DNA of 64,000 bases from Arhodomonas aquaeolei DSM 8974 (GTDB taxonomy: Bacteria > Pseudomonadota > Gammaproteobacteria > Nitrococcales > Nitrococcaceae). How positions within the stretch are numbered: position 1 is the stretch's first letter; each line of letters starts with the position of its first letter. The notes under the pieces are model-generated. The model was given only the letters and a program-made list of their open reading frames with translations. It did no database searches and was not told where the DNA came from. The translations under genes were made by a program, and so were the position numbers. The stretch is taken from contig NZ_KB894802.1 in the NCBI RefSeq assembly GCF_000374645.1, forward strand, positions 187,924 through 251,923, in the 5' to 3' direction. Shown here one piece after another: positions 1 through 64,000 of this stretch.

Positions 1-555
1 GCCGGCCTGGATAAGCAGGGTATCGCCGCGGCGCACGAGTGTCGGGCGGGTCAGCTGACCGGCGTCGATGACCGTACCCGGTTGCAGCGACCGCTGTGTC
101 TGCAGCCCGATCAGGCCCTCCGGGTCGGTATAGTACTCGCCCCGGAGCCTGGTGGTGGTGCGCCGGGCCGTGCGCAGGTCTTCGGCATCGAGCCGGCTGC
201 CGCGGGGGACGGGCCGGGCCGCGACGACGACCTCGATGCTGCGCACCACCCGGGTCGGGACGTAGACCTTCCAGGGGGAGGGACCCGGGCAGCGAACCCG
301 GACCACGAGCCGCTCGCTGCCCTCCCGCCGGTTGGGAGCGTCGGCAGCCAGGGCCTCGCCGCAGGCCGGTAGCCGCAGGCGCTCGTCGAGCCGGTCGATT
401 TCCACGCGCTCCAGCTGTCCGGCATCGCCGTCGAGCTCGTTGACGAAGGCCTGTACGCTCGTGCGTATCTCCGCCAGCGACTGGGTCGGGCGGGCCTGGG
501 CCGCGGGCAGCACGCTGCCCAGCAGTATCAGTGCGACGATTGCTCGGTAGGCCAT
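1..555 (-). CDS. flgA: FlgA, P-ring assembly chaperone (3' end cut by window)
   Basis: Periplasmic chaperone that helps FlgI assemble into the P ring. Reading back from the ATG at 555 the frame is open through position 1, giving 185 codons without a stop; family members have about 220 residues, so roughly 40 C-terminal residues lie outside. Residues 1-21 form a Sec signal peptide (hydrophobic AIVALILLG core, AQA cleavage site). A conserved RLPACGEAL segment is followed by an SAF-like domain (PVPRGSRLDAEDL, GLQTQRSLQPGTVI) typical of FlgA. It is transcribed divergently from cheR, as flgA is near flgB in many polar flagellar clusters, and has its own sigma54-type promoter at 593-608. Identity is confident; only the missing end is unknown. 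Confidence 0.93.
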   Translation of the reverse strand, partial: MAYRAIVALILLGSVLPAAQARPTQSLAEIRTSVQAFVNELDGDAGQLERVEIDRLDERLRLPACGEALAADAPNRREGSERLVVRVRCPGPSPWKVYVPTRVVRSIEVVVAARPVPRGSRLDAEDLRTARRTTTRLRGEYYTDPEGLIGLQTQRSLQPGTVIDAGQLTRPTLVRRGDTLLIQAG

Positions 556-592
556 CGTGGGTCCATATCGTTCCTGTGTCCGCCCTCGTGCT

Positions 593-608
593 TGCAGAAT
601 CCGTTCCA
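593..608 (-). promoter_or_regulatory. sigma54 promoter for flgA
   Basis: On the minus strand the site reads TGGAACG-GATT-CTGCA, with GG and GC separated by exactly 10 bases as required for the -24/-12 elements (family consensus TGGCACG-N4-TTGCA). Predicted transcription would begin about 25 bases before the flgA ATG. Found by eye; two deviations from consensus. Confidence 0.6.
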
Positions 609-614
609 GGTGGG

Positions 615-641
615 TTCAGTCCCGTGGCGGTTGGCCGATAA
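615..641 (+). promoter_or_regulatory. possible sigma28 (FliA) promoter for cheR
   Basis: A full GCCGATAA -10 element at 634-641 is preceded, at the standard 15-base spacing, by TTCA (consensus TAAA) at 615-618. The -35 is weak, the -10 exact. It would give cheR a leader of roughly 100 bases and sits back to back with the flgA sigma54 site. Confidence 0.42.
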
Positions 642-754
642 CCATACTGTCCGGTACATCAGTGGAGCCCTGTTCCAGGACGCTAGCGCCATCCGTTACG
701 ATGGAGTCGCGAAATCCGGCCCTGCGGCCGGTGAAATGCCCGAGGAGGTCGCGC

Positions 755-1600
755 GTGGCCCTGGAGAGCCGCAAAGACAACAACACGATGGCCGCGGCGG
801 ACTACGAGGCGTTCCGGCGCTTTCTCGAGGAGCGCTCGGGCATCATGCTCGGCGAGAACAAGCAGTATCTCGTCACCAGCCGCCTGGCGCCGTTGCTGCG
901 TCGCCATTCCCTCGCCGACCTGGGGGCGTTGGTACAGCGGCTCCAGTCCGCGGGGGGGCAGCAGCTGCGTACCGAGGTCGTCGACGCGATGACGACCAAC
1001 GAGACGCAGTGGTTCCGCGATATCTACCCGTTCCGCATCCTCGCCGACCAGCTTTTTCCGGAGTTCGAGCGGCGTGGCAAGCGCCATATCCGGATCTGGT
1101 CGGCGGCGTGCTCGTCGGGCCAGGAGGCCTACTCGGTGAGCATGACGCTGTCGGAGTACCAGGCAAAGGGTCGGAATCTTGACGCTACAATCGTCGGTAC
1201 GGACATCTCCACGCAGATTGTCGGTCGGGCGAAGGCCGCGGAATACAGTGCCAGCGAGATCCGTCGCGGGCTGAGCGAGGAACGCCAGCGACGATATTTC
1301 GACGCCGTCGATCAGAACACGTGGCGGGTTCGCCCGGAGGTCACCCGGCGGGTGAGCTTCCGCCAGCACAACCTCCTCGAGGCCTACGGTACCCTCGGCC
1401 GGTTCGATCTCATCCTCTGCCGCAACACTCTCATCTACTTCTCCATGCCCACGCGCACGGATCTCATCCGCCGCATGGGGCAGGCCCTGGAGCCCGGCGG
1501 CTACCTCATGGTCGGGGCCTCCGAGTCCCTGCCCAGGGAGCTCACGGAATTCGAGATGGTGCGCTGCCATCCCGGCGTGGTGTACCGCCGCAAGGACTGA
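755..1600 (+). CDS. cheR: CheR, MCP glutamate methyltransferase
   Basis: Uses S-adenosylmethionine to methylate glutamates of chemoreceptors during adaptation, opposing CheB. The N-terminal helical domain (about residues 12-85, ending TTNETQWFRD) is followed by the Rossmann methyltransferase domain with the SAM motif WSAACSSGQEAYS near residue 115 and LILCRNTLIYFS near 225. The GTG at 755 is preferred as start because AGGAGG lies 7 bases before it; the ATG at 788 has no ribosome site, and longer starts run into the promoter region. 281 residues, normal for the family. A single cheR next to flgA/flgB is the Pseudomonas arrangement, but cheV is absent here. Confidence 0.93.
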   Translation: MALESRKDNNTMAAADYEAFRRFLEERSGIMLGENKQYLVTSRLAPLLRRHSLADLGALVQRLQSAGGQQLRTEVVDAMTTNETQWFRDIYPFRILADQLFPEFERRGKRHIRIWSAACSSGQEAYSVSMTLSEYQAKGRNLDATIVGTDISTQIVGRAKAAEYSASEIRRGLSEERQRRYFDAVDQNTWRVRPEVTRRVSFRQHNLLEAYGTLGRFDLILCRNTLIYFSMPTRTDLIRRMGQALEPGGYLMVGASESLPRELTEFEMVRCHPGVVYRRKD

Positions 1601-1625
1601 TCGTTTCCGGGTTGATCCGGCCTGT

Positions 1626-1976
1626 CGCACACGGCCTGCGGCTGTGCCCGGCCCATCTGTTTCGGCCTTGACCCCTTCGGCTGGTGGTGTGAGACCTGCG
1701 TCCCGGACGCGGGATTCGGCGAGCCGGGCGGGTAGGTCGTGCGCCGAAGGCGTGCGACGTCGCGGAGGACAGGCCGTCTTCTCGCACACGGCCTGCGGCC
1801 GTGCCCGGCCCATCTGTTTCGGCCTTGACCCCTTCGGCTGGTGGTGTGAGACCTGCGTCCCGGACGCGGGATTCGGCGAGCCGGGCGGGTAGGTCGTGCG
1901 CCGAAGGCGTGCGACGTCGCGGAGGACAGGCCGTCTTCTCGCACACGGCCTGACGGCCGTGCCCGACCTACACGTT
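1626..1976. repeat. REP/BIME array between cheR and flgB (157-bp period)
   Basis: The gap 1601-2071 has no gene. It holds two tandem copies of a 157-bp unit plus part of a third (for example GCCCATCTGT at 1651 and again at 1808; GTAG at 1732 and 1889). Each unit has a GTAG-led hairpin (GTCGTGCGCC-GAA-GGCGTGCGAC, paired with two wobble positions) and an inverted hairpin ending in a degenerate or intact CCTAC. These are REP elements of the kind mobilised by RAYT proteins; a RAYT gene is at 13577-14071. Confidence 0.85.
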
Positions 1977-2017
1977 TCGACCTGTAACCCTCCGGTGGTC
2001 GAGGCGCTCGCGCTAGC

Positions 2018-2033
2018 TGGCACGTCTGTTGCA
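2018..2033 (+). promoter_or_regulatory. sigma54 promoter for flgB operon
   Basis: TGGCACG-TCTG-TTGCA matches the sigma54 consensus at every defined base, with GG-N10-GC spacing. It lies 39 bases before the flgB ATG, just after the REP array, so the array is upstream of the transcript start. Confidence 0.85.
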
Positions 2034-2071
2034 TCTGCCTGACCCGGAATCATCGCAGGAGGTGACCGGGC

Positions 2072-2464
2072 ATGAGCATCACGATGGATCGGGTTTTCGG
2101 CGTCGCTGCCGACGCCCTGCAGGTGCAGTCCGAGCGCACGCAGCTGATAAGCGGCAACATCGCCAACGCCGATACCCCCGGCTACAAGGCGCGGGACATC
2201 GATTTCCGCAAGGCCCTGGACGGCGCCGGCGGCGGTGCGCTGGCGCTCGCGCGGACGTCGCCGGCGCATCTCGGTACCGGCGCCGCGGGCACGAGCGCCT
2301 CGGTGCAGTACCGCGTGCCTGCCAACCCCTCCCTCGACGGCAACACCGTGGAGGTCCACCGCGAGCAGGCGAAGTTCGCGGAGGCCACCACCCAGTACCA
2401 GGCCGCCCTCAGCATGCTCGGTGACGACATCAAGGGCATCATCGGCGCGATCAAGGGGGAGTAG
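2072..2464 (+). CDS. flgB: FlgB, proximal rod protein
   Basis: Structural subunit of the proximal rod of the flagellar basal body, exported by the flagellar type III system. 130 residues. The N-terminal rod signature NIANADTPGYKARDIDF (about residues 30-46) is shared by all axial proteins. An AGGAGG ribosome site lies about 10 bases before the ATG. It opens the flgBCDEF gene run directly behind a sigma54 promoter, and flgC follows after 3 bases. Confidence 0.97.
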   Translation: MSITMDRVFGVAADALQVQSERTQLISGNIANADTPGYKARDIDFRKALDGAGGGALALARTSPAHLGTGAAGTSASVQYRVPANPSLDGNTVEVHREQAKFAEATTQYQAALSMLGDDIKGIIGAIKGE

Positions 2465-2467
2465 CCC

Positions 2468-2890
2468 ATGTCCATGTTCAATGTCTTCGACGTCGCGGGC
2501 TCGGCGATGAGTGCCCAGTCCCTGCGGCTGAATCTCACGGCGAGCAACCTCGCCAACGCCGAGACCACGGCCTCGTCGCCGGAGCAGGCCTACCGGGCGC
2601 GCCAGCCGGTCTTCTCGGCGGCGTTGCAGGCGGCCCAGGCACGCGACGGCGACGCCGGTGCGGTGCCGGTGGAGGTGCGCGGCGTGGTCGAGAGCGAGGC
2701 ACCGGTGCAGGAGCTTTACCGGCCCAACAGCCCGCAGGCCGATAACGAGGGCTATGTCTATCGCTCGAACGTCAACCCGGTCGAGGAGATGGTCAACATG
2801 ATCTCGGCCTCGCGCTCGTACCAGAACAGCGTCGAGGTGATGTCCACCTCCCGCGATCTGATGCTCCAGACGCTGCGTCTCGGACGCTAA
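2468..2890 (+). CDS. flgC: FlgC, proximal rod protein
   Basis: Proximal rod subunit. 140 residues, the usual length. N-terminal axial motif SNLANAETTASSPEQAYRA near residue 29, a YVYRSNVNPVEEMVNMI segment near residue 97 and the C-terminal coiled-coil helix ending in MLQTLRLGR are diagnostic. Sits 3 bases after flgB and 10 before flgD in one operon. Confidence 0.97.
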   Translation: MSMFNVFDVAGSAMSAQSLRLNLTASNLANAETTASSPEQAYRARQPVFSAALQAAQARDGDAGAVPVEVRGVVESEAPVQELYRPNSPQADNEGYVYRSNVNPVEEMVNMISASRSYQNSVEVMSTSRDLMLQTLRLGR

Positions 2891-2900
2891 GGAGAACGCC

Positions 2901-3575
2901 ATGACCACGGTGACCGGCACGAGCAGTGCCTCGCAGCAGGCTGCCATGTCGTCCAGCCAGGCAGAGAACGACCGCACGGAGCTCGGCCAGCAGGACTTCC
3001 TCAAGCTGATGACCACCCAGCTGCAGAATCAGGACCCGATGAACCCGATGGAGAACGCGGAGTTCATGTCGCAGATGGCCCAGTTCACATCGGCGTCGGG
3101 CATCCAGTCCCTGCAGAGCTCGTTCTCCGACTTCCAGTCCTCCATGACCGCCAGCCAGTCGCTGCAGGCGGCCGGCCTGGTCGGCCGCAAGGTCACCGCC
3201 GAGAGCGACACGGGGCATCTGCCCCAGGACGGCGAGCTCAGCGGCACCGTGGAGCTGGACGCCGGAGTCGGCAATTTGACGGTATCCATCGTCGACGGTA
3301 CCGGCACCCGTGTCGCGGAGATGGCGCTCGGCGCCCAGGATGCGGGCTCGGTGGATTTCTCCTGGGACGGCGAGAACGCGAACGGCGAGCGCCTGCCCAG
3401 TGGCGATTACCAGGTGGTCGCCGAGACCACCACGACGGACGGGGTGACTACGCAACCGGTACGCATCGCCGGCGAGGTCACCAGCGTTGCCCTGGCGGGC
3501 AACGGCCGTACGCCGACACTCACCGTCGACGGCGTGGGCGATATCTCGCTGTCCGATGTACGCAAGGTTCAGTAA
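2901..3575 (+). CDS. flgD: FlgD, hook cap / hook assembly scaffold
   Basis: Caps the growing hook and is discarded when hook assembly ends. 224 residues. The N-terminal region carries QQDFLKLMTTQLQNQDPMNP near residue 30, the FlgD hallmark, followed by a FLGD Ig-like/Tudor region (DFSWDGENANGERLPSGDY near 152). The ribosome site AAGGAG lies just before the ATG. Placed between flgC and flgE as in other species. Confidence 0.96.
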   Translation: MTTVTGTSSASQQAAMSSSQAENDRTELGQQDFLKLMTTQLQNQDPMNPMENAEFMSQMAQFTSASGIQSLQSSFSDFQSSMTASQSLQAAGLVGRKVTAESDTGHLPQDGELSGTVELDAGVGNLTVSIVDGTGTRVAEMALGAQDAGSVDFSWDGENANGERLPSGDYQVVAETTTTDGVTTQPVRIAGEVTSVALAGNGRTPTLTVDGVGDISLSDVRKVQ

Positions 3576-3590
3576 GGGGAGGCACAAGGC

Positions 3591-4823
3591 ATGTCTTTCG
3601 GAACGGCTCTCACCGGTCTCAAGGCCGCGGCATCGGACCTCGATGTTTCCGGCAACAACGTGGCGAACAGCCAGACGACGGGCTTCAAGTCCTCGCGGAC
3701 CGAGTTCGCGGATATCTTCGCTTCCAGCAACCTGGGGGTCTCGCAGACCGCGGTGGGGCAGGGCGTGCGCCTGGCCAATACCCGTCAGCAGTTTTCCCAG
3801 GGGCAGTTCGACTTCACCGGTCGCAGCCTGGATCTGGCCGTCAACGGCGAGGGGTTCTTCCGCGTGAGCGACGGCGGGGAGACGCAGTACACCCGAAACG
3901 GTGCGTTCAGTCTCGACAAGGACGGCTACATCGTCGATGCGAACGGCCGCCAGCTCACCGGTTTCCAGGCGGACGGCGAGGGCAATATCACCGGGGCGCA
4001 GGGGCCGCTGCAGGTCAATATCGGCAACGTCGCACCCCAGGCGTCCAACGAGATGCGGTTGTCGGCCAATCTCGACGCCACCGCGGACGCCCTGACCAAC
4101 CCGTTCGATTCCGGTGATCCCGAGACCTATAACTTCTCCACGTCGACCACCCTGTACGACTCCCAGGGCGGTGATCACCTGACGACGCTGTATTTCCGCA
4201 AGACCGGCTCGAATCAGTGGAACGTCCAGGCGACCGTCGATGGGGCCTCCGGTGTCGGGAGTCCTGGCAACGAGATCGACATGGGTACCGTGTCGTTCGA
4301 CACCCAGGGTCAGCTGACGGCGCCGGCGAACGACACCCTGACGTCGGGCGCGGTCCCGCTAAGCGGCAACGTCGCGGACCTCGATCTCTCGCTGAACGTC
4401 GAGGACCTCACCCAGTTCGGCTCCCCCTTCGAGGTCAAGCAGCTGCGCCAGAACGGCTACGCCGCCGGCCAGTTCACCGGCCTGGGCGTCGAGGCGGACG
4501 GGCGCATCATCGCGCGCTTCACCAACGGCCAGACCGAGGCGCTGGGGCAGGTGGCACTGGCGCGTTTCCCGGCCCCCGAGCAGCTTCAGCAGGTGGGCGA
4601 CACGAGCTGGGTGGAGACCTTCCAGTCCGGCACGCCCGTGGTCGCCGCGCCGGGCTCCTCGGGGACGGGATCGCTGGAGCCAGGGGCGCTGGAGCAGTCC
4701 AACGTCGACATCACCGAGGAGCTGGTGAGCATGATCACCGCCCAGCGCAACTATCAGGCGAACTCCCAGATGATCTCGACCCAGAACCAGATCACCCAGG
4801 AGATCCTCAATATCCGCTCGTGA
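3591..4823 (+). CDS. flgE: FlgE, hook protein
   Basis: Polymerises into the universal joint (hook). 410 residues, typical. Starts MSFGTALTGLKAAASDLDV with the NNVANSQTTGFKSSRTEFAD axial motif; central D1/D2 domains; C-terminal ALEQSNVDITEELVSMI and the QRNYQANSQMIST helix. An AGGGGAGG ribosome site precedes it. A strong stem-loop follows before flgF. Confidence 0.97.
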   Translation: MSFGTALTGLKAAASDLDVSGNNVANSQTTGFKSSRTEFADIFASSNLGVSQTAVGQGVRLANTRQQFSQGQFDFTGRSLDLAVNGEGFFRVSDGGETQYTRNGAFSLDKDGYIVDANGRQLTGFQADGEGNITGAQGPLQVNIGNVAPQASNEMRLSANLDATADALTNPFDSGDPETYNFSTSTTLYDSQGGDHLTTLYFRKTGSNQWNVQATVDGASGVGSPGNEIDMGTVSFDTQGQLTAPANDTLTSGAVPLSGNVADLDLSLNVEDLTQFGSPFEVKQLRQNGYAAGQFTGLGVEADGRIIARFTNGQTEALGQVALARFPAPEQLQQVGDTSWVETFQSGTPVVAAPGSSGTGSLEPGALEQSNVDITEELVSMITAQRNYQANSQMISTQNQITQEILNIRS

Positions 4824-4835
4824 GCGGTGAGCGTC

Positions 4836-4869
4836 TGCGCCGCGGCACGCCGGCCGTGCCGGCGGCGCA
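4836..4869 (+). other. strong stem-loop between flgE and flgF
   Basis: A roughly 14-bp stem with one bulged G (arms 4836-4849 and 4855-4869, inner arms GGCACG/CGTGCC) fills the 79-base gap. No T-run follows, so it is not a standard intrinsic terminator; it may shield the flgE message 3' end or lower flgF expression, which would suit the high demand for hook protein. Function is inferred. Confidence 0.5.
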
Positions 4870-4902
4870 GGCACAGGCTCGCGCCCGAAGGAGGCAGAGA
4901 CC

Positions 4903-5646
4903 ATGGATCGCATGGCCTACATCGCGATGGCGGGGGCGAAATACGCCCTCGAACAGCAGCGGGTTACCAGCAACAACCTCGCCAACGCGAACACCACCGG
5001 CTTTCGCGCGGACCTGGAGGCACTGACCAGTCGCGACGTTCACGGCCCGGTGCGCCCGAGCCGTGTCTACGGCGTGGAGACGCGCACCGGCAGTGATTTC
5101 ACCGAGGGGGCGCTGAAGACCACCGGGCGTGACCTGGACGCCGCGATCAGCGGCAACGGCTGGTTCACCGTCCAGGCGGCCGATGGGACCGAGGCCTACA
5201 CCCGCCGTGGCGACTTCCGCGTCACCCAGGGCGGCCTGCTGGAGACCGGGGCCGGCGAGCTGGTCATGGGGGAGAACGGCCCCGTGGCCATCCCACCGGC
5301 GGAGAAGGTCGAGATCGGTCAGGACGGCACCATCAGCGTCGTGCCCAAGGGGCAGAGCGCCAATGCCATGGCGGTGGTTGACCGGCTCAAGCTGGTGGAT
5401 CCGCCGACCCGGCAGCTGCGCAAGGGCGAGGACGGGCTGTTCCGGCTCGCCGGCGGCGGCACTGCCGATGCCGACGCCGGTGTGAAAGTGGTTTCCGGCG
5501 CGCTTGAGTCCAGCAACGTCAATGCCACGGACGCGCTGGTGCAGATGATCGACCATGCCCGCCGCTTCGAGAGCTACATCAAGATGATCGAGACGGCGCG
5601 CCAGACGGACGAGGCCGGACAGCGACTGCTGCGCAGCGGCGGCTGA
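4903..5646 (+). CDS. flgF: FlgF, proximal rod protein
   Basis: Rod subunit between FlgB/C and FlgG. 247 residues. Axial motif NNLANANTTGFRADLEAL near residue 24, the FlgE/F/G middle domain (AISGNGWFTVQAADG) and the C-terminal SSNVNATDALVQMIDHARRFESYIKM helix region. The ATG has an excellent AAGGAGG ribosome site. Paralogous to the neighbouring flgG. Confidence 0.96.
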   Translation: MDRMAYIAMAGAKYALEQQRVTSNNLANANTTGFRADLEALTSRDVHGPVRPSRVYGVETRTGSDFTEGALKTTGRDLDAAISGNGWFTVQAADGTEAYTRRGDFRVTQGGLLETGAGELVMGENGPVAIPPAEKVEIGQDGTISVVPKGQSANAMAVVDRLKLVDPPTRQLRKGEDGLFRLAGGGTADADAGVKVVSGALESSNVNATDALVQMIDHARRFESYIKMIETARQTDEAGQRLLRSGG

Positions 5647-5648
5647 TG

Positions 5649-5664
5649 CGGCATGAGAGTTGCA
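5649..5664 (+). promoter_or_regulatory. sigma54 promoter for flgG
   Basis: CGGCATG-AGAG-TTGCA with exact GG-N10-GC spacing, three bases after the flgF stop and 56 before the flgG ATG. It would let flgG-flgL be transcribed separately from flgB-flgF. Confidence 0.65.
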
Positions 5665-5719
5665 ACGGTTTAGCCACGACGGGATCGATGCGCGCGGATA
5701 CGCGCGGGAGGAATGAACC

Positions 5720-6505
5720 ATGAATCCGGCACTCTGGGTGGCCAAGACGGGGATGGACGCGCAGCAGACGCGGATGTCCGTGGTCTCCAATAACCTGGCC
5801 AACGTGAACACCACCGGCTTCAAGCAGGACCGGGCGAAGTTCGAGGACCTCGTCTACCAGACCGTCCGCCAGGCCGGCGGCCAGACCACGCAGGACGCGC
5901 AGCTGCCCTCCGGGCTGATGGTCGGGACCGGCGTGCGCGTGGCCGCCACGGAGAAGATGCACACCCAGGGCAACATCCAGCAGACGGGGAACGCCCTGGA
6001 CATGGCCATCAACGGGGACGGCTTCTTCCAGGTGCTGCAGCCCGACGGCACGATCGCCTACACCCGGGACGGTTCGTTCCAGGTCGACAGCCAGGGCCAG
6101 CTCGTCACCAAGAACGGTCTCTCCGTGGTGCCCAACATCACCATCCCGGACGACGCCCAGAGCGTGACCATCGGCCAGGACGGTACCGTTTCCGTCAAGA
6201 CCGCCGGCCAGGCCCAGTCCACCCAGGTGGGTACCGTGGAGCTCGCGGGCTTCGTGAACCCCGCCGGGCTCAAGCCCGTCGGTCAGAACCTGTTCGTGGA
6301 GACCGGGGCCAGTGGCACGCCGCAGACCGGTACCCCGGGGCTCAACGGCCTGGGGAGTATCCAGCAGGGCTCGCTGGAGAGCTCCAACGTCAACATCGCC
6401 GAAGAGCTGGTGAATATGATCGAGACCCAGCGGGCGTTCGAGACCAACACCCGTGCGATCTCCACCACCGACGGCATGCTCCAGTTCATGACCAACAACC
6501 TGTAA
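5720..6505 (+). CDS. flgG: FlgG, distal rod protein
   Basis: Main subunit of the distal rod that passes through the P and L rings. 261 residues, the canonical length. Starts [19 protein letters not shown], with [20 protein letters not shown] near residue 30 and the C-terminal [29 protein letters not shown] ribosome site. Followed by a REP array that separates it from flgH by more than 500 bases, although the two genes are normally adjacent. Confidence 0.97.
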
Positions 6506-6610
6506 TCACCGCAGGTGGGCGGGGCATTCAACATGACCTTCGAGACAACAGACCGGCCAGAGGCGGATCGAGGGCGCGGGAGCGGGCAGCCGACCGCCTC
6601 GCCGGTTCCC

Positions 6611-6976
6611 GTAGGTCGTGCGCCGAAGGCGTGCGACTTCTCCGACGGCGCCCCGCGGGGTGCCGGGCGTGCCGTGTCGCCCACGGCCCGGGATGTCGGC
6701 TGCCGGGAGCAGCCGACCTACGGGCAAGGCGTAGCCCCGGTAGGTCGTGCGCCGAAGGCGTGCGACTTCTCCGATGGCGCCCCGCGTGGCGCCGGGCGTG
6801 CCGTGTCGCCCACGGCCCGGGATGTCGGCTGCCGGGAGCAGCCGACCTACGGAAAAGGCGTAGCCCAGGTAGGTCGTGCGCCGAAGGCGTGCGACTTCTC
6901 CGATGGCGCCCCGCGTGGCGCCGGGCGTGCCGTGTCGCACACGGCCCGGGATGTCGGCTGCCGGGAGCAGCCGACC
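6611..6976. repeat. REP/BIME array between flgG and flgH (3 x 129 bp)
   Basis: Three tandem copies start with GTAG at 6611, 6740 and 6869, a period of 129 bp. Each unit pairs a GTAG-GTCGTGCGCC-GAA-GGCGTGCGAC hairpin with an inverted hairpin of another type (reverse strand GTAGGTCGGCTGCTCCCGGC followed by AGCCGAC). Because 129 is 43 codons, one frame stays open through all three copies and into flgH. The gap 6506-7018 contains nothing else recognisable apart from a short unique leader after flgG. Confidence 0.85.
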
Positions 6977-7018
6977 TGCGTGACGTCATGGCCCGCCGCG
7001 GGTGGCGGCCGTGCCGGC

Positions 7019-7684
7019 ATGCTGCGCGGGCTGCTCGCCTGCCTGTTGGTGGCGCTGTTCCTCGTCGGCTGCGCGAGCACGCCACGCACACCGCCGGAGC
7101 CGTTGCCCCAGCCCAAGCTCTATGAGCCGGAGCAGCAGGACAATGGCGCGATTTACCAGCCAGGGCTGGATACGCGGCTGTTCGAGAACCGCGTCGCCCA
7201 TCGCGTCGGCGACATCGTGACGGTGCGGCTCGAGGAGGAGACCGACGCGAGCAAGAACGCCAACATGGCGCTCGGCCGCAGCTCCAGCTACAGCATGCCG
7301 TCGCCGACCCTCGCGGGGAAGACGCCCACGGTCGACGGCAATCCGCTGTCGTTTGATGTGCAGAGCGAGCAGGACTTCGACGGCGGCGGCTCCGCGTCCC
7401 AGAGCAACGCCCTGTCGGGCACGGTGACGGCCACCGTCGTCCGCGTGCAGCGCAACGGCAATCTCGTCATCCGGGGGCAGAAGCAGATCACGCTGAACCG
7501 GGGCGAGGAGTACGTCACCATCTCCGGGGTGGTCCGGCCGGACGACATTGATGCACAGAACACCGTCTCCTCCACCCGCGTCGCCAACGCCCGGGTCAGC
7601 TACACCGGTTCCGGTGCGCTGGCGTCGAGCAGTCGCATGGGCTGGCTGGGACGCTTCTTCCTGAGTGTGGTCTGGCCGTTCTGA
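7019..7684 (+). CDS. flgH: FlgH, L-ring lipoprotein
   Basis: Outer-membrane lipoprotein forming the L ring. From the ATG at 7019 the protein has 221 residues, the normal size, with a lipoprotein signal [18 protein letters not shown] (lipid-bearing Cys18). Conserved [19 protein letters not shown] and the closing [17 protein letters not shown] are characteristic. The frame stays open upstream to 6515, but those 168 codons are translated REP repeats and would put the signal peptide in the interior, so they are not part of the protein. The ribosome site before 7019 is weak (GGTGGCGG). Confidence 0.94.
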
Positions 7685-7688
7685 GGGC

Positions 7689-8804
7689 ATGAACATGACA
7701 CGCACGCGACTCATTCTCCTCGTGCTCACCGCGCTGATGCTCGCCGTGCCGCCGGCCTGGTCGGAACGGATCAAGGACCTCGCCTCCGTGCAGGGGGTAC
7801 GTGAGAACCAGCTCGTCGGCTACGGCCTCGTGGTCGGCCTCAACGGCAGCGGCGACCGCACGAGCCAGACCCCGTTCACCGTGCAGAGCATCAAGTCGAT
7901 GCTCGCCAGCCAGGGCGTGACCCTGCCGGCGGACCAGAACCTGCAGGTCGAGAACGTCGCGGCGGTGATGGTCAGCGCCGAGCTCCCGCCCTTCGTCAAG
8001 CCGGGCCAGCGCATCGACGTCACGGTCTCCTCCATCGGCAATGCCGACAGCCTGCGTGGCGGCAGCCTGCTGATGACCCCGCTCAAGGGCGCGGACGGCC
8101 GCGTCTACGCCATGGCCCAGGGCAATCTCCTCGTCGGAGGCTTCAGCGCCGGCGGCAACGACGGCTCCAACGTCACCGTCAATATCCCGACCAGCGGCCG
8201 GGTCCCCAACGGCGCCACCGTCGAACGCACGGTGCCGGACAGCTTCGGCAAGGGTCGCACGGTGATGCTCAACCTCCACACCCCGGACTTCACCACCGCC
8301 AAACGTGTCGCTGCCAAGGTCAATGGCAAGCTCGGCGACGGCACCGCCAGCGCCATGGACGCCGCCACCGTGAGCGTGCGTGCCCCTGCGAACCGGGACT
8401 CCCGGGTGAGTTTCGTCTCCTTCCTTGAGAACCTGGAGATCGACCCCGGCGAGGCGCCGGCCAAGGTGATCATCAATTCGCGCACCGGTACCGTGGTGAT
8501 CGGCAACCAGGTCGAGGTGCGCGCCGCGGCGGTGAGTCATGGCAGTCTGACCGTCACCATCACCGAGAATCCCCAGGTCAGCCAGCCCGAGCCCCTCTCT
8601 CAGGGGCAGACCACGGTCACACCGAACAGCGGGGTACAGGTCGATCAGGAGAACAACCCCATGTTCCTGTTCGGCCCCGGCACCCAGCTCTCGGAGATCG
8701 TCAATGCCGTCAACCGCGTGGGTGCCTCTCCCAGCGACCTGGTCGCCATCCTCCAGGCACTGCGCAAGGCCGGCGCCCTGCGTGCCGAGCTGATAGTGAT
8801 CTGA
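7689..8804 (+). CDS. flgI: FlgI, P-ring protein
   Basis: Periplasmic protein that polymerises into the P ring around the rod, helped by FlgA. From ATG 7689 (or 7695) it has 371 residues with a Sec signal peptide [19 protein letters not shown] ending near residue 25 before [17 protein letters not shown], the conserved start of mature Flg[14 protein letters not shown] and [13 protein letters not shown] are family motifs. Four bases after flgH and 10 before flgJ. Confidence 0.96.
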
Positions 8805-8814
8805 GGCCGTCGCC

Positions 8815-9813
8815 ATGCGTGCCGATGGACTGGGAGGCTACAACGCCGTCAACTCCGGCGACCTGACGCGTTTGCGCCGGGACGCCCGTTCCGGCGGGGA
8901 GGACGCCGTCCGGCAGGTGGCGAAGCAGTTCGAGTCGCTGTTCGTGCAGATGATGCTCAAGGGCATGCGCGATGCCTCCATCGGTGACGGTGGGATGTTC
9001 TCCAATAACGCCACGCGCCAGTACCAGCAGCTCTTCGACAAGCAGGTGGCGATGCAGACCGCCGACGGTCAGGGCTTCGGTATCGCCGCCATGGTCGAGC
9101 GCCAGATGCGGGGCCAGGCCGAGGGCGGCGCGGGCGCGGTTAACGGGACGTCACTGGCGGATTACCGGCAGCGGGCCGTACCCGCCGCTGCCCCGCCGAC
9201 CGGCTGGGCGGCCGCCGGGGCGGATGCCGCCGCTTCCGGGAGCGGCACCGCCGGGCAGACCGACGAGAGCGTCGGGGCAACGGACAGCGCTGACGGTGGC
9301 GGACGCTGGGAGAGCCCCCAGGCCTTTGTCGAGGACGTCCTCCCCGCGGCCCGGCGTACCGCGGAGCGCCTTGGCGTCCCCCCCGAGGCCCTGGTGGCCC
9401 AGGCGGCCCTCGAGACGGGCTGGGGGGCGAGAACCCTGCAGGCCGCTGACGGCAGTCCGAGCTTCAACATGTTCAACATCAAGGCCCACGGCTGGCAGGG
9501 CGCCCGGGTGCGGGTGCCGACGCTGGAATACCGCGACGGCGCGGCGGTGCGCGAGCAGGCCGAGTTCCGCGCCTACCGCTCGGTTGACGAGGCCTTTGCA
9601 GACTATGCGGACTTCCTGCAGAGCAATCCCCGCTATCGCGACGCGTTGAACGCGGGCGACGACGATCCCGCCGGATTCGCCGACGCCCTGGAGGACGCCG
9701 GCTACGCGACGGACCCGCGTTATTCGGAAAAACTGCGCCGGATCCTTGACGGTCCCACCCTCCGGGACACGATGGCGGGTCTCAAGGATTCCGGCGAACG
9801 GTCGACAACCTGA
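8815..9813 (+). CDS. flgJ: FlgJ, rod cap with peptidoglycan hydrolase domain
   Basis: N-terminal rod-binding scaffold (about residues 25-100, FESLFVQMMLKGMRDAS) fused to a C-terminal glucosaminidase-type muramidase (about 165-325) that opens the cell wall for the growing rod. The probable catalytic Glu200 is in AQAALETGWG; FNMFNIKAHGWQG and YRSVDEAFADYADFLQ follow as in the family. A Gly/Ala/Asp-rich linker (residues 101-165) joins the domains. 332 residues, the dual-domain form of gamma- and betaproteobacteria. Confidence 0.96.
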   Translation: MRADGLGGYNAVNSGDLTRLRRDARSGGEDAVRQVAKQFESLFVQMMLKGMRDASIGDGGMFSNNATRQYQQLFDKQVAMQTADGQGFGIAAMVERQMRGQAEGGAGAVNGTSLADYRQRAVPAAAPPTGWAAAGADAAASGSGTAGQTDESVGATDSADGGGRWESPQAFVEDVLPAARRTAERLGVPPEALVAQAALETGWGARTLQAADGSPSFNMFNIKAHGWQGARVRVPTLEYRDGAAVREQAEFRAYRSVDEAFADYADFLQSNPRYRDALNAGDDDPAGFADALEDAGYATDPRYSEKLRRILDGPTLRDTMAGLKDSGERSTT

Positions 9814-9859
9814 CATGTACCCCGCGTGAGCGCGCGAGGGGCCCGACGAGGGAACCGGT

Positions 9860-11854
9860 ATGGGTGTATTCGAAAACGGTGTCTCCGCGCTGCAGGCCCT
9901 GCAGCGCGCGATGAACACCACCTCGCACAACATCTCCAACGTCAACACCGACGGTTACAGCCGTCAGCGCACGGAGTTCACCACCCGTACGCCCCTTGGT
10001 GCGGGCAACGGCTTCTCCGGCAGCGGCGTGGAGGTGGAGACCGTGCGCCGGATCTTCGACCAGACCCGGGAGACCTCGGTACAGCGCAACACGTCCGAGT
10101 ACCAGCGCCTGGAGACCCTGGCCAACAGCGCCGGGCGCATCGACGACATGCTCGGCGACGAATCCTCGGGGATCTCCAGCGCCCTGCAGGATTTCTACGG
10201 CGCGGTCCAGGATGTCGCCGCGGATCCATCGTCCGCGACCAGTCGGGATACGCTGCTCACGCAGGCGCGCAACCTCTCCAGCCGTTTCCGCGGCGTCGGT
10301 GAGCAGCTCCGCGGTTTCAATGACGACGTCAATACCCAGCTCAAGGGCAAGACCGCCGAGGTGAACCAGCTCGCGGGCTCGATTGCGGACCTCAACCAGG
10401 AGATCTCGGTACAGAGCGGGCGCTTCGGCGAGCCGCCGAACGACCTGCTCGACCAGCGTGACCAGCTCGTCCGCGAGCTCTCCGGACTCGTGGACACCCG
10501 CACGGTGGAGGCGAGCGACGGTTCGCTGAACGTTTTCGTGGGCACCGGCCAGACACTGGTTTCCGGATTCAGCAACTCCGAGCTGACCACCGTCCGTCCC
10601 GACGGTGACCCGACTCGGCTGAACGTTGCGATCACCACCCGCTCCGGCGGTACCACCGACATTTCCCGCCAGATAGGCGGTGGCGAGATCGGCGGTCTGC
10701 TCGACTATCGCGAGAATGTACTCAACCCGACCCGCGAGGAGATCGACCGCATGGCCGCCGGCCTGGCGCAGACGTTCAATGCCCAGCATCGCGACGGCCT
10801 GCAGTTCGGAGGCGGCAACGAAGGGGGCCTCGGCGGCGACCTGTTCTCGCTGGGCGGGCCCGGCAGCGTCGCCGATGGTGCCACCGTTGACAGCGGATTT
10901 GCGGCCTTCGACCCCGAGAGCGAACCGGCCCTGAACGGGGTGCGCCTGACCTTCGACCAGGCGAGCTCGCAGTGGACTGCGGAGAACGTCGCCACCGGCG
11001 ACACGCAGACGTTTCAGGACAATGACCAGGTCGTCTCGTTTGCCGGAATGAACCTGGACATGGGTAAGGTTTCCGGTGCCTCCGATGGTGCGACCATCAG
11101 CGTCGATCCACTGCAGGACGCCGCGACAGGCATGCGGGTCGCCATCGACCGGCCCAGCCAGGTCGCTGTCGCCGCCCCGCTGCGGGTGGGCGAGGTCAGC
11201 GGCAACGACGGTGATGCGGCTGTCGACGATTTCAGCGTCGACAGCATCGACGGTCTGCCGTCGGGCGGGCCGGCCTACCGGCTGGAATACACCGACAGCC
11301 TGCCCGGTGGTGGCACGGGCTACGAGCTGGTGGACGGCGGCGGCAACGCGGTGAACGATGGCGCCGGCAACCCGGTTACGATCGCCTACGATCCCGCGAC
11401 TGACGCCGCGGGCAAGGCGTTCTCGGTGGACGTCGCGCTCGGCGGTGGCAATACTGCCACCGTCTCGGGCGCGTTGAGCGGCCGTCCCGAGGTCGGCGAC
11501 GCGTTCACCCTGGAGCGCAATACCGGCGCCGTGGGTGACAGCAGCAATGCCGTGGCCCTCGGCGACATCGCCGAGCAGGGCGTGTTCGACGGCGGTGACA
11601 CGACCCTGCAGGAATTCTATGCCGGGCTGGTCGGCGAGGTCGGCACGAAGACCCTGCAGGCGCAGACCGGCCGCGATGCCCAGGAATCCGTGCTGGAGCA
11701 GGCGAGGGCCGCCCGTGACGAGGTCTCCGGCGTGAACCTCGATGAGGAGGCGGCGGACCTCATGCGCTTCCAGCAGGCCTACCAGGCCGCCGCACAGTCC
11801 ATCTCCATCGCCCGCACCACCTTCGACGCGCTGCTGTCGGCGACACGAGGCTGA
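9860..11854 (+). CDS. flgK: FlgK, hook-filament junction protein 1
   Basis: Joins hook to filament. 664 residues, longer than the 547 of E. coli because of extra middle domains (about 340-560, rich in Gly/Asp). N terminus MGVFENGVSALQALQRAM and NISNVNTDGYSRQRTEF; C terminus NLDEEAADLMRFQQAYQAAA and ISIARTTFDALLSAT are diagnostic. GAGGGAAC ribosome site upstream. flgL follows after 2 bases, so the two junction proteins are probably co-translated. Confidence 0.96.
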   Translation: MGVFENGVSALQALQRAMNTTSHNISNVNTDGYSRQRTEFTTRTPLGAGNGFSGSGVEVETVRRIFDQTRETSVQRNTSEYQRLETLANSAGRIDDMLGDESSGISSALQDFYGAVQDVAADPSSATSRDTLLTQARNLSSRFRGVGEQLRGFNDDVNTQLKGKTAEVNQLAGSIADLNQEISVQSGRFGEPPNDLLDQRDQLVRELSGLVDTRTVEASDGSLNVFVGTGQTLVSGFSNSELTTVRPDGDPTRLNVAITTRSGGTTDISRQIGGGEIGGLLDYRENVLNPTREEIDRMAAGLAQTFNAQHRDGLQFGGGNEGGLGGDLFSLGGPGSVADGATVDSGFAAFDPESEPALNGVRLTFDQASSQWTAENVATGDTQTFQDNDQVVSFAGMNLDMGKVSGASDGATISVDPLQDAATGMRVAIDRPSQVAVAAPLRVGEVSGNDGDAAVDDFSVDSIDGLPSGGPAYRLEYTDSLPGGGTGYELVDGGGNAVNDGAGNPVTIAYDPATDAAGKAFSVDVALGGGNTATVSGALSGRPEVGDAFTLERNTGAVGDSSNAVALGDIAEQGVFDGGDTTLQEFYAGLVGEVGTKTLQAQTGRDAQESVLEQARAARDEVSGVNLDEEAADLMRFQQAYQAAAQSISIARTTFDALLSATRG

Positions 11855-11856
11855 TC

Positions 11857-13089
11857 ATGGTCCGCATCTCTACCAACCAGTATCACCAGACCGCCCTCAA
11901 TGCGCTGCTTGACCAGCAGAACACCCTCTCGAAGGTCCAGGAGCAGATTGCCTCGGGCAAGCGCATACTCAGCCCGTCGGACGACCCGTCCGGTGCGGCG
12001 CGGGTCCTGGAGCTCGCCCAGAGCATCGAGAGCACGGAGCGTTACAACCGCAACATCGATGCTGCCGAGTCGCGGATGGGGCTGGAGGAGTCGACCCTGA
12101 ACGAGGTCAGCTCGACTCTCCAGCGGGTGCGCGAGCTCGCCGTTCAGGCGAAGAACGACAGCAATACGGCGGAGGACCGCAAGAAGATCGCCGCCGAGGT
12201 CCGCGAGCAGTGGAAGCACCTCGTTCAGCTTGGCAACACCACCGACGGCAATGGCGAATACCTTTTCGCCGGTGCCCAGAGCGGTACCCGCCCGTTCCAG
12301 ACGCAGGCGGACGATACCGTCCAGTATGCCGGTGGCCAGACCGCCCGCCGTCTGCAGGTGGGAGCCGGCCGGAGCATGGAGACGACCCATACCGGTTATG
12401 AGACCTTCATGGACATGCCGGCCAGCTACGAGGTGACGGCCACTACAGGAAGCACCGGTACGGCCACGGCGGCAGTGGCGGTCAACACGTCGGTCACCCA
12501 GCGCGAGGACGTCTCCGGCTACGAGGTCCGGTTCACGGAAACCGCCGACGGCGGGTTCGACTATGCGGTCGTCGACGACAGCGGCAACGCGGTTACCGAC
12601 AGCGACGGCAACGCCATAACCGGGCGTTACGAGGCCGGCCGGAGCATCCAGCTCCCAGAACAGGGCGTGGAGCTGACCCTGCACGGCCAGCCGGCGGACG
12701 GCGATGCGCTCACCATTCAGGCGGACAGCGATCGCTCGATGTTCGATGCGGTCGAGCGGTTCGCGAGCGCGCTGGAAAACGCCAGCGACACGGAGCAGGG
12801 GCGGAGTGCGTTCCAGGCCGCCGGCGACCGGGCGCTCGCGGAAGTCGACGCCGGTCTGGAGAACGTCGAGCGGATCCGCGCCGAGGTGGGCGGCCGGCTG
12901 AACGGCCTGGACAGCGAGCGCAATGCCAACGAGGCCGCGGCGCTGGAGCTCAAGAGCGCGCGCAGTACGATCCAGGACCTGGATTACGCCAGCGCCATCT
13001 CCGAGTTCTCACGACGCCTTACCGGCATGCAGGCAGCCCAGCAGAGTTACTCCAAGATCCAGGGCATGAGCCTGTTCAACTACCTGTAA
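11857..13089 (+). CDS. flgL: FlgL, hook-filament junction protein 3
   Basis: Second junction protein, flagellin-like at both ends. MVRISTNQYHQTALNALLDQ starts it, with SGKRILSPSDDPSGAARVLEL near residue 32; the C terminus has YASAISEFSRRLTGMQAAQQSYSKI. 410 residues, about 90 more than E. coli FlgL, due to an inserted middle domain (about 190-290). Last gene of the flg run; a REP cluster starts 22 bases after its stop. Confidence 0.95.
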   Translation: MVRISTNQYHQTALNALLDQQNTLSKVQEQIASGKRILSPSDDPSGAARVLELAQSIESTERYNRNIDAAESRMGLEESTLNEVSSTLQRVRELAVQAKNDSNTAEDRKKIAAEVREQWKHLVQLGNTTDGNGEYLFAGAQSGTRPFQTQADDTVQYAGGQTARRLQVGAGRSMETTHTGYETFMDMPASYEVTATTGSTGTATAAVAVNTSVTQREDVSGYEVRFTETADGGFDYAVVDDSGNAVTDSDGNAITGRYEAGRSIQLPEQGVELTLHGQPADGDALTIQADSDRSMFDAVERFASALENASDTEQGRSAFQAAGDRALAEVDAGLENVERIRAEVGGRLNGLDSERNANEAAALELKSARSTIQDLDYASAISEFSRRLTGMQAAQQSYSKIQGMSLFNYL

Positions 13090-13111
13090 GCCCGCATAAG
13101 ACCCCATTCCG

Positions 13112-13525
13112 GTAGCTCGTGCACGGCGACCGGCCGTGTGCGGCTCCGTCCGCCACCCCCGGTAGGTCGTGCACGGCCGCCAGGCCGTGTGCGACATCCC
13201 GCCTACCGGGGCGAGAACGTCGCACGCCTTCGGCGCACGACCTACCATATCCGGCGGGCTATACACGGCGAGCGGCGGTGTGCCACGCGCCCGCTGCGCC
13301 GGGCCCGAAAACGCTCACCGCCGGCGTTCGCCACCCCAGCCGGTAGGTCGTGCACGGCCGCGAGGCCGTGTGCGACATCCCGCCTACCGGGGCGAGAACG
13401 TCGCACGCCTTCGGCGCACGACCTACCCATCCGGCGGGCTATGCACGGCGAGCGGACGTGGGCGGCTGCTCCGTCCGCCAACATCGGTAGGTCGTGCACG
13501 GCCAAAGGCCGTGTGCGACATCCCC
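13112..13525. repeat. REP/BIME cluster after flgL
   Basis: The gap 13090-13576 contains GTAG-led hairpins at 13112, 13162, 13343 and 13487 and inverted ones ending at 13245 and 13426. The main type here is GTAG-GTCGTGCACGGCC-loop-GGCCGTGTGCGAC, whose stem has the same two wobble pairs as the shorter REP type. Spacing between like elements is about 181 and 144 bp. The bases 13212-13381 recur on the far side of the RAYT gene. Confidence 0.85.
13212..13381. repeat. 170-bp flanking direct repeat, left copy
   Basis: This stretch, containing one inverted and one forward REP hairpin and the sequence between, is repeated almost base for base at 14152-14320 (one 1-base gap and a few substitutions). 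The two copies bracket the RAYT gene and are in the same orientation. Confidence 0.88.
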
Positions 13526-13576
13526 CGTCGGGCGCGCCTCCAACCGCCTGCGACATGGCACCTGCAACCCCACCAC

Positions 13577-14071
13577 TCACTCACGCCCGACATGCGGTGG
13601 TAGGGACGGCACCTGCTCGCCCCAATACGGCGGGTACACACCCGCGCGTACCAGTCGATGAAAACTCGACCACGGCCACGCCGCCGGACAGGCCACGAGG
13701 CCGTGGCGAACCGGATTGTAATGGACATAATCGAGGTGGTTGCGGAAGTCAGCCTCGTCGCGGATACAGTGCTCCCAGAACCTCGGTTGCCAGATGCGTC
13801 CGCGCTGCGCGCCCGCCGTCACGGCCCGTTTGATCAGGCTCCAGCGGGTGGCGAAATCGGCATCGTCCGGTGGCAACGTCCACACGCAGTGAAGATGGTC
13901 CGGCAGCAGCGTGATCGCCTCCATGCGAAACGGCCGGCGCTCGCGCGTTCCGCGGATCGCGGCACCGAGCAGGGCGCGGATGCCCGCGTCGCACAGCACG
14001 GCCCGCCGCCGGTAGGTCACAACGGTAAAGAAATAGGAACCACCCGGTATCCATGGGCGTCGGTATCGCAT
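13577..14071 (-). CDS. RAYT (REP-associated tyrosine transposase, TnpA-REP)
   Basis: Single-strand nuclease of the IS200/IS605-related Y1 HUH family that cleaves and joins REP hairpins. The HUH metal site is PDHLHCVW (His59, His61) and the catalytic tyrosine is probably Tyr115 in HLDYVHYNPVRHG, a RAYT hallmark. 164 residues from the ATG at 14071. The frame is open further upstream to 14356, but that part is translated REP sequence (the CDS starts after it) so the inner ATG, followed by RRPWIPGGSYFF, was chosen. It is intact, flanked on both sides by GTAG hairpins and by 170-bp direct repeats, and is the only transposase-like gene in the window. RAYTs are usually single-copy, domesticated genes. 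Confidence 0.92.
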   Translation of the reverse strand: MRYRRPWIPGGSYFFTVVTYRRRAVLCDAGIRALLGAAIRGTRERRPFRMEAITLLPDHLHCVWTLPPDDADFATRWSLIKRAVTAGAQRGRIWQPRFWEHCIRDEADFRNHLDYVHYNPVRHGLVACPAAWPWSSFHRLVRAGVYPPYWGEQVPSLPPHVGRE

Positions 14072-14151
14072 CCCTGCGTTCCCCGATGATCGATTCGTGT
14101 CGTTCGACCATCGTGGATCGCACTCGCGGTTGCAAGGAACGGTATCCGGCA

Positions 14152-14320
14152 CGAGAACGTCGCACGCCTTCGGCGCACGACCTACCATATCCGGCGGGCT
14201 ATACACGGCGAGCGGCGGTGTGCCACGCGCCCGCTGCGCTGGCCCGAAAACGCACACCGCCGGCGTTCGCCACCCCAGCCGGTAGGTCGTGCACGGCCGC
14301 GAGGCCGTGTGCGACATCCC
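14152..14320. repeat. 170-bp flanking direct repeat, right copy
   Basis: Near-identical to 13212-13381. It includes an inverted short REP (ending CCTAC at about 14185) and a forward long REP (GTAG at 14282). It lies immediately upstream of the RAYT start and ends 43 bases before the sulfotransferase stop codon. Confidence 0.88.
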
Positions 14321-14363
14321 ATCCCTCTCCGAAAGCCACGCGCAAAGGCACGCCAACGCCCGC

Positions 14364-16355
14364 CTATTCGAACGCCAGCGCCTCCCCCAGCCCGTTGATC
14401 AGCGGCTTGAGGTGCTTCTTGTAGTGCCGCCAGCGCTGCTTGGACTTCGTGTAGATCGGCTGGCGGACCTGGTCGTAGCTCGCCGTCAGGGTGCGTACGC
14501 CGGAGCGCGTGTGGTCCAGGCAGGCGTCGTCCCACGGCAGGTCACAGAACTCGAGCATCCGGCGGATTTCCAGCTCCGGGTCACTGACCAGGCGCTCGTA
14601 GTGCAGCTCGTGGATCGACAGCGGCAACGCCTCCCGCCAGTAGGCCATCAGGCGCCGGTAGTGGCGGTAGTAATGGGCCAGGTTGTCCTGGTCGTAGGCG
14701 AACTGCAGGCCCGAGGCGGCGAAGTTCTGGAAATAGCAGGACAGGCAGGTGTCCAGCGGGTTCCGGTTGCAGTGGATGATCCGCGCGTTGGGGAACAGCA
14801 GCGCGATCAGGCCGAGATGCATGAAGTTCTGCGGCATCTTGTCGGTGACCCGCAGTGTCTCGTCCGGCGCCAGCTCAGCGAGGAAGTCCAGGTACTGCCC
14901 GGCGGCCTTCGCCGCGGACTCCCGGGTGAGCTCCGGCACGCACTCCGGGTAGGGGGTGGTGACGTCCATGAGATCCGGCAGGGCGTTGGCGATGCTCTGG
15001 ATCTCGCGTAGCTCGCCGGCGGCGGTGACGCCGGGGTGGCTGGCGATGACCTGCTCGGTGAGGCTGGTGCCGGAGCGGGGCATGCCGACGATGAAGATTG
15101 GTCGCCGGGAGTCGCTGCCGATACCCGACAGGCGCTCGAACAGCGCCTTCGTGAAGGTCGTGGTCACCGCGTCGAACTGCTTTTCCGCGAACGCCCGGTC
15201 GTAGGTCCGGGGCTTGATCTCGTTGCCGCGCCGGAAGAAGTCGAAGGCCCGGTCGTAGTCGCCGATGTCGTCGTAGAGCTGCCCCGCGGTGAAGTAGAGG
15301 CCGTAGTGCGAGCGGCTGGCGAGCCTGCCGGACATGGCGCGGTCGACGATCTCCGCGGCCTGCTTCTGTTCGCCCATCCGGCGGGCGAGGGTGAGATAGG
15401 CCCCCAGGGTACCCGGGGCCACGGTGGCGTTGTTCTCGATCAGCGGCCGGACCAGCTCGAAGGCCTCGGCCTTGCGGCCGCTGCGTTCCAGCACCCGGGC
15501 CTTGATGCTGACGAGCTGGTCGTCGCCGGGTTTGAGTGCCAGTGCCCGTTCGATCGCATCCTGCGCCTGGTCCCACTCCCCCTGGCCGGCCAGGATCTCC
15601 GCCATCAGTCCCAGCCCCGCGGTGTCCTCGGGGGCCAGCGCGATCGCCTTGCGAGCCTCTCGGTAGGCCTGTTCGTGGCCGCCGGAGTGGGCGAGGCACT
15701 CAGCGAGCAGCCGGTGGAAGCGTGCCTCGCCGGGGGCGTAACGCACCAGGCGCTTCGCCCAGGCCAGCGCTTCCTGCGGGCGCGCCAGCGCCACGAGGGT
15801 GGAGGCCAGTGCGAAGAGTCCGAGGACGTGGCGGTTGTCGAGGTTGACTGCTGCCCGCGCGATGTTCTCCGCCGAATCGTGCTGGCCGATCTCCAGCAGC
15901 GCCTCGGCGAGGTTGGCGAAGGCGTCCGGATCCCGCGGGGCCGCGACCACGGCGCGGTTGAGCACCTCGGTGGCCTGGGCGTATTCGCGGCGCGCCTTAT
16001 GGATAATGCCGATGTTGAGCAGGGCCTTGGCGCAGTGTTCGTCGTGCGCCAGCGCCTGCTCGAATACGGCCCGGGCCTCGTCCAGACGCCTCTCGCCGTA
16101 CAGGGCGGTGCCCTGATTGCAGAGGAAGACCGTATCGCCGGGGGCGAGCTCGACGGCCATGCCGAAGAGCTGGCCGGCCACGTCGTGCTGGCCGATCCGC
16201 ATCGCGAGCAGACCCAGGCCGTTGTAGGCGTCGGCGTTCTCGGGATCGTCCGCGAGGACTGCGCGGTAGCCCGCCTCGGCCTCCTGCAGGCGTCCGGCGC
16301 CCTGGTGCAGGTCGGCCAGCTCCAGGCGCTCGTTGTCCGTGCCGGCGTTAGTCAT
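14364..16355 (-). CDS. TPR-repeat sulfotransferase
   Basis: 663 residues from the ATG at 16355 (upstream AGGTGG). Residues 1 to about 340 are successive tetratricopeptide repeats (for example AEAGYRAVLADDPENADAYNGLGLL). The C-terminal part is a PAPS-dependent sulfotransferase: the 5'-phosphosulfate loop FIVGMPRSGTSLTEQ near residue 425 and the 3'-phosphate segment HCNRNPLDTCLSCYFQ near 525. No signal peptide or membrane segment, so probably cytoplasmic. It is convergent with flgL and divergent from fliC, so it sits between filament genes; a role in sulfating flagellin, its glycan or another surface molecule is a guess from position. Family assignment is firm, substrate unknown. Confidence 0.85.
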   Translation of the reverse strand: MTNAGTDNERLELADLHQGAGRLQEAEAGYRAVLADDPENADAYNGLGLLAMRIGQHDVAGQLFGMAVELAPGDTVFLCNQGTALYGERRLDEARAVFEQALAHDEHCAKALLNIGIIHKARREYAQATEVLNRAVVAAPRDPDAFANLAEALLEIGQHDSAENIARAAVNLDNRHVLGLFALASTLVALARPQEALAWAKRLVRYAPGEARFHRLLAECLAHSGGHEQAYREARKAIALAPEDTAGLGLMAEILAGQGEWDQAQDAIERALALKPGDDQLVSIKARVLERSGRKAEAFELVRPLIENNATVAPGTLGAYLTLARRMGEQKQAAEIVDRAMSGRLASRSHYGLYFTAGQLYDDIGDYDRAFDFFRRGNEIKPRTYDRAFAEKQFDAVTTTFTKALFERLSGIGSDSRRPIFIVGMPRSGTSLTEQVIASHPGVTAAGELREIQSIANALPDLMDVTTPYPECVPELTRESAAKAAGQYLDFLAELAPDETLRVTDKMPQNFMHLGLIALLFPNARIIHCNRNPLDTCLSCYFQNFAASGLQFAYDQDNLAHYYRHYRRLMAYWREALPLSIHELHYERLVSDPELEIRRMLEFCDLPWDDACLDHTRSGVRTLTASYDQVRQPIYTKSKQRWRHYKKHLKPLINGLGEALAFE

Positions 16356-16510
16356 GTCTGTCGTTCCACCTGTTTGTCCGTCCACGCGGGAGTGTCGCAT
16401 CCACGGCGCCTGCCGCCCAGCGGGCCCCGCCATGGCGCCTCCCGCGGCCCGTACGGGGCATTGCAAGGGGCATGCCGTCGCCGATTGGATAATCTCTTGT
16501 GGTCAGGGGG

Positions 16511-16538
16511 TAAAGTCCTTCGCGGGGGTGCCGATAGA
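16511..16538 (+). promoter_or_regulatory. sigma28 (FliA) promoter for fliC
   Basis: TAAA at 16511-16514, 15 bases, then GCCGATAG at 16530-16537. This is a nearly perfect match to the FliA consensus TAAA-N15-GCCGATAA and lies about 90 bases before the flagellin ATG, giving a leader typical of fliC genes. Confidence 0.9.
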
Positions 16539-16627
16539 GGGTTTGAAGGCGGCCATCAGTGCATCAGACAGGCCGGTCGCCGAAGCGCAATCCGGGGCTC
16601 CGGACTATCTGGCAAGGAGACTGAGCA

Positions 16628-18148
16628 ATGGCACAGGTCATCAACACCAACATCGCGTCGCTGAATTCCCAGCGGCACCTGAACAACACCCAGGACACCA
16701 TGCGTACGGCCATGGAGCGTCTCTCCTCGGGTCTGCGCATCAACAGCGCCAAGGACGACGCGGCGGGGCTTGCGATCTCCAATCGCATGACCGCCCAGAT
16801 CAACGGCATGGACCAGGCGGCACGTAACGCCAATGACGGCATCTCCCTGGCGCAGACCGGCGAGGGCGCGCTCCAGCAGATGACCAACAACCTCCAGCGC
16901 ATGCGTGAGCTGGCGGTGCAGTCGCGTAACGCCACCAACGCCACCCAGGACCGGGAGTCGCTGGACGCCGAGTTCCAGCAGCTGCTCTCCGAGAACGACC
17001 GTCTGGCCAAGACCACGGCGTTCAACGGCCGTAATATCCTCGACGGCAGCCTCGGCACCGAGGAGTTCCAGGTGGGCGCCAACGTCGGCGAGACCATCTC
17101 CGTGGACGTCAGCTCCAGCATGCGGACGAACTCCATCGGTAATCACGCCACGGCGGACTACGCGCTGAACGACTACTCCGCTTCCACCAGCGCGCCGTCG
17201 AACAGCAACGATTTCTTCCTCGACAGCTCCGGCGATCTGGCGATCAACGGTGTCAACGTGGCGTCCGTCAGCTCCGCGCTGACCTCCGACGAGATGAGCG
17301 CGGGCCGCGGCGCCAACTCCGCCTATGGTATCGCCGAGGCGATCAACCTGGGCACCGAGGACCACGGCGTGACCGCAACGGCAGAGGCGGCGCAGACCAC
17401 CCTGAGCTTCAGCGAGCTGAGCTTTGGTGACAGCACCAACACGTCCGAGACCTACACCCTCGAGATCAACGGCAAGACCATCACCCAGCAGACCGAGGGC
17501 AGCGTGGACGTGAGCAGCGCCGAGGCGCTGGCCACCCAGATCAACAACGCCTCCAACGAGACCGGCGTGGGTGCGCGGGTGGACGGTTCCGGCAAGCTGG
17601 TGCTGAGCGCGGAGGATGGCCGCAACATCGAGATCAAGGAGTCCGTGGGCAGCTCGGCCAGTGTCGGCGGCTTCTTCGGCAACACCGGAATTACGGCGAC
17701 CGGCGGTGAGTACACGGTCTACAAGGGCAGCGTGCGCCTCGATTCCGACAACCAGATCTCCGTGGCCAACAACGACGGCGAGTCGCAGTCGTTCAGCACG
17801 GTCGCCGCCACTGCGACCGACACCACGGGCACCAAGGCCCTGTCCGCTTCGGACATCCTGACCGCCGCGAACTCGGATGCGGCGCTCCAGCGCATCGACT
17901 CCGCGCTCTCGGACGTCGACTCGCTCCGGGGTACCTTCGGTGCCATCCAGAGCCGCTTCGAGTCCACGGTCTCGAGCCTCGAGACCAGCTCGGAGAACCT
18001 CTCGGCCGCGCGCAGCCGCATTCAGGACGCGGACTTTGCCGCCGAGACGGCCAAGCTGTCCAAGGCCCAGGTGCTCCAGCAGGCGGGTACGTCGATGCTG
18101 GCCCAGGCCAACCAGCAGCCGCAGTCGGTGCTGAGCCTGCTGCAGTAA
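16628..18148 (+). CDS. fliC: flagellin
   Basis: Filament subunit. 506 residues. The D0/D1 ends are strongly conserved (MAQVINTNIASLNSQRHL, LSSGLRINSAKDDAAGLAI; C-terminal AQVLQQAGTSMLAQANQQP and SVLSLLQ), while the middle (about 175-400) is variable, acidic and rich in Ser, Thr and Asn. AAGGAG ribosome site 8 bases before the ATG. Single flagellin gene in the window, behind a sigma28 promoter and followed by a terminator-like hairpin. High Ser/Thr content leaves room for glycosylation, which cannot be judged from sequence. Confidence 0.97.
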   Translation: MAQVINTNIASLNSQRHLNNTQDTMRTAMERLSSGLRINSAKDDAAGLAISNRMTAQINGMDQAARNANDGISLAQTGEGALQQMTNNLQRMRELAVQSRNATNATQDRESLDAEFQQLLSENDRLAKTTAFNGRNILDGSLGTEEFQVGANVGETISVDVSSSMRTNSIGNHATADYALNDYSASTSAPSNSNDFFLDSSGDLAINGVNVASVSSALTSDEMSAGRGANSAYGIAEAINLGTEDHGVTATAEAAQTTLSFSELSFGDSTNTSETYTLEINGKTITQQTEGSVDVSSAEALATQINNASNETGVGARVDGSGKLVLSAEDGRNIEIKESVGSSASVGGFFGNTGITATGGEYTVYKGSVRLDSDNQISVANNDGESQSFSTVAATATDTTGTKALSASDILTAANSDAALQRIDSALSDVDSLRGTFGAIQSRFESTVSSLETSSENLSAARSRIQDADFAAETAKLSKAQVLQQAGTSMLAQANQQPQSVLSLLQ

Positions 18149-18159
18149 GGCAGGCGGAT

Positions 18160-18186
18160 GGCGGCGCCCTGACCCGGGGCGCCGCC
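18160..18186 (+). terminator. hairpin after fliC
   Basis: A perfect 10-bp GC stem (GGCGGCGCCC / GGGCGCCGCC) with a 7-base loop starts 11 bases after the fliC stop. There is only a GCTT afterwards, not a long T-run, so it may terminate partially or stabilise the abundant fliC message. Confidence 0.55.
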
Positions 18187-18214
18187 GCTTACCGGGTGGT
18201 GAGAGGGTCCGGAA

Positions 18215-18622
18215 ATGGCAACCGTTCAGAATGTTTCACAGGGGCTTTCTCAGGTGGTGCCCCCCACCACTGAGGCCGATGGCCGCTCAATGTCTCGATC
18301 AACGGTGCAGCAGCAGCGCACGGGGGACCAGCCCCGCACCTCGGCGATACAGGACTCGGAGCGCCCGGCCCTGGGCGGCGAGGGTGAACGCAAGGCGGCG
18401 GAGCAGCTCGTGGAGCAGCTGCGCGAGCGCTTCGAGCGCTATGACCATAACCTGCAGTTCTCCGTGGACGATGCCACCGGACGCAGCGTGGTGAAGGTGG
18501 TGGACGGCCGTACCGACGAGGTGATCCGGCAGATTCCGCCCGAGGATATCCTCGAGTTGGCGCGTTTCATGCACAAGTTGAGCGACGAAGACGGCGGCGC
18601 ACTGTTCCGGACCGAGGCGTGA
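18215..18622 (+). CDS. flaG: FlaG family protein
   Basis: Small cytoplasmic or exported protein linked in Vibrio, Pseudomonas and Campylobacter to filament length. 135 residues: a disordered polar N terminus (about 1-60) followed by the FlaG domain with LQFSVDDATGRSVVKVVD and EVIRQIPPEDILELA near residues 85-120. Lies between fliC and fliD as in Pseudomonas. Confidence 0.9.
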   Translation: MATVQNVSQGLSQVVPPTTEADGRSMSRSTVQQQRTGDQPRTSAIQDSERPALGGEGERKAAEQLVEQLRERFERYDHNLQFSVDDATGRSVVKVVDGRTDEVIRQIPPEDILELARFMHKLSDEDGGALFRTEA

Positions 18623-18666
18623 CGGACGGTTCGCCGGCGGCGGTCAATCGGTAAGAGGTCAGCCCC

Positions 18667-20094
18667 ATGTCAACGCTCACCAGCCTGGGAATCGGCTCCG
18701 GCCTGGACATCAACCAGACAGTTTCCGATCTCGTGTCCGCCGAGCGCGAGCCGGCCGAGTCGCGGCTCTCCTCGAAAGAGGAGACCTATCAGACCAAGCT
18801 CTCGGCCTATGGCGCGCTGAAATCGGCCCTGTCGAGCTTCAGCGATAGCATCCAGGGGCTGCAGAAGGTCGATACCTTCGGGCAGCGAAGCGCGAGCTCA
18901 TCGGATTCCGAGGTGTTCACTGCCTCGGCGGATTCGACCGCGCAGACCGGATCCTACTCCATCGAGGTCACGAAGATGGCGAGCCCGCAGAAGCTCGCCA
19001 GTGCCGGCGACATGGGATGGAGTGAGGACTCTACCGTCGGCACGGGCACGCTGAGTATCGGTGTCGGTGGTTCCTCGTTCGACGTCAAGATCGGCAGCGG
19101 CGACAACACCCTGGCCGGCATTCGGGACGCCATCAACGACGCCGACGGCGGCGTGACCGCAAGCATCATCAACGTCGACGACAGCAGCGGCAACACCGAA
19201 TCGCGCCTGGTACTCACCGCGGACGACCCGGGTACCGAGAACACGATTACCGTCGGCGTCAGTGGTGACGGAGACGGCGACGACACGGACGCCGCCGGCC
19301 TGTCGGCACTGCGTTATGACTCCGGCGTGAGCAACCTCACCGAGACCCAGACCGCCGAGGACGCGGTGATCCAGGTGGATGGTCAGACCGCGACGCGTTC
19401 GAGCAACAGCATCGACGACGTGATCCCCGGTGTGACCATCGACCTGGCGTCCTCTGCGCCGGGCGAGACCCAGACACTCACCGTGGGCCGTGACGACAGC
19501 GGCGTTAAGTCCGCGCTGGAGGATATGGTCAAGGGCTACAACACCCTGATGCAGACCATCAGCCAGCTGACCAGCTACGACAAGGCCAGTGGCGAGGCCT
19601 CTGTGCTGCTTGGGGATGCCACCGCCCGCGGGCTGCAGACGCAGGTCCGCCAGGGCGTGACCAGTCCCGTCGAGGGTGTCGAGGGCGATCTCCGCAGCCT
19701 CGCGGATCTCGGCCTGGGGGTTGGTCGCGACGGCCAGCTGAGTATCGACGAGGAGCGTCTCAACGCCGCCCTGGAGGACAATCCGAAAGGTGTCGCGGAG
19801 CTGTTCACGGCGGATTCCGGCGGGGTCGCGGGCCGGCTGGAGGAGATCGCCGATTCGTATCTCGGCGATAACGGGCTCATCAGCAGCCGCACCGACGGGC
19901 TGCAGGACCGGCTCGATCGTATCGCCGACCAGCGCGACGACCTGGACCGGCGCATGTCCAACCTCCAGCAGCGGTATCTCGACCAGTTTATTGCCATGGA
20001 CCAGATCGTCTCGGACATGGACAGCATGCAGAGCCAGCTGACCCAGGGGCTGAAGAGCCTGCCGGGCTACATCAGCACCAACGGGGACAACTAG
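18667..20094 (+). CDS. fliD: FliD, filament cap protein
   Basis: Caps the filament and folds incoming flagellin. 475 residues. N terminus LTSLGIGSGLDINQTVSDLV is the family hallmark; FliD_C features include MVKGYNTLMQTISQLTSYD and the C-terminal coiled coil QDRLDRIADQRDDLDRRM. The middle is acidic. Followed by fliS after 71 bases. Confidence 0.95.
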   Translation: MSTLTSLGIGSGLDINQTVSDLVSAEREPAESRLSSKEETYQTKLSAYGALKSALSSFSDSIQGLQKVDTFGQRSASSSDSEVFTASADSTAQTGSYSIEVTKMASPQKLASAGDMGWSEDSTVGTGTLSIGVGGSSFDVKIGSGDNTLAGIRDAINDADGGVTASIINVDDSSGNTESRLVLTADDPGTENTITVGVSGDGDGDDTDAAGLSALRYDSGVSNLTETQTAEDAVIQVDGQTATRSSNSIDDVIPGVTIDLASSAPGETQTLTVGRDDSGVKSALEDMVKGYNTLMQTISQLTSYDKASGEASVLLGDATARGLQTQVRQGVTSPVEGVEGDLRSLADLGLGVGRDGQLSIDEERLNAALEDNPKGVAELFTADSGGVAGRLEEIADSYLGDNGLISSRTDGLQDRLDRIADQRDDLDRRMSNLQQRYLDQFIAMDQIVSDMDSMQSQLTQGLKSLPGYISTNGDN

Positions 20095-20165
20095 CGCCGA
20101 CTGGCGTTCGTTTGAAACAGACGCCCCGGAGCGGGGCACACGGGGTACGACAGAGGTAGCGGCAG

Positions 20166-20588
20166 ATGACTTACGGCGTTAACGCCTACCAGCAGGTGGA
20201 TCGCAGCGGTGCGAACTACGCTGATCCCTGGCAGCTGACAGCGATGCTGTTCAACGGTGGTCTGGAGCGTGTAGCCCAGGCCCGCGGCGCGATGGAGCGT
20301 GGCGATGTCGCGGTGAAGGGCGAGCGTATCGGCAAGGCGATCGGGATCCTCGACGGTCTGCGAGCCAGTCTGAATCATGAAGAGGGTGGAGAGCTGGCGA
20401 GCAACCTGGATTCGCTGTACGAGTATATGCAGCGGCGCCTGGTGGCGGCCAACGCGCATAATGACTTGACGGCGCTGGACGAGGTCGCGACCCTGCTCCG
20501 CGAGATCAAGGAAGGCTGGGACGGAATCCCGGCAGAGGCACGCAATGCCCCCGGACAGCAAAACGCCCAGGCCGGTGGCGCCGTCTGA
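20166..20588 (+). CDS. fliS: FliS, flagellin export chaperone
   Basis: Binds the C-terminal D0 region of flagellin and prevents early polymerisation. 140 residues. MTYGVNAYQQVDRSGANYADPW and QLTAMLFNGGLERVAQA match the family helices. Upstream AGAGGTAG serves as ribosome site. Its last 44 bases overlap the next gene. Confidence 0.94.
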   Translation: MTYGVNAYQQVDRSGANYADPWQLTAMLFNGGLERVAQARGAMERGDVAVKGERIGKAIGILDGLRASLNHEEGGELASNLDSLYEYMQRRLVAANAHNDLTALDEVATLLREIKEGWDGIPAEARNAPGQQNAQAGGAV

Positions 20589-20919
20589 CGGCGATGCCGC
20601 CGCGGCCGCGGAGCGCGAACGCATCGCGCGGCGGCTGCTGGCGCTCACCCGTGAGATGCGCACCTTCGGTGAGGCGGGTGACTGGGTCGGCTTTGCCGAA
20701 CGCGAGGCTGAACGCCAGGAGCTTTCCCGCGAGCTCTTTGCCACCCCGGTTCCCCACGATGCCGCCCCGGTGGTCGCGGACTGCGTCCGCCGGGTGCTTG
20801 AGCTCGACGAGTCGCTGATCGAGCTCGCCCGTGCCCACCGCGACGAGGCCGCCCGCATGCTGGAGGAGTCCCAGCGCGGGCGCCAGGCGGCCGACGCCTA
20901 CCGCCGCTTTTCCCGCTGA
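20545..20919 (+). CDS. FliT-like flagellar chaperone
   Basis: 124 residues, entirely helical and charged (ERERIARRLLALTREM, LIELARAHRDEAARMLEES). The place directly after fliS and the size fit FliT, the FliD chaperone, although sequence similarity to enteric FliT cannot be judged by eye. The ATG at 20545 has AGAGG 7 bases upstream and overlaps fliS by 44 bases; a GTG at 20575 would shorten the overlap but lacks a ribosome site. REP elements begin after its stop. Confidence 0.65.
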   Translation: MPPDSKTPRPVAPSDGDAAAAAERERIARRLLALTREMRTFGEAGDWVGFAEREAERQELSRELFATPVPHDAAPVVADCVRRVLELDESLIELARAHRDEAARMLEESQRGRQAADAYRRFSR

Positions 20920-20955
20920 GCCCCAAGAGACGTTGCCCGCCTTCGGGAACCGCGG

Positions 20956-21225
20956 GTAGGTCGTGCACGGCCGCAGGCCGTGTGCGAGAGCTCCCGCCGA
21001 CGCGCGACACGGCGCTACTCGAGACGTCGCACGCCTTCGGTGCACGACCTACCGAACCGTCCGGTAGGTCGTGCACGGCCGTGAGGCCGTGTGCGACAGC
21101 TCCCGCCGATGCGCGACACGGCGCTACCCGAGACGTCGCACGCCTTCGGCGCACGACCTACCGAACCGTCCGGTAGGCCGTGTGCGACAGCTCCCGCCGA
21201 CGCGCGACACGGCACCAACGGAGGC
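20956..21225. repeat. REP/BIME array between fliT-like gene and fleQ (108/109-bp period)
   Basis: GTAG starts are at 20956, 21064 and 21173. The first two units are 108-109 bp, each a long forward REP (GTCGTGCACGGCC type) and an inverted short REP. The third begins GTAGGCCGTGTGCGAC: the first stem arm and loop of the long REP have been lost. The gap 20920-21427 holds nothing else beyond about 200 bases of unique sequence before fleQ, which probably includes its promoter (a TTGACG at 21291 is a possible -35). Confidence 0.82.
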
Positions 21226-21427
21226 GGCGCACGACCGGGGTGTCAGGGCGTCGACACCTGGTGACGGTGCGTCCTTTGATCGTCGGTTCATTGACGCCGG
21301 GTTCTCGAACTGCTGAACTCTAGCCCCGGGTGAGAACCGGCGCACACAAGAAGGCGGACGTGTCTCACCCCGGAAGAACAACAAGGCCGCCTGAGGGGGT
21401 GGCCCTTCTGATGAACGGGGCAATGCA

Positions 21428-22837
21428 ATGGCGAATGTTCTGGTGCTCGACGCGGACGCCGAGCGGGCTGCTGGCGTCTGCGCTGTCGTGGAATTCGTCG
21501 GGCACACGGCGCGCTGTGTGGCCCATCCGGCGGAGTTCGACGGCGTGCTCGGTGAGGTCGATCCCGCGCTGTGCCTTGTCGTCGGGGGCGACGATTCAGG
21601 GGCCGAGCTGCTGAACGCGCAGTGGGAGCGCCTGCCCGGCGTGCCGGCCTACCTGGTCGGGGTGGAGCGGGGCAGTGCGCTGAGCCGTGGTGCCAATGTG
21701 GTCGGTACCCTGCAATTGCCATTGCGCCGCCAGGAGTTCCAGTCGGCGATGCAGAAGGTCCTCGGCCAGCCCGCGAGACCCGCCGAGGGAGCGCGGGATG
21801 CGGTGCCGCGGCTCGTCGGCGAGAGCCGGACCATGCAGCGCGTCGGGCGGCTTATCGAGCAGGTCGCCGCGAGCGAGGCCAGCGTTCTGGTCCTCGGCGA
21901 GTCCGGCACCGGCAAGGAGGTGGTGGCGCAGCAGATCCACGCCCAGTCCGGGCGGGCTGACAAGCCGTTTGTACCCGTCAACTGCGGCGCTATTCCCGCG
22001 GACCTGCTGGAGAGCGAGCTCTTCGGTCACGAGAAAGGTGCGTTTACCGGTGCTATCTCGGCGCGCCAGGGCCGTTTCGAGCTCGCCCAGGGGGGCACGC
22101 TGTTCCTCGACGAGATCGGCGACATGAGCCTGCACATGCAGGTCAAGCTCCTCCGCGTGCTTCAGGAGCGCACCTTCGAACGGGTGGGCTCCAATCGCAG
22201 CATCGAGGCGGACGTGCGTATCATCGCGGCCACCCACCGTGATCTGGAGCGGCGGATCGCCGACGGCGAGTTCCGCGAGGATCTCTACTATCGCCTCAAT
22301 GTCTTCCCCATCGAGCTGCCGGCGTTGCGGCGCCGGGTCGCCGACATCCCGGTGCTGGTGGACGAGATCGTGCGCCGGATCGAGAGTGACGGCCGGGGCT
22401 CCGTGTCGTTCAGTCCGCGTGCGCTGGCGCTGTTCGCGCGCTATCACTGGCCGGGCAACGTCCGCGAGCTCGCCAACCTGGTCGAGCGCATGGCTATCCT
22501 CCACCCGTGGCAGGAGGCGGATGTTGACGACCTGCCGGAACGCCTTCTCGAAGCGGTGGACGAGCACATCCCCGAGCCCGAGCCGGAAGCGGAGGCCGCG
22601 GCCGTGGAATCGGATGCTGCCGGGGGGGGCTGGCCGTCCCTGGATCCGGAGACCGGTATGGACCTCCGCGAGGTGCTCGGCGATCTGGAACAGCGTCTGA
22701 TTCGTGACGCCCTGGATGCCACCGACGGCGTCGTGGCCCGTGCGGCGAAGCTGCTCAACCTGCGTCGCACGACCCTCGTGGAGAAGCTGCGCAAGTATGG
22801 TATCGACCGCGAGGACACCGCCTCGCGCCCGGCGTGA
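21428..22837 (+). CDS. fleQ: FleQ-type sigma54 activator, master flagellar regulator
   Basis: AAA+ enhancer-binding protein that switches on sigma54 flagellar promoters. 469 residues: N-terminal FleQ receiver-like domain (1 to about 115) lacking the phosphoacceptor Asp ([10 protein letters not shown] at that place), as in FleQ; AAA+ domain with Walker A GESGTGKE near 157, the sigma54-contact GAFTGA near 204 and Walker [11 protein letters not shown]; and a C-terminal Fis-type helix-turn-helix ([19 protein letters not shown]). FleQ in Pseudomonas also binds c-di-GMP. No fleSR pair follows it here, unlike Pseudomonas. The sigma54 sites in this window are its likely targets. Confidence 0.93.
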
Positions 22838-22904
22838 CCGGGGTGTGGGGAGCAGGATGGCGTTTCGCGGATATCCCGGGCGGCGGGGGGTTGACCGAAG
22901 ACGT

Positions 22905-23439
22905 CGCACACGGCCGTTGGCCGTGCCCGACCTACAAAGGTGGGTAGGTCGTGCGCCGCAGGCGTGCGACGTCTTTCGGGGCGCCCGAGCGGGGTCAGGG
23001 ACGTCGCACACGGCTTGGCGGCCGTGCCCGACCTACAACGATGGGTAGGTCGTGCGCCGCAGGCGTGCGACGTCTTTCGGGGCGCCCGAGCGGGGTCAGG
23101 GATGTCGCACACGGCCTGGCGGCCGTGCCCGACCTACAACGGTGGGTAGGTCGTGCGCCGCAGGCGTGCGACGTCTTTCGGGGCGCCCGAGCGGGGTCAG
23201 GGATGTCGCACACGGCCTGGCGGCCGTGCCCGACCTACAACGATGGGTAGGTCGTGCGCCGAAGGCGTGCGACGACTTTCGGGGTGCCCGAGCGGGGTCA
23301 GGGACGTCGCACACGGCCTGGCGGCCGTGCCCGACCTACAACGATGGGTAGGTCGTGCGCCGCAGGCGTGCGACGTCTTTCGGGGCGCCTGAGCGGGGTT
23401 AGGGATGTCGCACACGGCCTGGCGGCCGTGTCCGGCCTA
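22905..23439. repeat. REP/BIME tandem array between fleQ and fliE (5 x 101 bp)
   Basis: GTAG at 22944, 23045, 23146, 23247 and 23348: exact 101-bp spacing. Each unit is a REPIN: a forward short REP (GTCGTGCGCC-GCA-GGCGTGCGAC) and an inverted long REP (reverse strand GTAGGTCGGGCACGGCC...), together 93 bp, plus an 8-bp spacer. Units differ at only a few bases. An inverted half-unit precedes the first. This is the most uniform array in the window. Confidence 0.9.
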
Positions 23440-23472
23440 CCCTTGGCGGCGGGAGCCACACCTTCTCCCCAA

Positions 23473-23497
23473 CCCCTCTCCTGTGAAGGGAGAGGGG
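23473..23497. repeat. CCCCTCTCC/GGAGAGGGG hairpin
   Basis: Perfect 9-bp inverted repeat with a short loop between the BIME array and fliE. It resembles a common class of intergenic C/T-rich palindromes and differs from the GTAG REPs. No function can be assigned. Confidence 0.5.
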
Positions 23498-23519
23498 CAC
23501 GGCGCGGTCGGCTTGGCCG

Positions 23520-23546
23520 GTAGGTCGGCTGCTCCTGGCAGCCGAC
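23520..23546 (+). repeat. solo REP of the GTCGGCTGC type
   Basis: GTAG followed by GTCGGCTGC-TCCTG-GCAGCCGAC, a perfect 9-bp stem. It is the forward version of the hairpin found inverted in the flgG-flgH array, showing that this third REP type also carries the GTAG tag and occurs alone. Confidence 0.75.
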
Positions 23547-23631
23547 AGGCCGGCTGTCGGCAGTTCCGGGCGGAGCCGTTGCGTCGGCCGGCGCCGGATT
23601 TGCCCGGCACGTGACGGGGGTTCTCGAAAGT

Positions 23632-23647
23632 GGGCACGGCCCTTGCA
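23632..23647 (+). promoter_or_regulatory. sigma54 promoter for the fliE operon
   Basis: GGGCACG-GCCC-TTGCA, exact GG-N10-GC spacing and all core bases conserved, 39 bases before the fliE start. It probably drives the long fliE-fliJ run and perhaps beyond. Confidence 0.85.
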
Positions 23648-23685
23648 ACACCGGGGCAGGTCCAATGCCCGTGGAGGGAATGAAC

Positions 23686-24021
23686 ATGGCCGACCCCAGT
23701 ATCCAGCAGGTGCTCGCGCAGATGCGCACCCTGGCCTCGCAGGCCCAGCGCACACCGTCCAACGAGGCCGCGGCCACCGCGACCGGCACCGCCTCGTCGT
23801 CGCAGGGCTTCCAGGGGATGCTCACCGATGCGCTGCGTTCCGTGAACGACCTGCAGCAGACCGCGAGTCAGAAATCCGACACCTTCCTCCGGGGCGGCAA
23901 CGTCTCGCTGGCAGAGGCAATGGTGGCGGGGCAGAAGTCGCGGGTGGCGTTCACTGCGGTCAAGGAGACCCGGACCCAGCTACTGGACGCATACCGCCAG
24001 ATATCGCGGATGCAGGTGTAA
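23686..24021 (+). CDS. fliE: FliE, MS ring-rod junction protein
   Basis: Links the MS ring to the proximal rod. The ATG at 23686 has GGAGGG 7 bases upstream and gives 111 residues (E. coli 104); in-frame starts at 23611, 23665 and 23680 lie in the promoter or too close to the ribosome site. C-terminal VSLAEAMVAGQKSRVAFTAVKETRTQLLDAY is the family signature region. First gene of the fliEFGHIJ block. Confidence 0.94.
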   Translation: MADPSIQQVLAQMRTLASQAQRTPSNEAAATATGTASSSQGFQGMLTDALRSVNDLQQTASQKSDTFLRGGNVSLAEAMVAGQKSRVAFTAVKETRTQLLDAYRQISRMQV

Positions 24022-24035
24022 CTTAGGGCACGGCA

Positions 24036-25865
24036 ATGGCGCAGGCGAGTCAGGCACTCACGACACAGCCCGGGCAGCAGCCCGCCACCGATACCGCCGG
24101 GTCGGGACCGCGGCGCGACGGTCAGGGGCGGCTCGGCCGGCTCATCAGCGAGTACCTGGGCGACCGGGTATTCCGTCAGCTCGCGCTGGTGCTTGGCCTG
24201 GCAGTGGCGATCGCCGCCGGTGTCGGCCTGGTGATGTGGGTGCAGGAGCCCATGTACCGGCCCCTGTTCTCGGATCTGCCCGCCGAGGACGCCAGTGCCG
24301 TGATGGACGCCCTGCAGACGGCGAACATCCCGTTCCAGGTGGACGAGAACAGCGGCGCCATCATGGTGCCGATGGATCGCATCTACGACGCGCGCATGAC
24401 GCTCTCCGCCCAGGGCCTGCCGCAGACCGGTGGTGTGGGGTTCGAGAGCCTGCGCAAGGATCCGGGCTTCGGCACCAGCCGGTTCCTGCAGACGGCCCGG
24501 TTCCACAGGGCGCTGGAGACCGAGCTCGGCCGCACCATAACCAGCCTCAACGCCGTGCGCTCGGCGCGCGTGCATCTCGCCATCCCCGAGCGCTCGGCGT
24601 TCGTCAGCGAGGACCGCAAGCCCACCGCATCGGTAACCGTCACGCTATTTCCCGGCCGGTCGCTTAGCGACGGCCAGGTCCGGGCGGTGGTCAACCTCGT
24701 CGCCGGCGCGGTTCCCGAGCTCAGCGCCGAGCGTGTTTCAGTGGTCGATCAGGACGGCACGCTGCTCACCGAGCAGTCCGGGGGCAACGGTGCCGAGGCC
24801 AGCGGTGAGCAGCTCGCCCAGCAGCGGCGTATCGAGCGGAACTACGTCCAGCGCATTCGCGATCTGCTCGCGCCCATCGTGGGCCGGGACAAGGTGCGGG
24901 CGCAGGTGGATGCGCAGCTTGACTTTTCGGTCACCGAGCAGACCGAGGAGCGCTACGACCCGGATCAGACGGCGCTGCGCAGCGAGCAGATTTCCAATGA
25001 TCGTTCCGTGCGCGGCGAGGGGCCGAACGGTGTCCCCGGTGCCCTGACCAATCAGCCGCCGGCGGGCGGCCAGTTGGCCCCTGTACAGCAGGGACAGCAG
25101 GGTCAACAGGGCGCGAACGCTCAGGGTCAGGGCGGCCAGGGCGGCCAGGGCGGCCAGGGCGGCCAGGGCGGTCAGGGCGGCGCCCAGACGCAGGTGGTGG
25201 ACGCCAGCGAGAGCGCGACCCGCAACTACGAAGTCAGCCGGGTGGTCAGCCACCGCAAGGGCGAGGTGGGCACGATCCAGCGCCTCTCGGTGGCGGTGTT
25301 GCTGGACCAGCCGACCACGACCAATGATGCGGGTGAGACGGTGGCCGATCCGTTTTCCGCCGACCAGCTCGAGGAGATCCGCTCGCTGGTCCAGCGCGCT
25401 GTGGGCTTCAACCCCGGCAGGGGCGATACACTGGACGTGGTGAGCACGGAATTCCGTGCCCCGGTGGAGCAGGCGCCGGACGTGTCGCCGCCGCTCTGGG
25501 AGCAGCCCTGGGTATGGGAGCTCGGGCGGTTGCTGCTCGCGACCATCGTGGGGCTGGTGTTGATCCTGGCAGTGATTCGCCCGCTCATCCAGGGCCTGCT
25601 CGGACGCGACCGGCGCCGCGACGGTGAGGCGCGCGAGGACGGCGAGGCGGCAGCTCAGAGCGCGCAGCTCGAGGGGCAGGGTGCTGAGCAGGCGCAGCTT
25701 ATGGCCGAGCGGGCCCAGCGACAGGTCGAGAGCGGCGGTGGCAGCCGGGGCAGCGAGGAGTACGAGCAGCGCGTGCAGGCGGCACGCGAGATGGCCAGTA
25801 GCGAGCCGGCACTGGCGGCGAACGTCATCAAGAGCTGGCTCAGTCCGGAAGGCAGCAGCGAGTAG
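24036..25865 (+). CDS. fliF: FliF, MS-ring protein
   Basis: Inner-membrane ring on which motor and export gate assemble. 609 residues. Membrane segments near residues 45-68 (LALVLGLAVAIAAGVGLVM) and 488-510 (LLLATIVGLVLILAVIRPL); ring-building motifs NIPFQVDENSGAIMVP and QGLPQTGGVGFE between. The periplasmic loop contains a Gly-Gln-rich tract (about 345-385) encoded partly by 9-bp DNA repeats. Ends with the FliG-binding cytoplasmic tail. 14 bases after fliE, 6 before fliG. Confidence 0.96.
   Translation: MAQASQALTTQPGQQPATDTAGSGPRRDGQGRLGRLISEYLGDRVFRQLALVLGLAVAIAAGVGLVMWVQEPMYRPLFSDLPAEDASAVMDALQTANIPFQVDENSGAIMVPMDRIYDARMTLSAQGLPQTGGVGFESLRKDPGFGTSRFLQTARFHRALETELGRTITSLNAVRSARVHLAIPERSAFVSEDRKPTASVTVTLFPGRSLSDGQVRAVVNLVAGAVPELSAERVSVVDQDGTLLTEQSGGNGAEASGEQLAQQRRIERNYVQRIRDLLAPIVGRDKVRAQVDAQLDFSVTEQTEERYDPDQTALRSEQISNDRSVRGEGPNGVPGALTNQPPAGGQLAPVQQGQQGQQGANAQGQGGQGGQGGQGGQGGQGGAQTQVVDASESATRNYEVSRVVSHRKGEVGTIQRLSVAVLLDQPTTTNDAGETVADPFSADQLEEIRSLVQRAVGFNPGRGDTLDVVSTEFRAPVEQAPDVSPPLWEQPWVWELGRLLLATIVGLVLILAVIRPLIQGLLGRDRRRDGEAREDGEAAAQSAQLEGQGAEQAQLMAERAQRQVESGGGSRGSEEYEQRVQAAREMASSEPALAANVIKSWLSPEGSSE
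25131..25175 (+). repeat. five 9-bp tandem repeats inside fliF
   Basis: GGCGGCCAG occurs four times in a row followed by GGCGGTCAG. The 9-bp unit encodes Gly-Gly-Gln, so copy-number change would lengthen or shorten the loop without a frameshift. Confidence 0.9.
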
Positions 25866-25871
25866 CACGGC

Positions 25872-26858
25872 ATGACGGGTGCGGAGCGCGCGGCGATATT
25901 TCTCATGACCCTCGGCGAGAACGAGGCGGCCGAGATCATGCAGCACCTGGGCCCGCGGGAAGTCCAGCAGCTGGGACTAGCCATGTCGAGCCTGGAAAAC
26001 GTCTCCAAGGATCAGGTCAACAAGGTCCTCAACGACTTCGTCACCACCGTCGAGGAGCAGACGTCGCTGGGCATCGGCAACACCGACTACATCCGCTCGG
26101 TGCTGGTCAAGGCCCTGGGCGAGGACCGCGCCGGCAGCATCATCGACCGCATCCTCATGGGCGGCAACACCCGCGGCCTGGAGCAGCTCAAGTGGCTCGA
26201 TCCACGCACGATCGCGGAGATGGTGCGCCTGGAACACCCGCAGATCATCGCCATCGTGCTTGCCTACCTGGACGCCGACCAGGCCGCGCAGGTGCTCGCG
26301 GAGCTGCCGGATCGTATCCGCCACGACATCGTCATGCGTATCGCCACCCTGGAGAGCATCCAGCCCGCCGCGCTGCAGGAGCTCGACGAGATCATGGAGC
26401 GTCAATTCTCCGGCAAGCAGCGGATCAAGTCGTCGTCCATCGGCGGGGCACAGTCGGCGGCGAACATCATGAACTACCTCGACTCCAGCGTTGAGAGCGA
26501 CGTCATGGAGCATATCCAGACCGCCGACAGCGAGCTCGGCGACCAGATCCAGGACCTCATGTTCGTGTTCGACGACCTCGCCGACGTCGACGACCGCGGC
26601 GTGCAGCTGCTGCTGCGCGAGGTCGGCACGGACATCCTCGTGCTCGCGCTCAAGGGCGCGGACGACCGGGTCAAGGACAAGGTCATGCGCAACCTCTCCA
26701 AGCGCGCCGCCGAGATGCTCCAGGACGATCTCGAGGCCAAGGGGCCGGTGCGCGTCAGCGAGGTCGAGCAGGCGCAGAAGGAAATCCTTACCGTGGCGCG
26801 GCGGCTTGCCGATGAGGGCCAGATCATGCTCGGCGGCGGTGGGGAGTCCTTTGTATGA
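25872..26858 (+). CDS. fliG: FliG, motor switch / torque protein
   Basis: C-ring protein touching FliF, FliM and the stators. 328 residues. N-terminal domain (GAERAAIFLMTLGENEAAEIM), middle EHPQIIAIVLAYL (EHPQ motif near 121) and the C-terminal torque helix FVFDDLADVDDRGVQLLLREV with conserved charged residues near 230-250. Overlaps fliH by 4 bases (ATGA). Confidence 0.97.
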   Translation: MTGAERAAIFLMTLGENEAAEIMQHLGPREVQQLGLAMSSLENVSKDQVNKVLNDFVTTVEEQTSLGIGNTDYIRSVLVKALGEDRAGSIIDRILMGGNTRGLEQLKWLDPRTIAEMVRLEHPQIIAIVLAYLDADQAAQVLAELPDRIRHDIVMRIATLESIQPAALQELDEIMERQFSGKQRIKSSSIGGAQSAANIMNYLDSSVESDVMEHIQTADSELGDQIQDLMFVFDDLADVDDRGVQLLLREVGTDILVLALKGADDRVKDKVMRNLSKRAAEMLQDDLEAKGPVRVSEVEQAQKEILTVARRLADEGQIMLGGGGESFV

Positions 26859-27571
26859 GCGAGCGTATCCGCCCGATCTGGGCCGAGGAGAACGACACGG
26901 GTGTCGCCAGTGCGTGGGAGATCCCCGATATGGCGGGCAACCGGCGCGACGAGGCCACCGAGCCGGCGCCGGAGATGCCGAGCGTCGAGGAGATCGAACG
27001 GATGCAGGCCGAGGCGCGTGCCGAGGCCGCGCGGGAGGGGCGCCGCGAAGGCTACGAAAAGGGCTTCGCCGAGGGCCGGCAGGCGGGCCTGGACCAGGGG
27101 CAGGCGGAGATCAAACGCCGTGCCGGCGAGCTCCAGGCCCTGCTCGATTCGCTCCAGGCCCCAGCCGCGGAGATGGACGCCGAGGTGGAGCAGGGGCTCG
27201 CCGAGCTCGCCCTGGCGGTGGCCCGGCAGGTCATCCGCCGGGAAATCGTCACCCAGCACGGCGAGATCGTCGGCGTGGTGCGCGAGGCGGTGGCGGAGCT
27301 GCCGCTGGACAACCGTGAGGTGCGCCTGAGGGTGCATCCGGACGATGCCGCCGTGCTCCGCGATGCCGGCGTCGAGGGTGAATGGCGGATCGTTGAGGAT
27401 CCGTCGGTCAACCGGGGTGGCTGCCTGGTGGACAGCGGTGCTTCCCACGTGGACGCGCGGCTGGAGACCCGGATCGCCAACGTCGCGGCCTCGCTGCTCG
27501 GCGACGGCCGGGACGGTGACACGGCCGCGGAGGGCGGGGCGGATCCAGCCGGGGAGGCGGACGATGACTGA
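26855..27571 (+). CDS. fliH: FliH, regulator of the export ATPase
   Basis: Binds FliI and brings it to the export gate. 238 residues with an N-terminal disordered part, a Glu/Ala/Arg-rich coiled coil ([20 protein letters not shown], near 50-85, showing the Gly-x3-Gly-type spacing of FliH) and the C-terminal FliH/YscL domain ([34 protein letters not shown]). Start and stop overlap fliG and fliI. Confidence 0.94.
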
Positions 27572-28922
27572 GGCCCGCCGCGTGGACTGGGCCGGGCGCC
27601 TCGCCGCCCGGCGCGACGGACTGCGGCGGCCGGACCCCGTCGTTGAGGGGCGGTTGCGCCGGATGATCGGACTCACCCTGGAGGCCGAGGGCTGCGAGGC
27701 CCCGGTGGGCTCGCGCTGCGAGATTTTCGGGCACGGCGATCACAGCGTTGAGGCGGAAGTGGTCGGCTTTGCCGAGGGGCGGCTGTTCCTGATGCCCACC
27801 GGCGCGCTCCACGGGGTGACCCCGAACGCACGGGTGCTCCCCCGTGAGGAGGCCCTCGCGGCGCACGTTGGTCCCGATCTGCTCGGGCGCGTGCTCGATG
27901 GCGGCGGTGAGCCGCTGGACGACCGTCCCGCGCCGGAGGCGCCGGCACGCATGCCCCTCGCCGGTCGCTCGATCAACCCGCTGGGGCGTGCCCCCATCCG
28001 TGAGCCCCTGGATGTGGGCATCCGCGCGATCAACGCGCTGCTTACCGTGGGCCAGGGCCAGCGTATGGGCCTGTTCGCGGGCAGCGGCGTGGGCAAGAGC
28101 GTGCTGCTCGGCATGATGACCCGCTACACCAACGCCGACGTCGTGGTGGTGGGGCTCATCGGCGAGCGCGGCCGGGAGGTCAAGGAGTTCATCGAGGACA
28201 TCCTCGGCGAGGAAGGGCTGGCGCGCTCCGCGGTGGTGGCAGCGCCGGCGGACACCTCGCCGCTGATGCGCATGCACGGGGCCATGCTCGCCACCAGCAT
28301 CGCCGAGTACTTCCGCGACCAGGGCCTGCGCGTGCTCCTGCTCATGGACTCGCTGACCCGCTACGCCCAGGCCCAGCGCGAGATCGGACTGGCCATCGGC
28401 GAGCCGCCGGCGACCAAGGGCTATCCACCGTCGGTGTTCGCGCGCCTGCCCCAGCTCGTCGAGCGCGCCGGCAACGCCGGTCGGGGCGAGGGTTCGATCA
28501 CCGCCTTCTATACGGTGCTCACCGAGGGCGATGACCAGCAGGACCCGGTGGCCGATTCCGCCCGCGCGATCCTCGACGGGCACATCGTGCTCTCGCGCTC
28601 GCTCGCCGAGAGCGGCCACTACCCGGCCATCGACATCGAGGCGTCCGCGAGCCGGGCGATGCTCAACATCACCGACGACGCGCACGTACGCGCGAGTCAG
28701 CGCCTGCGGCGGCTCTATGCCACCTACCGGCGCAACGAGGACCTCATCAACGTCGGTGCCTACCAGCACGGCAGCGACGCGTCCGTGGACGAGGCGATCG
28801 CCTATCACTCGTCCATCATGCGGTTTCTCGGTCAGGATATCGGCGAGGCCGTTTCGTTCCGGGACGCCGTTGCCGAGCTGCACGACCTCATCGGCGAGGA
28901 CACGGGGGCGAGTCTTGCCTAA
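27564..28922 (+). CDS. fliI: FliI, flagellar export ATPase
   Basis: Hexameric ATPase that unloads chaperone-substrate complexes at the export gate, related to F1-beta. 452 residues from ATG 27564, which overlaps fliH by 8 bases; the longer frame to 27345 lies inside fliH. Walker [16 protein letters not shown] near 171, [15 protein letters not shown], Walker [19 protein letters not shown] and the switch [18 protein letters not shown] are present. Confidence 0.97.
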
Positions 28923-28928
28923 GAGGGG

Positions 28929-29396
28929 ATGCCATTGACACGACGTAGCGAACGCATGCAGCCCATCCAGCGTCTCGCCGGTGAACGGGCGCGGGAGGAT
29001 GCGCGCCGTCTCGCCGGCCGCCGGGACGACGCCGAGCAGGAGCGCGAACGCCTCGCCCAGCTCCAGGGTTTCCGTCGGGAGTACGAGCAGCGCTTCGCGG
29101 TCTCCGGCCAGGCGGGGATGGACGCCCACAGGCTGCGTGACTACAACGCCTTCATGGCACGTATCGACACGGCGGTGCGCCAGCAGCGCCAGACCGTGGA
29201 GGCGGTCGAGGCGGAGGTGACCGCCCTGCGCGAGCAGTGGCTGAAGTCCTGGGGGGATGCCCGGGCACTCGACACCCTGGTCGAGCGCTACCGCGGCGAG
29301 GAGCGCCGGCGCGAGGCCGGCCGGGAACAGCGGGAGAACGACGACTTTGCCCAGCGTGTGCGCCGCGGCGGTGCCCGTGACGGGGGGAGGAACTGA
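28929..29396 (+). CDS. fliJ: FliJ, export chaperone-escort / central stalk protein
   Basis: Antiparallel coiled coil that inserts in the FliI ring. 155 residues, almost all charged helix (LAGERAREDARRLAGRRDD, RYRGEERRREAGREQREN), within the usual 140-155. Begins 6 bases after fliI; its TGA shares one base with the fliK ATG. Assigned from size, composition and position. Confidence 0.85.
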   Translation: MPLTRRSERMQPIQRLAGERAREDARRLAGRRDDAEQERERLAQLQGFRREYEQRFAVSGQAGMDAHRLRDYNAFMARIDTAVRQQRQTVEAVEAEVTALREQWLKSWGDARALDTLVERYRGEERRREAGREQRENDDFAQRVRRGGARDGGRN

Positions 29397-30445
29397 TGCA
29401 GTCGATCAAGCTTTCAACGGAGACCACCGGCGCATCGCCGGGCACGGCGGCCCAGGCGGGCGCCGGCGCCGGGGGCGACGCCTTCGAGACCCGCCTCGGC
29501 GAGGCCATCGAGGCCGCCACCGGACGGCGGCTGAGCAAGGAGCAGATCCGCGATCTGCTCGCCGGCGAGGACGGTGCCGGTCTCAGCCGTGAGCAGTTGC
29601 TTGCCCTGCTCGCCGGCCAGGACGCCGGTGGCACGGGGCTGGACGCCGACGCCCTGGCGGGCCAGCTCGCCGGTCTGGAGGCCGATGTCGATGGCGACGG
29701 CAGTGACGACGATGGTACCGGCATGGACATCGGTGCCTGGATCGCGGCCCTGGTCTCGGCACAGCAGGCCGGCGGGAGCAACGGCGACGGTGCCGACGCC
29801 CTGCAGCGCGCCGTTGCCGCCGGCAAGGGTGGCCAGAATGCCGGTGACCGCCTCTCCCAGCTGCTCCAGGGGCTCGGGGCAGGGGGGAGTGCGCCGGACG
29901 ACAGTAACAGCCGCGACGGCGGGTTCGACGCGCTGCTCGGCAGCGTGGATACCCGCGCCGCCGCGAGCCGCGGCGGCAACGCGACGCCGACGCTGCAGCT
30001 CTCGACCCCGGTGGGGCAGCCCGGTTTCACCCGCGGCGTGGCCGATCAGGTCACCTGGATGGTGAACAACGGCACCCAGAATGCCCGGGTCACGCTGGAC
30101 CCGCCGGATCTGGGTCCGCTGGAGATCTCCGTGTCGACCCGTGACGACCGCACCAGCGTGTCCATCGTCGCCCACCACGCGGGCACCCGGGACGCCCTGA
30201 TGGCGGACAGCGCGCGGCTGCGGGCGATGCTGGCGGACAACGGGTTCTCGGGGGTCGAGGTCTCGGTGCGTGACGGCAGCGCCGAGGGCGGCAACGCCCA
30301 GGCCTTTGGCGACGGGGGCGCTGGCGCCGACGGCGGTCACTCCGGCGACGGCGGCGGCCAGGGCAGCGGTCCGGGCGCCTCGGAGATCCGTCAGGACAAC
30401 GGCGGCCTGATCGGCGGCAACGGCCTCGTGGACCATTACGTTTGA
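29396..30445 (+). CDS. fliK: FliK, hook-length control protein
   Basis: Exported molecular ruler that switches export from hook to filament proteins through FlhB. 349 residues: a low-complexity Gly/Asp/Ala-rich N part with short Leu-containing repeats (SKEQIRDLLAGED, SREQLLALLAGQD) and the C-terminal hook-control domain with VTLDPPDLGPLEISVSTRDD near residue 230 and the closing Gly/Gln-rich tail. A second, different FliK-type gene is at 48750-49853. Confidence 0.92.
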   Translation: MQSIKLSTETTGASPGTAAQAGAGAGGDAFETRLGEAIEAATGRRLSKEQIRDLLAGEDGAGLSREQLLALLAGQDAGGTGLDADALAGQLAGLEADVDGDGSDDDGTGMDIGAWIAALVSAQQAGGSNGDGADALQRAVAAGKGGQNAGDRLSQLLQGLGAGGSAPDDSNSRDGGFDALLGSVDTRAAASRGGNATPTLQLSTPVGQPGFTRGVADQVTWMVNNGTQNARVTLDPPDLGPLEISVSTRDDRTSVSIVAHHAGTRDALMADSARLRAMLADNGFSGVEVSVRDGSAEGGNAQAFGDGGAGADGGHSGDGGGQGSGPGASEIRQDNGGLIGGNGLVDHYV

Positions 30446-30554
30446 GCGTGCGGTGCGGAATTGGTTTGCGCCGGGTGGCGGCGTATCCTTGCCGGCCGGT
30501 CCGCAGAACACCGCCAGCGCCGGCGCGCTGAACGAATCAACAGGGGGATAAGGA

Positions 30555-31100
30555 ATGCCGACGAACGTCTCCGGGCGCGTCCCGCCCGCCTCGCCGGGCC
30601 GGCAGTCGGGCCTGTCCAAGCTGGTCCTGATCCTGGTCATCATGCTGGGCCTGCTGCTCATCGGTGGCGGCACGGTGGCGGCGCTGTACTTCACCGGCGT
30701 CGTCGGCGGCGACCAGGCGGCCGAGGCGGCCGCGGCGGAGGGCGATGCCCAGGACGGCGCCCAGAAGGAGCCCGAGCCCAAGCCGGCGCTGTATCTGCCG
30801 CTGGAGCCGCCGATCGTGGTGAACTTCAGCGGCGAGCAGCGCAGCGGCTACCTGCAGGTGGGCGTGGAGCTCATGGCCCGCGACCAGGCGGTGCTCGACG
30901 CGGTCAAGACCCACATGCCGGTGGTGCGCAACAACCTCATCCTGCTCTTCGGCGATCAGGACTACGACACCCTGGACAACCGCGCCGGCAAGGAGCAGCT
31001 TCGGGCGAAGGCCCGGGAGGCGGTGAACGAAGTGCTCTCGAACCACGGTATCGAGGGGCAGGTGGAAGCGGTGTATTTCACCTCCTTCATTCTCCAGTGA
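30555..31100 (+). CDS. fliL: FliL, basal-body/stator-associated membrane protein
   Basis: Single-pass inner-membrane protein that surrounds stators. 181 residues: cytoplasmic N terminus, membrane helix near 25-50 (LVLILVIMLGLLLIGGGTVA), a charged Glu/Ala linker and the periplasmic FliL domain (YLPLEPPIVVNFSGEQRSGYLQ). Conserved C terminus VEAVYFTSFILQ. Separated from fliK by 109 bases without a clear promoter. Confidence 0.95.
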   Translation: MPTNVSGRVPPASPGRQSGLSKLVLILVIMLGLLLIGGGTVAALYFTGVVGGDQAAEAAAAEGDAQDGAQKEPEPKPALYLPLEPPIVVNFSGEQRSGYLQVGVELMARDQAVLDAVKTHMPVVRNNLILLFGDQDYDTLDNRAGKEQLRAKAREAVNEVLSNHGIEGQVEAVYFTSFILQ

Positions 31101-31115
31101 CGGCGGATCCGCGCG

Positions 31116-32141
31116 ATGAGTGATCAGGACATCCTGAGCCAGGACGAGATCGATGCCCTGCTTCACGGCATAGACGGCGGGGACGTGGCCGGTGAGGAGG
31201 AGGAAGCCTATACCGATCCGGGCCAGGCGAAGTCCTTCGACTTCGAGAGCCAGGAGCGGATCGTGCGTGGGCGCATGCCCACGCTGGAGATGATCAACGA
31301 GCGCTTCGCGCGGCTGTTCCGCATCGGGCTGTTCAACATGCTGCGCAAGGCCCCGGAGGTCTCGGTGGGCGGCATGGAGATGATGAAGTTCTCCGAGTAC
31401 GTCCACACCCTGTACGTGCCCACCAGCCTCAATCTGATCAAGGTCCAGCCGCTGCGCGGCACGGCGCTGTGCATCCTGGATCCCAAGCTGGTGTTCATCC
31501 TGGTGGACAACTTCTTCGGCGGCGACGGGCGCTACTTCACCAAGATCGAGGGCCGCGAGTTCACGCCCACGGAGACGCGGGTGATCCGCATGGTGCTCGA
31601 TCAGGCGTTCGCCGACCTCTACGAGGCCTGGAACCCGATCCTGTCGGTGGAGTTCGATTACGTTTCCTCGGAGGTGAACCCCCAGTTCGCCAACATCGTC
31701 TCGCCCTCCGAGGTGGTGGTGGTCTCCAAGTTCCAGGTGGAGATGGACGGCGGCGGCGGTGAGTTCCACGTAACGCTGCCCTACACCATGATCGAGCCGG
31801 TGCGCGAGATCCTGGACGCCGGCGTGCAGAGTGACCGCAACGAGGTCGACGAGCGCTGGATCCGCTCGCTGCGCGAGGAGATGAAGCAGGCCCGTGTGGA
31901 GCTGTCCTCCTCGCTCACCGACGTGACCATCGGGCTGCGCGATCTCATGCGCATGAAGCCCGGCGACGTCATTCCCATCGAGATGCCCGAGACGGTCACC
32001 GTGGTCGCCGAGGACGAGGTCCCGGTGCTGCGCGGCCGCCTCGGCCAGTCGAACGGCAACATGGCGGTTCAGATCACGGAGTTGCTGCGCGTACCCGAGC
32101 GCGACAGCCTGATCAAGCTGAGGAACAGAGAGCATGAGTGA
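31116..32141 (+). CDS. fliM: FliM, motor switch protein
   Basis: C-ring protein that binds phospho-CheY and reverses rotation. 341 residues. The CheY-binding N terminus ILSQDEIDALLHGI is intact, followed by the CheC-like middle domain (FARLFRIGLFNMLRKAPEV, IFNxx-like FFGGDGRYFTKIEGREFTP) and a C-terminal SpoA domain. Overlaps fliN by 8 bases. Confidence 0.97.
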   Translation: MSDQDILSQDEIDALLHGIDGGDVAGEEEEAYTDPGQAKSFDFESQERIVRGRMPTLEMINERFARLFRIGLFNMLRKAPEVSVGGMEMMKFSEYVHTLYVPTSLNLIKVQPLRGTALCILDPKLVFILVDNFFGGDGRYFTKIEGREFTPTETRVIRMVLDQAFADLYEAWNPILSVEFDYVSSEVNPQFANIVSPSEVVVVSKFQVEMDGGGGEFHVTLPYTMIEPVREILDAGVQSDRNEVDERWIRSLREEMKQARVELSSSLTDVTIGLRDLMRMKPGDVIPIEMPETVTVVAEDEVPVLRGRLGQSNGNMAVQITELLRVPERDSLIKLRNREHE

Positions 32142-32643
32142 CGAGGACAACCAGCAGGACGATCAGGGCCAGCTCGGTGACGAGTGGGAAGCGGCTCTGG
32201 CCGAGCAGGGCGTACAGGATGGCGACGCCGACGACGAGGGCGGTACCGCCGGCGGCGGTGCCGGGGAGACGGGCGATGATGCAGGGGACGCCCCCGGCGG
32301 ACAGTCGGCCGCCGACGAGGCCTTCCAGCGCGCGGCGCTGAACGATCTCCAGGACAGCGCCGGTGCAAAGCCCGCGGACGAGGACGTCAATCTCGACGTC
32401 ATCCTCGATATCCCGGTGACCCTGTCCATGGAGATCGGGCGCACCAAGATCAGTATCCGCAACCTGCTCCAGCTCAACCAGGGCTCGGTGGTCGAGCTCG
32501 ACCGCCTGGCCGGTGAGCCCATGGACGTCATGGTCAACGGTACCCTGGTGGCCCATGGCGAGGTGGTCGTGGTCAACGAACGCTTCGGCATCCGGCTGAC
32601 CGACGTTGTCAGCCCCAGCGAACGCGTGAGAAAGCTCAAATGA
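32134..32643 (+). CDS. fliN: FliN, motor switch protein
   Basis: C-ring base protein that also docks FliH. 169 residues; the C-terminal SpoA domain (about 85-168: LDIPVTLSMEIGRTKISI, NLLQLNQGSVVELDRLAGEP) is standard, while residues 1-80 are a long acidic Asp/Glu/Gly tail with the conserved DEWEAALAEQ near 18. Longer than E. coli FliN (137). ATGA overlap with fliO. Confidence 0.95.
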   Translation: MSDEDNQQDDQGQLGDEWEAALAEQGVQDGDADDEGGTAGGGAGETGDDAGDAPGGQSAADEAFQRAALNDLQDSAGAKPADEDVNLDVILDIPVTLSMEIGRTKISIRNLLQLNQGSVVELDRLAGEPMDVMVNGTLVAHGEVVVVNERFGIRLTDVVSPSERVRKLK

Positions 32644-33047
32644 GACGGGCGTTCACGGCGGTGACGTCGCTCGCGCCGGCCGCCGCGGCGGCCGCCGAGG
32701 GCAGCGGTGTGGATACCGGGGCGCTGCTGCGCCTCACGCTGGGACTCGCCGGCGTGCTCGCGCTGATCGTGGTGCTCGCCTGGGGGATGCGGCGGATGGG
32801 GCGTTTCGGCAGTAACGCCGGCGGGCGGCTGCGCGTGCTCGGTGCGGTGCCCGTGGGCCAGCGCGAGCGGGTCGTGCTGTTGCAGGCCGGCGAGCGCCAG
32901 CTCCTGATCGGCGTGGCCCCGGGCTCGGTGCGCACGCTGCAGGTGCTCGACGAGCCCATTGTGCCAGTGGACGGTGGCGGGGCGCCGGCACAGACCGGCT
33001 TCGCCGCGCGCCTGCGGGGTGCGATGCGCGATACGGAGGCGTCGTGA
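32640..33047 (+). CDS. fliO: FliO, export gate assembly protein
   Basis: Bitopic protein that assists assembly of the FliPQR gate. 135 residues with one membrane helix near 25-48 ([20 protein letters not shown]) and the small cytoplasmic domain [21 protein letters not shown] near residue 62. Overlaps both neighbours by 4 bases. Confidence 0.93.
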
Positions 33048-33796
33048 GCCGACGCTGGCTCTGGGGGCTGCTCGCCGCGCTGCTGGTGCTGCTGCCGCTG
33101 GCCGCCTGGGGCCAGGCGGACGGCATGCCGGCGCTGACCATCGAGCAGACCGCAGACGGTGAGCAATGGAGCCTGAGTCTCCAGGTGCTCGCGCTGATGA
33201 CGCTGCTCACGCTGCTGCCGGCCATCGTGCTGATGATGACGGCATTCACGCGGATCATCGTCGTGCTTGCCATCCTGCGCACCGCCATCGGCACTCAGAG
33301 CACGCCGTCCAACCAGGTGCTGGTGGGGCTGGCGTTCTTCCTCACCCTGTTCGTGATGCAGCCGGTCTTCCAGCAGATCAACAGCCAGGCCCTGCAGCCC
33401 TACATGGCCGATGAGCTGGGACCGGTGGAGGCGATGCAGACCGCGGTGAAGCCGTTGCGCGGCTTCATGCTCGCCCAGACCCGGGAGCAGGACCTGTCCA
33501 TGTTCCTGAATATCTCCGGCGAGGGGCAGGTCGAGGGGCCCGAGGCGGTCCCGTTGACGGTGCTGGTGCCCGCGTTCGTGACCAGTGAGCTCAAGACCGC
33601 CTTCCAGATCGGCTTCATCCTGTTCCTGCCGTTCCTGGTCATCGACCTGGTGGTGGCGAGCACGCTGATGTCCATGGGCATGCTCATGCTCTCGCCGATG
33701 ATCATCTCGCTGCCGTTCAAGATCATGCTGTTCGTGCTCGTCGACGGCTGGTCGATGATCATGGGCACGCTGGCGCGCAGCTTCACCGCGGGGTAA
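33044..33796 (+). CDS. fliP: FliP, export gate protein
   Basis: Core of the type III export channel (5 copies with FliR and FliQ). 250 residues starting at GTG 33044, which overlaps the fliO stop (GTGA). Cleavable signal peptide ([18 protein letters not shown]), then FliP motifs [19 protein letters not shown] and the four membrane helices; [15 protein letters not shown] is conserved. Confidence 0.97.
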
Positions 33797-33836
33797 GGCG
33801 GGGCGGCAATGGCCGCTGCGCAACCGGGAGGGAGTC

Positions 33837-34106
33837 ATGGAACCGTCTTTCGCGATACAGCTCGGCAAGGAGGCGCTCACCGTCGCCATCCTCATCGCCG
33901 CCCCCATACTGCTCTCGGCGCTTGCCGCCGGCCTGATCATCGGCATGTTCCAGGCGGCGACCCAGATCAACGAGCAGACCCTGTCGTTCGTGCCCAAGCT
34001 CGCGGTGCTGGCGCTCACGCTGTTCATCGCCTCGCCGTGGATGCTCAACGTGCTCATGGACTTCACCGAGGGGCTGTTCCGCAACATCCCGCAGTTCATC
34101 CGGTGA
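33837..34106 (+). CDS. fliQ: FliQ, export gate protein
   Basis: Two-helix inner-membrane gate subunit. 89 residues, the family's fixed size. LIIGMFQAATQINEQTLSFVPK is the signature loop between helices. Begins 40 bases after fliP with GGAG upstream; the stop overlaps the fliR GTG. Confidence 0.97.
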   Translation: MEPSFAIQLGKEALTVAILIAAPILLSALAAGLIIGMFQAATQINEQTLSFVPKLAVLALTLFIASPWMLNVLMDFTEGLFRNIPQFIR

Positions 34107-34879
34107 ACCTCGAGGCGGCGCAGATCACCGCCTGGCTCGGCCAGTTCCTCTGGCCGCTGGTGCGTGTCGGCGCGATGATGCTGGTCGCGCCGGTGTTCTC
34201 CAACGCGGCGGTGCCGGTGCGCATCCGTGTGCTCCTGGGCGTGGCACTGACGGTGGCGGTGATGCCGGCGGCCGGCGGTGCGCCGGCGCTGGATCCGCTT
34301 TCGGCCGCCGCGGTGGTGCTCGCTGCCCAGCAGGTGATTATCGGCGCGGCCATGGGGCTGCTGGTGGCGATGGCGTTCCAGACCGTGGTGGTGGCGGGCG
34401 AGAGCATCTCGCTGACCATGGGGCTCGGTTTCGCGACCATGGTCGACCCGCAGTCCGGGGTGCCCGTGCCCGTGCTCTCGCAATTCCTGCTGGTGATCCT
34501 CACACTGCTGTTTCTCGCCTTCGGCGGCCATCTGGTGCTCATTCAGCTGGTCGCGGAGAGCTTCCGGCTGCTGCCACTGGATGCCGGCGGCCTGGCCGCC
34601 GAGGATTTCCACACGGTGGTGGCATTCGCCTCGACCATGTTCTCGGGGGCCGTGCTGTTGGCCCTGCCCGCAATGGCGGCGCTGCTGATGATCAACATGA
34701 TCATCGGCGTGATGACCCGCGTCGCTCCGCAGATGAACATCTTCTCGGTGGGCTTCCCCATCACCATGCTCTCCGGGTTCGTCATCCTGCTCACCCTCGT
34801 GCTCCCCTCGATGCCCCAGCGCATGTCAGCCATCTGGCGCCAGGCCTTCGACACCATCCGCCAGATTCTCGGCGCCTGA
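34103..34879 (+). CDS. fliR: FliR, export gate protein
   Basis: Single-copy gate subunit. 258 residues from the GTG at 34103, chosen because it makes the usual 4-base overlap with fliQ (GTGA) and because the protein then begins NLEAAQITAWLGQFLWP, matching FliR length; the open frame further upstream lies inside fliQ. Six hydrophobic segments; ESISLTMGLGFATMVDPQSG is a FliR motif. Confidence 0.95.
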   Translation: MNLEAAQITAWLGQFLWPLVRVGAMMLVAPVFSNAAVPVRIRVLLGVALTVAVMPAAGGAPALDPLSAAAVVLAAQQVIIGAAMGLLVAMAFQTVVVAGESISLTMGLGFATMVDPQSGVPVPVLSQFLLVILTLLFLAFGGHLVLIQLVAESFRLLPLDAGGLAAEDFHTVVAFASTMFSGAVLLALPAMAALLMINMIIGVMTRVAPQMNIFSVGFPITMLSGFVILLTLVLPSMPQRMSAIWRQAFDTIRQILGA

Positions 34880-34925
34880 CCCCCCCCGTCCGCCGCCGGC
34901 GGGTGTAAGCACGTTGTCCGTGCAC

Positions 34926-34941
34926 TGGTACGAAACCTGCT
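34926..34941 (+). promoter_or_regulatory. sigma54 promoter for flhB
   Basis: TGGTACG-AAAC-CTGCT, GG-N10-GC spacing exact, 38 bases before the flhB ATG in the only sizeable gap (99 bases) between fliL and cheY. It would begin a second transcript flhB-flhA-flhF-flhG-fliA, as flhA/flhB are separately expressed in Pseudomonas. Confidence 0.7.
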
Positions 34942-34978
34942 TGCCCGGTACCGGGACGGTACGTATCGCGAGGCGGGG

Positions 34979-36124
34979 ATGGCCGAGGAAACCCCGGACG
35001 GGCAGGAAAAAACCGAAGAGCCGACCGAAAAGCGGCGGCGGGACGCAAAGGAAAAGGGTCAGGTCCCGCGATCGCGGGAGCTGAGCACCACCCTCGCCAT
35101 GCTCGCCGCCGCGGTGGGGCTGCTAGGGCTCGGCGGCTATATGGCCGATGGCCTGGACGCGCTGCTGCGCGGCAACCTCGCCGTCGACCGCGCCGCCGCC
35201 TTCGACCCGAATGCTCCCGTGCGCATGTTCGAGGAGGCGATCATCCAGGGCATCCTCGTGGTGGCGCCGTTCGCGCTGATCATGCTCGCGGTCAACCTGG
35301 TGGCGCCGGTGGCGCTGGGTGGCTGGTCGTTCAGCGGCAAGGCGCTGGCGCCGAAGCTCGAGAAGATCAGTCCCCTCAAGGGATTCAAGCGGATATTCGG
35401 CGTCAATGGCCTGGTGGAGCTCGGCAAGGCGCTGGCCAAGATCACGGTGGTGGGGACAGTGGGGGTGGTGATGCTGAAGGTCCAGCTCCGCGACTTCCAG
35501 GCGCTCACGGGCATGCCGCTGGCCGCGGGCGCGGCGCAGGCGGCCGACCTGTTCTTCGGCACCTTCCTCGTTCTCTCCGTCTCGCTGATCCTCATCGCGG
35601 CGGTGGATATCCCCTACCAGATCTGGGACCACACCAAGAAGCTGCGCATGACCAAGCAGGAGGTCAAGGACGAGTTCAAGGACACCGAGGGCAAGCCCGA
35701 GGTCAAGGGCCGTATCCGCCAGCTCCAGCAGGAGCTGGCCCGGGGACGGATGATGGAGGCGGTGCCCGAGGCGGACGTGGTGGTCACCAACCCCACCCAT
35801 TTCGCGGTGGCGCTGCGTTACGACGGCGCGAACATGCGCGCGCCGCGGGTGGTCGCCAAGGGAGGTGACCAGCTCGCCCGGCGCATCCGCGAGCTCGCCG
35901 GCGAGCACCGGGTGCCGCTGTTCGAGGCGCCGCAGCTCGCACGGGCGCTCTATCACACCACGGACATAGACGACGAGATCCCGGCGGGCCTCTACCTGGC
36001 GGTGGCCCAGGTGCTCGCCTACATCTTCCGGCTGCGGCGGGGTACGGCGGGCGGGCCGCCCCCGGCGCCGGAGGTCCCCGAGGAATTCAGGCAGTACGCG
36101 CGGCGCGGCGCGGCACAGGAGTAA
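34979..36124 (+). CDS. flhB: FlhB, export gate / substrate-specificity switch
   Basis: Membrane protein whose cytoplasmic domain self-cleaves to switch export from rod/hook to filament substrates. 381 residues: charged N terminus, four membrane helices (about 35-210), linker and FlhBC with the autocleavage motif NPTH at 271-274 (cleaved between Asn271 and Pro272). A separate gene encoding only an FlhBC-like domain is at 48455-48763. Confidence 0.97.
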   Translation: MAEETPDGQEKTEEPTEKRRRDAKEKGQVPRSRELSTTLAMLAAAVGLLGLGGYMADGLDALLRGNLAVDRAAAFDPNAPVRMFEEAIIQGILVVAPFALIMLAVNLVAPVALGGWSFSGKALAPKLEKISPLKGFKRIFGVNGLVELGKALAKITVVGTVGVVMLKVQLRDFQALTGMPLAAGAAQAADLFFGTFLVLSVSLILIAAVDIPYQIWDHTKKLRMTKQEVKDEFKDTEGKPEVKGRIRQLQQELARGRMMEAVPEADVVVTNPTHFAVALRYDGANMRAPRVVAKGGDQLARRIRELAGEHRVPLFEAPQLARALYHTTDIDDEIPAGLYLAVAQVLAYIFRLRRGTAGGPPPAPEVPEEFRQYARRGAAQE

Positions 36125-36133
36125 GGCACGGAC

Positions 36134-38242
36134 ATGGCGGCGGTAATCTCTCGCAACTGGCGGCGCTTCGGGGTCACCGGGCTCGGCACGCCGGCACTGC
36201 TCATCGCGCTGCTGGCGATGATGGTGGTGCCCCTGCCGCCGCTGGCGCTGGACCTGTTGTTCACCTTCAACATCGTGTTGAGCCTGGTGATCCTGCTGGT
36301 GACGGTCTACAGCCATCGCCCGCTGGACTTCGCGGCGTTCCCCACGGTGCTGCTGGTGGCGACGCTGCTGCGTCTGGCCCTCAACGTCGCCTCCACCCGG
36401 GTGGTGCTGATCGAAGGGCACACCGGTCCGGGCGCGGCGGGCAACGTGATCGAGTCCTTCGGCTCGTTCGTCATCGGCGGCAACTACGCGGTGGGCCTGG
36501 TGGTCTTCGCGATCCTGGTGATCATCAACTTCGTGGTGGTGACCAAGGGTGCCGGGCGCGTCTCCGAGGTCAGCGCGCGCTTCACCCTGGACGCGCTGCC
36601 CGGCAAGCAGATGGCCATCGACGCCGACCTCAACGCCGGCATCATCGACCAGCAGCAGGCGAAGGAGCGGCGCGAGGACGTCGCCCAGGAGGCGGACTTC
36701 TACGGCTCCATGGACGGCGCCAGCAAGTTCGTGCGCGGCGACGCCATCGCCGGCATCCTGATCCTGTTCATCAACATCATCGGCGGCCTGGCGGTGGGCG
36801 TGCTCCAGCACGATATGCCGGCGGGCCAGGCGATGCAGAACTACACCCTGCTCACCATCGGCGACGGCCTGGTCGCGCAGATCCCGTCACTGGTGCTCTC
36901 CACGGCCACGGCCATCCTCGTCACCCGCGTGTCGTCGTCCCAGGACATGGCCGGCGCCGTGCTCTCGCAGCTGTTCAGTAACCGCCGCGTGCTGCTGATC
37001 AGCGGCGGCATCGTCGCCTCAATCGGCCTGATCCCGGGCATGCCGAACCTCACCTTCCTGCTCCTCGGCGGTCTGTGCCTGGGGGGGGCCTGGTGGCAGA
37101 AGCGCCGGGAGGAGGAGACCGCGGCGGCGGAGACACCGGCGCCGGCGGGTCAGGAGGCGGAGGCGTCGCGGCCGGAGCAGCGCGAGCTCACCTGGGAGGA
37201 CGTGCCGCCGGTGGATACCGTCGGTCTGGAGGTGGGCTACGGGCTGATCCCGCTGGTGGACCGTAACCAGGACGGCCAGCTGCTCACCCGGATCAAGGGT
37301 GTGCGCAAGAAGGTTTCCCAGGACCTCGGCTTTCTGGTGCCGTCGGTGCACATCCGTGACAACCTCGATCTTGCCCCGAACGCCTACCGGATCAGCGTCC
37401 TGGGGGTGCCCGTGGGCGAGGCCGAGGTCCAGCCCGGCCGGGAGCTGGCGATCAATCCGGGGACCGTGTCCGGTCGACTAGACGGTGCGCCGACGCGGGA
37501 TCCCGCCTTCGGCCTGGAGGCGGTCTGGATCGACGCCAATCAGCGCGACTATGCCCAGAGCCTGGGCTACACCGTGGTTGACAGCAGCACCGTGGTTGCC
37601 ACCCATCTCAGCCAGGTCGTCCAGGACAACGCCCACCAGCTGCTCGGCCACGACGAGACCCAGAAGCTGCTGGACATGCTCGCGCGCCAGCAGCCCAAGC
37701 TGGTCGAGGAGCTGGTTCCGACCACCCTGTCGCTGTCGGTGGTCACCAAGGTCCTCCAGAACCTGCTCTCGGAGCGGGTGCCGCTGCGGGATATGCGCTC
37801 CATCGTCGAGACCCTGGCGGAGCACGGCCCGCGGGTTCAGGACCCGCAGCAGCTCACGCAGATCGTGCGCGAGGCCCTGGGCCGGATGATCGTCCAGGGG
37901 ATCTCCGGCATCAACGGCGAGCTGCCGGTGATTACGCTGGAGCCACAGCTGGAACAGTTGTTGCAAGACACTATCCAGGGGGTATCCGAGGGGGCCGCCG
38001 GCTTCGAGCCGGGGCTCGCCGAGCGTCTGCAGCGCTCGCTGACCCAGAGTGCCCGGCGCCAGGAGATGAGCGGTCAGCCCGCGGTGCTGCTCACCTCGCC
38101 GGGACTCAGGAGCTGGCTCTACCGGCTCACGCGGCACGCGAGTCCCGGACTGCACGTGCTTTCCTACAACGAGATACCCGACGAACGGGAGGTCCGGGTC
38201 GTCGCCACGGTGGGACAGCAGGAGGTCTCGCAGGCGGGCTGA
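36134..38242 (+). CDS. flhA: FlhA, export gate protein
   Basis: Nonameric export gate, with membrane domain (about 1-330) and cytoplasmic docking platform (about 360-702). 702 residues. The FHIPEP-type signature region RFTLDALPGKQMAIDADLNAG and DFYGSMDGASKFVRGDAIAG are intact near 150-210. Ends 31 bases before flhF. Confidence 0.97.
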   Translation: MAAVISRNWRRFGVTGLGTPALLIALLAMMVVPLPPLALDLLFTFNIVLSLVILLVTVYSHRPLDFAAFPTVLLVATLLRLALNVASTRVVLIEGHTGPGAAGNVIESFGSFVIGGNYAVGLVVFAILVIINFVVVTKGAGRVSEVSARFTLDALPGKQMAIDADLNAGIIDQQQAKERREDVAQEADFYGSMDGASKFVRGDAIAGILILFINIIGGLAVGVLQHDMPAGQAMQNYTLLTIGDGLVAQIPSLVLSTATAILVTRVSSSQDMAGAVLSQLFSNRRVLLISGGIVASIGLIPGMPNLTFLLLGGLCLGGAWWQKRREEETAAAETPAPAGQEAEASRPEQRELTWEDVPPVDTVGLEVGYGLIPLVDRNQDGQLLTRIKGVRKKVSQDLGFLVPSVHIRDNLDLAPNAYRISVLGVPVGEAEVQPGRELAINPGTVSGRLDGAPTRDPAFGLEAVWIDANQRDYAQSLGYTVVDSSTVVATHLSQVVQDNAHQLLGHDETQKLLDMLARQQPKLVEELVPTTLSLSVVTKVLQNLLSERVPLRDMRSIVETLAEHGPRVQDPQQLTQIVREALGRMIVQGISGINGELPVITLEPQLEQLLQDTIQGVSEGAAGFEPGLAERLQRSLTQSARRQEMSGQPAVLLTSPGLRSWLYRLTRHASPGLHVLSYNEIPDEREVRVVATVGQQEVSQAG

Positions 38243-38273
38243 CCCGGTTTGACGGCCCTAGTGGAGCGGCAGC

Positions 38274-39725
38274 ATGAAGATCAAGCGCGTATTCGCCGAG
38301 GACATGCGTTCAGCCATGCGTCAGGTGCGCGAGTCGCACGGCGCGGATGCGGTCATCCTCTCCTCGCGACGGGTGGAGGGGGGCGTCGAGGTGATCTCGG
38401 CGGTGGACTATGACGAGCAGGCGGTGCGCGAGGCCGTCGCCCGCGAGGAGCGCCGGACCGCGCGGCATGCCGGTGGGGCCGGCGAGATCACCGGCGGCGG
38501 GGCGGACGGATTCGAGCGGCTGCTCGCCCGCGCCGACGCCGATGCAGCGGCCCGGGAGGACACGGCTCCGGCCGGGGGTTTCTCGGTGACGGTGGGGGAT
38601 GACGGGGACGAGGGCCCGGCGGGTGACGATAAACCGGCGCCGACGCGACGGCGCGACGGCGCACCGTCGCTCGCGTTGGACTACGAGCGTTTCGCCGGCG
38701 GTGACGATAGCGGCGACGACGACGACCCCGAGCCCGCGGGCACCCGCCGGACGCGCTCGGCGAGCAACCGCATCGAGTGGACCCAGGAGCCGGCCATGCA
38801 GGCCATGCGCGAGGAGCTGCGCACCCTGCGCTCGCTGTTCGAGAACCAGCTCACGCTCATGGAGTGGCAGCAGATGGGCCGTGCCACGCCCGCCCGGGCG
38901 ACGCTGATGCGCCGGCTGCACGGCATGGGGTTCGGCCCGGACGTCTGCCGCGGCCTCGCCGACGCGGTTACCAGCCGTGAGGACCCGGATCACGCCTGGC
39001 GTGAGGCCATGTCCCTGGTCACCGAGCACGTGGCCACCAGCGACGACGAAATCATCGAGCGGGGCGGGGCGGTGGCCGTCGTCGGCCCCACCGGGGTGGG
39101 CAAGACCACCACTGTCGCCAAGCTGGCGGCCCGCTTTACCCTGCGCCACGGTCGCAACCAGGTGGCGCTGGTGACCACGGACAACTTCCGCATCGGCGGC
39201 CAGGAGCAGCTGCGCAACTTCGCGCGGATCCTCGGTGTGCCGGTTCATGCCGCGGCCGACGGCGAGGAGCTCGCCGAGCTGCTCGACGATTTCTCCGACC
39301 GGCGCCTGGTGCTCATCGACACCGCCGGGATGAGCCAGCGCGACATGCGCCTCGCCGAGCAGATGCGCGCGCTCAAGGACGGCGCCCATCGGATCCGGCC
39401 GTACCTGGTGCTGTCGGCGAACACCCAGCTGCCGACCCTGATGGAGACCCTGCGCGCATTTCGCGCCGTGGGCCCGGTGGGGTGTATCCTGAGCAAGGTC
39501 GACGAGGCTGCGAGTCTGGGCGGGGTGCTCACGGCGGTGATGCGTGGCCGGCTGCCGATTGCGTACGTGGCCGACGGTCAGCGCGTGCCCGAGGATCTGC
39601 GCCCGGCGCGGGCGGATGCGCTGGTCGGCGAGGCGGAGGCCCTCGCGGCGGATAGCGACGGTGAGAACGAGGACGACGAGTCCCTGGCGGTGGCCTTCGC
39701 GGGCAGCCTGGCACGGCAGGGCTGA
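38274..39725 (+). CDS. flhF: FlhF, polar-flagellum SRP-like GTPase
   Basis: Marks the cell pole as the assembly site. 483 residues: N-terminal basic/B domain (MKIKRVFAEDMRSAMRQV), a long acidic linker, N domain and SRP-type G domain with VVGPTGVGKTTTVAKLAA near 270, TTDNFRIGGQEQL and LIDTAGMSQRD. Together with FlhG it sets flagellar position and number; presence argues for polar flagella. Confidence 0.96.
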   Translation: MKIKRVFAEDMRSAMRQVRESHGADAVILSSRRVEGGVEVISAVDYDEQAVREAVAREERRTARHAGGAGEITGGGADGFERLLARADADAAAREDTAPAGGFSVTVGDDGDEGPAGDDKPAPTRRRDGAPSLALDYERFAGGDDSGDDDDPEPAGTRRTRSASNRIEWTQEPAMQAMREELRTLRSLFENQLTLMEWQQMGRATPARATLMRRLHGMGFGPDVCRGLADAVTSREDPDHAWREAMSLVTEHVATSDDEIIERGGAVAVVGPTGVGKTTTVAKLAARFTLRHGRNQVALVTTDNFRIGGQEQLRNFARILGVPVHAAADGEELAELLDDFSDRRLVLIDTAGMSQRDMRLAEQMRALKDGAHRIRPYLVLSANTQLPTLMETLRAFRAVGPVGCILSKVDEAASLGGVLTAVMRGRLPIAYVADGQRVPEDLRPARADALVGEAEALAADSDGENEDDESLAVAFAGSLARQG

Positions 39726-39730
39726 GGGGC

Positions 39731-40597
39731 ATGGATCAGGCAGCGGGATTGAGACGAATGAGCGAGCCGAAGCCGGTCAAGGTGGTCGCGGTGGCCAGCG
39801 GCAAGGGGGGCGTGGGCAAGACCAACGTATCCGTGAATCTGGCGAGCGCCCTGGCGCGGGAGGGGCGTGGCGTGATGCTCTTCGATGCCGATCTCGGCCT
39901 CGCCAACGTGGACGTGCTCCTGGGGCTCTCGCCCAAGCGTAATCTCGCCCATGTGCTGGATGGCGAGGCCGGGCTGGAGGAGGTCCTGCTCGAGGGACCG
40001 GAGGGCATTCACATCGTTCCCGCCTCCTCGGGAACCCAGCGCATGGCCGAGCTCTCCGGCGCCGAGCACGCGGGCCTGATCCGCAGCTTCAGCGAGCTCG
40101 CCGTTGACCTCGATTACCTGTTCGTCGATACCGCCGCCGGCATCTCCGACTCGGTGATGAGCTTCGCCCGCGCCGCGCGGGAGGTCCTGGTGGTGGTCTG
40201 CGACGAGCCGTCCTCGCTCACCGATGCCTACGCGCTGATCAAGGTGCTCAACCGCGACCACGGCGTGCAGCGTTTCCACATGGTCGCCAACCGTGTCCCG
40301 GGGCCGCGGGAGGGCCAGAATCTCTACGGCAAGCTCGCGCGCGTGCTCGACCGCTTCCTGGACGTGACCCTGGAATACCTCGGCGCCGTCCCCGAGGACG
40401 ATCGCCTGCGTGCCGCGGTTCAGCGCCAGCGCGCGGTGGTCTCGATGTATCCCTCCTGCCCGTCGGCCCGGGCCTTCCAGGCGCTGGCGGCGCGCCTCGA
40501 ACAGTGGCCGCTGCCGAGCCGCGCCGACGGCCAGCTGGAGTTCTTCGTCGAGCGTGTCATACGCTATGGCAGTCGCGTCCGGGAGGTCTCCGAATGA
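39731..40597 (+). CDS. flhG: FlhG (FleN), flagellar number ATPase
   Basis: MinD-like ATPase that limits flagellar number and, as FleN, restrains FleQ. 288 residues. Deviant Walker A GKGGVGKTN near 24-32, switch MLFDADLGLANVDVLLG, and a C-terminal amphipathic segment. The start at 39731 gives a 10-residue leader with a second Met at residue 10 (MSEPKPVKVV), which could be the true start. The TGA overlaps the fliA ATG by 4 bases. Confidence 0.95.
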   Translation: MDQAAGLRRMSEPKPVKVVAVASGKGGVGKTNVSVNLASALAREGRGVMLFDADLGLANVDVLLGLSPKRNLAHVLDGEAGLEEVLLEGPEGIHIVPASSGTQRMAELSGAEHAGLIRSFSELAVDLDYLFVDTAAGISDSVMSFARAAREVLVVVCDEPSSLTDAYALIKVLNRDHGVQRFHMVANRVPGPREGQNLYGKLARVLDRFLDVTLEYLGAVPEDDRLRAAVQRQRAVVSMYPSCPSARAFQALAARLEQWPLPSRADGQLEFFVERVIRYGSRVREVSE

Positions 40598-41319
40598 ATG
40601 GACATGCGCTCTACGAGGCGGTCCAGCGGGGGAGCAGCGACGACCTGCTGGTGGCGAACGCCCCGCTGGTGCGACGCATCGCTCACCACCTGGCGAGCCG
40701 ACTGCCTCCGAGCGTGCAGATCGAGGACCTCATCCAGGCGGGCATGGTCGGCCTGCTGGAGGCGGCGCGGCAGTTCGACGCCAGCCAGGGCGCCTCGTTC
40801 CAGACCTATGCCGGCATCCGCATCCGCGGTGCCATGCTCGATGAGATCCGGCGCCTCGACTGGACACCGCGTTCCGTGCACCGTCGCTCCCGGGAGGCCG
40901 CCGAAGCCATCCACGTCCTGGAGAACGAGCTCGGCCGTGAGCCCCGGGACGCCGAGGTCGCCGCCAGGCTGGGCGTGAGTGTCGACGACTACCACGGTAT
41001 GCTCGCCGACGCCTCGAGCGCGCACCTGTTCAGCATGGACCAGACGGATCCGCAGACCGGCGAGACCCACGACCCCGCCGGGGATGGCCCGTCACCGCAG
41101 GACGTGCTGACCGACGGTCACTTCCGCGCCGACCTTGCCGAGGCCATCCGCGGCCTCAGTGAACGCGACCAGCTGGTGATGCAGCTCTACTATGACGAGG
41201 AACTCAATCTGCGCGAGATCGGCGAGGTCCTCGGGGTGAGCGAGTCACGTGTCAGCCAGATTCGTGGCAAGATAATGCTAAAGCTCAAGGCCTCCCTTGC
41301 CGATTGGTTGGATGGATAG
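40594..41319 (+). CDS. fliA: FliA, sigma28 for late flagellar genes
   Basis: Directs RNA polymerase to fliC and chemotaxis promoters once the hook is complete. 241 residues from ATG 40594 (ATGA overlap with flhG, GGGAGG upstream). Region 2 IEDLIQAGMVGLLEAARQFD, region 3, and region 4 QLYYDEELNLREIGEVLGVS with SRVSQIRGKIM are complete. No flgM (anti-sigma) is in the window; it may be beyond flgA. Confidence 0.97.
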   Translation: MNGHALYEAVQRGSSDDLLVANAPLVRRIAHHLASRLPPSVQIEDLIQAGMVGLLEAARQFDASQGASFQTYAGIRIRGAMLDEIRRLDWTPRSVHRRSREAAEAIHVLENELGREPRDAEVAARLGVSVDDYHGMLADASSAHLFSMDQTDPQTGETHDPAGDGPSPQDVLTDGHFRADLAEAIRGLSERDQLVMQLYYDEELNLREIGEVLGVSESRVSQIRGKIMLKLKASLADWLDG

Positions 41320-41332
41320 ACACCGATCGGGG

Positions 41333-41372
41333 CGCCCCCGCGACGGGGGCGTGCACACCGCCGCCGGCGGTG
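41333..41372 (+). other. two stem-loops between fliA and cheY
   Basis: CGCCCCC-GCGAC-GGGGGCG (41333-41351) is followed by CACCGCC-GCC-GGCGGTG (41356-41372), then the small palindrome TGAGGCCTCA. No T-run. They could slow or end transcription between the export and chemotaxis blocks; no promoter for cheY was recognised after them. Confidence 0.4.
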
Positions 41373-41413
41373 AGGCCTCACAATAACTCGCGTTTCCACT
41401 CAGGGGGATCGGC

Positions 41414-41812
41414 GTGGCACTGGACAAGCACATGAAAATCCTCGTGGTGGACGATTTTTCCACCATGCGGCGCATTATCCGTAATCTTCTGCGGGATCTC
41501 GGCTTCGACAACATCTCGGAGGCCGACGACGGCAACACCGCGCTGCCCATACTCAAGCGTGGCGGTTTCGACCTGCTCATCACGGACTGGAACATGCCGG
41601 GCATGACCGGTATGGACCTGCTCAAGAACGTCCGTGCCGATGAGGAACTGGCCGAGCTGCCCATCCTGATGGTCACCGCCGAGGCCAAGCGCGAGCAGAT
41701 CATCGCGGCGGCCCAGGCGGGCGTGAACGGCTATATCGTCAAGCCCTTCACCGCCGTGACGCTCAAGGAGAAGATCGAGAAGATCTTCGAGCGCATCAAT
41801 GCGGGGGGTTAG
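41414..41812 (+). CDS. cheY: CheY, chemotaxis response regulator
   Basis: Phosphorylated by CheA, binds FliM and reverses the motor. 132 residues, a bare receiver domain. Acidic pair in [16 protein letters not shown], phosphoacceptor Asp58 in [11 protein letters not shown], Thr in MVTAEA and Lys in VKPFT. Begins the chemotaxis block; cheZ follows 3 bases after its stop. Confidence 0.97.
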
Positions 41813-41815
41813 GCG

Positions 41816-42568
41816 ATGAGCGACAGCCAGCGCAGCCAGGAATATCTCGCGCTAGCACGCACGCTCATCGAACGTGTCGAGGCCGGCGACGACCCGGGCA
41901 TGCAGGAGACCGTCGATGAGCTAACGCGACTGCGTGAGAGCGAGCTCTTCCAGGAGATCGGCCAGCTTACCCGCGAGCTCCACGAGGCCCTCAAGTCCTT
42001 TCGCGTGGACAGCCGCCTCACCGATATCGCCGCGAGCGAGATCCCCGATGCCCGGGAGCGGCTCAACCATGTCATCGAGGTGACCTCCCGTGCCGCCCAC
42101 CGCACGCTGGAGGCCGTCGAGACCAGCCTGCCGCTGGCCGACGAGGTCGCTGCCCGGGCCGGGACGCTCCACGAGCGGTGGCAGCAGTTCCGCCGGCGTG
42201 AGCTGAGCGCCGACGATTTCCGGGGCCTCAGCCACGACATCGAGGCCTTCCTGGCCGCCGCCGCAGACAACGGCAAGACACTCCACAACGCGCTTTCCGA
42301 AGCGTTGATGGCGCAGGATTACCAGGACATCACCGGCCAGATCATCCGCCGCGTCATCACCCTGGTTCAGGAGGTCGAGGACGGCCTGGTCGAGCTCGTG
42401 CGCATTTCCGGGGCGCGGATCGCTGAAGAAAAGCCGCGTGCTGCCGATAAGGCGGATGAACGTGCGGAGCAGCAGCTCAGTGGACCTGCGGTCCCGGGCC
42501 AGGACGACGACGATGTCGTATCGGGCCAGGACGACGTCGACGACCTGCTCTCCAGCCTCGGCTTCTGA
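41816..42568 (+). CDS. cheZ: CheZ, CheY-P phosphatase
   Basis: Dephosphorylates CheY. 250 residues: long helical hairpin with the catalytic region AQDYQDITGQIIRRV (catalytic Asp and Gln spaced DxxxQ) near residue 165, a linker, and the C-terminal CheY-binding helix VDDLLSSLGF. Short acidic insertion near 210-240. Confidence 0.95.
   Translation: MSDSQRSQEYLALARTLIERVEAGDDPGMQETVDELTRLRESELFQEIGQLTRELHEALKSFRVDSRLTDIAASEIPDARERLNHVIEVTSRAAHRTLEAVETSLPLADEVAARAGTLHERWQQFRRRELSADDFRGLSHDIEAFLAAAADNGKTLHNALSEALMAQDYQDITGQIIRRVITLVQEVEDGLVELVRISGARIAEEKPRAADKADERAEQQLSGPAVPGQDDDDVVSGQDDVDDLLSSLGF
42424..42450 (+). promoter_or_regulatory. possible internal sigma28 promoter before cheA
   Basis: TGAA-N15-GCCGATAA inside the 3' part of cheZ: the -10 matches the FliA consensus fully and the -35 three of four bases, at the exact spacing. 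It would start transcripts about 120 bases before cheA. Could be chance, as the sequence also encodes CheZ. Confidence 0.35.
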
Positions 42569-42579
42569 GGGAGACACGC

Positions 42580-44811
42580 ATGGCTATCGATCCGCAGGAC
42601 GACATCGTCCAGGACTTTCTGGTGGAGTCCCGGGAGATCCTCGAGGGACTCGGCGAGCAGCTCGTCTCGCTGGAGCAGGCGCCGGAGGACCGCGACCTCC
42701 TCAATTCGGTGTTCCGCGGCTTTCATACCATCAAGGGCGGTGCCGGATTCCTCGGCCTCGACGAGCTCGTCGACGTCTGCCATCAGACCGAGGACATCTT
42801 CAATCTCCTGCGCCAGGGCGAGAAGCAGATGAGCCCGGAGCTCATGGACGACGTGCTCCAGGCCCTGGACGTGGTCAATGGCATGTTCGACCGCATCGAG
42901 GACGCCCAGGATCTCGAACCCGCGCCGGGGGGCCTGCTGCAGGCGCTGCGCAGTCATAACCAGCCGGACGACAATGCCGGCGGTGCAGCCACGTCCGCCT
43001 CGGACGGGGCGTCGGCAGGCGAGGGCACGGGTGGAACGACGGCCGCGCCCTCCGGCGCCGCCGCACCTGGCGGTCAGGAGGCCGCGTCCGGGGATATCAG
43101 CGACCAGGAGTTCGAGGCGCTGCTCGATGCCCTCGATGGTGAAGGGGTCGGAGACGGCGGTTCAGCCGCGGCGAAGGACACTGCCGTGGAAGGCGCGGGC
43201 GCGGGCGCGAGCGCGGGTGCGGGGGCCGCCGCCGGTGACGAGATCACCGACGACGAGTTCGAACGCCTGCTCGACGACCTCCATGGCGAGGGTAGTCATC
43301 ACGGTGTCCCATCCGCCCCGGCTAATGCCGCCGACGGGCAAGGTCCCGGGGACGCCGCCGCCGGTGACGAGATCACCGACGACGAGTTCGAAAAGGTCCT
43401 CGATCAGCTTCACGGCAGCGGCCAGGGTCCGACGGGGGGCCAGACGGACGCTGCGGAGACGCCCGTGGCCTCCGGCGGCGGATCCTCCGCTGCGCGGGAG
43501 CCGTCGTCCCGCCGCCCCGAGGCGTCGGCCGGCGGTGGGCACCAGGGCGGTGGCGACGGCGGTGCCGCCGCGGGCGGCGGTCAGCACGGCGCCGGCGGAC
43601 ACGGGCACCGCGGTGAGACCAGCGTGCGCGTGGACACCGCAAAGCTCGACGACATCATGAACCTCGTCGGCGAGCTCGTGCTGGTGCGCAACCGCCTCGC
43701 GAACCTCCGCGGCGAGATTGGCGACGAGCGTCTCTCCCATGCGGTGGGCAACCTCGAGCACGTCACCTCGGACCTGCAGAACTCCGTGATGAAGACCCGG
43801 ATGCAGCCCATCCGCAAGGTCTTCGGCCGTTTCCCGCGGGTCATCCGCGATCTCGCCCGCAACCTGGAAAAGGAGGTCGAGCTCGTCACCGCCGGCGAGG
43901 AGACGGATCTGGACAAGAACCTGGTCGAGGCACTGGCGGATCCGCTCGTCCACCTCATCCGCAACTCCGTGGACCACGGCCTGGAGCCCCCGGACGAGCG
44001 CCAGAGTGCCGGCAAGCGGCGCACCGGCACCGTGCGCCTCGCCGCCGAGCAGGAGGGCGATCACATCCTGCTGACCATCGCCGATGACGGCCGCGGCATG
44101 GACCCGGACAAGCTCCGCGAGATCGCGGTCAAGAAGGGCGTTCTGGACGCGGAGTCCGCACGGCGGCTCGACGACAGCGAGTGCTACAACCTCATCTTCG
44201 CGCCCGGCTTCTCCACCAAGGAGCAGATCTCGGACGTCTCCGGGCGCGGCGTGGGTATGGATGTCGTCAAGAACAGCATCTCCCAGCTCAACGGCACCAT
44301 CGATATCGATTCCGAGCTGGGCCGGGGCACGATCATCCGCATCAAGGTGCCGCTGACGCTGGCCATCCTGCCGACCCTCATGGTGCGCATCGCCGGGCGC
44401 AAGTTCGCGCTGCCGATGTCCGTGGTCCGCGAGATCTTCGAGCTCGAGCGCGGCCGTACCAACGTGGTGGACGGGCGACTCACGGTCATGGTCCGTCACA
44501 AGGCGATGCCGCTGTTCTTCCTCGAACGCTGGCTGGACCGGATGGGTGCCGAAGCGGTGGTACCGGCGAAGAGCCTTACCGGCGAGGATCAGGAGAAGGA
44601 TTCCCAGGTGGTGACCGTGGTCATCGGTCACCAGACCGTCGGGTTCGTGGTCGACGAGGTGATCGGTCTCGAGGAGGTCGTGATCAAGCCCCTCGGTGCC
44701 ATCCTCCACGGTCTGCCGGGGCTGGCGGGCTCGACCATCACCGGGGACGGGAGCATCGCCCTGATTGTGGACATCCCCAGCCTGATCAAGCAGTACGGCT
44801 CGCGTCTATAG
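42580..44811 (+). CDS. cheA: CheA, chemotaxis histidine kinase
   Basis: 743 residues. P1 phosphotransfer domain with His49 in FRGFHTIKGGAGFLG; long linker (about 125-345); P3 dimerisation (TAKLDDIMNLVGELVLVRN); P4 ATPase with N box LVHLIRNSVDHGLE near 457, G1 DDGRGMD near 502 and G2 GRGVGMDVV near 555; P5 CheW-like domain to the end. The linker holds three copies of a short motif, (I/S)(T/S)D(D/Q)EFE-x2-LD-x-L-x-G, at residues 173-189, 222-238 and 265-281; no typical P2 domain is seen. These motifs may be the docking region for the ParP-like protein encoded downstream. Confidence 0.97.
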   Translation: MAIDPQDDIVQDFLVESREILEGLGEQLVSLEQAPEDRDLLNSVFRGFHTIKGGAGFLGLDELVDVCHQTEDIFNLLRQGEKQMSPELMDDVLQALDVVNGMFDRIEDAQDLEPAPGGLLQALRSHNQPDDNAGGAATSASDGASAGEGTGGTTAAPSGAAAPGGQEAASGDISDQEFEALLDALDGEGVGDGGSAAAKDTAVEGAGAGASAGAGAAAGDEITDDEFERLLDDLHGEGSHHGVPSAPANAADGQGPGDAAAGDEITDDEFEKVLDQLHGSGQGPTGGQTDAAETPVASGGGSSAAREPSSRRPEASAGGGHQGGGDGGAAAGGGQHGAGGHGHRGETSVRVDTAKLDDIMNLVGELVLVRNRLANLRGEIGDERLSHAVGNLEHVTSDLQNSVMKTRMQPIRKVFGRFPRVIRDLARNLEKEVELVTAGEETDLDKNLVEALADPLVHLIRNSVDHGLEPPDERQSAGKRRTGTVRLAAEQEGDHILLTIADDGRGMDPDKLREIAVKKGVLDAESARRLDDSECYNLIFAPGFSTKEQISDVSGRGVGMDVVKNSISQLNGTIDIDSELGRGTIIRIKVPLTLAILPTLMVRIAGRKFALPMSVVREIFELERGRTNVVDGRLTVMVRHKAMPLFFLERWLDRMGAEAVVPAKSLTGEDQEKDSQVVTVVIGHQTVGFVVDEVIGLEEVVIKPLGAILHGLPGLAGSTITGDGSIALIVDIPSLIKQYGSRL

Positions 44812-44838
44812 AGCGGCAGGAGAGGTAGGAGAGCGGTT

Positions 44839-45945
44839 TTGAGCAGAGTAAGGACGCTGGTTGTCGACGACTCCGGCTTCTTCCGCCGGCGGATCTGCGA
44901 TCTGCTGGCGTCGGATCCGCAGATCGAGGTGGTCGGTGAGGCCGTCGACGGCAGGGAGGCCGTGCAGAAGGTCCAGCGCCTGCGTCCGGACGTGGTGACC
45001 ATGGATATCGAGATGCCGGTGCTCGACGGCATCTCCGCGGTGCGCGAGATCATGCGCCGCAACCCGACGCCCGTGCTCATGTTCTCCTCGCTCACCTACG
45101 ATGGGGCCCGGCCCACGCTGGATGCACTCGAGGCCGGGGCGGTGGACTTCCTGCCCAAGCGCTTCTCGGACATCTCCAGCAACCACGACCACGCCCGGCG
45201 GCTGCTCTGCGAGAAGGTCAAGCTGGTGGGCCGGCGCTCCATGCGGCGACCCACCTCACCGCCGCCGTCCCCCGCCTCCGGACAGGGCCGGGCGCGGGGC
45301 ACGGCCCAGGCGCAGTCCGGCGCACCGGTGCAGGCACAGCAGCCGCCGCAACGGCGGGTGGAGGTGCCCGCCGGCAAGGTCCGGCTGGTGATCATCGGCA
45401 CCTCCACGGGCGGGCCGGTGGCACTGCAGAAGGTGCTGGCGAAGCTGCCCCCGAACTTCCCCATGCCCGTGGTGCTGATCCAGCACATGCCCGAGGCGTT
45501 CACGGAGGCCTTCGCGGCGCGGCTCGACCAGCTCTGCCCGTTGCGCGTGCGTCAGGCCGTCGAGGGCGATTCCCTGCGTGCCGGCGAGGTGCTGCTCGCC
45601 CCCGGCGGCCAGCATCTGGGTTTCAAGAGCCAGGGCGGGCACCTCGCGGTGCGGCTGATCGAGCCGCAGCCGAACCAGTTCTATCGTCCCAGTGTCGACG
45701 TTGCCTTCGAGGAGGCGGCCCGTCATGTGCCGGGGCACGTTCTGGGCGTGGTGCTCACCGGGATGGGGGCGGACGGCTGCGAGGGTGCACGCGCACTCAA
45801 GCGCAGCGGCTCCCTGGTGTGGGCGCAGGACGAGGCGAGCAGCGTCATCTACGGCATGCCGGCCGCGGTGGCCAGGGCGGGACTGACCGATCAGATCCTG
45901 GATATCGACGCCGTCGGGCCGGCGCTGGCACGGTTGCGGGCCTGA
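44839..45945 (+). CDS. cheB: CheB, receptor methylesterase/deamidase
   Basis: Removes methyl groups from chemoreceptors after phosphorylation by CheA. 368 residues: receiver domain (VVDDSGFFRRRI; phospho-Asp in TMDIEMPVLDG), a Pro/Gln-rich linker near 135-180, and the esterase domain with Ser in IGTSTGGPVAL, His in LIQHMPEAFTEAF and Asp in LTGMGADGCEG. The start is TTG at 44839 with GTAGGAGAG upstream; no ATG or GTG is available before the receiver domain begins. Confidence 0.95.
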   Translation: MSRVRTLVVDDSGFFRRRICDLLASDPQIEVVGEAVDGREAVQKVQRLRPDVVTMDIEMPVLDGISAVREIMRRNPTPVLMFSSLTYDGARPTLDALEAGAVDFLPKRFSDISSNHDHARRLLCEKVKLVGRRSMRRPTSPPPSPASGQGRARGTAQAQSGAPVQAQQPPQRRVEVPAGKVRLVIIGTSTGGPVALQKVLAKLPPNFPMPVVLIQHMPEAFTEAFAARLDQLCPLRVRQAVEGDSLRAGEVLLAPGGQHLGFKSQGGHLAVRLIEPQPNQFYRPSVDVAFEEAARHVPGHVLGVVLTGMGADGCEGARALKRSGSLVWAQDEASSVIYGMPAAVARAGLTDQILDIDAVGPALARLRA

Positions 45946-45965
45946 CGGCCCGTCGCGGAGGACGC

Positions 45966-46769
45966 ATGCACGTATGGACCGTCGCGAATCAGAAGGGCGG
46001 GGTCGGCAAGACCACTACCGTGGTCAGTCTCGGCGGTCTGTGCGCCCAGCGCGGCCTGCGCACGCTGGTGGTGGACCTCGACCCCCACGGTTCGCTGAGC
46101 AGCTATTTCCGCCTCGATCCGGAGTCCGTCAACCCGGGGCTCTACGAGCTGTTCCGCAACGACGGTCAGCTCGAGCCGGCGATGCTGCGGCCCACCGGCG
46201 TCGAAGGCCTGTCGCTGCTGCCGGCGTCCACGGCGCTGGCGACGCTGGACCGCCAGCTCGGCACCCGCAAGGGCATGGGGCTGATCCTGCGCCGGGCGCT
46301 ACAGCGCCTGGACGGCGAGTTCGAGCGGGTGCTGCTCGACTGCCCGCCCATGCTGGGCGTGCTGATGGTCAATGCCCTGGCGGCGAGCCAGCGAGTGATC
46401 ATCCCGGTGCAGACCGAGTTCCTGGCGGTCAAGGGGCTTGAGCGGATGATGCGCACGCTGGCGATGATCCAGCGCTCGCGCAACGAGGCGCAGCCGCAGA
46501 CCATCGTGCCCACGCTCTACGACCAGCGTACGCGCGCCTCGGTGGAGACCCTGGCGCTGCTGCGCCACGAGTATTCGGACCTCCTCTGGGACGATGTCAT
46601 CCCGGAGGACACGCTCTTCCGCGAGGCGAGCAAGCAGGCCCTGCCGCTCACGGTACTGCGGCCATGGGCGCGGGGCAGCCAGGCATACCGCCGGCTTCTG
46701 GCTACGGTGGAAGCCACGGCGGAAGACGATCAAAAGGCAAAGGTGCTGGGCGATGACGCGGCGATCTGA
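45966..46769 (+). CDS. parC: ParA-like ATPase, ParC type
   Basis: MinD/ParA-superfamily ATPase of the kind (ParC in Vibrio, related to PpfA) that places chemosensory arrays at the pole. 267 residues from ATG 45966. Deviant Walker A NQKGGVGKTTTVVS near residue 8, VVDLDPHGSLSSYF, LLDCPPMLGVLMVNAL. Its position between cheB and the CheW-domain gene is that of parC-parP in Vibrio and Pseudomonas. motCD, which sit here in Pseudomonas, are absent. Overlaps the next gene by 17 bases. Confidence 0.88.
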   Translation: MHVWTVANQKGGVGKTTTVVSLGGLCAQRGLRTLVVDLDPHGSLSSYFRLDPESVNPGLYELFRNDGQLEPAMLRPTGVEGLSLLPASTALATLDRQLGTRKGMGLILRRALQRLDGEFERVLLDCPPMLGVLMVNALAASQRVIIPVQTEFLAVKGLERMMRTLAMIQRSRNEAQPQTIVPTLYDQRTRASVETLALLRHEYSDLLWDDVIPEDTLFREASKQALPLTVLRPWARGSQAYRRLLATVEATAEDDQKAKVLGDDAAI

Positions 46770-47496
46770 ACAGCACGGCTCCCAGCTGCTCGAGCAGACG
46801 GACGCCGTCCGCGGCTACCTCGACGAGCTGCTGCGCGACCTTCCCACGGATGAGAGAGACGACGTCACGGCGGCGCACGCACCCGAGTCGCAGCCCCTGC
46901 GGGTGGTATCGGAGTCGGCCCCCCTCTCGCCCGCGGAAAGCCCGGAGGGGTCGGCGCTGACGCGGGCGGTGGGGGCCGGTGGCGGCGAGGCCGGCGAGGG
47001 GAGTCTGGTTCCGCCCTGGGCGAGCCCGCAGTTCCAGGCGCTGCTCTTCGAGGTCGGCAGCCTCAAGCTCGCGGTGCCGCTGGTCAAGCTGCACAGCGTG
47101 GTGCCGTTCAGCGATCACATCGCGGCCGTTCCGCGCCAGCCCGAGTGGGTGCACGGCATGATGCGCTATCGTGGCCGCAACGTGCTGGTGATCGACACCG
47201 CGCGGCTGGTGCTGCCGTCGACGCACGCCGACGCCGATGCCGCCGAGGGCCGCCCCGAGCACATGCTCATCGTCGGTGATGGACGCTGGGGGCTCGCCTG
47301 CCGGCGGATCGGTGACGTGGTACGACTGACTCCGGGCGAGGTACGCTGGCGCAGTCGCGCGGGACGCAGGCCCTGGCTGGCGGGTACGGTCCTCGGGCGA
47401 CTGTGTGCGTTAATGGATACCGAGGCGTTTGCCGATATGTTGAGTCAGGGGGCGGAAGGTGCCGCCCTGAGCGTGCGCATCACGGAGAACGAATAG
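46753..47496 (+). CDS. parP: CheW-domain protein, ParP type
   Basis: 247 residues. A disordered acidic/proline-containing N part (about 1-90) precedes a CheW-like domain (FQALLFEVGSLKLAVPLVKL, GMMRYRGRNVLVIDTARLV). ParP couples ParC to CheA and the receptors. The conserved gene pair with parC supports the call; the alternative is a second plain adaptor CheW. Starts inside the end of parC, ends 2 bases before cheW. Confidence 0.82.
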   Translation: MTRRSEQHGSQLLEQTDAVRGYLDELLRDLPTDERDDVTAAHAPESQPLRVVSESAPLSPAESPEGSALTRAVGAGGGEAGEGSLVPPWASPQFQALLFEVGSLKLAVPLVKLHSVVPFSDHIAAVPRQPEWVHGMMRYRGRNVLVIDTARLVLPSTHADADAAEGRPEHMLIVGDGRWGLACRRIGDVVRLTPGEVRWRSRAGRRPWLAGTVLGRLCALMDTEAFADMLSQGAEGAALSVRITENE

Positions 47497-47498
47497 TT

Positions 47499-47984
47499 AT
47501 GTCGGAACAGCTGCATGCACAGACCGAGGCCGAGGGCGCGGTTAGCCAGTGGGTCACCTTCACCCTCGACGACGAGACCTACGGCATAGGGGTAATGCAG
47601 GTCCAGGAGGTCCTGCCGCTCTCGGAGATCGCGCCGGTGCCCGGTGCGCCGCCTTACGTGCTCGGTATCATCAACCTGCGTGGCAATGTGGTCACCGTCA
47701 TCGACACCCGCATGCGTTTCGGTCTGCGCCCGAAGGAGCCGGAGGACAGCGACCGCATCGTGGTGATGGAGGCGGGTAACCAGGTCGCCGGCATCCTGGT
47801 CGATAGCGTCGCCGAGGTGACCTACGTGCGCGACGGCGAGATCGACACCGCGCCCAACGTCGGCAATGACGACGCCTCGCATTATATCTACGGCGTGGTC
47901 AGCCGGGACGACGACCTGCTGATCCTGGTGGACGTCAACCGCCTGCTGAGCGCCGATGAGTGGGAGGAGGTCGCCGAGCTCTGA
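47499..47984 (+). CDS. cheW: CheW, coupling protein
   Basis: Links receptors to CheA in the array. 161 residues: a single CheW domain with FTLDDETYGIGVMQVQEVL, YVLGIINLRGNVVTVIDTR and the C-terminal DDLLILVDVNRLLSADEW. Canonical length and end of the main chemotaxis run. Confidence 0.96.
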   Translation: MSEQLHAQTEAEGAVSQWVTFTLDDETYGIGVMQVQEVLPLSEIAPVPGAPPYVLGIINLRGNVVTVIDTRMRFGLRPKEPEDSDRIVVMEAGNQVAGILVDSVAEVTYVRDGEIDTAPNVGNDDASHYIYGVVSRDDDLLILVDVNRLLSADEWEEVAEL

Positions 47985-47991
47985 TGAGGCG

Positions 47992-48411
47992 ATGGCTGGA
48001 GATGGCGGCGTGAGCGCGATGCTGATCGCGACGGGGGCGGCGGTGCTCGCACTCACCGCGCTTGCCGCGGCCGCCTATGTCGTGCGGCGATCGCGCGCCC
48101 ATGCGCGCTGGCTCACGGCGATGGATTCGCGCTGGGCCGATCTCGCCGAGCAGCTCAAGGCCCTCACCGCTGGCGCCCTCGGGCAGGGGGAACGGCTGAA
48201 CCGCCTCGAGGAGAACATCGGGCGGCTGCGACACCGCCTGGACACTGTCGCGAGCCAGGAGACCGGTGGCGGCCCGGCCTTCGCCCAGGCGATCCGGCTC
48301 GCGCGCCGGGGCGCCAGTGTCGACGAGGTCATGGAAACCTGCGGGCTGAGCCGCATGGAAGCGGAGCTGGTGGTCACCCTCCACCGTGATGAGGACGGTG
48401 GCGGCGGCTGA
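47992..48411 (+). CDS. DUF2802 family membrane-anchored protein
   Basis: 139 residues. One N-terminal membrane helix (AMLIATGAAVLALTALAAA), a coiled coil (WADLAEQLKALTAGALGQGE to RLRHRLDTVASQ) and a C-terminal DUF2802 helix-turn-helix-like part (AIRLARRGASVDEVMETCGLSRMEAELVVTLH). The family is commonly found just after cheW in polar-flagellated gammaproteobacteria; function unknown. Start uncertain: ATG 47992, or GTG 48010 with GGAGA 7-8 bases upstream. Confidence 0.75.
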   Translation: MAGDGGVSAMLIATGAAVLALTALAAAAYVVRRSRAHARWLTAMDSRWADLAEQLKALTAGALGQGERLNRLEENIGRLRHRLDTVASQETGGGPAFAQAIRLARRGASVDEVMETCGLSRMEAELVVTLHRDEDGGGG

Positions 48412-48454
48412 ACACCGTGCGCCGGTCCCGGACCGCGCCTGCGCCTGTGGCCTT

Positions 48455-48763
48455 TCAACGCTCCGATCCGCCCTTCTCACGGGCGCTGTAGCCCGTCGGG
48501 ACGCGGCCGCGAACCCAGTAGGCGAAGGCGATCACCTCAGCGACTGCGCGGTAGAGGTCCTCGGGTATCTCCTGGCCCAGAGGCAACGTCGCCAGGACCT
48601 CCGCCAGGTCCGCGTTGGCGTCCAGGGGCACGCCGTGTGCCTCGGCGATCCGCCGGATCTCGTCCGCGGTGACGCCTTGGCCGCTCGCGGTCACCCGCGG
48701 CGCACTGTCGCCGCTGTATTCCAGGGCGACGGCGATCCGCCGACGTTCGTCAGGCCCGGTCAT
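48455..48763 (-). CDS. FlhB C-terminal-domain homologue (FlhB2)
   Basis: 102 residues similar to the cytoplasmic domain of FlhB/EscU after the cleavage site (RRIAVALEYSGDSAPRVTASGQG, AEAHGVPLDANADLAEVLATLPLGQEIPEDLYRAVAEVIAFAYWV). It lacks membrane segments and begins where the processed FlhB fragment would, without NPTH. Such free-standing proteins accompany a second FliK gene in many proteobacteria, and here the two overlap by 14 bases. A modulating role in export specificity is inferred. Confidence 0.85.
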   Translation of the reverse strand: MTGPDERRRIAVALEYSGDSAPRVTASGQGVTADEIRRIAEAHGVPLDANADLAEVLATLPLGQEIPEDLYRAVAEVIAFAYWVRGRVPTGYSAREKGGSER

Positions 48764-49853
48764 TGATCAATCCCTCCCCGTCCTCGGATATCGCGCCGGC
48801 CTCGGGCTCCGGCGGCCGTTCGCTTACCCTCAGCCCCTGGATCGCGAGCCCGGCGTCGTCCAGGGCCTTCTCCAGGTGGGGCATCTCCGTGGCCAGCGCC
48901 TCGCGAAGCACGGCATCCTCCGCGCGCCAGGTGATGCTGAGGCCGTCGGCGTCGTAGAACAGCCGGGCTTCCAGCTCGCCGAGACCGGTGAACCCCAGGC
49001 GGACATCTACCCGCCAGCGTTTCGGTTCGCCTTCGGTGGCCGTGTCGCCGCCCTCGCCGCGGCCGGTGGACTCCTCGCGGATCGACAGGCGCAGATCGTC
49101 GATCTCGCCACCGTTCGCCACCGGCAGCTCGAAGCTCAGGGCGACCTGGCCGTTGGGCCGGTGGGCGGCGAGTTGGTGGATCATCTGCCGCGCCAGGACG
49201 CCGCTGACGGCCTGCTCGGCGTCCCGGGCCGCGCGGCTGGCGGTCGCGTCGTCGCGCTCGCCAGCCGCGCGGTCCGACCCGCGCAGTGCGGCCGCCAGGC
49301 GCAGTAGGCGGGCACGGAGGTCACCGCGGGTGATGATGTCGGCCTGTTCGGGTTGAGCGGCAAGCCGGCTCTCGAAAAGGGTTCCGGAGTTCCGCAGCGC
49401 GGTATGCAGGCCTTCCGCGGAACTCAGTTGTCCGGGGGTCGGCAGTGAGGCCAGCAGGGGCTGGAGCGCCCGTGCGGCCGGCTCGGGGATCTCGCCTGCG
49501 GGTACTGCCGCCAGCAGCCTGATTCCCTGTGACACGGGTTGCTGGCGCGGCAGGTTGATCCGCTGGAGGCGGGTAAGGGCATCGCCGCCGCTGTGACCGG
49601 CCAGGAGCTCCAGACCGGCTTGGCCGCCCTCGCCGGCGGTTACCCGCAGGGCGACGCTGTCACCGGTGGCGAGGCCGGTGCCGGCGGGCAGCGGCAGGCG
49701 CAGGCGGCCGGCCACCGCCATCATCTGACCCTCGTCGCCGCGACGCACCGTGGCGTGGAGGACCCGTCCCGTGGGCAGGACCTGGAGCATGGGGCTGGCC
49801 TCGATGGGTACGCTGATCGGGCGTGGGTTCGCGGGGGGCGTGTACAGCATCAC
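48750..49853 (-). CDS. second FliK-type hook-length control protein
   Basis: 367 residues. N and middle parts are Ala/Gly/Arg/Leu-rich; the C-terminal part carries a hook-control domain (RWRVDVRLGFTGLGELEARLFYDADGLSITWRAEDAVLREAL) equivalent to that of FliK, with an acidic tail. Differs from the fliK at 29396 in that the low-complexity part is less acidic. Paired with FlhB2, so probably acts on export switching. Divergent from the diguanylate cyclase gene. Confidence 0.8.
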   Translation of the reverse strand: MMLYTPPANPRPISVPIEASPMLQVLPTGRVLHATVRRGDEGQMMAVAGRLRLPLPAGTGLATGDSVALRVTAGEGGQAGLELLAGHSGGDALTRLQRINLPRQQPVSQGIRLLAAVPAGEIPEPAARALQPLLASLPTPGQLSSAEGLHTALRNSGTLFESRLAAQPEQADIITRGDLRARLLRLAAALRGSDRAAGERDDATASRAARDAEQAVSGVLARQMIHQLAAHRPNGQVALSFELPVANGGEIDDLRLSIREESTGRGEGGDTATEGEPKRWRVDVRLGFTGLGELEARLFYDADGLSITWRAEDAVLREALATEMPHLEKALDDAGLAIQGLRVSERPPEPEAGAISEDGEGLINDRA

Positions 49854-49954
49854 ATCCCAGCCGCGTCAGATTTCCGACCATCGCATGGCGCAGAACCTCT
49901 TCCAGATGCCGCCGTTTTGGCTATTTGTCGGATTCGACGGGTCAAATTACCGGT

Positions 49955-49970
49955 TGGCACGGAATTCGCT
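49955..49970 (+). promoter_or_regulatory. sigma54 promoter for the diguanylate cyclase gene
   Basis: TGGCACG-GAAT-TCGCT with exact GG-N10-GC spacing (-24 block exact, -12 one mismatch). Transcription would start near 49980, so the ATG at 49975 cannot be used and the GTG at 50011 becomes the start. Confidence 0.7.
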
Positions 49971-50010
49971 TCGCATGCCCCGTCAATCCGATAGGAACGA
50001 GGGTGCCACC

Positions 50011-50937
50011 GTGGTTGCGAAACGCCAAGCCGAGCCCGATGTCTGGGTGATCGACGAGACCGGTGCCGACGAGCTCCTGAGCCTGGGGAGCCCGGCCGTG
50101 GCCTGGCTGCTGACGCTGCAGCGTGTCACCAGCGTGGAGGAACGGCTGGGGGTTCTCCTGGACTGGTTGTCGTTCCAGGCCGGTGTGACGGCGTTGCGAT
50201 TCATCGACCAGGACGGACGTGTACGAATGGATACCGGTCCGGAGACGGGCACCTGCTTATGGTGGCGGATCGCCGGATCGGAGGCGCCCGGGCTGTTCCG
50301 CATCGGCGACGATGGCGTTGTGGATGTCAAGAAACTGTCGCTGATTCTCGGCGCGGCGGCGGCGTTGCTGCGCACTGCGCTCGCCTACGAGCGCGCCGTC
50401 CGCAGTGCCCGCCGCGATCCGCTGACCGGCCTGCAGAACCGCGAGGCCATGGAGGAGGCCCTGCTCGCCGAGTTGGACCTGGTCGCACGTCACGATGCCC
50501 CGCTCACCCTGCTCGTCGTCGATATCGACCACTTCAAGCACATCAACGACTGCTTCGGCCATCGCGCCGGGGATGCTGTGCTGCGGGAGATAGCGCAGCG
50601 CCTGCAGGCACGTTCGCGCACCGGCGATCTCGTGTTCCGCTACGCCGGTGACGAGTTCGTGGTGGCGTTGCGCCAGACCGACGAGCCCGGGGCAGAGCAT
50701 GCGGCACGGCGCCTGCGTCACTTGGTCGAGCGTGCCGTGATCCAGCACGAGGATCACATCATTCGCGTCCGCGTGAGTGTCGGGGCCGCCTGTGCGCGCG
50801 CGGGCGACACGCTGGGGACGCTGTTCGAGCGCGCGGACCAGGCAATGTACCGCGACAAGGCGGACCCGCTGCGCATCCCGCTTGCCGCGGGACCCACCCG
50901 GGCGGGCGAGCCGGCGCACGGCCTTCAGGGGCAGTAG
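50011..50937 (+). CDS. diguanylate cyclase (GGDEF) at the end of the flagellar cluster
   Basis: Makes c-di-GMP. 308 residues from GTG 50011 (GAGGG 7 bases before). N-terminal part (about 1-120) is a GAF-like or unknown sensor without membrane helices, so cytoplasmic. GGDEF domain: RRDPLTGLQNREAM, VDIDHFKHINDCFGHRAGD, and active site RYAGDEFVVAL (AGDEF variant, generally active) with an inhibitory I-site RTGD exactly 5 residues before it. The open frame further upstream covers promoter sequence. A sigma54 site places it under FleQ-type control. Confidence 0.9.
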   Translation: MVAKRQAEPDVWVIDETGADELLSLGSPAVAWLLTLQRVTSVEERLGVLLDWLSFQAGVTALRFIDQDGRVRMDTGPETGTCLWWRIAGSEAPGLFRIGDDGVVDVKKLSLILGAAAALLRTALAYERAVRSARRDPLTGLQNREAMEEALLAELDLVARHDAPLTLLVVDIDHFKHINDCFGHRAGDAVLREIAQRLQARSRTGDLVFRYAGDEFVVALRQTDEPGAEHAARRLRHLVERAVIQHEDHIIRVRVSVGAACARAGDTLGTLFERADQAMYRDKADPLRIPLAAGPTRAGEPAHGLQGQ

Positions 50938-51050
50938 CGGCGGGCAGGAGCCGCCGCACGGTTGGCTTGGGCCATGGGTGCGTCCGCGGCCATGCGTACC
51001 CCGCGGTGAACGGGCTATGATGTGTCGGAAACCCCTTCCGGAGCACGGCA

Positions 51051-51740
51051 TTGACCAGCATCCTGGTGGTCGAGGACAACCTCGATCTCGCAGCCAATAT
51101 CGTGGATTACATGGAAACCTGCGGTCACGTCGCGGACTCTGCGGCCGATGGCCGCGAGGCGCTCCGCCTGACCGGGTGCCACCATTACGATGTCATCGTC
51201 CTGGATCTCGCATTGCCGGGCGTTGACGGCTTGACGGTCTGCCGCCGTCTCAGGGAGGGCGGTGACGCCACCCCGGTGATCATGCTCACGGCTCGGGGTG
51301 AGCTCGACGAGAAGCTCGCGGGGATCGAGCACGGCGCCGATGACTACCTCGTCAAGCCGGTGGCCCTTGCGGAGCTGGAGGCACGGATCCGCGCCCAGGT
51401 GCGCCGCGCGCGCGGGGCGTTCAACCGGACGAGCCTGCGCGTTGGCGACCTCGATCTCGATGAGCGCACGCGGGAGGTGTTCCGCGCCGGCCGGCCGGTC
51501 AGCCTCGCCCGCGCCGATTTCCTCCTGCTGCGGCGGTTGATGCGCGATGCGCCGAACGTGGTCACGCGGGAGGCGCTGGAGGAAGCGCTCTGGGGTGACG
51601 AGCCGCCTGCCACCGACACCCTCCGCGCCCATGTCCACCGCCTGCGCCGTGTCATCGACCACCCCTTCGACCAGCGGCTACTGCACACGGTGCACGGGGT
51701 CGGATATCGCCTGGTGCCCGCGGATGAAGCCCAGGCATAG
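51051..51740 (+). CDS. OmpR-family response regulator
   Basis: 229 residues. Receiver domain with VVEDN acid pair, phospho-Asp52 in VLDLALPGVDG, Thr in MLTARGE and Lys in VKPVAL, followed by a winged-helix DNA-binding domain (LARADFLLLRRLMRDAPNVV, RAHVHRLRRVID, TVHGVGYRLV). Starts at TTG 51051 with GGAG 7 bases upstream. Overlaps the kinase gene by 17 bases. By position it may regulate the sugar-transfer genes that follow, as PmrA does in other bacteria; this is inference. Confidence 0.93.
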   Translation: MTSILVVEDNLDLAANIVDYMETCGHVADSAADGREALRLTGCHHYDVIVLDLALPGVDGLTVCRRLREGGDATPVIMLTARGELDEKLAGIEHGADDYLVKPVALAELEARIRAQVRRARGAFNRTSLRVGDLDLDERTREVFRAGRPVSLARADFLLLRRLMRDAPNVVTREALEEALWGDEPPATDTLRAHVHRLRRVIDHPFDQRLLHTVHGVGYRLVPADEAQA

Positions 51741-53052
51741 CCTCCGGTTCCGCATTCTGGCGGCGTTCGTCACCGCCGGCATAGTGCTCGGGCCGCTGCT
51801 GGTTGGGGGGCTGCTCGCTGCCGCGTACCAGTTAGAGGAACGCGCGGTGGCCCGCGCCCTCAGCGCTCGGCTCGAGCAGGTCGTCGCGGCGCCCGAACGG
51901 TTCGACCTGCGCGCTTCCCCGCAACGGCCCGGTGTGCTCGTCTACGGTCGTCTCCCTCCCGCCATGCTCCCCGAGGGCGTAGCGGGCTGGGAGCAGGGCC
52001 TCTACGAGCTGGGACAGGGCGGCTCCGCTGAGTACCAGGGACCCTTGCGGGTGGACGCGGTCGCGCGGTTGTCGCAGCGCCGGAGCTGGGCCCTGGCGGT
52101 GGCGCGCCGTGACGGCCAGACGTTCGTTGTCGCCGATGACCTCACAACGCTGGAATACCGGGAATCCCTCACGCTCTGGCTAGTCGCCGGGGGTAGCGTG
52201 CTCGCGCTCTACGTCTCGCTGTGGCTGGGCTATTATTTCTCCAGGCGGCTGATCGAGCCGCTGCGCCGCCTTGCGCTGTCCGTGGGTGAGGGTAAACGGG
52301 TGCTACGGGGGGTCAGCATCGAGAGCGATGACTATCCCCCGGACGAAGTCGGAGAGCTTGCGTGCGCCTTCGCGGACTACCAGCGGCGCATGGTCGAGGC
52401 CCTGGAGCGCGAGCGGGCATTCTCCGCGGACGCGAGCCACGAGTTGCGCAATCCCCTGGCCGTGATCGGGAGCTCGCTGGAGATCGCGGAGCGCGATCCC
52501 GGCCTGGCGGAGCCGACCCGTCGGGCGCTGGCCCGGGCGAACGCCGCGACACGCGAGATCACCGATACCGTCGGCGCGCTCCTGGTGCTGGCGCGCGAGG
52601 CCTCGGGCGATATCCCCCACGCGCCGGTCGAGGTCGAGCCGGTGCTCGCGCCGCTGGTGGGGCGGCTGGCCGCCGACGCCGGGATCCCCGTGGACTGGGA
52701 GGTCATCGCCCGGGCGACCCTGGCGGCCCCGGAAGTGGCGATTCGCGCCGTGGCGGAGAACCTGATCCGCAACGCGGTGCAGCATACCCGCAACGGGTAT
52801 GTCCGGGTCCGGCTGTACCGGGATCGTCTCAGTGTCGAGGATAGCGGCGTTGGTATCCCCGCGGAAGAAATCGAGCGCATCCGTCTCCGCGGGGTGCGGG
52901 GCAGCAACACCCTCAGCCGCGGTAGCGGCCTGGGGCTGTCCATCGCCGAACGGTTGTGCCGGCGTTTCGGGTGGCGCATCGACATCGACAGCACCGTTGG
53001 CGTGGGTACGCGGGTGGTGTGGCGCTTTGCCGAGGCATCGGCGCCGGGATAG
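51724..53052 (+). CDS. sensor histidine kinase
   Basis: 442 residues. Membrane helices near 8-32 and 155-178 flank a periplasmic sensor domain of about 120 residues; a HAMP-like linker follows; HisKA box FSADASHELRNPLAVIG with His239; ATPase domain with N box ENLIRNAVQHTRNG, G1 VEDSGVGIP and GSGLGLSIAERL. ATG at 51724 lies inside the end of the regulator gene. Its signal is unknown. Confidence 0.93.
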   Translation: MKPRHSLRFRILAAFVTAGIVLGPLLVGGLLAAAYQLEERAVARALSARLEQVVAAPERFDLRASPQRPGVLVYGRLPPAMLPEGVAGWEQGLYELGQGGSAEYQGPLRVDAVARLSQRRSWALAVARRDGQTFVVADDLTTLEYRESLTLWLVAGGSVLALYVSLWLGYYFSRRLIEPLRRLALSVGEGKRVLRGVSIESDDYPPDEVGELACAFADYQRRMVEALERERAFSADASHELRNPLAVIGSSLEIAERDPGLAEPTRRALARANAATREITDTVGALLVLAREASGDIPHAPVEVEPVLAPLVGRLAADAGIPVDWEVIARATLAAPEVAIRAVAENLIRNAVQHTRNGYVRVRLYRDRLSVEDSGVGIPAEEIERIRLRGVRGSNTLSRGSGLGLSIAERLCRRFGWRIDIDSTVGVGTRVVWRFAEASAPG

Positions 53053-53148
53053 CATCCGGGCGCAGCGCGGGGGAAGCGGGCATCGGCCGTCCGGGGTCGC
53101 GTGCGGATGGTGCGGTGCGATGCACACGCCCCGCCCGTACACATTCTG

Positions 53149-53165
53149 TTAACAACCCCTTCATT
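53149..53165 (+). promoter_or_regulatory. possible OmpR-type direct repeat before the GT2 gene
   Basis: TTAACA at 53149 and TTCATT at 53160 are 11 bases apart, the spacing of OmpR/PmrA/QseB half-sites, in an unusually AT-rich spot of the 151-base gap between kinase and glycosyltransferase genes. The match is weak. Confidence 0.25.
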
Positions 53166-53203
53166 AGACTCGCGCACACGCTCATGGAAGGTCGAGGCAG
53201 CAG

Positions 53204-53917
53204 GTGGAGTATTCGGTCGTCATCCCCGTTTATAACGAAACCGAGAATGTCGTTTCCCTGGCTGACGAGGTGCACAGGGCCCTGGAAGACTTCGTCGACT
53301 ACGAGATCGTATTCGTCGACGACGGCAGCACCGATGACAGCGTCTCCCGCCTGGCGCGGCTGCGCCGGGCGGACCCACGCATCCGCGTGATTGCACACGA
53401 GCGCAACGCCGGCCAGAGCGCGGCGCTCGCCACGGGTGTATCCGCTGCGGCGGGTGTCTGGATCCTTACCCTCGACGGGGACGGCCAGAACGATCCCGCC
53501 GACATCCCCCGGCTGATCGCCGAGCGTGAGCGCACCGCGGCCGATCTCGTCGCCGGTTGGCGCCGCCGCCGCAACGACACCTGGCTGAAGCGGGTTTCCT
53601 CCCGCGTGGCCAACGGCGTGCGCCGGCGTGTGCTCGATGATGGCTGTCCGGATACGGGCTGCGGTCTGAAGCTCTTCCGCCGCGCGATCTTCCTGTCCGT
53701 ACCGCATTTCAATCACATGCACCGATTCCTGCCCGCGCTGTTCCATCAAGCCGGGGCGCAGGTGGCGACCCTGGCGGTGAACCATCGTGCCCGTAATGCT
53801 GGGCGCTCCAAGTACGGGCTCGGTAACCGGCTGTGGGTGGGGATCGTCGATGTTCTCGGGGTGCTGTGGCTGGGTCACCGGCGCCTGAACGTGAGCTATC
53901 ACGAGGTGAGCCCATGA
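53204..53917 (+). CDS. GT2 glycosyltransferase, polyprenyl-phosphate sugar synthase type
   Basis: 237 residues starting at GTG 53204 (GAGG 6 bases upstream). GT-A fold: VVIPVYNETENV, EIVFVDDGSTDDS, the DxD motif in TLDGDGQNDP and DTGCGLKLFRR. Resembles ArnC/dolichyl-phosphate mannose synthases but without their C-terminal membrane helices. It would transfer a sugar from a nucleotide donor to undecaprenyl phosphate at the cytoplasmic face. Its stop overlaps the next ATG (ATGA). Confidence 0.87.
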   Translation: MEYSVVIPVYNETENVVSLADEVHRALEDFVDYEIVFVDDGSTDDSVSRLARLRRADPRIRVIAHERNAGQSAALATGVSAAAGVWILTLDGDGQNDPADIPRLIAERERTAADLVAGWRRRRNDTWLKRVSSRVANGVRRRVLDDGCPDTGCGLKLFRRAIFLSVPHFNHMHRFLPALFHQAGAQVATLAVNHRARNAGRSKYGLGNRLWVGIVDVLGVLWLGHRRLNVSYHEVSP

Positions 53918-54204
53918 TCGAGCCGACCTTCATCTGGCTGGGCGTGGGGTTGTTCGGCCAGGCGCTCTTCTCGCTGCGTTTCCTGGTGCAGTGGTTCCAG
54001 AGCGAGCGCGCGCGGCGCAGTGTCATTCCGGTGCCGTTCTGGTATTTCAGCATCGCGGGCGGGATGACGCTGCTGGCCTATGCGATTCACCGCGAGGATC
54101 CGGTGTTCATCATCGGCCAGGCCTCGGGGCTGTTCATCTACCTGCGCAACCTTTACTTCATCTACCGCCATCGTGGCGAGGGCGTCGACGCGGAGGGCGC
54201 ATGA
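53914..54204 (+). CDS. LAB_N (lipid-A-disaccharide synthase N-terminal-like) membrane protein
   Basis: 96 residues with three hydrophobic segments (FIWLGVGLFGQALFSLRFLV, WYFSIAGGMTLLAYAI, VFIIGQASGLFIYLRNLY). QWFQSERARRSVIPVPFWYFS is characteristic of the LAB_N family, a small membrane protein usually found between GT2 and GT39 genes. Probably helps move or present the lipid-linked sugar; unproven. Confidence 0.85.
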   Translation: MIEPTFIWLGVGLFGQALFSLRFLVQWFQSERARRSVIPVPFWYFSIAGGMTLLAYAIHREDPVFIIGQASGLFIYLRNLYFIYRHRGEGVDAEGA

Positions 54205-55817
54205 GACGGGACTGGCTGATCGCGGCATGGGTTGTCGGCGCGCTCGCGCTACTGACCACGGTATATCTGGTCGTACTGCCGCTGATACCCATCGACGAGA
54301 CCCGCTACGCGGGCGTGGCGCTGGAGATGTGGCAGGGCGGCGACTTCCTGGTGCCGCGCATCAACGGCGCCTTCTACGCCCAGAAGCCGCCGCTGCTGTT
54401 CTGGCTGATGCAGGCCGGCTGGGCGGCCTTCGGGGTCAGCGACTGGTGGCCCAGGGTGGCCGTGGCGCTGTGCTCTCTCGCCGCCGCGGGGCTGACCGTG
54501 CGTCTCGCGGCGCTGCTGTGGCCGGAGCGGCCGAGGGTACGCCGGATCGCGCCGGTGATGCTCATGGGTACCGGTCTCTGGGCGGTGTGGGCGCCGGCGG
54601 TGATGTTCGACGTGCTGCTTACGGTGTGCGTGCTGATTGCCCTCGTCGGCGTGGCGGAACTCGCCGGTGGCCACACCCGGCGCGGTCCCCTGCTGCTCGC
54701 CCTCGGGCTCGGGCTCGGGATACTCGCCAAGGGACCGGTGGTGCTCGTGCACGTGCTGCCGACGGCGCTGCTGGCGCCGCTGTGGTACAGCGGCGGTGCC
54801 GGCGGCTGGCGGCGATGGTACGCACACATCGGGCTCGCGGTGATCGGCGGCGCGGCGATCGCCCTGGCCTGGGCGGTGCCGGCGGCGATCCGCGGCGGCC
54901 CGGCATATGCGGAGACGATCTTCTGGGGGCAGAGTGCGGGTCGTATGGTCAACTCCTTCGCCCATGCTCGGCCGTGGTGGTGGTACCTGGCGGTCCTGCC
55001 GCTGCTGGTCTTTCCCTGGATCGGCTGGCTGTCGGGCTGGCGCACGCTTGCTCGCCTGCGGCCACGACGGGAGGCGGGCACCGGGTTGCTTGTGAGCTGG
55101 CTAGTCACCGCGTTCGTCACGTTCACGCTCATCAGCGGCAAACAGGCGCACTACCTGCTGCCGCTGCTGCCCGGGCTGGCGCTGCTGATGGCCCGTGGGA
55201 TCGACGAGTTGGGCGAGACGGTGAGCCGCTGGTGGGATGCGCTGCCCGCCGCAGGGGGGATGCTCCTGGCGGCCGGGATTACCCTGTGGCCCCACCTCGG
55301 CGCGGTCCCGGAGAGCGCGCCCGGCTGGGTTGCCGAGGTGCCACTGTGGCTACCGGCGGCGCTGGTGCTCATCGCCCTGGGCATGCTCGCGCCGGCGGCA
55401 CGCCCGGTGGGTCGGGCGATCGCCCTGTCGAGCCTGAACGTCATCGCCGTGGTGGTGATCATCCTGGGCATCGGCGGGGTGGCCGCAGCATGGTACGACC
55501 TGGCGCCGGTGGGACGCCTGGTCGCCGGGCTGCAGCAAACCGGGCATCCGGTCGCCCACGTCGGCAAGTATCACAATCGCCTGCGATTCCCGGGCCGGCT
55601 CAGCCGGCCGGTCACGGTGATCGATGACGATGAGGTGAAGGGTTGGATCTGCTCGTACCGGGATGGTGTGGTAATCCGCTATTACGAGAACGCTGAGCGC
55701 ATTCCGGATCAGCCCGTGCTCATGAAGCGGCCCTTCCGCAGTGACTGGCTGGTGGTGACCCGCGCCCGCGACATGCCCGGTTTCCGGAGCTGTCCCGACG
55801 CCCGACCCTCGGCCTGA
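54201..55817 (+). CDS. GT39 glycosyltransferase, ArnT-like
   Basis: 538 residues, about 11-12 membrane helices, with a periplasmic C-terminal end. The first periplasmic loop has PIDETRYAGVALEM and KPPLLFWLMQAGWAAFG, the conserved GT39/PMT features. It would move a sugar from undecaprenyl phosphate to lipid A or another envelope acceptor. ATGA overlap with the LAB_N gene shows one translational unit GT2-LAB_N-GT39. Confidence 0.88.
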   Translation: MRRDWLIAAWVVGALALLTTVYLVVLPLIPIDETRYAGVALEMWQGGDFLVPRINGAFYAQKPPLLFWLMQAGWAAFGVSDWWPRVAVALCSLAAAGLTVRLAALLWPERPRVRRIAPVMLMGTGLWAVWAPAVMFDVLLTVCVLIALVGVAELAGGHTRRGPLLLALGLGLGILAKGPVVLVHVLPTALLAPLWYSGGAGGWRRWYAHIGLAVIGGAAIALAWAVPAAIRGGPAYAETIFWGQSAGRMVNSFAHARPWWWYLAVLPLLVFPWIGWLSGWRTLARLRPRREAGTGLLVSWLVTAFVTFTLISGKQAHYLLPLLPGLALLMARGIDELGETVSRWWDALPAAGGMLLAAGITLWPHLGAVPESAPGWVAEVPLWLPAALVLIALGMLAPAARPVGRAIALSSLNVIAVVVIILGIGGVAAAWYDLAPVGRLVAGLQQTGHPVAHVGKYHNRLRFPGRLSRPVTVIDDDEVKGWICSYRDGVVIRYYENAERIPDQPVLMKRPFRSDWLVVTRARDMPGFRSCPDARPSA

Positions 55818-55851
55818 GGCCTTCCGTTTGCGGTCATTCGAGGGAGATGCC

Positions 55852-56703
55852 ATGCGACTGGTGCGATTCGGTTCCCCCGGCGCCGAGAGGCCGGGAGTGC
55901 TCGATGCCGCGGGCACGCTGCGCGACCTCTCCGGCCATGTCGACGATATCGCCGCTCCGGCCCTGGCGGTGGATGCGCGCCGGCGCCTCGCGGCGCTGGA
56001 TCCGGCGTCGTTGCCCGCTGTCGACGACGAGCCGCGCCTCGGCCCCTGCGTGGCACGGCCCGGCAAGATCCTCGGCATCGGCCTGAACTACCGGGATCAC
56101 GCTCGCGAGACCGGCGCACCGGCGCCGCAGCAACCCATCGTCTTCTCGAAGGCCGTTTCCTCCGTGTGCGGACCGGACGACGACCTGCTCCGCCCGCCGG
56201 GGGCCGAGTGCCTCGACTGGGAGGTAGAGCTCGGTGTGGTGATCGGCGAGAGCGCACGACGCGTGGACGAGGTCTGGGCACTGGCGCACGTCGCGGGCTA
56301 CTGCGTGCTCGACGACGTCTCCGAGCGGGCGTGGCAGAAGGACCACGGCGGGCAGTTCGTGAAGGGCAAGAGCCACGATACCTTCTGCCCGCTGGGGCCG
56401 TGGCTGGTGACCGCGGACGACGTCCCGGACCCGCAGACACTGGGGTTGTGGACCGAGGTCGGCGGCGAGCGCATGCAGGAGGGTACCACCGCGGAGATGA
56501 TCTTCCCCGTGGCGGCGTTGATCAGCCATTTAAGCCGCTACATGACTCTGGAGCCGGGGGACGTCATCGCCACCGGGACTCCGGCCGGCGTCGGCATGGG
56601 CCGGCAGCCGCCCCGGTACCTCGGCCCGGGCGAGACGGTGCGTCTCGGGGTCGAGAGACTGGGCGAGCAGACTCATCGAGTGGTAGCCGATACCCGCGAC
56701 TAG
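55852..56703 (+). CDS. fumarylacetoacetate hydrolase-family protein
   Basis: 283 residues from ATG 55852 (GAGGGAG upstream). FAH fold with metal ligands in LDWEVELGVVIG, plus GLNYRDHARETG, KGKSHDTFCPLGPWL and GDVIATGTPAGVGMG. Members act as fumarylpyruvate/acylpyruvate hydrolases, ureidoglycolate lyase or oxaloacetate decarboxylases; the substrate cannot be assigned. It is not in an operon with the homogentisate dioxygenase 6 kb away, so a tyrosine-degradation role is only possible. Confidence 0.88.
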   Translation: MRLVRFGSPGAERPGVLDAAGTLRDLSGHVDDIAAPALAVDARRRLAALDPASLPAVDDEPRLGPCVARPGKILGIGLNYRDHARETGAPAPQQPIVFSKAVSSVCGPDDDLLRPPGAECLDWEVELGVVIGESARRVDEVWALAHVAGYCVLDDVSERAWQKDHGGQFVKGKSHDTFCPLGPWLVTADDVPDPQTLGLWTEVGGERMQEGTTAEMIFPVAALISHLSRYMTLEPGDVIATGTPAGVGMGRQPPRYLGPGETVRLGVERLGEQTHRVVADTRD

Positions 56704-56767
56704 CGCCGGGGCGCTCTGCGATGGGCACGGCCGGGGCGGCGCCGGCTCGCAGCGGGCGGCTGCGCCG

Positions 56768-57763
56768 TCAGTCGGTCACCGGCGTGGGGATCCCGCTGGG
56801 GCGCTCCAGTACCGCGGCGAGCCGATCGCGATCGGGGAGCTGGCCGCGGGCGAGTGCCGTCGCCGTGACCCGCTCCTCGAGGCGGCGTCGTTCGTCAGCG
56901 CTGAAGCGCAGGTCGTTGGCGGTGTAGTCGTCAGTCATCGGCAGTGGGTGCACCTCTACCCAGAGCCGGCCCCGGGCCCAGGTGTGCTTGACGGGCTGCT
57001 GGACGAGGCGCACCGGCGTGCCCCGGGGCACCTGCGGGAACAGCGCGGCGATGTCCTCCGGGTAGAGCCGGATGCAGCCATGGGAGACGCGCATGCCCAC
57101 GCCTTCAGGGCGGTTGGTGCCGTGGATCATGTAACCCGGTAGCGCCAGGATCAGGGCGTAGGCGCCGAGTGGGTTGTCCGGGCCCGGCGGCACCACGCCC
57201 GGCAGGGGCTCGCCCTCGGCCCTGGCCTCTGCGCGGATGGACGCCGGCGGGTACCACGCCGGGTCGACGATCTTTTCCGAGACGCTCGTCGTCCCCAGCG
57301 GTGTGCTCCAGTCCTGGCGCCCGATGCCGATCGGGTGGGTGATCACGCGCTGGTGGCCGTCGTCTCCTGCGGGCGGGTAGAAGTACAGCCGTAGCTCCGG
57401 GACGTTGACCACGATGCCCTCTCGCGGTGTGTCCGGGAGTATGAAGCGCCTGGGGATGACCACGGGCCGGCCGCTGCCGGGGAGCCAGAAGTCGACGTCC
57501 GGGTTCGCGAGAATGATGTCCCAGTAGCCCACATCGAAGCGCCGGGCCACGTCATACAGGGTCTCGCCCTCGCGGACCTGACTGACGTGAGCGCGACCCA
57601 CGAGGGCGCTATCGCCGGGTGGCAACGTCCACTCGTAGAGGTGCTGTCGGCGTGCCCCCGAGCCCCTATCGGCGCCCCGGGCGAGGAACGGTCCGGCGAA
57701 GAACAGGCCGGCCAAGGCCTGCAGGATTCGGCGGCGGTCCGCGTCTGGCGGCGTGTCCGGCAT
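56768..57763 (-). CDS. L,D-transpeptidase with LysM domain
   Basis: 331 residues. N terminus DRRRILQALAGLFFAGPFLARG resembles an export signal; a LysM peptidoglycan-binding domain (about 55-105, REGETLYDVARRFDV) and a YkuD catalytic domain (about 115-255) with His in YMIHGTNRP and catalytic Cys in SHGCIRLYPED. Forms 3-3 crosslinks or attaches proteins to peptidoglycan (ErfK/YbiS/YcfS class). The Arg run before the hydrophobic core could suggest Tat export. Confidence 0.92.
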   Translation of the reverse strand: MPDTPPDADRRRILQALAGLFFAGPFLARGADRGSGARRQHLYEWTLPPGDSALVGRAHVSQVREGETLYDVARRFDVGYWDIILANPDVDFWLPGSGRPVVIPRRFILPDTPREGIVVNVPELRLYFYPPAGDDGHQRVITHPIGIGRQDWSTPLGTTSVSEKIVDPAWYPPASIRAEARAEGEPLPGVVPPGPDNPLGAYALILALPGYMIHGTNRPEGVGMRVSHGCIRLYPEDIAALFPQVPRGTPVRLVQQPVKHTWARGRLWVEVHPLPMTDDYTANDLRFSADERRRLEERVTATALARGQLPDRDRLAAVLERPSGIPTPVTD

Positions 57764-57834
57764 CTCGACGGCCCCTTGGTGACGGACCCGCTATCCTGCC
57801 ACCTCGGCGGCGCCGGTGCACCCTTGCCGTGCAG

Positions 57835-58155
57835 TCAGCGGCGCAGCTCGACGCACCGCCAGATGTGGTCCTCGCTGAAGCGCAGGCTGTGGCGTTCACC
57901 TTCCATGTGCGGGCGTGCCGGCTCGTGGGTGGAGTAGGCGGCGAGCACCACCCCGGCCAGCTCGCTGCGACCGGCGGCGGTGATGCGTACGTCCAGCCAT
58001 TCACCGCCGGTATGAAGCTGCACGACGTCGCCGGCGGCGGCGTGGTAGGGCGCCCCGGCCGGCGTGCGCAGGGGCTGTTCGTGGCCGCGGGGGTGCAGGT
58101 GGTGTGGGCTGTGCATGGTCGCTGTCCCGGCTTTCTCGTGTTTTGCCAAGTTCAT
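57835..58155 (-). CDS. small protein of unknown function
   Basis: 106 residues. No family recognised. N terminus is His-rich (MHSPHHLHPRGHEQP), followed by a probably beta-rich domain (GDVVQLHTGGEWLDVRITAAG, LAGVVLAAYSTHE) and a C-terminal DHIWRCVELRR. No signal peptide. Codon use and third-position GC are like its neighbours, and the frame shows normal coding character, which is why it is kept. An internal ATG at codon 14 could be the start. Confidence 0.55.
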   Translation of the reverse strand: MNLAKHEKAGTATMHSPHHLHPRGHEQPLRTPAGAPYHAAAGDVVQLHTGGEWLDVRITAAGRSELAGVVLAAYSTHEPARPHMEGERHSLRFSEDHIWRCVELRR

Positions 58156-58175
58156 GCCGGGAGGGTAGCGGCCAT

Positions 58176-58197
58176 GGTGTTACCCCGGCGTGACACC
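58176..58197. other. short inverted repeat GGTGTTAC / GTGACACC
   Basis: 8-base arms with one wobble pair and a 6-base loop, about 20 bases upstream of the small unknown gene and downstream of the phosphoesterase stop. It could be an operator or weak terminator. Confidence 0.3.
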
Positions 58198-58271
58198 ACG
58201 GCGTCGCTTGCGTGACAGTGCGTGCGGCTGCACGCCGCCGGCCATGTGGGGCTGGGCCGGCGGCCCGTGGG

Positions 58272-59093
58272 TCAGCCCGTCGGCTCGACCACCACGACCT
58301 TGTCCGGCGCGAACGTCGCCCGGCCGATGTTGGCGGTCTCTTCGTGGGGATAGCCGGGCTGGTTGGCGACGAAGCGGGTGCCCCGGAGCGTGAGGTCCGC
58401 GTTCGCGTGGGTGTGCCCCGAGATCCAGAGAGCGGGCGGGTGCCTGTGGATGAGGCCGCTGAGGTCCGAGGCGAAGGCCGCGGCGAGGCCGTCGCCGGGG
58501 TAGCCGGGGTGACTGAGCTGGGGGACCGGCGCATGGTGGGTGACGACCACCGTGGGGCCGTCCCAGGCCTCGGCGAGCACAACCTCGAGCCATTCCCGGG
58601 TGTGTTGGTGAGCGGCCTGGGCGTCCTCGGGGCGGAAGGGACCGTCACGGGTGTGGATGAAGTGGTGGTCCGCGAGTTGGCGCGCGGCGATCCGCCGGTT
58701 GCGCCCGACCTGCTGGATGTCGCCGTGGGTGTGCAGGCGGTAGTCGGTCCACAGCGTGGCGCCGACGATGCGCACGCCGCCGAGATGGAGCAACTCACGC
58801 TCGAGGACGTGGACCTCGCCAGTGCCCCGTTCGCGCAGTGTCTGCGCGGTTTCCCGGCAGTCGGCGGCGAGGTCGGGGAAGTGCCAGCCATAGTACTCGT
58901 GGTTGCCGAGCACGTATGCCACCGGGGTGTCACGGTCGGCGGACAGCCTCGCTGCCGCCTCGACGCCGTGGGTGCCGGTGGCGATGTCGCCGGCGAGCAC
59001 GATCAGGTCCACGTCCACCGCGGCCACCAGGTCCTCCAGGGTGGCGCCGTCACGGGTCTCCAGGTGAAGGTCGCTGACGATCTGGATACGCAT
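58272..59093 (-). CDS. metallophosphoesterase
   Basis: 273 residues from ATG 59093 (AGGGGG 8 bases upstream; a GTG two codons earlier is too close). Calcineurin-like metal motifs in order: SDLHLE, LAGDIATG, LGNHEYYG, VTHHAP and SGHTHAN. Two-metal phosphoesterase; substrate unknown. No membrane segment or signal peptide. Confidence 0.9.
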   Translation of the reverse strand: MRIQIVSDLHLETRDGATLEDLVAAVDVDLIVLAGDIATGTHGVEAAARLSADRDTPVAYVLGNHEYYGWHFPDLAADCRETAQTLRERGTGEVHVLERELLHLGGVRIVGATLWTDYRLHTHGDIQQVGRNRRIAARQLADHHFIHTRDGPFRPEDAQAAHQHTREWLEVVLAEAWDGPTVVVTHHAPVPQLSHPGYPGDGLAAAFASDLSGLIHRHPPALWISGHTHANADLTLRGTRFVANQPGYPHEETANIGRATFAPDKVVVVEPTG

Positions 59094-59241
59094 GCTCACG
59101 GCCCCCTGTGTCCCGGTCCGCGGTGTCCGGTGACGTCCCTCATGTCCTCTCCTCCTGTAGCGCGGGCGACGCTACGCGCATTATGGCCTACGGCATGTGC
59201 CCGCGGACAGATTGTGCACCAGAACCGGCCGCAAGGACCGG

Positions 59242-61287
59242 TTAGCGGGCCGCGGATTGGGTGGCTGTGGTGCCGGAAAATGGCCCGCCTACCCGGTTGC
59301 GGCCCCCGCGCTTTGCGCGGTAGGCGCCAGCGTCGGCACGGCGGATCAGTGACTTGACGGTATCGTCCGGGCGTAGTGTGGCGACGCCGATGCTCACGGT
59401 CACCGCCTCGCCGGTGGGGGAGGTGCTCGCCGCGACCGTCTGCCGGAGTGCCTCGGCGATCCGCCAGCCGCCGTCCGGGTCGGTCTCCGGCAGGAGCACG
59501 ATGAATTCCTCGCCGCCCCAGCGCACCAAGGTGTCGCTGTTGCGCAGCCGGTCACTGACGATCCGGGCGAAGTGCGCCAGCACGCGGTCGCCCATCTCGT
59601 GGCCGTAGCGGTCGTTGACGGCCTTGAAGTGGTCGAGATCGGCCATGAGGAGTGACAACGGCCGGTCGTAGCGGCGTGCCGTTGCCATGGCGTGTTCGAG
59701 CAGGGGCTCGAAGCCGGCACGGTTGAGGGCCCCGGTGAGCGCATCATGGCGTGCGGCCCGATCCAGGCGCGCCTCCAGCTCCTTGCGTTCGGTGATATCG
59801 ATGAGCACGCCGCGGAAGAGCTGTCCCGGACCGGGGTCGTTGGCGGGGATCGCGTGACCGAACAGCCACCTCACGCCATGATCGGTGCGGACACGGAACT
59901 CCGCGTGCCACTCGGAGGGCGTGCCGATGTTGGCATGGCGGGTGGCGGCACGCATCTGGTCTAGGTCTTCCGGGAGGATGCGCGACCACAGTGTCCCGGG
60001 GTCGTCCGTGCGTTCCTCGGGGGACAGCCCGAGGAGCGTTCGCAGCCCGTCGCTGACGAAGGGGAAGCGCTCGCTGCCGTCGGGCATGAGGCGGTACTCG
60101 TAGACCGCGCCCGGGATGCTGTCGGCGATGTCCCGCAGCCGGTCGCGCTCGGCGTTGAGCCGTTGCATGGCCTCCTTGCGGACGGTGATGTCCTCGGCTA
60201 TGACGTCGATGACGGTTTTGCCGTCCTCAAGGGCAAGTCGCGCGGTGACCGCGATCCAGCGTTGCGGCGCATCGGGGCCCGGCGCGATCAGGACCTCGCG
60301 GCCCTGCACGAGGCCATGTTCTCGCAGGGCGCGGGTGAGTGCCCGGCGCTGGTTGTCGTTGACGAACAGGGCCTGGAGGGTGCGCAGGTCGGTGATGCCG
60401 GCCATATCGACGCCGAGACGTTCCCGGGAGGCGGGGTTCGCCTCGATGCGCAGGCGTCCGCCGGCGAGGCGGATCCGTGCCACGGCTACCGGCAGATCCT
60501 GGAATACCCGCCGGTAGCGGTCAACGCGATGGTGAAGGTCGAGGAAGTCGTTCACCGTGCGCGCGAGCGCCCGGATTTCAGGGCTGCCGGTTTCCGGGGC
60601 GGCATGGCGGCTCTCACCGAACTGCTGCGCCTTGAGCGCGTGGTAGATGCGATTGATCGGCCGCATCACCTGGCGGCGTACCAGCAGGAAGATCAGCAGC
60701 GTGAATGCCGATACCGCCCCTGCAAGCCACGCCCCGTCGGCGAGGGCGTCATTCCGGGCGCGAGCGATTACGTCCGAGGCATCGAGCACGACCACCACCC
60801 GGCCGCCCACGAGGCTGCGGGCGACGGCACTTACCGGATCGGTGATCCTCAGCCGGGAGATCGCTACGGCCTCGCTGCGCTGCGGCCGCCAGAGCGTCAC
60901 GTCGTCCTCGGGCAGGGGGCGCGTCAGCGAGGGGCCCACCGGCGTGTCGGCCAGTTCGCGGGCGGACCTGTCGCGCCAGGCCAGGCGCGAGCCGGCGACA
61001 ATGCGCTCCCCGTCGGCGCTCGCGAGTGCGATTGCACGGATGCGGGGAGATGCTGCGACGGTGAGGACGAAGCGTTCCAGCGCGGAGCGCGAGGCGACCG
61101 TCTCCACCGCGTAGTTCATCGTCCGTGCGATCTGTAGCGCCTGCCTGGAGGCCGTGTCCCGGGCGTCGGGCAGGTGCTCGAGGTAGCTCACCCAGGCGGT
61201 CACGGCAACGAATACGGCGGCGAGAGCCAGCAGCGCCATGGCGATACGCGCCTCTATGCGCTTGTGCAGGGGAATCAGGTGTTTCAC
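59242..61287 (-). CDS. membrane diguanylate cyclase with periplasmic sensor and PAS domains
   Basis: 681 residues. Membrane helices near 12-33 (AMALLALAAVFVAVTAW) and 186-208 enclose a periplasmic domain of about 150 residues; HAMP-like segment, two PAS regions (about 260-375, 385-505, the second ending in a PAC motif) and a GGDEF domain with RHDALTGALNRAGF, ADLDHFKAVNDRYGHEMGD, active site WGGEEFIVLL and an I-site RNSD 5 residues before it. Its ATG overlaps the stop of the upstream lipoprotein gene by 4 bases, so the periplasmic binding protein is its likely signal partner. Confidence 0.92.
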   Translation of the reverse strand: MKHLIPLHKRIEARIAMALLALAAVFVAVTAWVSYLEHLPDARDTASRQALQIARTMNYAVETVASRSALERFVLTVAASPRIRAIALASADGERIVAGSRLAWRDRSARELADTPVGPSLTRPLPEDDVTLWRPQRSEAVAISRLRITDPVSAVARSLVGGRVVVVLDASDVIARARNDALADGAWLAGAVSAFTLLIFLLVRRQVMRPINRIYHALKAQQFGESRHAAPETGSPEIRALARTVNDFLDLHHRVDRYRRVFQDLPVAVARIRLAGGRLRIEANPASRERLGVDMAGITDLRTLQALFVNDNQRRALTRALREHGLVQGREVLIAPGPDAPQRWIAVTARLALEDGKTVIDVIAEDITVRKEAMQRLNAERDRLRDIADSIPGAVYEYRLMPDGSERFPFVSDGLRTLLGLSPEERTDDPGTLWSRILPEDLDQMRAATRHANIGTPSEWHAEFRVRTDHGVRWLFGHAIPANDPGPGQLFRGVLIDITERKELEARLDRAARHDALTGALNRAGFEPLLEHAMATARRYDRPLSLLMADLDHFKAVNDRYGHEMGDRVLAHFARIVSDRLRNSDTLVRWGGEEFIVLLPETDPDGGWRIAEALRQTVAASTSPTGEAVTVSIGVATLRPDDTVKSLIRRADAGAYRAKRGGRNRVGGPFSGTTATQSAAR

Positions 61288-62264
61288 CGGCCTGTCGCCT
61301 TTTTCAGGGCGCGGCCGTCGAGTAGATACTCGGGGTCCAGGTCGATCGAGCGGCCGTCGAAGGCCTCGAGCGCGGCAATGGAGCGGCGGACCGCGCCGGT
61401 GAGGTGGCCGTTCTCACCCCAGTAATCGCGCTGCTCTCGGAGTCCGATCATTCGAATGCGCTCAAGGGCCCGGCGGATCTCATTTGAATTTTGACTGCTG
61501 CGGCGGGCCAGGAGTTCAGTGGCGGCCGCGGGATTCGCGCGTGCCCAGTCCAGCGCTCGCTGGTAGGCGCGCATCAATCGCCGCAGGGCATCGGGCCGCT
61601 GCCGAATGATGGCCTTGGACGCAACAAGGACGTCGACGACCGTATCAGGGCTCTCCGTGGTGTCGAAGATACGGCGCACCTCGGGCAATCGTTCCATGCG
61701 ATCGGAGAAAGGGGGGTAGGTGACGGCGGCCGAGACCTCGCCATCCGCGAGGGCGTCGGGCATCGCGGACTGGGGCATGGGGGCGAGCCGCACGTCCGAC
61801 GCGGGCACGCCCGCCTTCTCCAGGGCACTGGCGAGCACCAGTAGATTTACCGATCCCGGTTCGACGGCGACGTCGCGGCCCCGCAGGTCCCTGACGGCGG
61901 ATACCGGGGGCCGCGCCAGGATAACGTCGCCGCTCATGGAATGGTCCAGCACGAGCACGGCACGGGCCTCGCGGTCCGCCCGCCGGGCGATCTGCACGAG
62001 CTCCAGCGGCGTCGCGCCGATGAGGTTGACCTGGCCGCGCTCGAACGCCAGGCGCGAGTCCCGCAGCGACATCGTGTCCACGATCTCGAGATCGACGCCG
62101 ACATCCGCGGTGAAGCCTTGCTGTTGGGCGATATAGAAAAAGCCGTATCCCGGCCATGGATTGATGGCGAGCCGCAGCGCGGGCGGGTCATCGCGCGCGC
62201 AGGCGCTGACCACGAAGACGACGACAAGCAGGATCGTCCCCCGTCGTAGAGAGCTGAGTGGCAT
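61284..62264 (-). CDS. ABC-type substrate-binding lipoprotein (NMT1/SsuA-like)
   Basis: 326 residues. Lipoprotein signal with lipobox VVSAC (Cys22). Binding-protein fold of the nitrate/sulfonate/thiamine-precursor group: LRLAINPWPGYGFFYIAQQQG, VNLIGATPLELVQI, RDLRGRDVAVEPGSVN. No permease or ATPase gene is adjacent; instead it is translationally coupled to a diguanylate cyclase. It probably serves as a periplasmic ligand sensor rather than for uptake. Confidence 0.87.
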   Translation of the reverse strand: MPLSSLRRGTILLVVVFVVSACARDDPPALRLAINPWPGYGFFYIAQQQGFTADVGVDLEIVDTMSLRDSRLAFERGQVNLIGATPLELVQIARRADREARAVLVLDHSMSGDVILARPPVSAVRDLRGRDVAVEPGSVNLLVLASALEKAGVPASDVRLAPMPQSAMPDALADGEVSAAVTYPPFSDRMERLPEVRRIFDTTESPDTVVDVLVASKAIIRQRPDALRRLMRAYQRALDWARANPAAATELLARRSSQNSNEIRRALERIRMIGLREQRDYWGENGHLTGAVRRSIAALEAFDGRSIDLDPEYLLDGRALKKATGR

Positions 62265-62433
62265 GGTGCCCCTTGGCTGTCCGTTACGTTACCGGCCCGC
62301 CCACGCGAGGCATATCAATTCCCAGGCTATATTATGCCGGCAAGAAACACCGGTGTTGAGGGGGCTGACCAGCAATTCCCATTATGGCGTGCCGCGCGGT
62401 TGAACCAGTCGCCGCCGGGCATGAAACGGCTGG

Positions 62434-62520
62434 CAAGACGTCGCACGCCTGCGGCGCACGAGCTAGCGAGCCAGCCGGTTAGGTCATGCACGGTCCCGGC
62501 CGAATGCCCCGGCGCTGTCA
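62434..62520. repeat. degenerate REP pair
   Basis: In the gene-free stretch 62265-62721 an inverted short REP (GTCGCACGCCTGCGGCGCACGA, with CTAG instead of CTAC) is followed by a decayed long REP (GTTAGGTCATGCACGGTC). It is the only REP trace outside the flagellar region. The rest of the gap holds a TATAAT at 62652 without a matching -35 and nothing else recognised. Confidence 0.6.
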
Positions 62521-62688
62521 CGCCGGGAATGGGTGGCATACGCCTGCGGCGTCGCAGCGGTCATCCGGCCGTGTGCACATCCCCGCCGGCAACGCAGCTG
62601 TCAATCGTGGCATCGACGGCCATCGGCCGCCGCCGAGTCCGTACGTGTTGCTATAATGAGAGTTGCCGGGGGCTGACAGGGTGGGTCT

Positions 62689-62714
62689 CGGGCCGGCCGA
62701 TGAGAGCCGGCCCG
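62689..62714 (-). terminator. hairpin after hmgA
   Basis: Perfect 9-bp stem CGGGCCGGC / GCCGGCCCG with an 8-base loop, 8 bases after the hmgA stop on the minus strand. No T-run follows. Likely marks the 3' end of the dioxygenase transcript. Confidence 0.45.
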
Positions 62715-62721
62715 CGCACGC

Positions 62722-64000
62722 TCACGGACGGTTGCGGTCGAAATGGGCGTCGAGTCCCCGCCACACGTCGATGTAGTCGCGCTGGCGGAACGGCGCCGCC
62801 ATGGCCTGCTCCGTGGGCAGGAACAGGTAACGGGACTCGAACATGAACGCCAGGGTATCGCCCTGGTAGACCGGTTCGAGCGCCGCCGTGGAGGCATTAT
62901 CGAAGGTCTCGGCGTCCGGGCCGTGGGGGGTCATGCAGTTGTGCAGGCTCGCGCCGCCCGGCTCGAAGCCCTCGGCCTTGGCGTCGTAGACCCCGTGGAC
63001 CAGGCCCATGAACTCGCTCATCACGTTGCGGTGGAAGTACGGTGGCCGGAACGTGTCCTCGGCGACCATCCACCGCGGCGGGAAGATCACGAAGTCCACG
63101 TTGGCCGTCCCGGGGGTGTCCGTGGGCGCGGTGAGCACGGTGAAGATCGAGGGGTCCGGGTGGTCGAAGCTCACCGTGTTGATGACGTTGAATCGCGCGA
63201 GGTCGTACTTGCACGGATGATAGTTGCCGTGCCAGGCGACCACATCCAGCGGGGAGTGGTCGAGAGGGGCCGCCCAGAGGTTGCCGCAGAACTTCGCCAC
63301 CAGCTCGAAATCACCGCGGCGCTGCTCGTAGGCCGCCACCGGTGTCAGGAAGTCACGCTGGTTGGCCAGGCCGTTGGCGCCGATGGGGCCGAGGTCCGGG
63401 ATCCGGAAGAACGCGCCGTAGTTCTCGCAGATGTAGCCGCGGGCCTGGGCCGCCAGCAGGCGCACCTGGTACTTGAGGCCCCGCGGGATGAGCGCGATCT
63501 CGCCCGGCTCGACGGTGACTACACCCATCTCCGTGGCGATCTCGAGGCCGCCTTGCTGGGGAACGATGAGCCACTCGCCGTCGGCCGAGTAGAAGAAGCG
63601 CCCGTCCATCGAGCGGTTGGCGGCGTAGAAATATACCCCGCAGCCCGCCTGGGCCTTGAGATCGCCGTTGCCGGCCACCGCGAACAGCCCCTCGATGAAG
63701 TCCGTGGGCGTCTCGGGGAAGGGCATGGCGCTCCAGCGCATCTGGTTCGGGTCCACCGGGGTCTGAGCCGGCGCTTCCAGCCGGCCGAGGGTCACGGGCT
63801 CGAAAGCGCCCTGGACCACTGACGGCTGAATCCGGTAGAGCCAGCTGCGCAGGTTGCTGTGGCGCGGGGCCGTGAACGCCGTGCCGCTGAACTGCTCGGC
63901 GTAGAGGTCGTAAGGGCAGCGCTGCGGTGAGTTGCGGCCCACCGGCAGCGCGCCCGGCTCGGCTTCCGTTTCGAAGTAGTTTCGGAAGCCACTGAGGTAC
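62722..64000 (-). CDS. hmgA: homogentisate 1,2-dioxygenase (5' end cut by window)
   Basis: Fe(II) enzyme opening the ring of homogentisate in tyrosine/phenylalanine breakdown to maleylacetoacetate. The frame is open to the window edge; before the internal GTG at 63942 it reads YLSGF then [16 protein letters not shown], the conserved N terminus of the family, so the true start is only a few codons beyond position 64000. 425 codons visible. Metal-site segments [14 protein letters not shown] and [10 protein letters not shown] and the [11 protein letters not shown] motif are present. Stands alone here. Confidence 0.94.

Follow-up and report, generated by a model that had tools for sequence, protein, structure and literature searches.

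The 64-kb window analysed here, a stretch of 64,000 nucleotides from the genome of Arhodomonas aquaeolei DSM 8974, very probably contains a REPtron, that is, an IS200/IS605-related single-gene HUH transposase, RAYT1, surrounded by its cognate REPs in a BIME array. The case is built on the protein itself, on the layout of the hairpins around its gene and on the conservation, distribution and near-absence from relatives of these hairpins across the genome.

The RAYT1 gene and its flanking repeats

The locus comprises the following features:
13112..13195, (+): two additional long class 1 REPs, of which the first is degenerate; an array with a 181-bp unit starts here
13206..13380, no strand: left-hand ~175-bp direct repeat, containing a short (-) and a long (+) class 1 REP
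13487..13519, (+): class 1 long REP with a GTAG head, 3' side of RAYT1, antisense orientation
13577..14071, (-): RAYT1 (TnpAREP) coding sequence, ATG at 14071, 164 amino acids, no internal stop
14146..14320, no strand: right-hand ~175-bp direct repeat, on the other side of RAYT1
14159..14185, (-): class 1 short REP with a GTAG head, 5' side of RAYT1, sense orientation

The gene is intact, as the earlier note, made from the sequence alone, had described it. In a profile search, the protein matches the NCBIfam family NF047646 (REP_Tyr_transpos) with 170.2 bits (cut-off 80), and the general Y1_Tnp profile gives 18 bits, under its cut-off of 23. The sole PDB match is Escherichia coli TnpAREP (4ER8, E=2e-45), and the alignment to this structure shows conservation of the HUH residues His59 and His61 and of the catalytic Tyr115. 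Both motifs named in the earlier note are present, with PDHLHC (HUH) and HLDYVHYNPV (Tyr) aligned to EHMHC and HVDYIYINPV of the E. coli protein, in which Y115F is a catalytic mutant (PMC8266576). In group 2 RAYTs, a G and an E of the C-terminal tail contact GTAG; in E. coli TnpAREP, these are the adjacent G160 and E161 (PMC8266576). RAYT1 ends in ...GRE, an ending common to RAYT2 (see below) and to the homologues from Salinisphaera and from a genome of the same family (G003), and this tail may make a similar contact.

RAYT1 lies between two inverted REPs, a short one 114 bp upstream (sense) and a long one 93 bp downstream (antisense). This is the canonical REPtron layout within a BIME-like array, and inverted GTAG REPs on both sides are general for RAYTs (PMC2817692); the claim of matching hairpins on either side of the gene thus stands. 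The ~175-bp direct repeats that bound RAYT1 are identical in 170 of 176 positions (97%). Degenerate hairpin-like repeats, GGGCTATACACGGCGAGCGGCGGTGTGC, occur between the REPs of this array (13249-13283, 13429-13463 and 14189-14223) and are perhaps decayed long class 1 REPs.

Hairpins across the window

The window contains 36 hairpins, namely 16 short class 1 (GTAG-GTCGTGCGCC-GNA-GGCGTGCGAC), 16 long class 1 (GTAG-GTCGKGCACGGCC-loop-GGCCGTGTGCGAC) and 4 class 2 (GTAG-GTCGGCTGC-TCCYG-GCAGCCGAC), with an exact GTAG head in 32. All except one are located in five flagellar or chemotaxis gaps: cheR|flgB, flgG|flgH, flgL|TPR-sulfotransferase (the RAYT1 array), fliT|fleQ and fleQ|fliE. Apart from the RAYT1 locus, the hairpins are arranged as follows:
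1624..1971: REP array cheR|flgB, long class 1 (-) alternating with short (+), 157-bp unit
6611..6979: REP array flgG|flgH, mixed-class, short class 1 (+) and class 2 (-) in turn, 129-bp unit x3
20956..21208: REP array fliT|fleQ, class 1 long (+) and short (-), 109-bp unit
22903..23546: REP array fleQ|fliE, class 1 long (-) and short (+), 101-bp unit x5
23520-23546: class 2 REP within the fleQ|fliE array
62440..62466, (-): single short class 1 hairpin away from the flagellar region, its head decayed to CTAGC

With the exception of one pair, orientation alternates between neighbouring hairpins of an array. The earlier count of about 30 hairpins, all but two in flagellar gaps, was right in the flagellar concentration but not in the numbers, which are 36 with a single outlier. 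The treatment of all hairpins as one family had to be abandoned: there are at least two classes, class 1 comes in two length forms, and the four class 2 hairpins of the window are of the kind found around RAYT2, with a 9-bp stem free of wobbles.

Two further repeats were observed in the window. A third palindrome family, CCCCTCTCC-TGTGAA-GGGAGAGGGG, which lacks GTAG, is represented at 23473-23497 (contig C3:211396-211420); its pattern has 29 matches in this genome, 8 in G003 and none in the other 22 genomes searched. The fliF reading frame contains several units of a nine-base tandem repeat (GGCCAGGGC) at 25113-25180.

Class 1 REPs in the whole genome

When the 3.96-Mb genome was searched with the hairpin alone (GTAG absent from the query, up to 3 mismatches), 90 short class 1 copies were found, 54 of them exact, compared with 1 for the reversed control pattern; the long form has 18 copies. 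GTAG directly precedes the hairpin on its 5' side in 73 of the 90 short copies, in 51 of the 54 exact ones and in 15 of the 18 long ones, so the loss of GTAG conservation that the earlier note named as the outcome to watch for in a genome-wide alignment is not seen. High copy number is accompanied by intergenic placement, as expected of REPs, the placement being assessed for the window copies (35 of 36 in gaps).

The two wobbles reported from the window hairpins also prove to be conserved. Pair 5 of the short stem is T.G in 83 and pair 6 is G.T in 88 of the 90 copies, while Watson-Crick pairing holds at the remaining eight positions in 84-90 of the 90, which makes the tandem wobbles a conserved feature; at pair 3, there are seven compensatory double changes from C-G to T-A. 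The irregular stem zone of group 2 REPs is accordingly present in class 1, whereas the wobble-free stems of class 2 would lack it. The wobbles make the short class 1 hairpin stronger on the GTAG strand (-9.2 kcal/mol with DNA parameters) than on the complement (-6.6), where they turn into C.A and A.C mismatches; for the class 2 hairpin, the two strands hardly differ (-12.1 and -11.6 kcal/mol). The wobble may serve strand discrimination.

The 90 short copies form 63 clusters. In the window, 16 copies make up 6 clusters, compared with 1.0 expected (Poisson p=0.0007), and five class 1 clusters are no more than 15 kb from RAYT1, where 0.5 would be expected. That REPs gather around their rayt gene has been published before (PMC2817692, PMC8266576). 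The window arrays consist of tandem units of 101, 129, 157, 181 and 109 bp, and much of the local hairpin density is tandem duplication. Class 1 or related REPs are also found ~0.5 kb or less from the ends of contigs C9, C16, C17, C18, C20, C25, C29 and C42; the arrays probably break the assembly, and the true copy numbers may be higher.

A second RAYT with its own class of REPs

The earlier note asked for a check that the RAYT is single copy, and it is not: there are two RAYTs in the genome, and each sits among REPs of its own class. RAYT2, in the region 41111-44602 of contig C10, is 62% identical to RAYT1 and is surrounded by class 2 REPs in a 125/126-bp tandem array. The two REP classes share GTAGGTCG-type heads. 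Class 2 has 67 exact pattern matches in the genome, which is the safe figure; the raw count of 239 does not serve as a copy number, since at 2-3 mismatches the near-symmetric pattern also hits a palindrome on its other strand. The RAYT2 array contains a run of N.

The exact copies within 15 kb divide between class 1 and class 2 as 14:4 at RAYT1 and 3:14 at RAYT2 (Fisher p=0.0006, counted per copy); counted per cluster, the split is 5:2 versus 2:4 and is non-significant (p=0.29). Within 5 kb, RAYT1 has exact class 1 copies and no exact class 2 copy, and the reverse holds at RAYT2. The two classes nevertheless co-cluster, given that class 1 clusters are enriched near RAYT2 as well (4 within +-15 kb, 0.5 expected) and that an exact class 2 copy lies no more than 1 kb from one third of the class 1 clusters. 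The class 1 relics near RAYT2 are degenerate.

Relatives and the position of the gene

Equal abundance of the hairpins in relatives, which the earlier note had set against its own reading, is not observed: among 75 other genomes, the class 1 pattern has 1-3 matches in three and no match in the others, compared with 90 here. Class 2 is also nearly private, with 15 matches in G003, mostly stem variants. RAYT homologues are present in 28 of the 75 genomes, and in most cases GTAG hairpins particular to the homologue stand on one side of it or on both. Named relatives gave homologues of 46-60% and included no close species. RAYT1, RAYT2 and the RAYT of G003 (65% identical) form one clade (support 100/98), with uncertain inner order in the tree.

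The G003 gene shares flagellar locus and strand with RAYT1 but not the gap: it stands between fliT and fleQ, whereas RAYT1 is found between flgL and the TPR-sulfotransferase gene (14364-16466). The fliT|fleQ gap of the window has class 1 REPs but no RAYT. The spacing between fliT and fleQ is only ~150 bp in two other genomes (G002 and G007). The TPR-sulfotransferase gene is on the (-) strand here and on the (+) strand directly after flgL in G003 and G004. The RAYTs of other relatives with examined neighbourhoods lie outside the flagellar locus; one of them, in G046, has a fleQ-like regulator ~5 kb away and no other flagellar gene among those tested. Because the RAYT of the closest relative occupies another gap of the same locus, the gene has probably shifted locally. 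The simplest reading of this comparison of gene orders is that events in the REP arrays may have moved the RAYT from one gap to another, in either direction. RAYTs have been reported without changes of chromosomal location in the founding paper (PMC2817692), and RAYTs in different gaps of one locus provide a contrasting comparative case.

Mechanism and alternative explanations

Most probably, RAYT1 would bind class 1 REPs where replication forks expose them as single strands, and would recognize both the 5' GTAG and the hairpin with its two tandem G.T wobbles; Tyr115 would cleave beside the hairpin, and the ends would then be joined. REPs would spread as inverted pairs, preferentially into gaps near the RAYT1 gene, and the subsequent tandem growth of the arrays would be largely a matter of recombination or slippage. 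A more tentative scenario, to which we give less than even credence, adds that RAYT1 and RAYT2 diverged to different stems (tandem G.T wobble versus perfect), that the wobble is a strand mark, by which the hairpin would be favoured on the GTAG strand alone, and that the RAYT shifted between flagellar gaps.

REPs of other bacteria, such as those of E. coli, have secondary roles in the host. The hairpins could similarly be mainly host elements (transcription terminators, mRNA-stabilizing sites or sites of DNA architecture) next to an incidental RAYT, as their location between genes of one operon-rich region and such roles of REPs elsewhere might suggest. This is very improbable, because GTAG lies outside the hairpin and is not needed for folding, yet is kept in 73 of 90 copies, because the copies occur in both orientations and are lineage-private, and because the RAYTs of relatives have GTAG hairpins of their own. 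The terminator variant was rejected for the RAYT1 locus, where no terminator-like T-tract site was found between 13000 and 14400 (0.7 expected). It is also improbable that RAYT2 alone serves both classes, with RAYT1 placed passively in class 1 arrays. Co-clustering of the classes, their alternation in the 129-bp unit at 6611-6979 and the enrichment of class 1 clusters near RAYT2 speak for such an arrangement; the mutually exclusive exact copies within 5 kb of each gene speak against it, as do the three RAYTs of Pseudomonas fluorescens SBW25, each beside a separate REP group (PMC3116915). The class specificity of RAYT1 that the REPtron explanation predicts has against it the co-clustering of the classes and the non-significant count per cluster.

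One sub-case of the REPtron explanation differs from it in present activity alone. RAYT1 might have made the class 1 REPs and since become inactive, with the arrays persisting by recombination alone, a reading that deserves serious consideration although we would not bet on it. Tandem units account for many copies, and the class 1 relics near RAYT2 have degenerated, as expected of a decayed element; the intact reading frame with its catalytic residues, the 54 exact hairpins among 90 and the 97% identity of the flanking repeats are harder to reconcile with decay. Judging from the sequence, present activity of RAYT1 is possible; the "probably active" of the earlier note goes further than the evidence.

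Comparison with known systems

The element is a REPtron of the E. coli type, a well-described kind of bacterial element, of which it is a new example. RAYT1 resembles E. coli TnpAREP (YafM, 4ER8; RAYT group 2) in full-length homology, HUH motif and Tyr115, and its REPs resemble the E. coli y and z REPs in the GTAG head, the imperfect stem and the alternation of short and long forms in BIMEs around the gene. The differences are in the stem irregularity, a tandem T.G/G.T at pairs 5-6 instead of the AA/GC mismatch of E. coli REPs, and in the presence of a second RAYT with a wobble-free class.

In P. fluorescens SBW25, GI, GII and GIII REPINs are accompanied by three RAYTs, one REP group beside each, and mixed GI-GIII tandem arrays occur (PMC3116915). 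Several RAYTs per genome, each by its own REP group, and mixed-class tandem arrays are thus common to both organisms, but here the two RAYTs belong to one lineage-specific clade with the G003 homologue and have different REP stems. The REP of the Thioalkalivibrio sp. HL-EbGR7 RAYT, GTAGGTCGGCCTTCAGGCCGAC (PMC2817692), has the head and stem base (GTAGGTCGG...CCGAC) of class 2 but a different upper stem and loop, and its row in Table 1 of that paper has no wobble class. REPs are concentrated around the rayt gene here as in the Marinomonas Ma/Mb and Thauera REPtrons (PMC2817692, PMC8266576); unlike in those, copies are also spread genome-wide (63 clusters). The window thus adds a clean REPtron from far outside the lineages studied so far, and its usefulness is increased by the related second transposase that sits among hairpins of another class: RAYT1 and RAYT2 are a natural pair for the question, already stated as open, of what makes a RAYT take an imperfect or a perfect REP stem.
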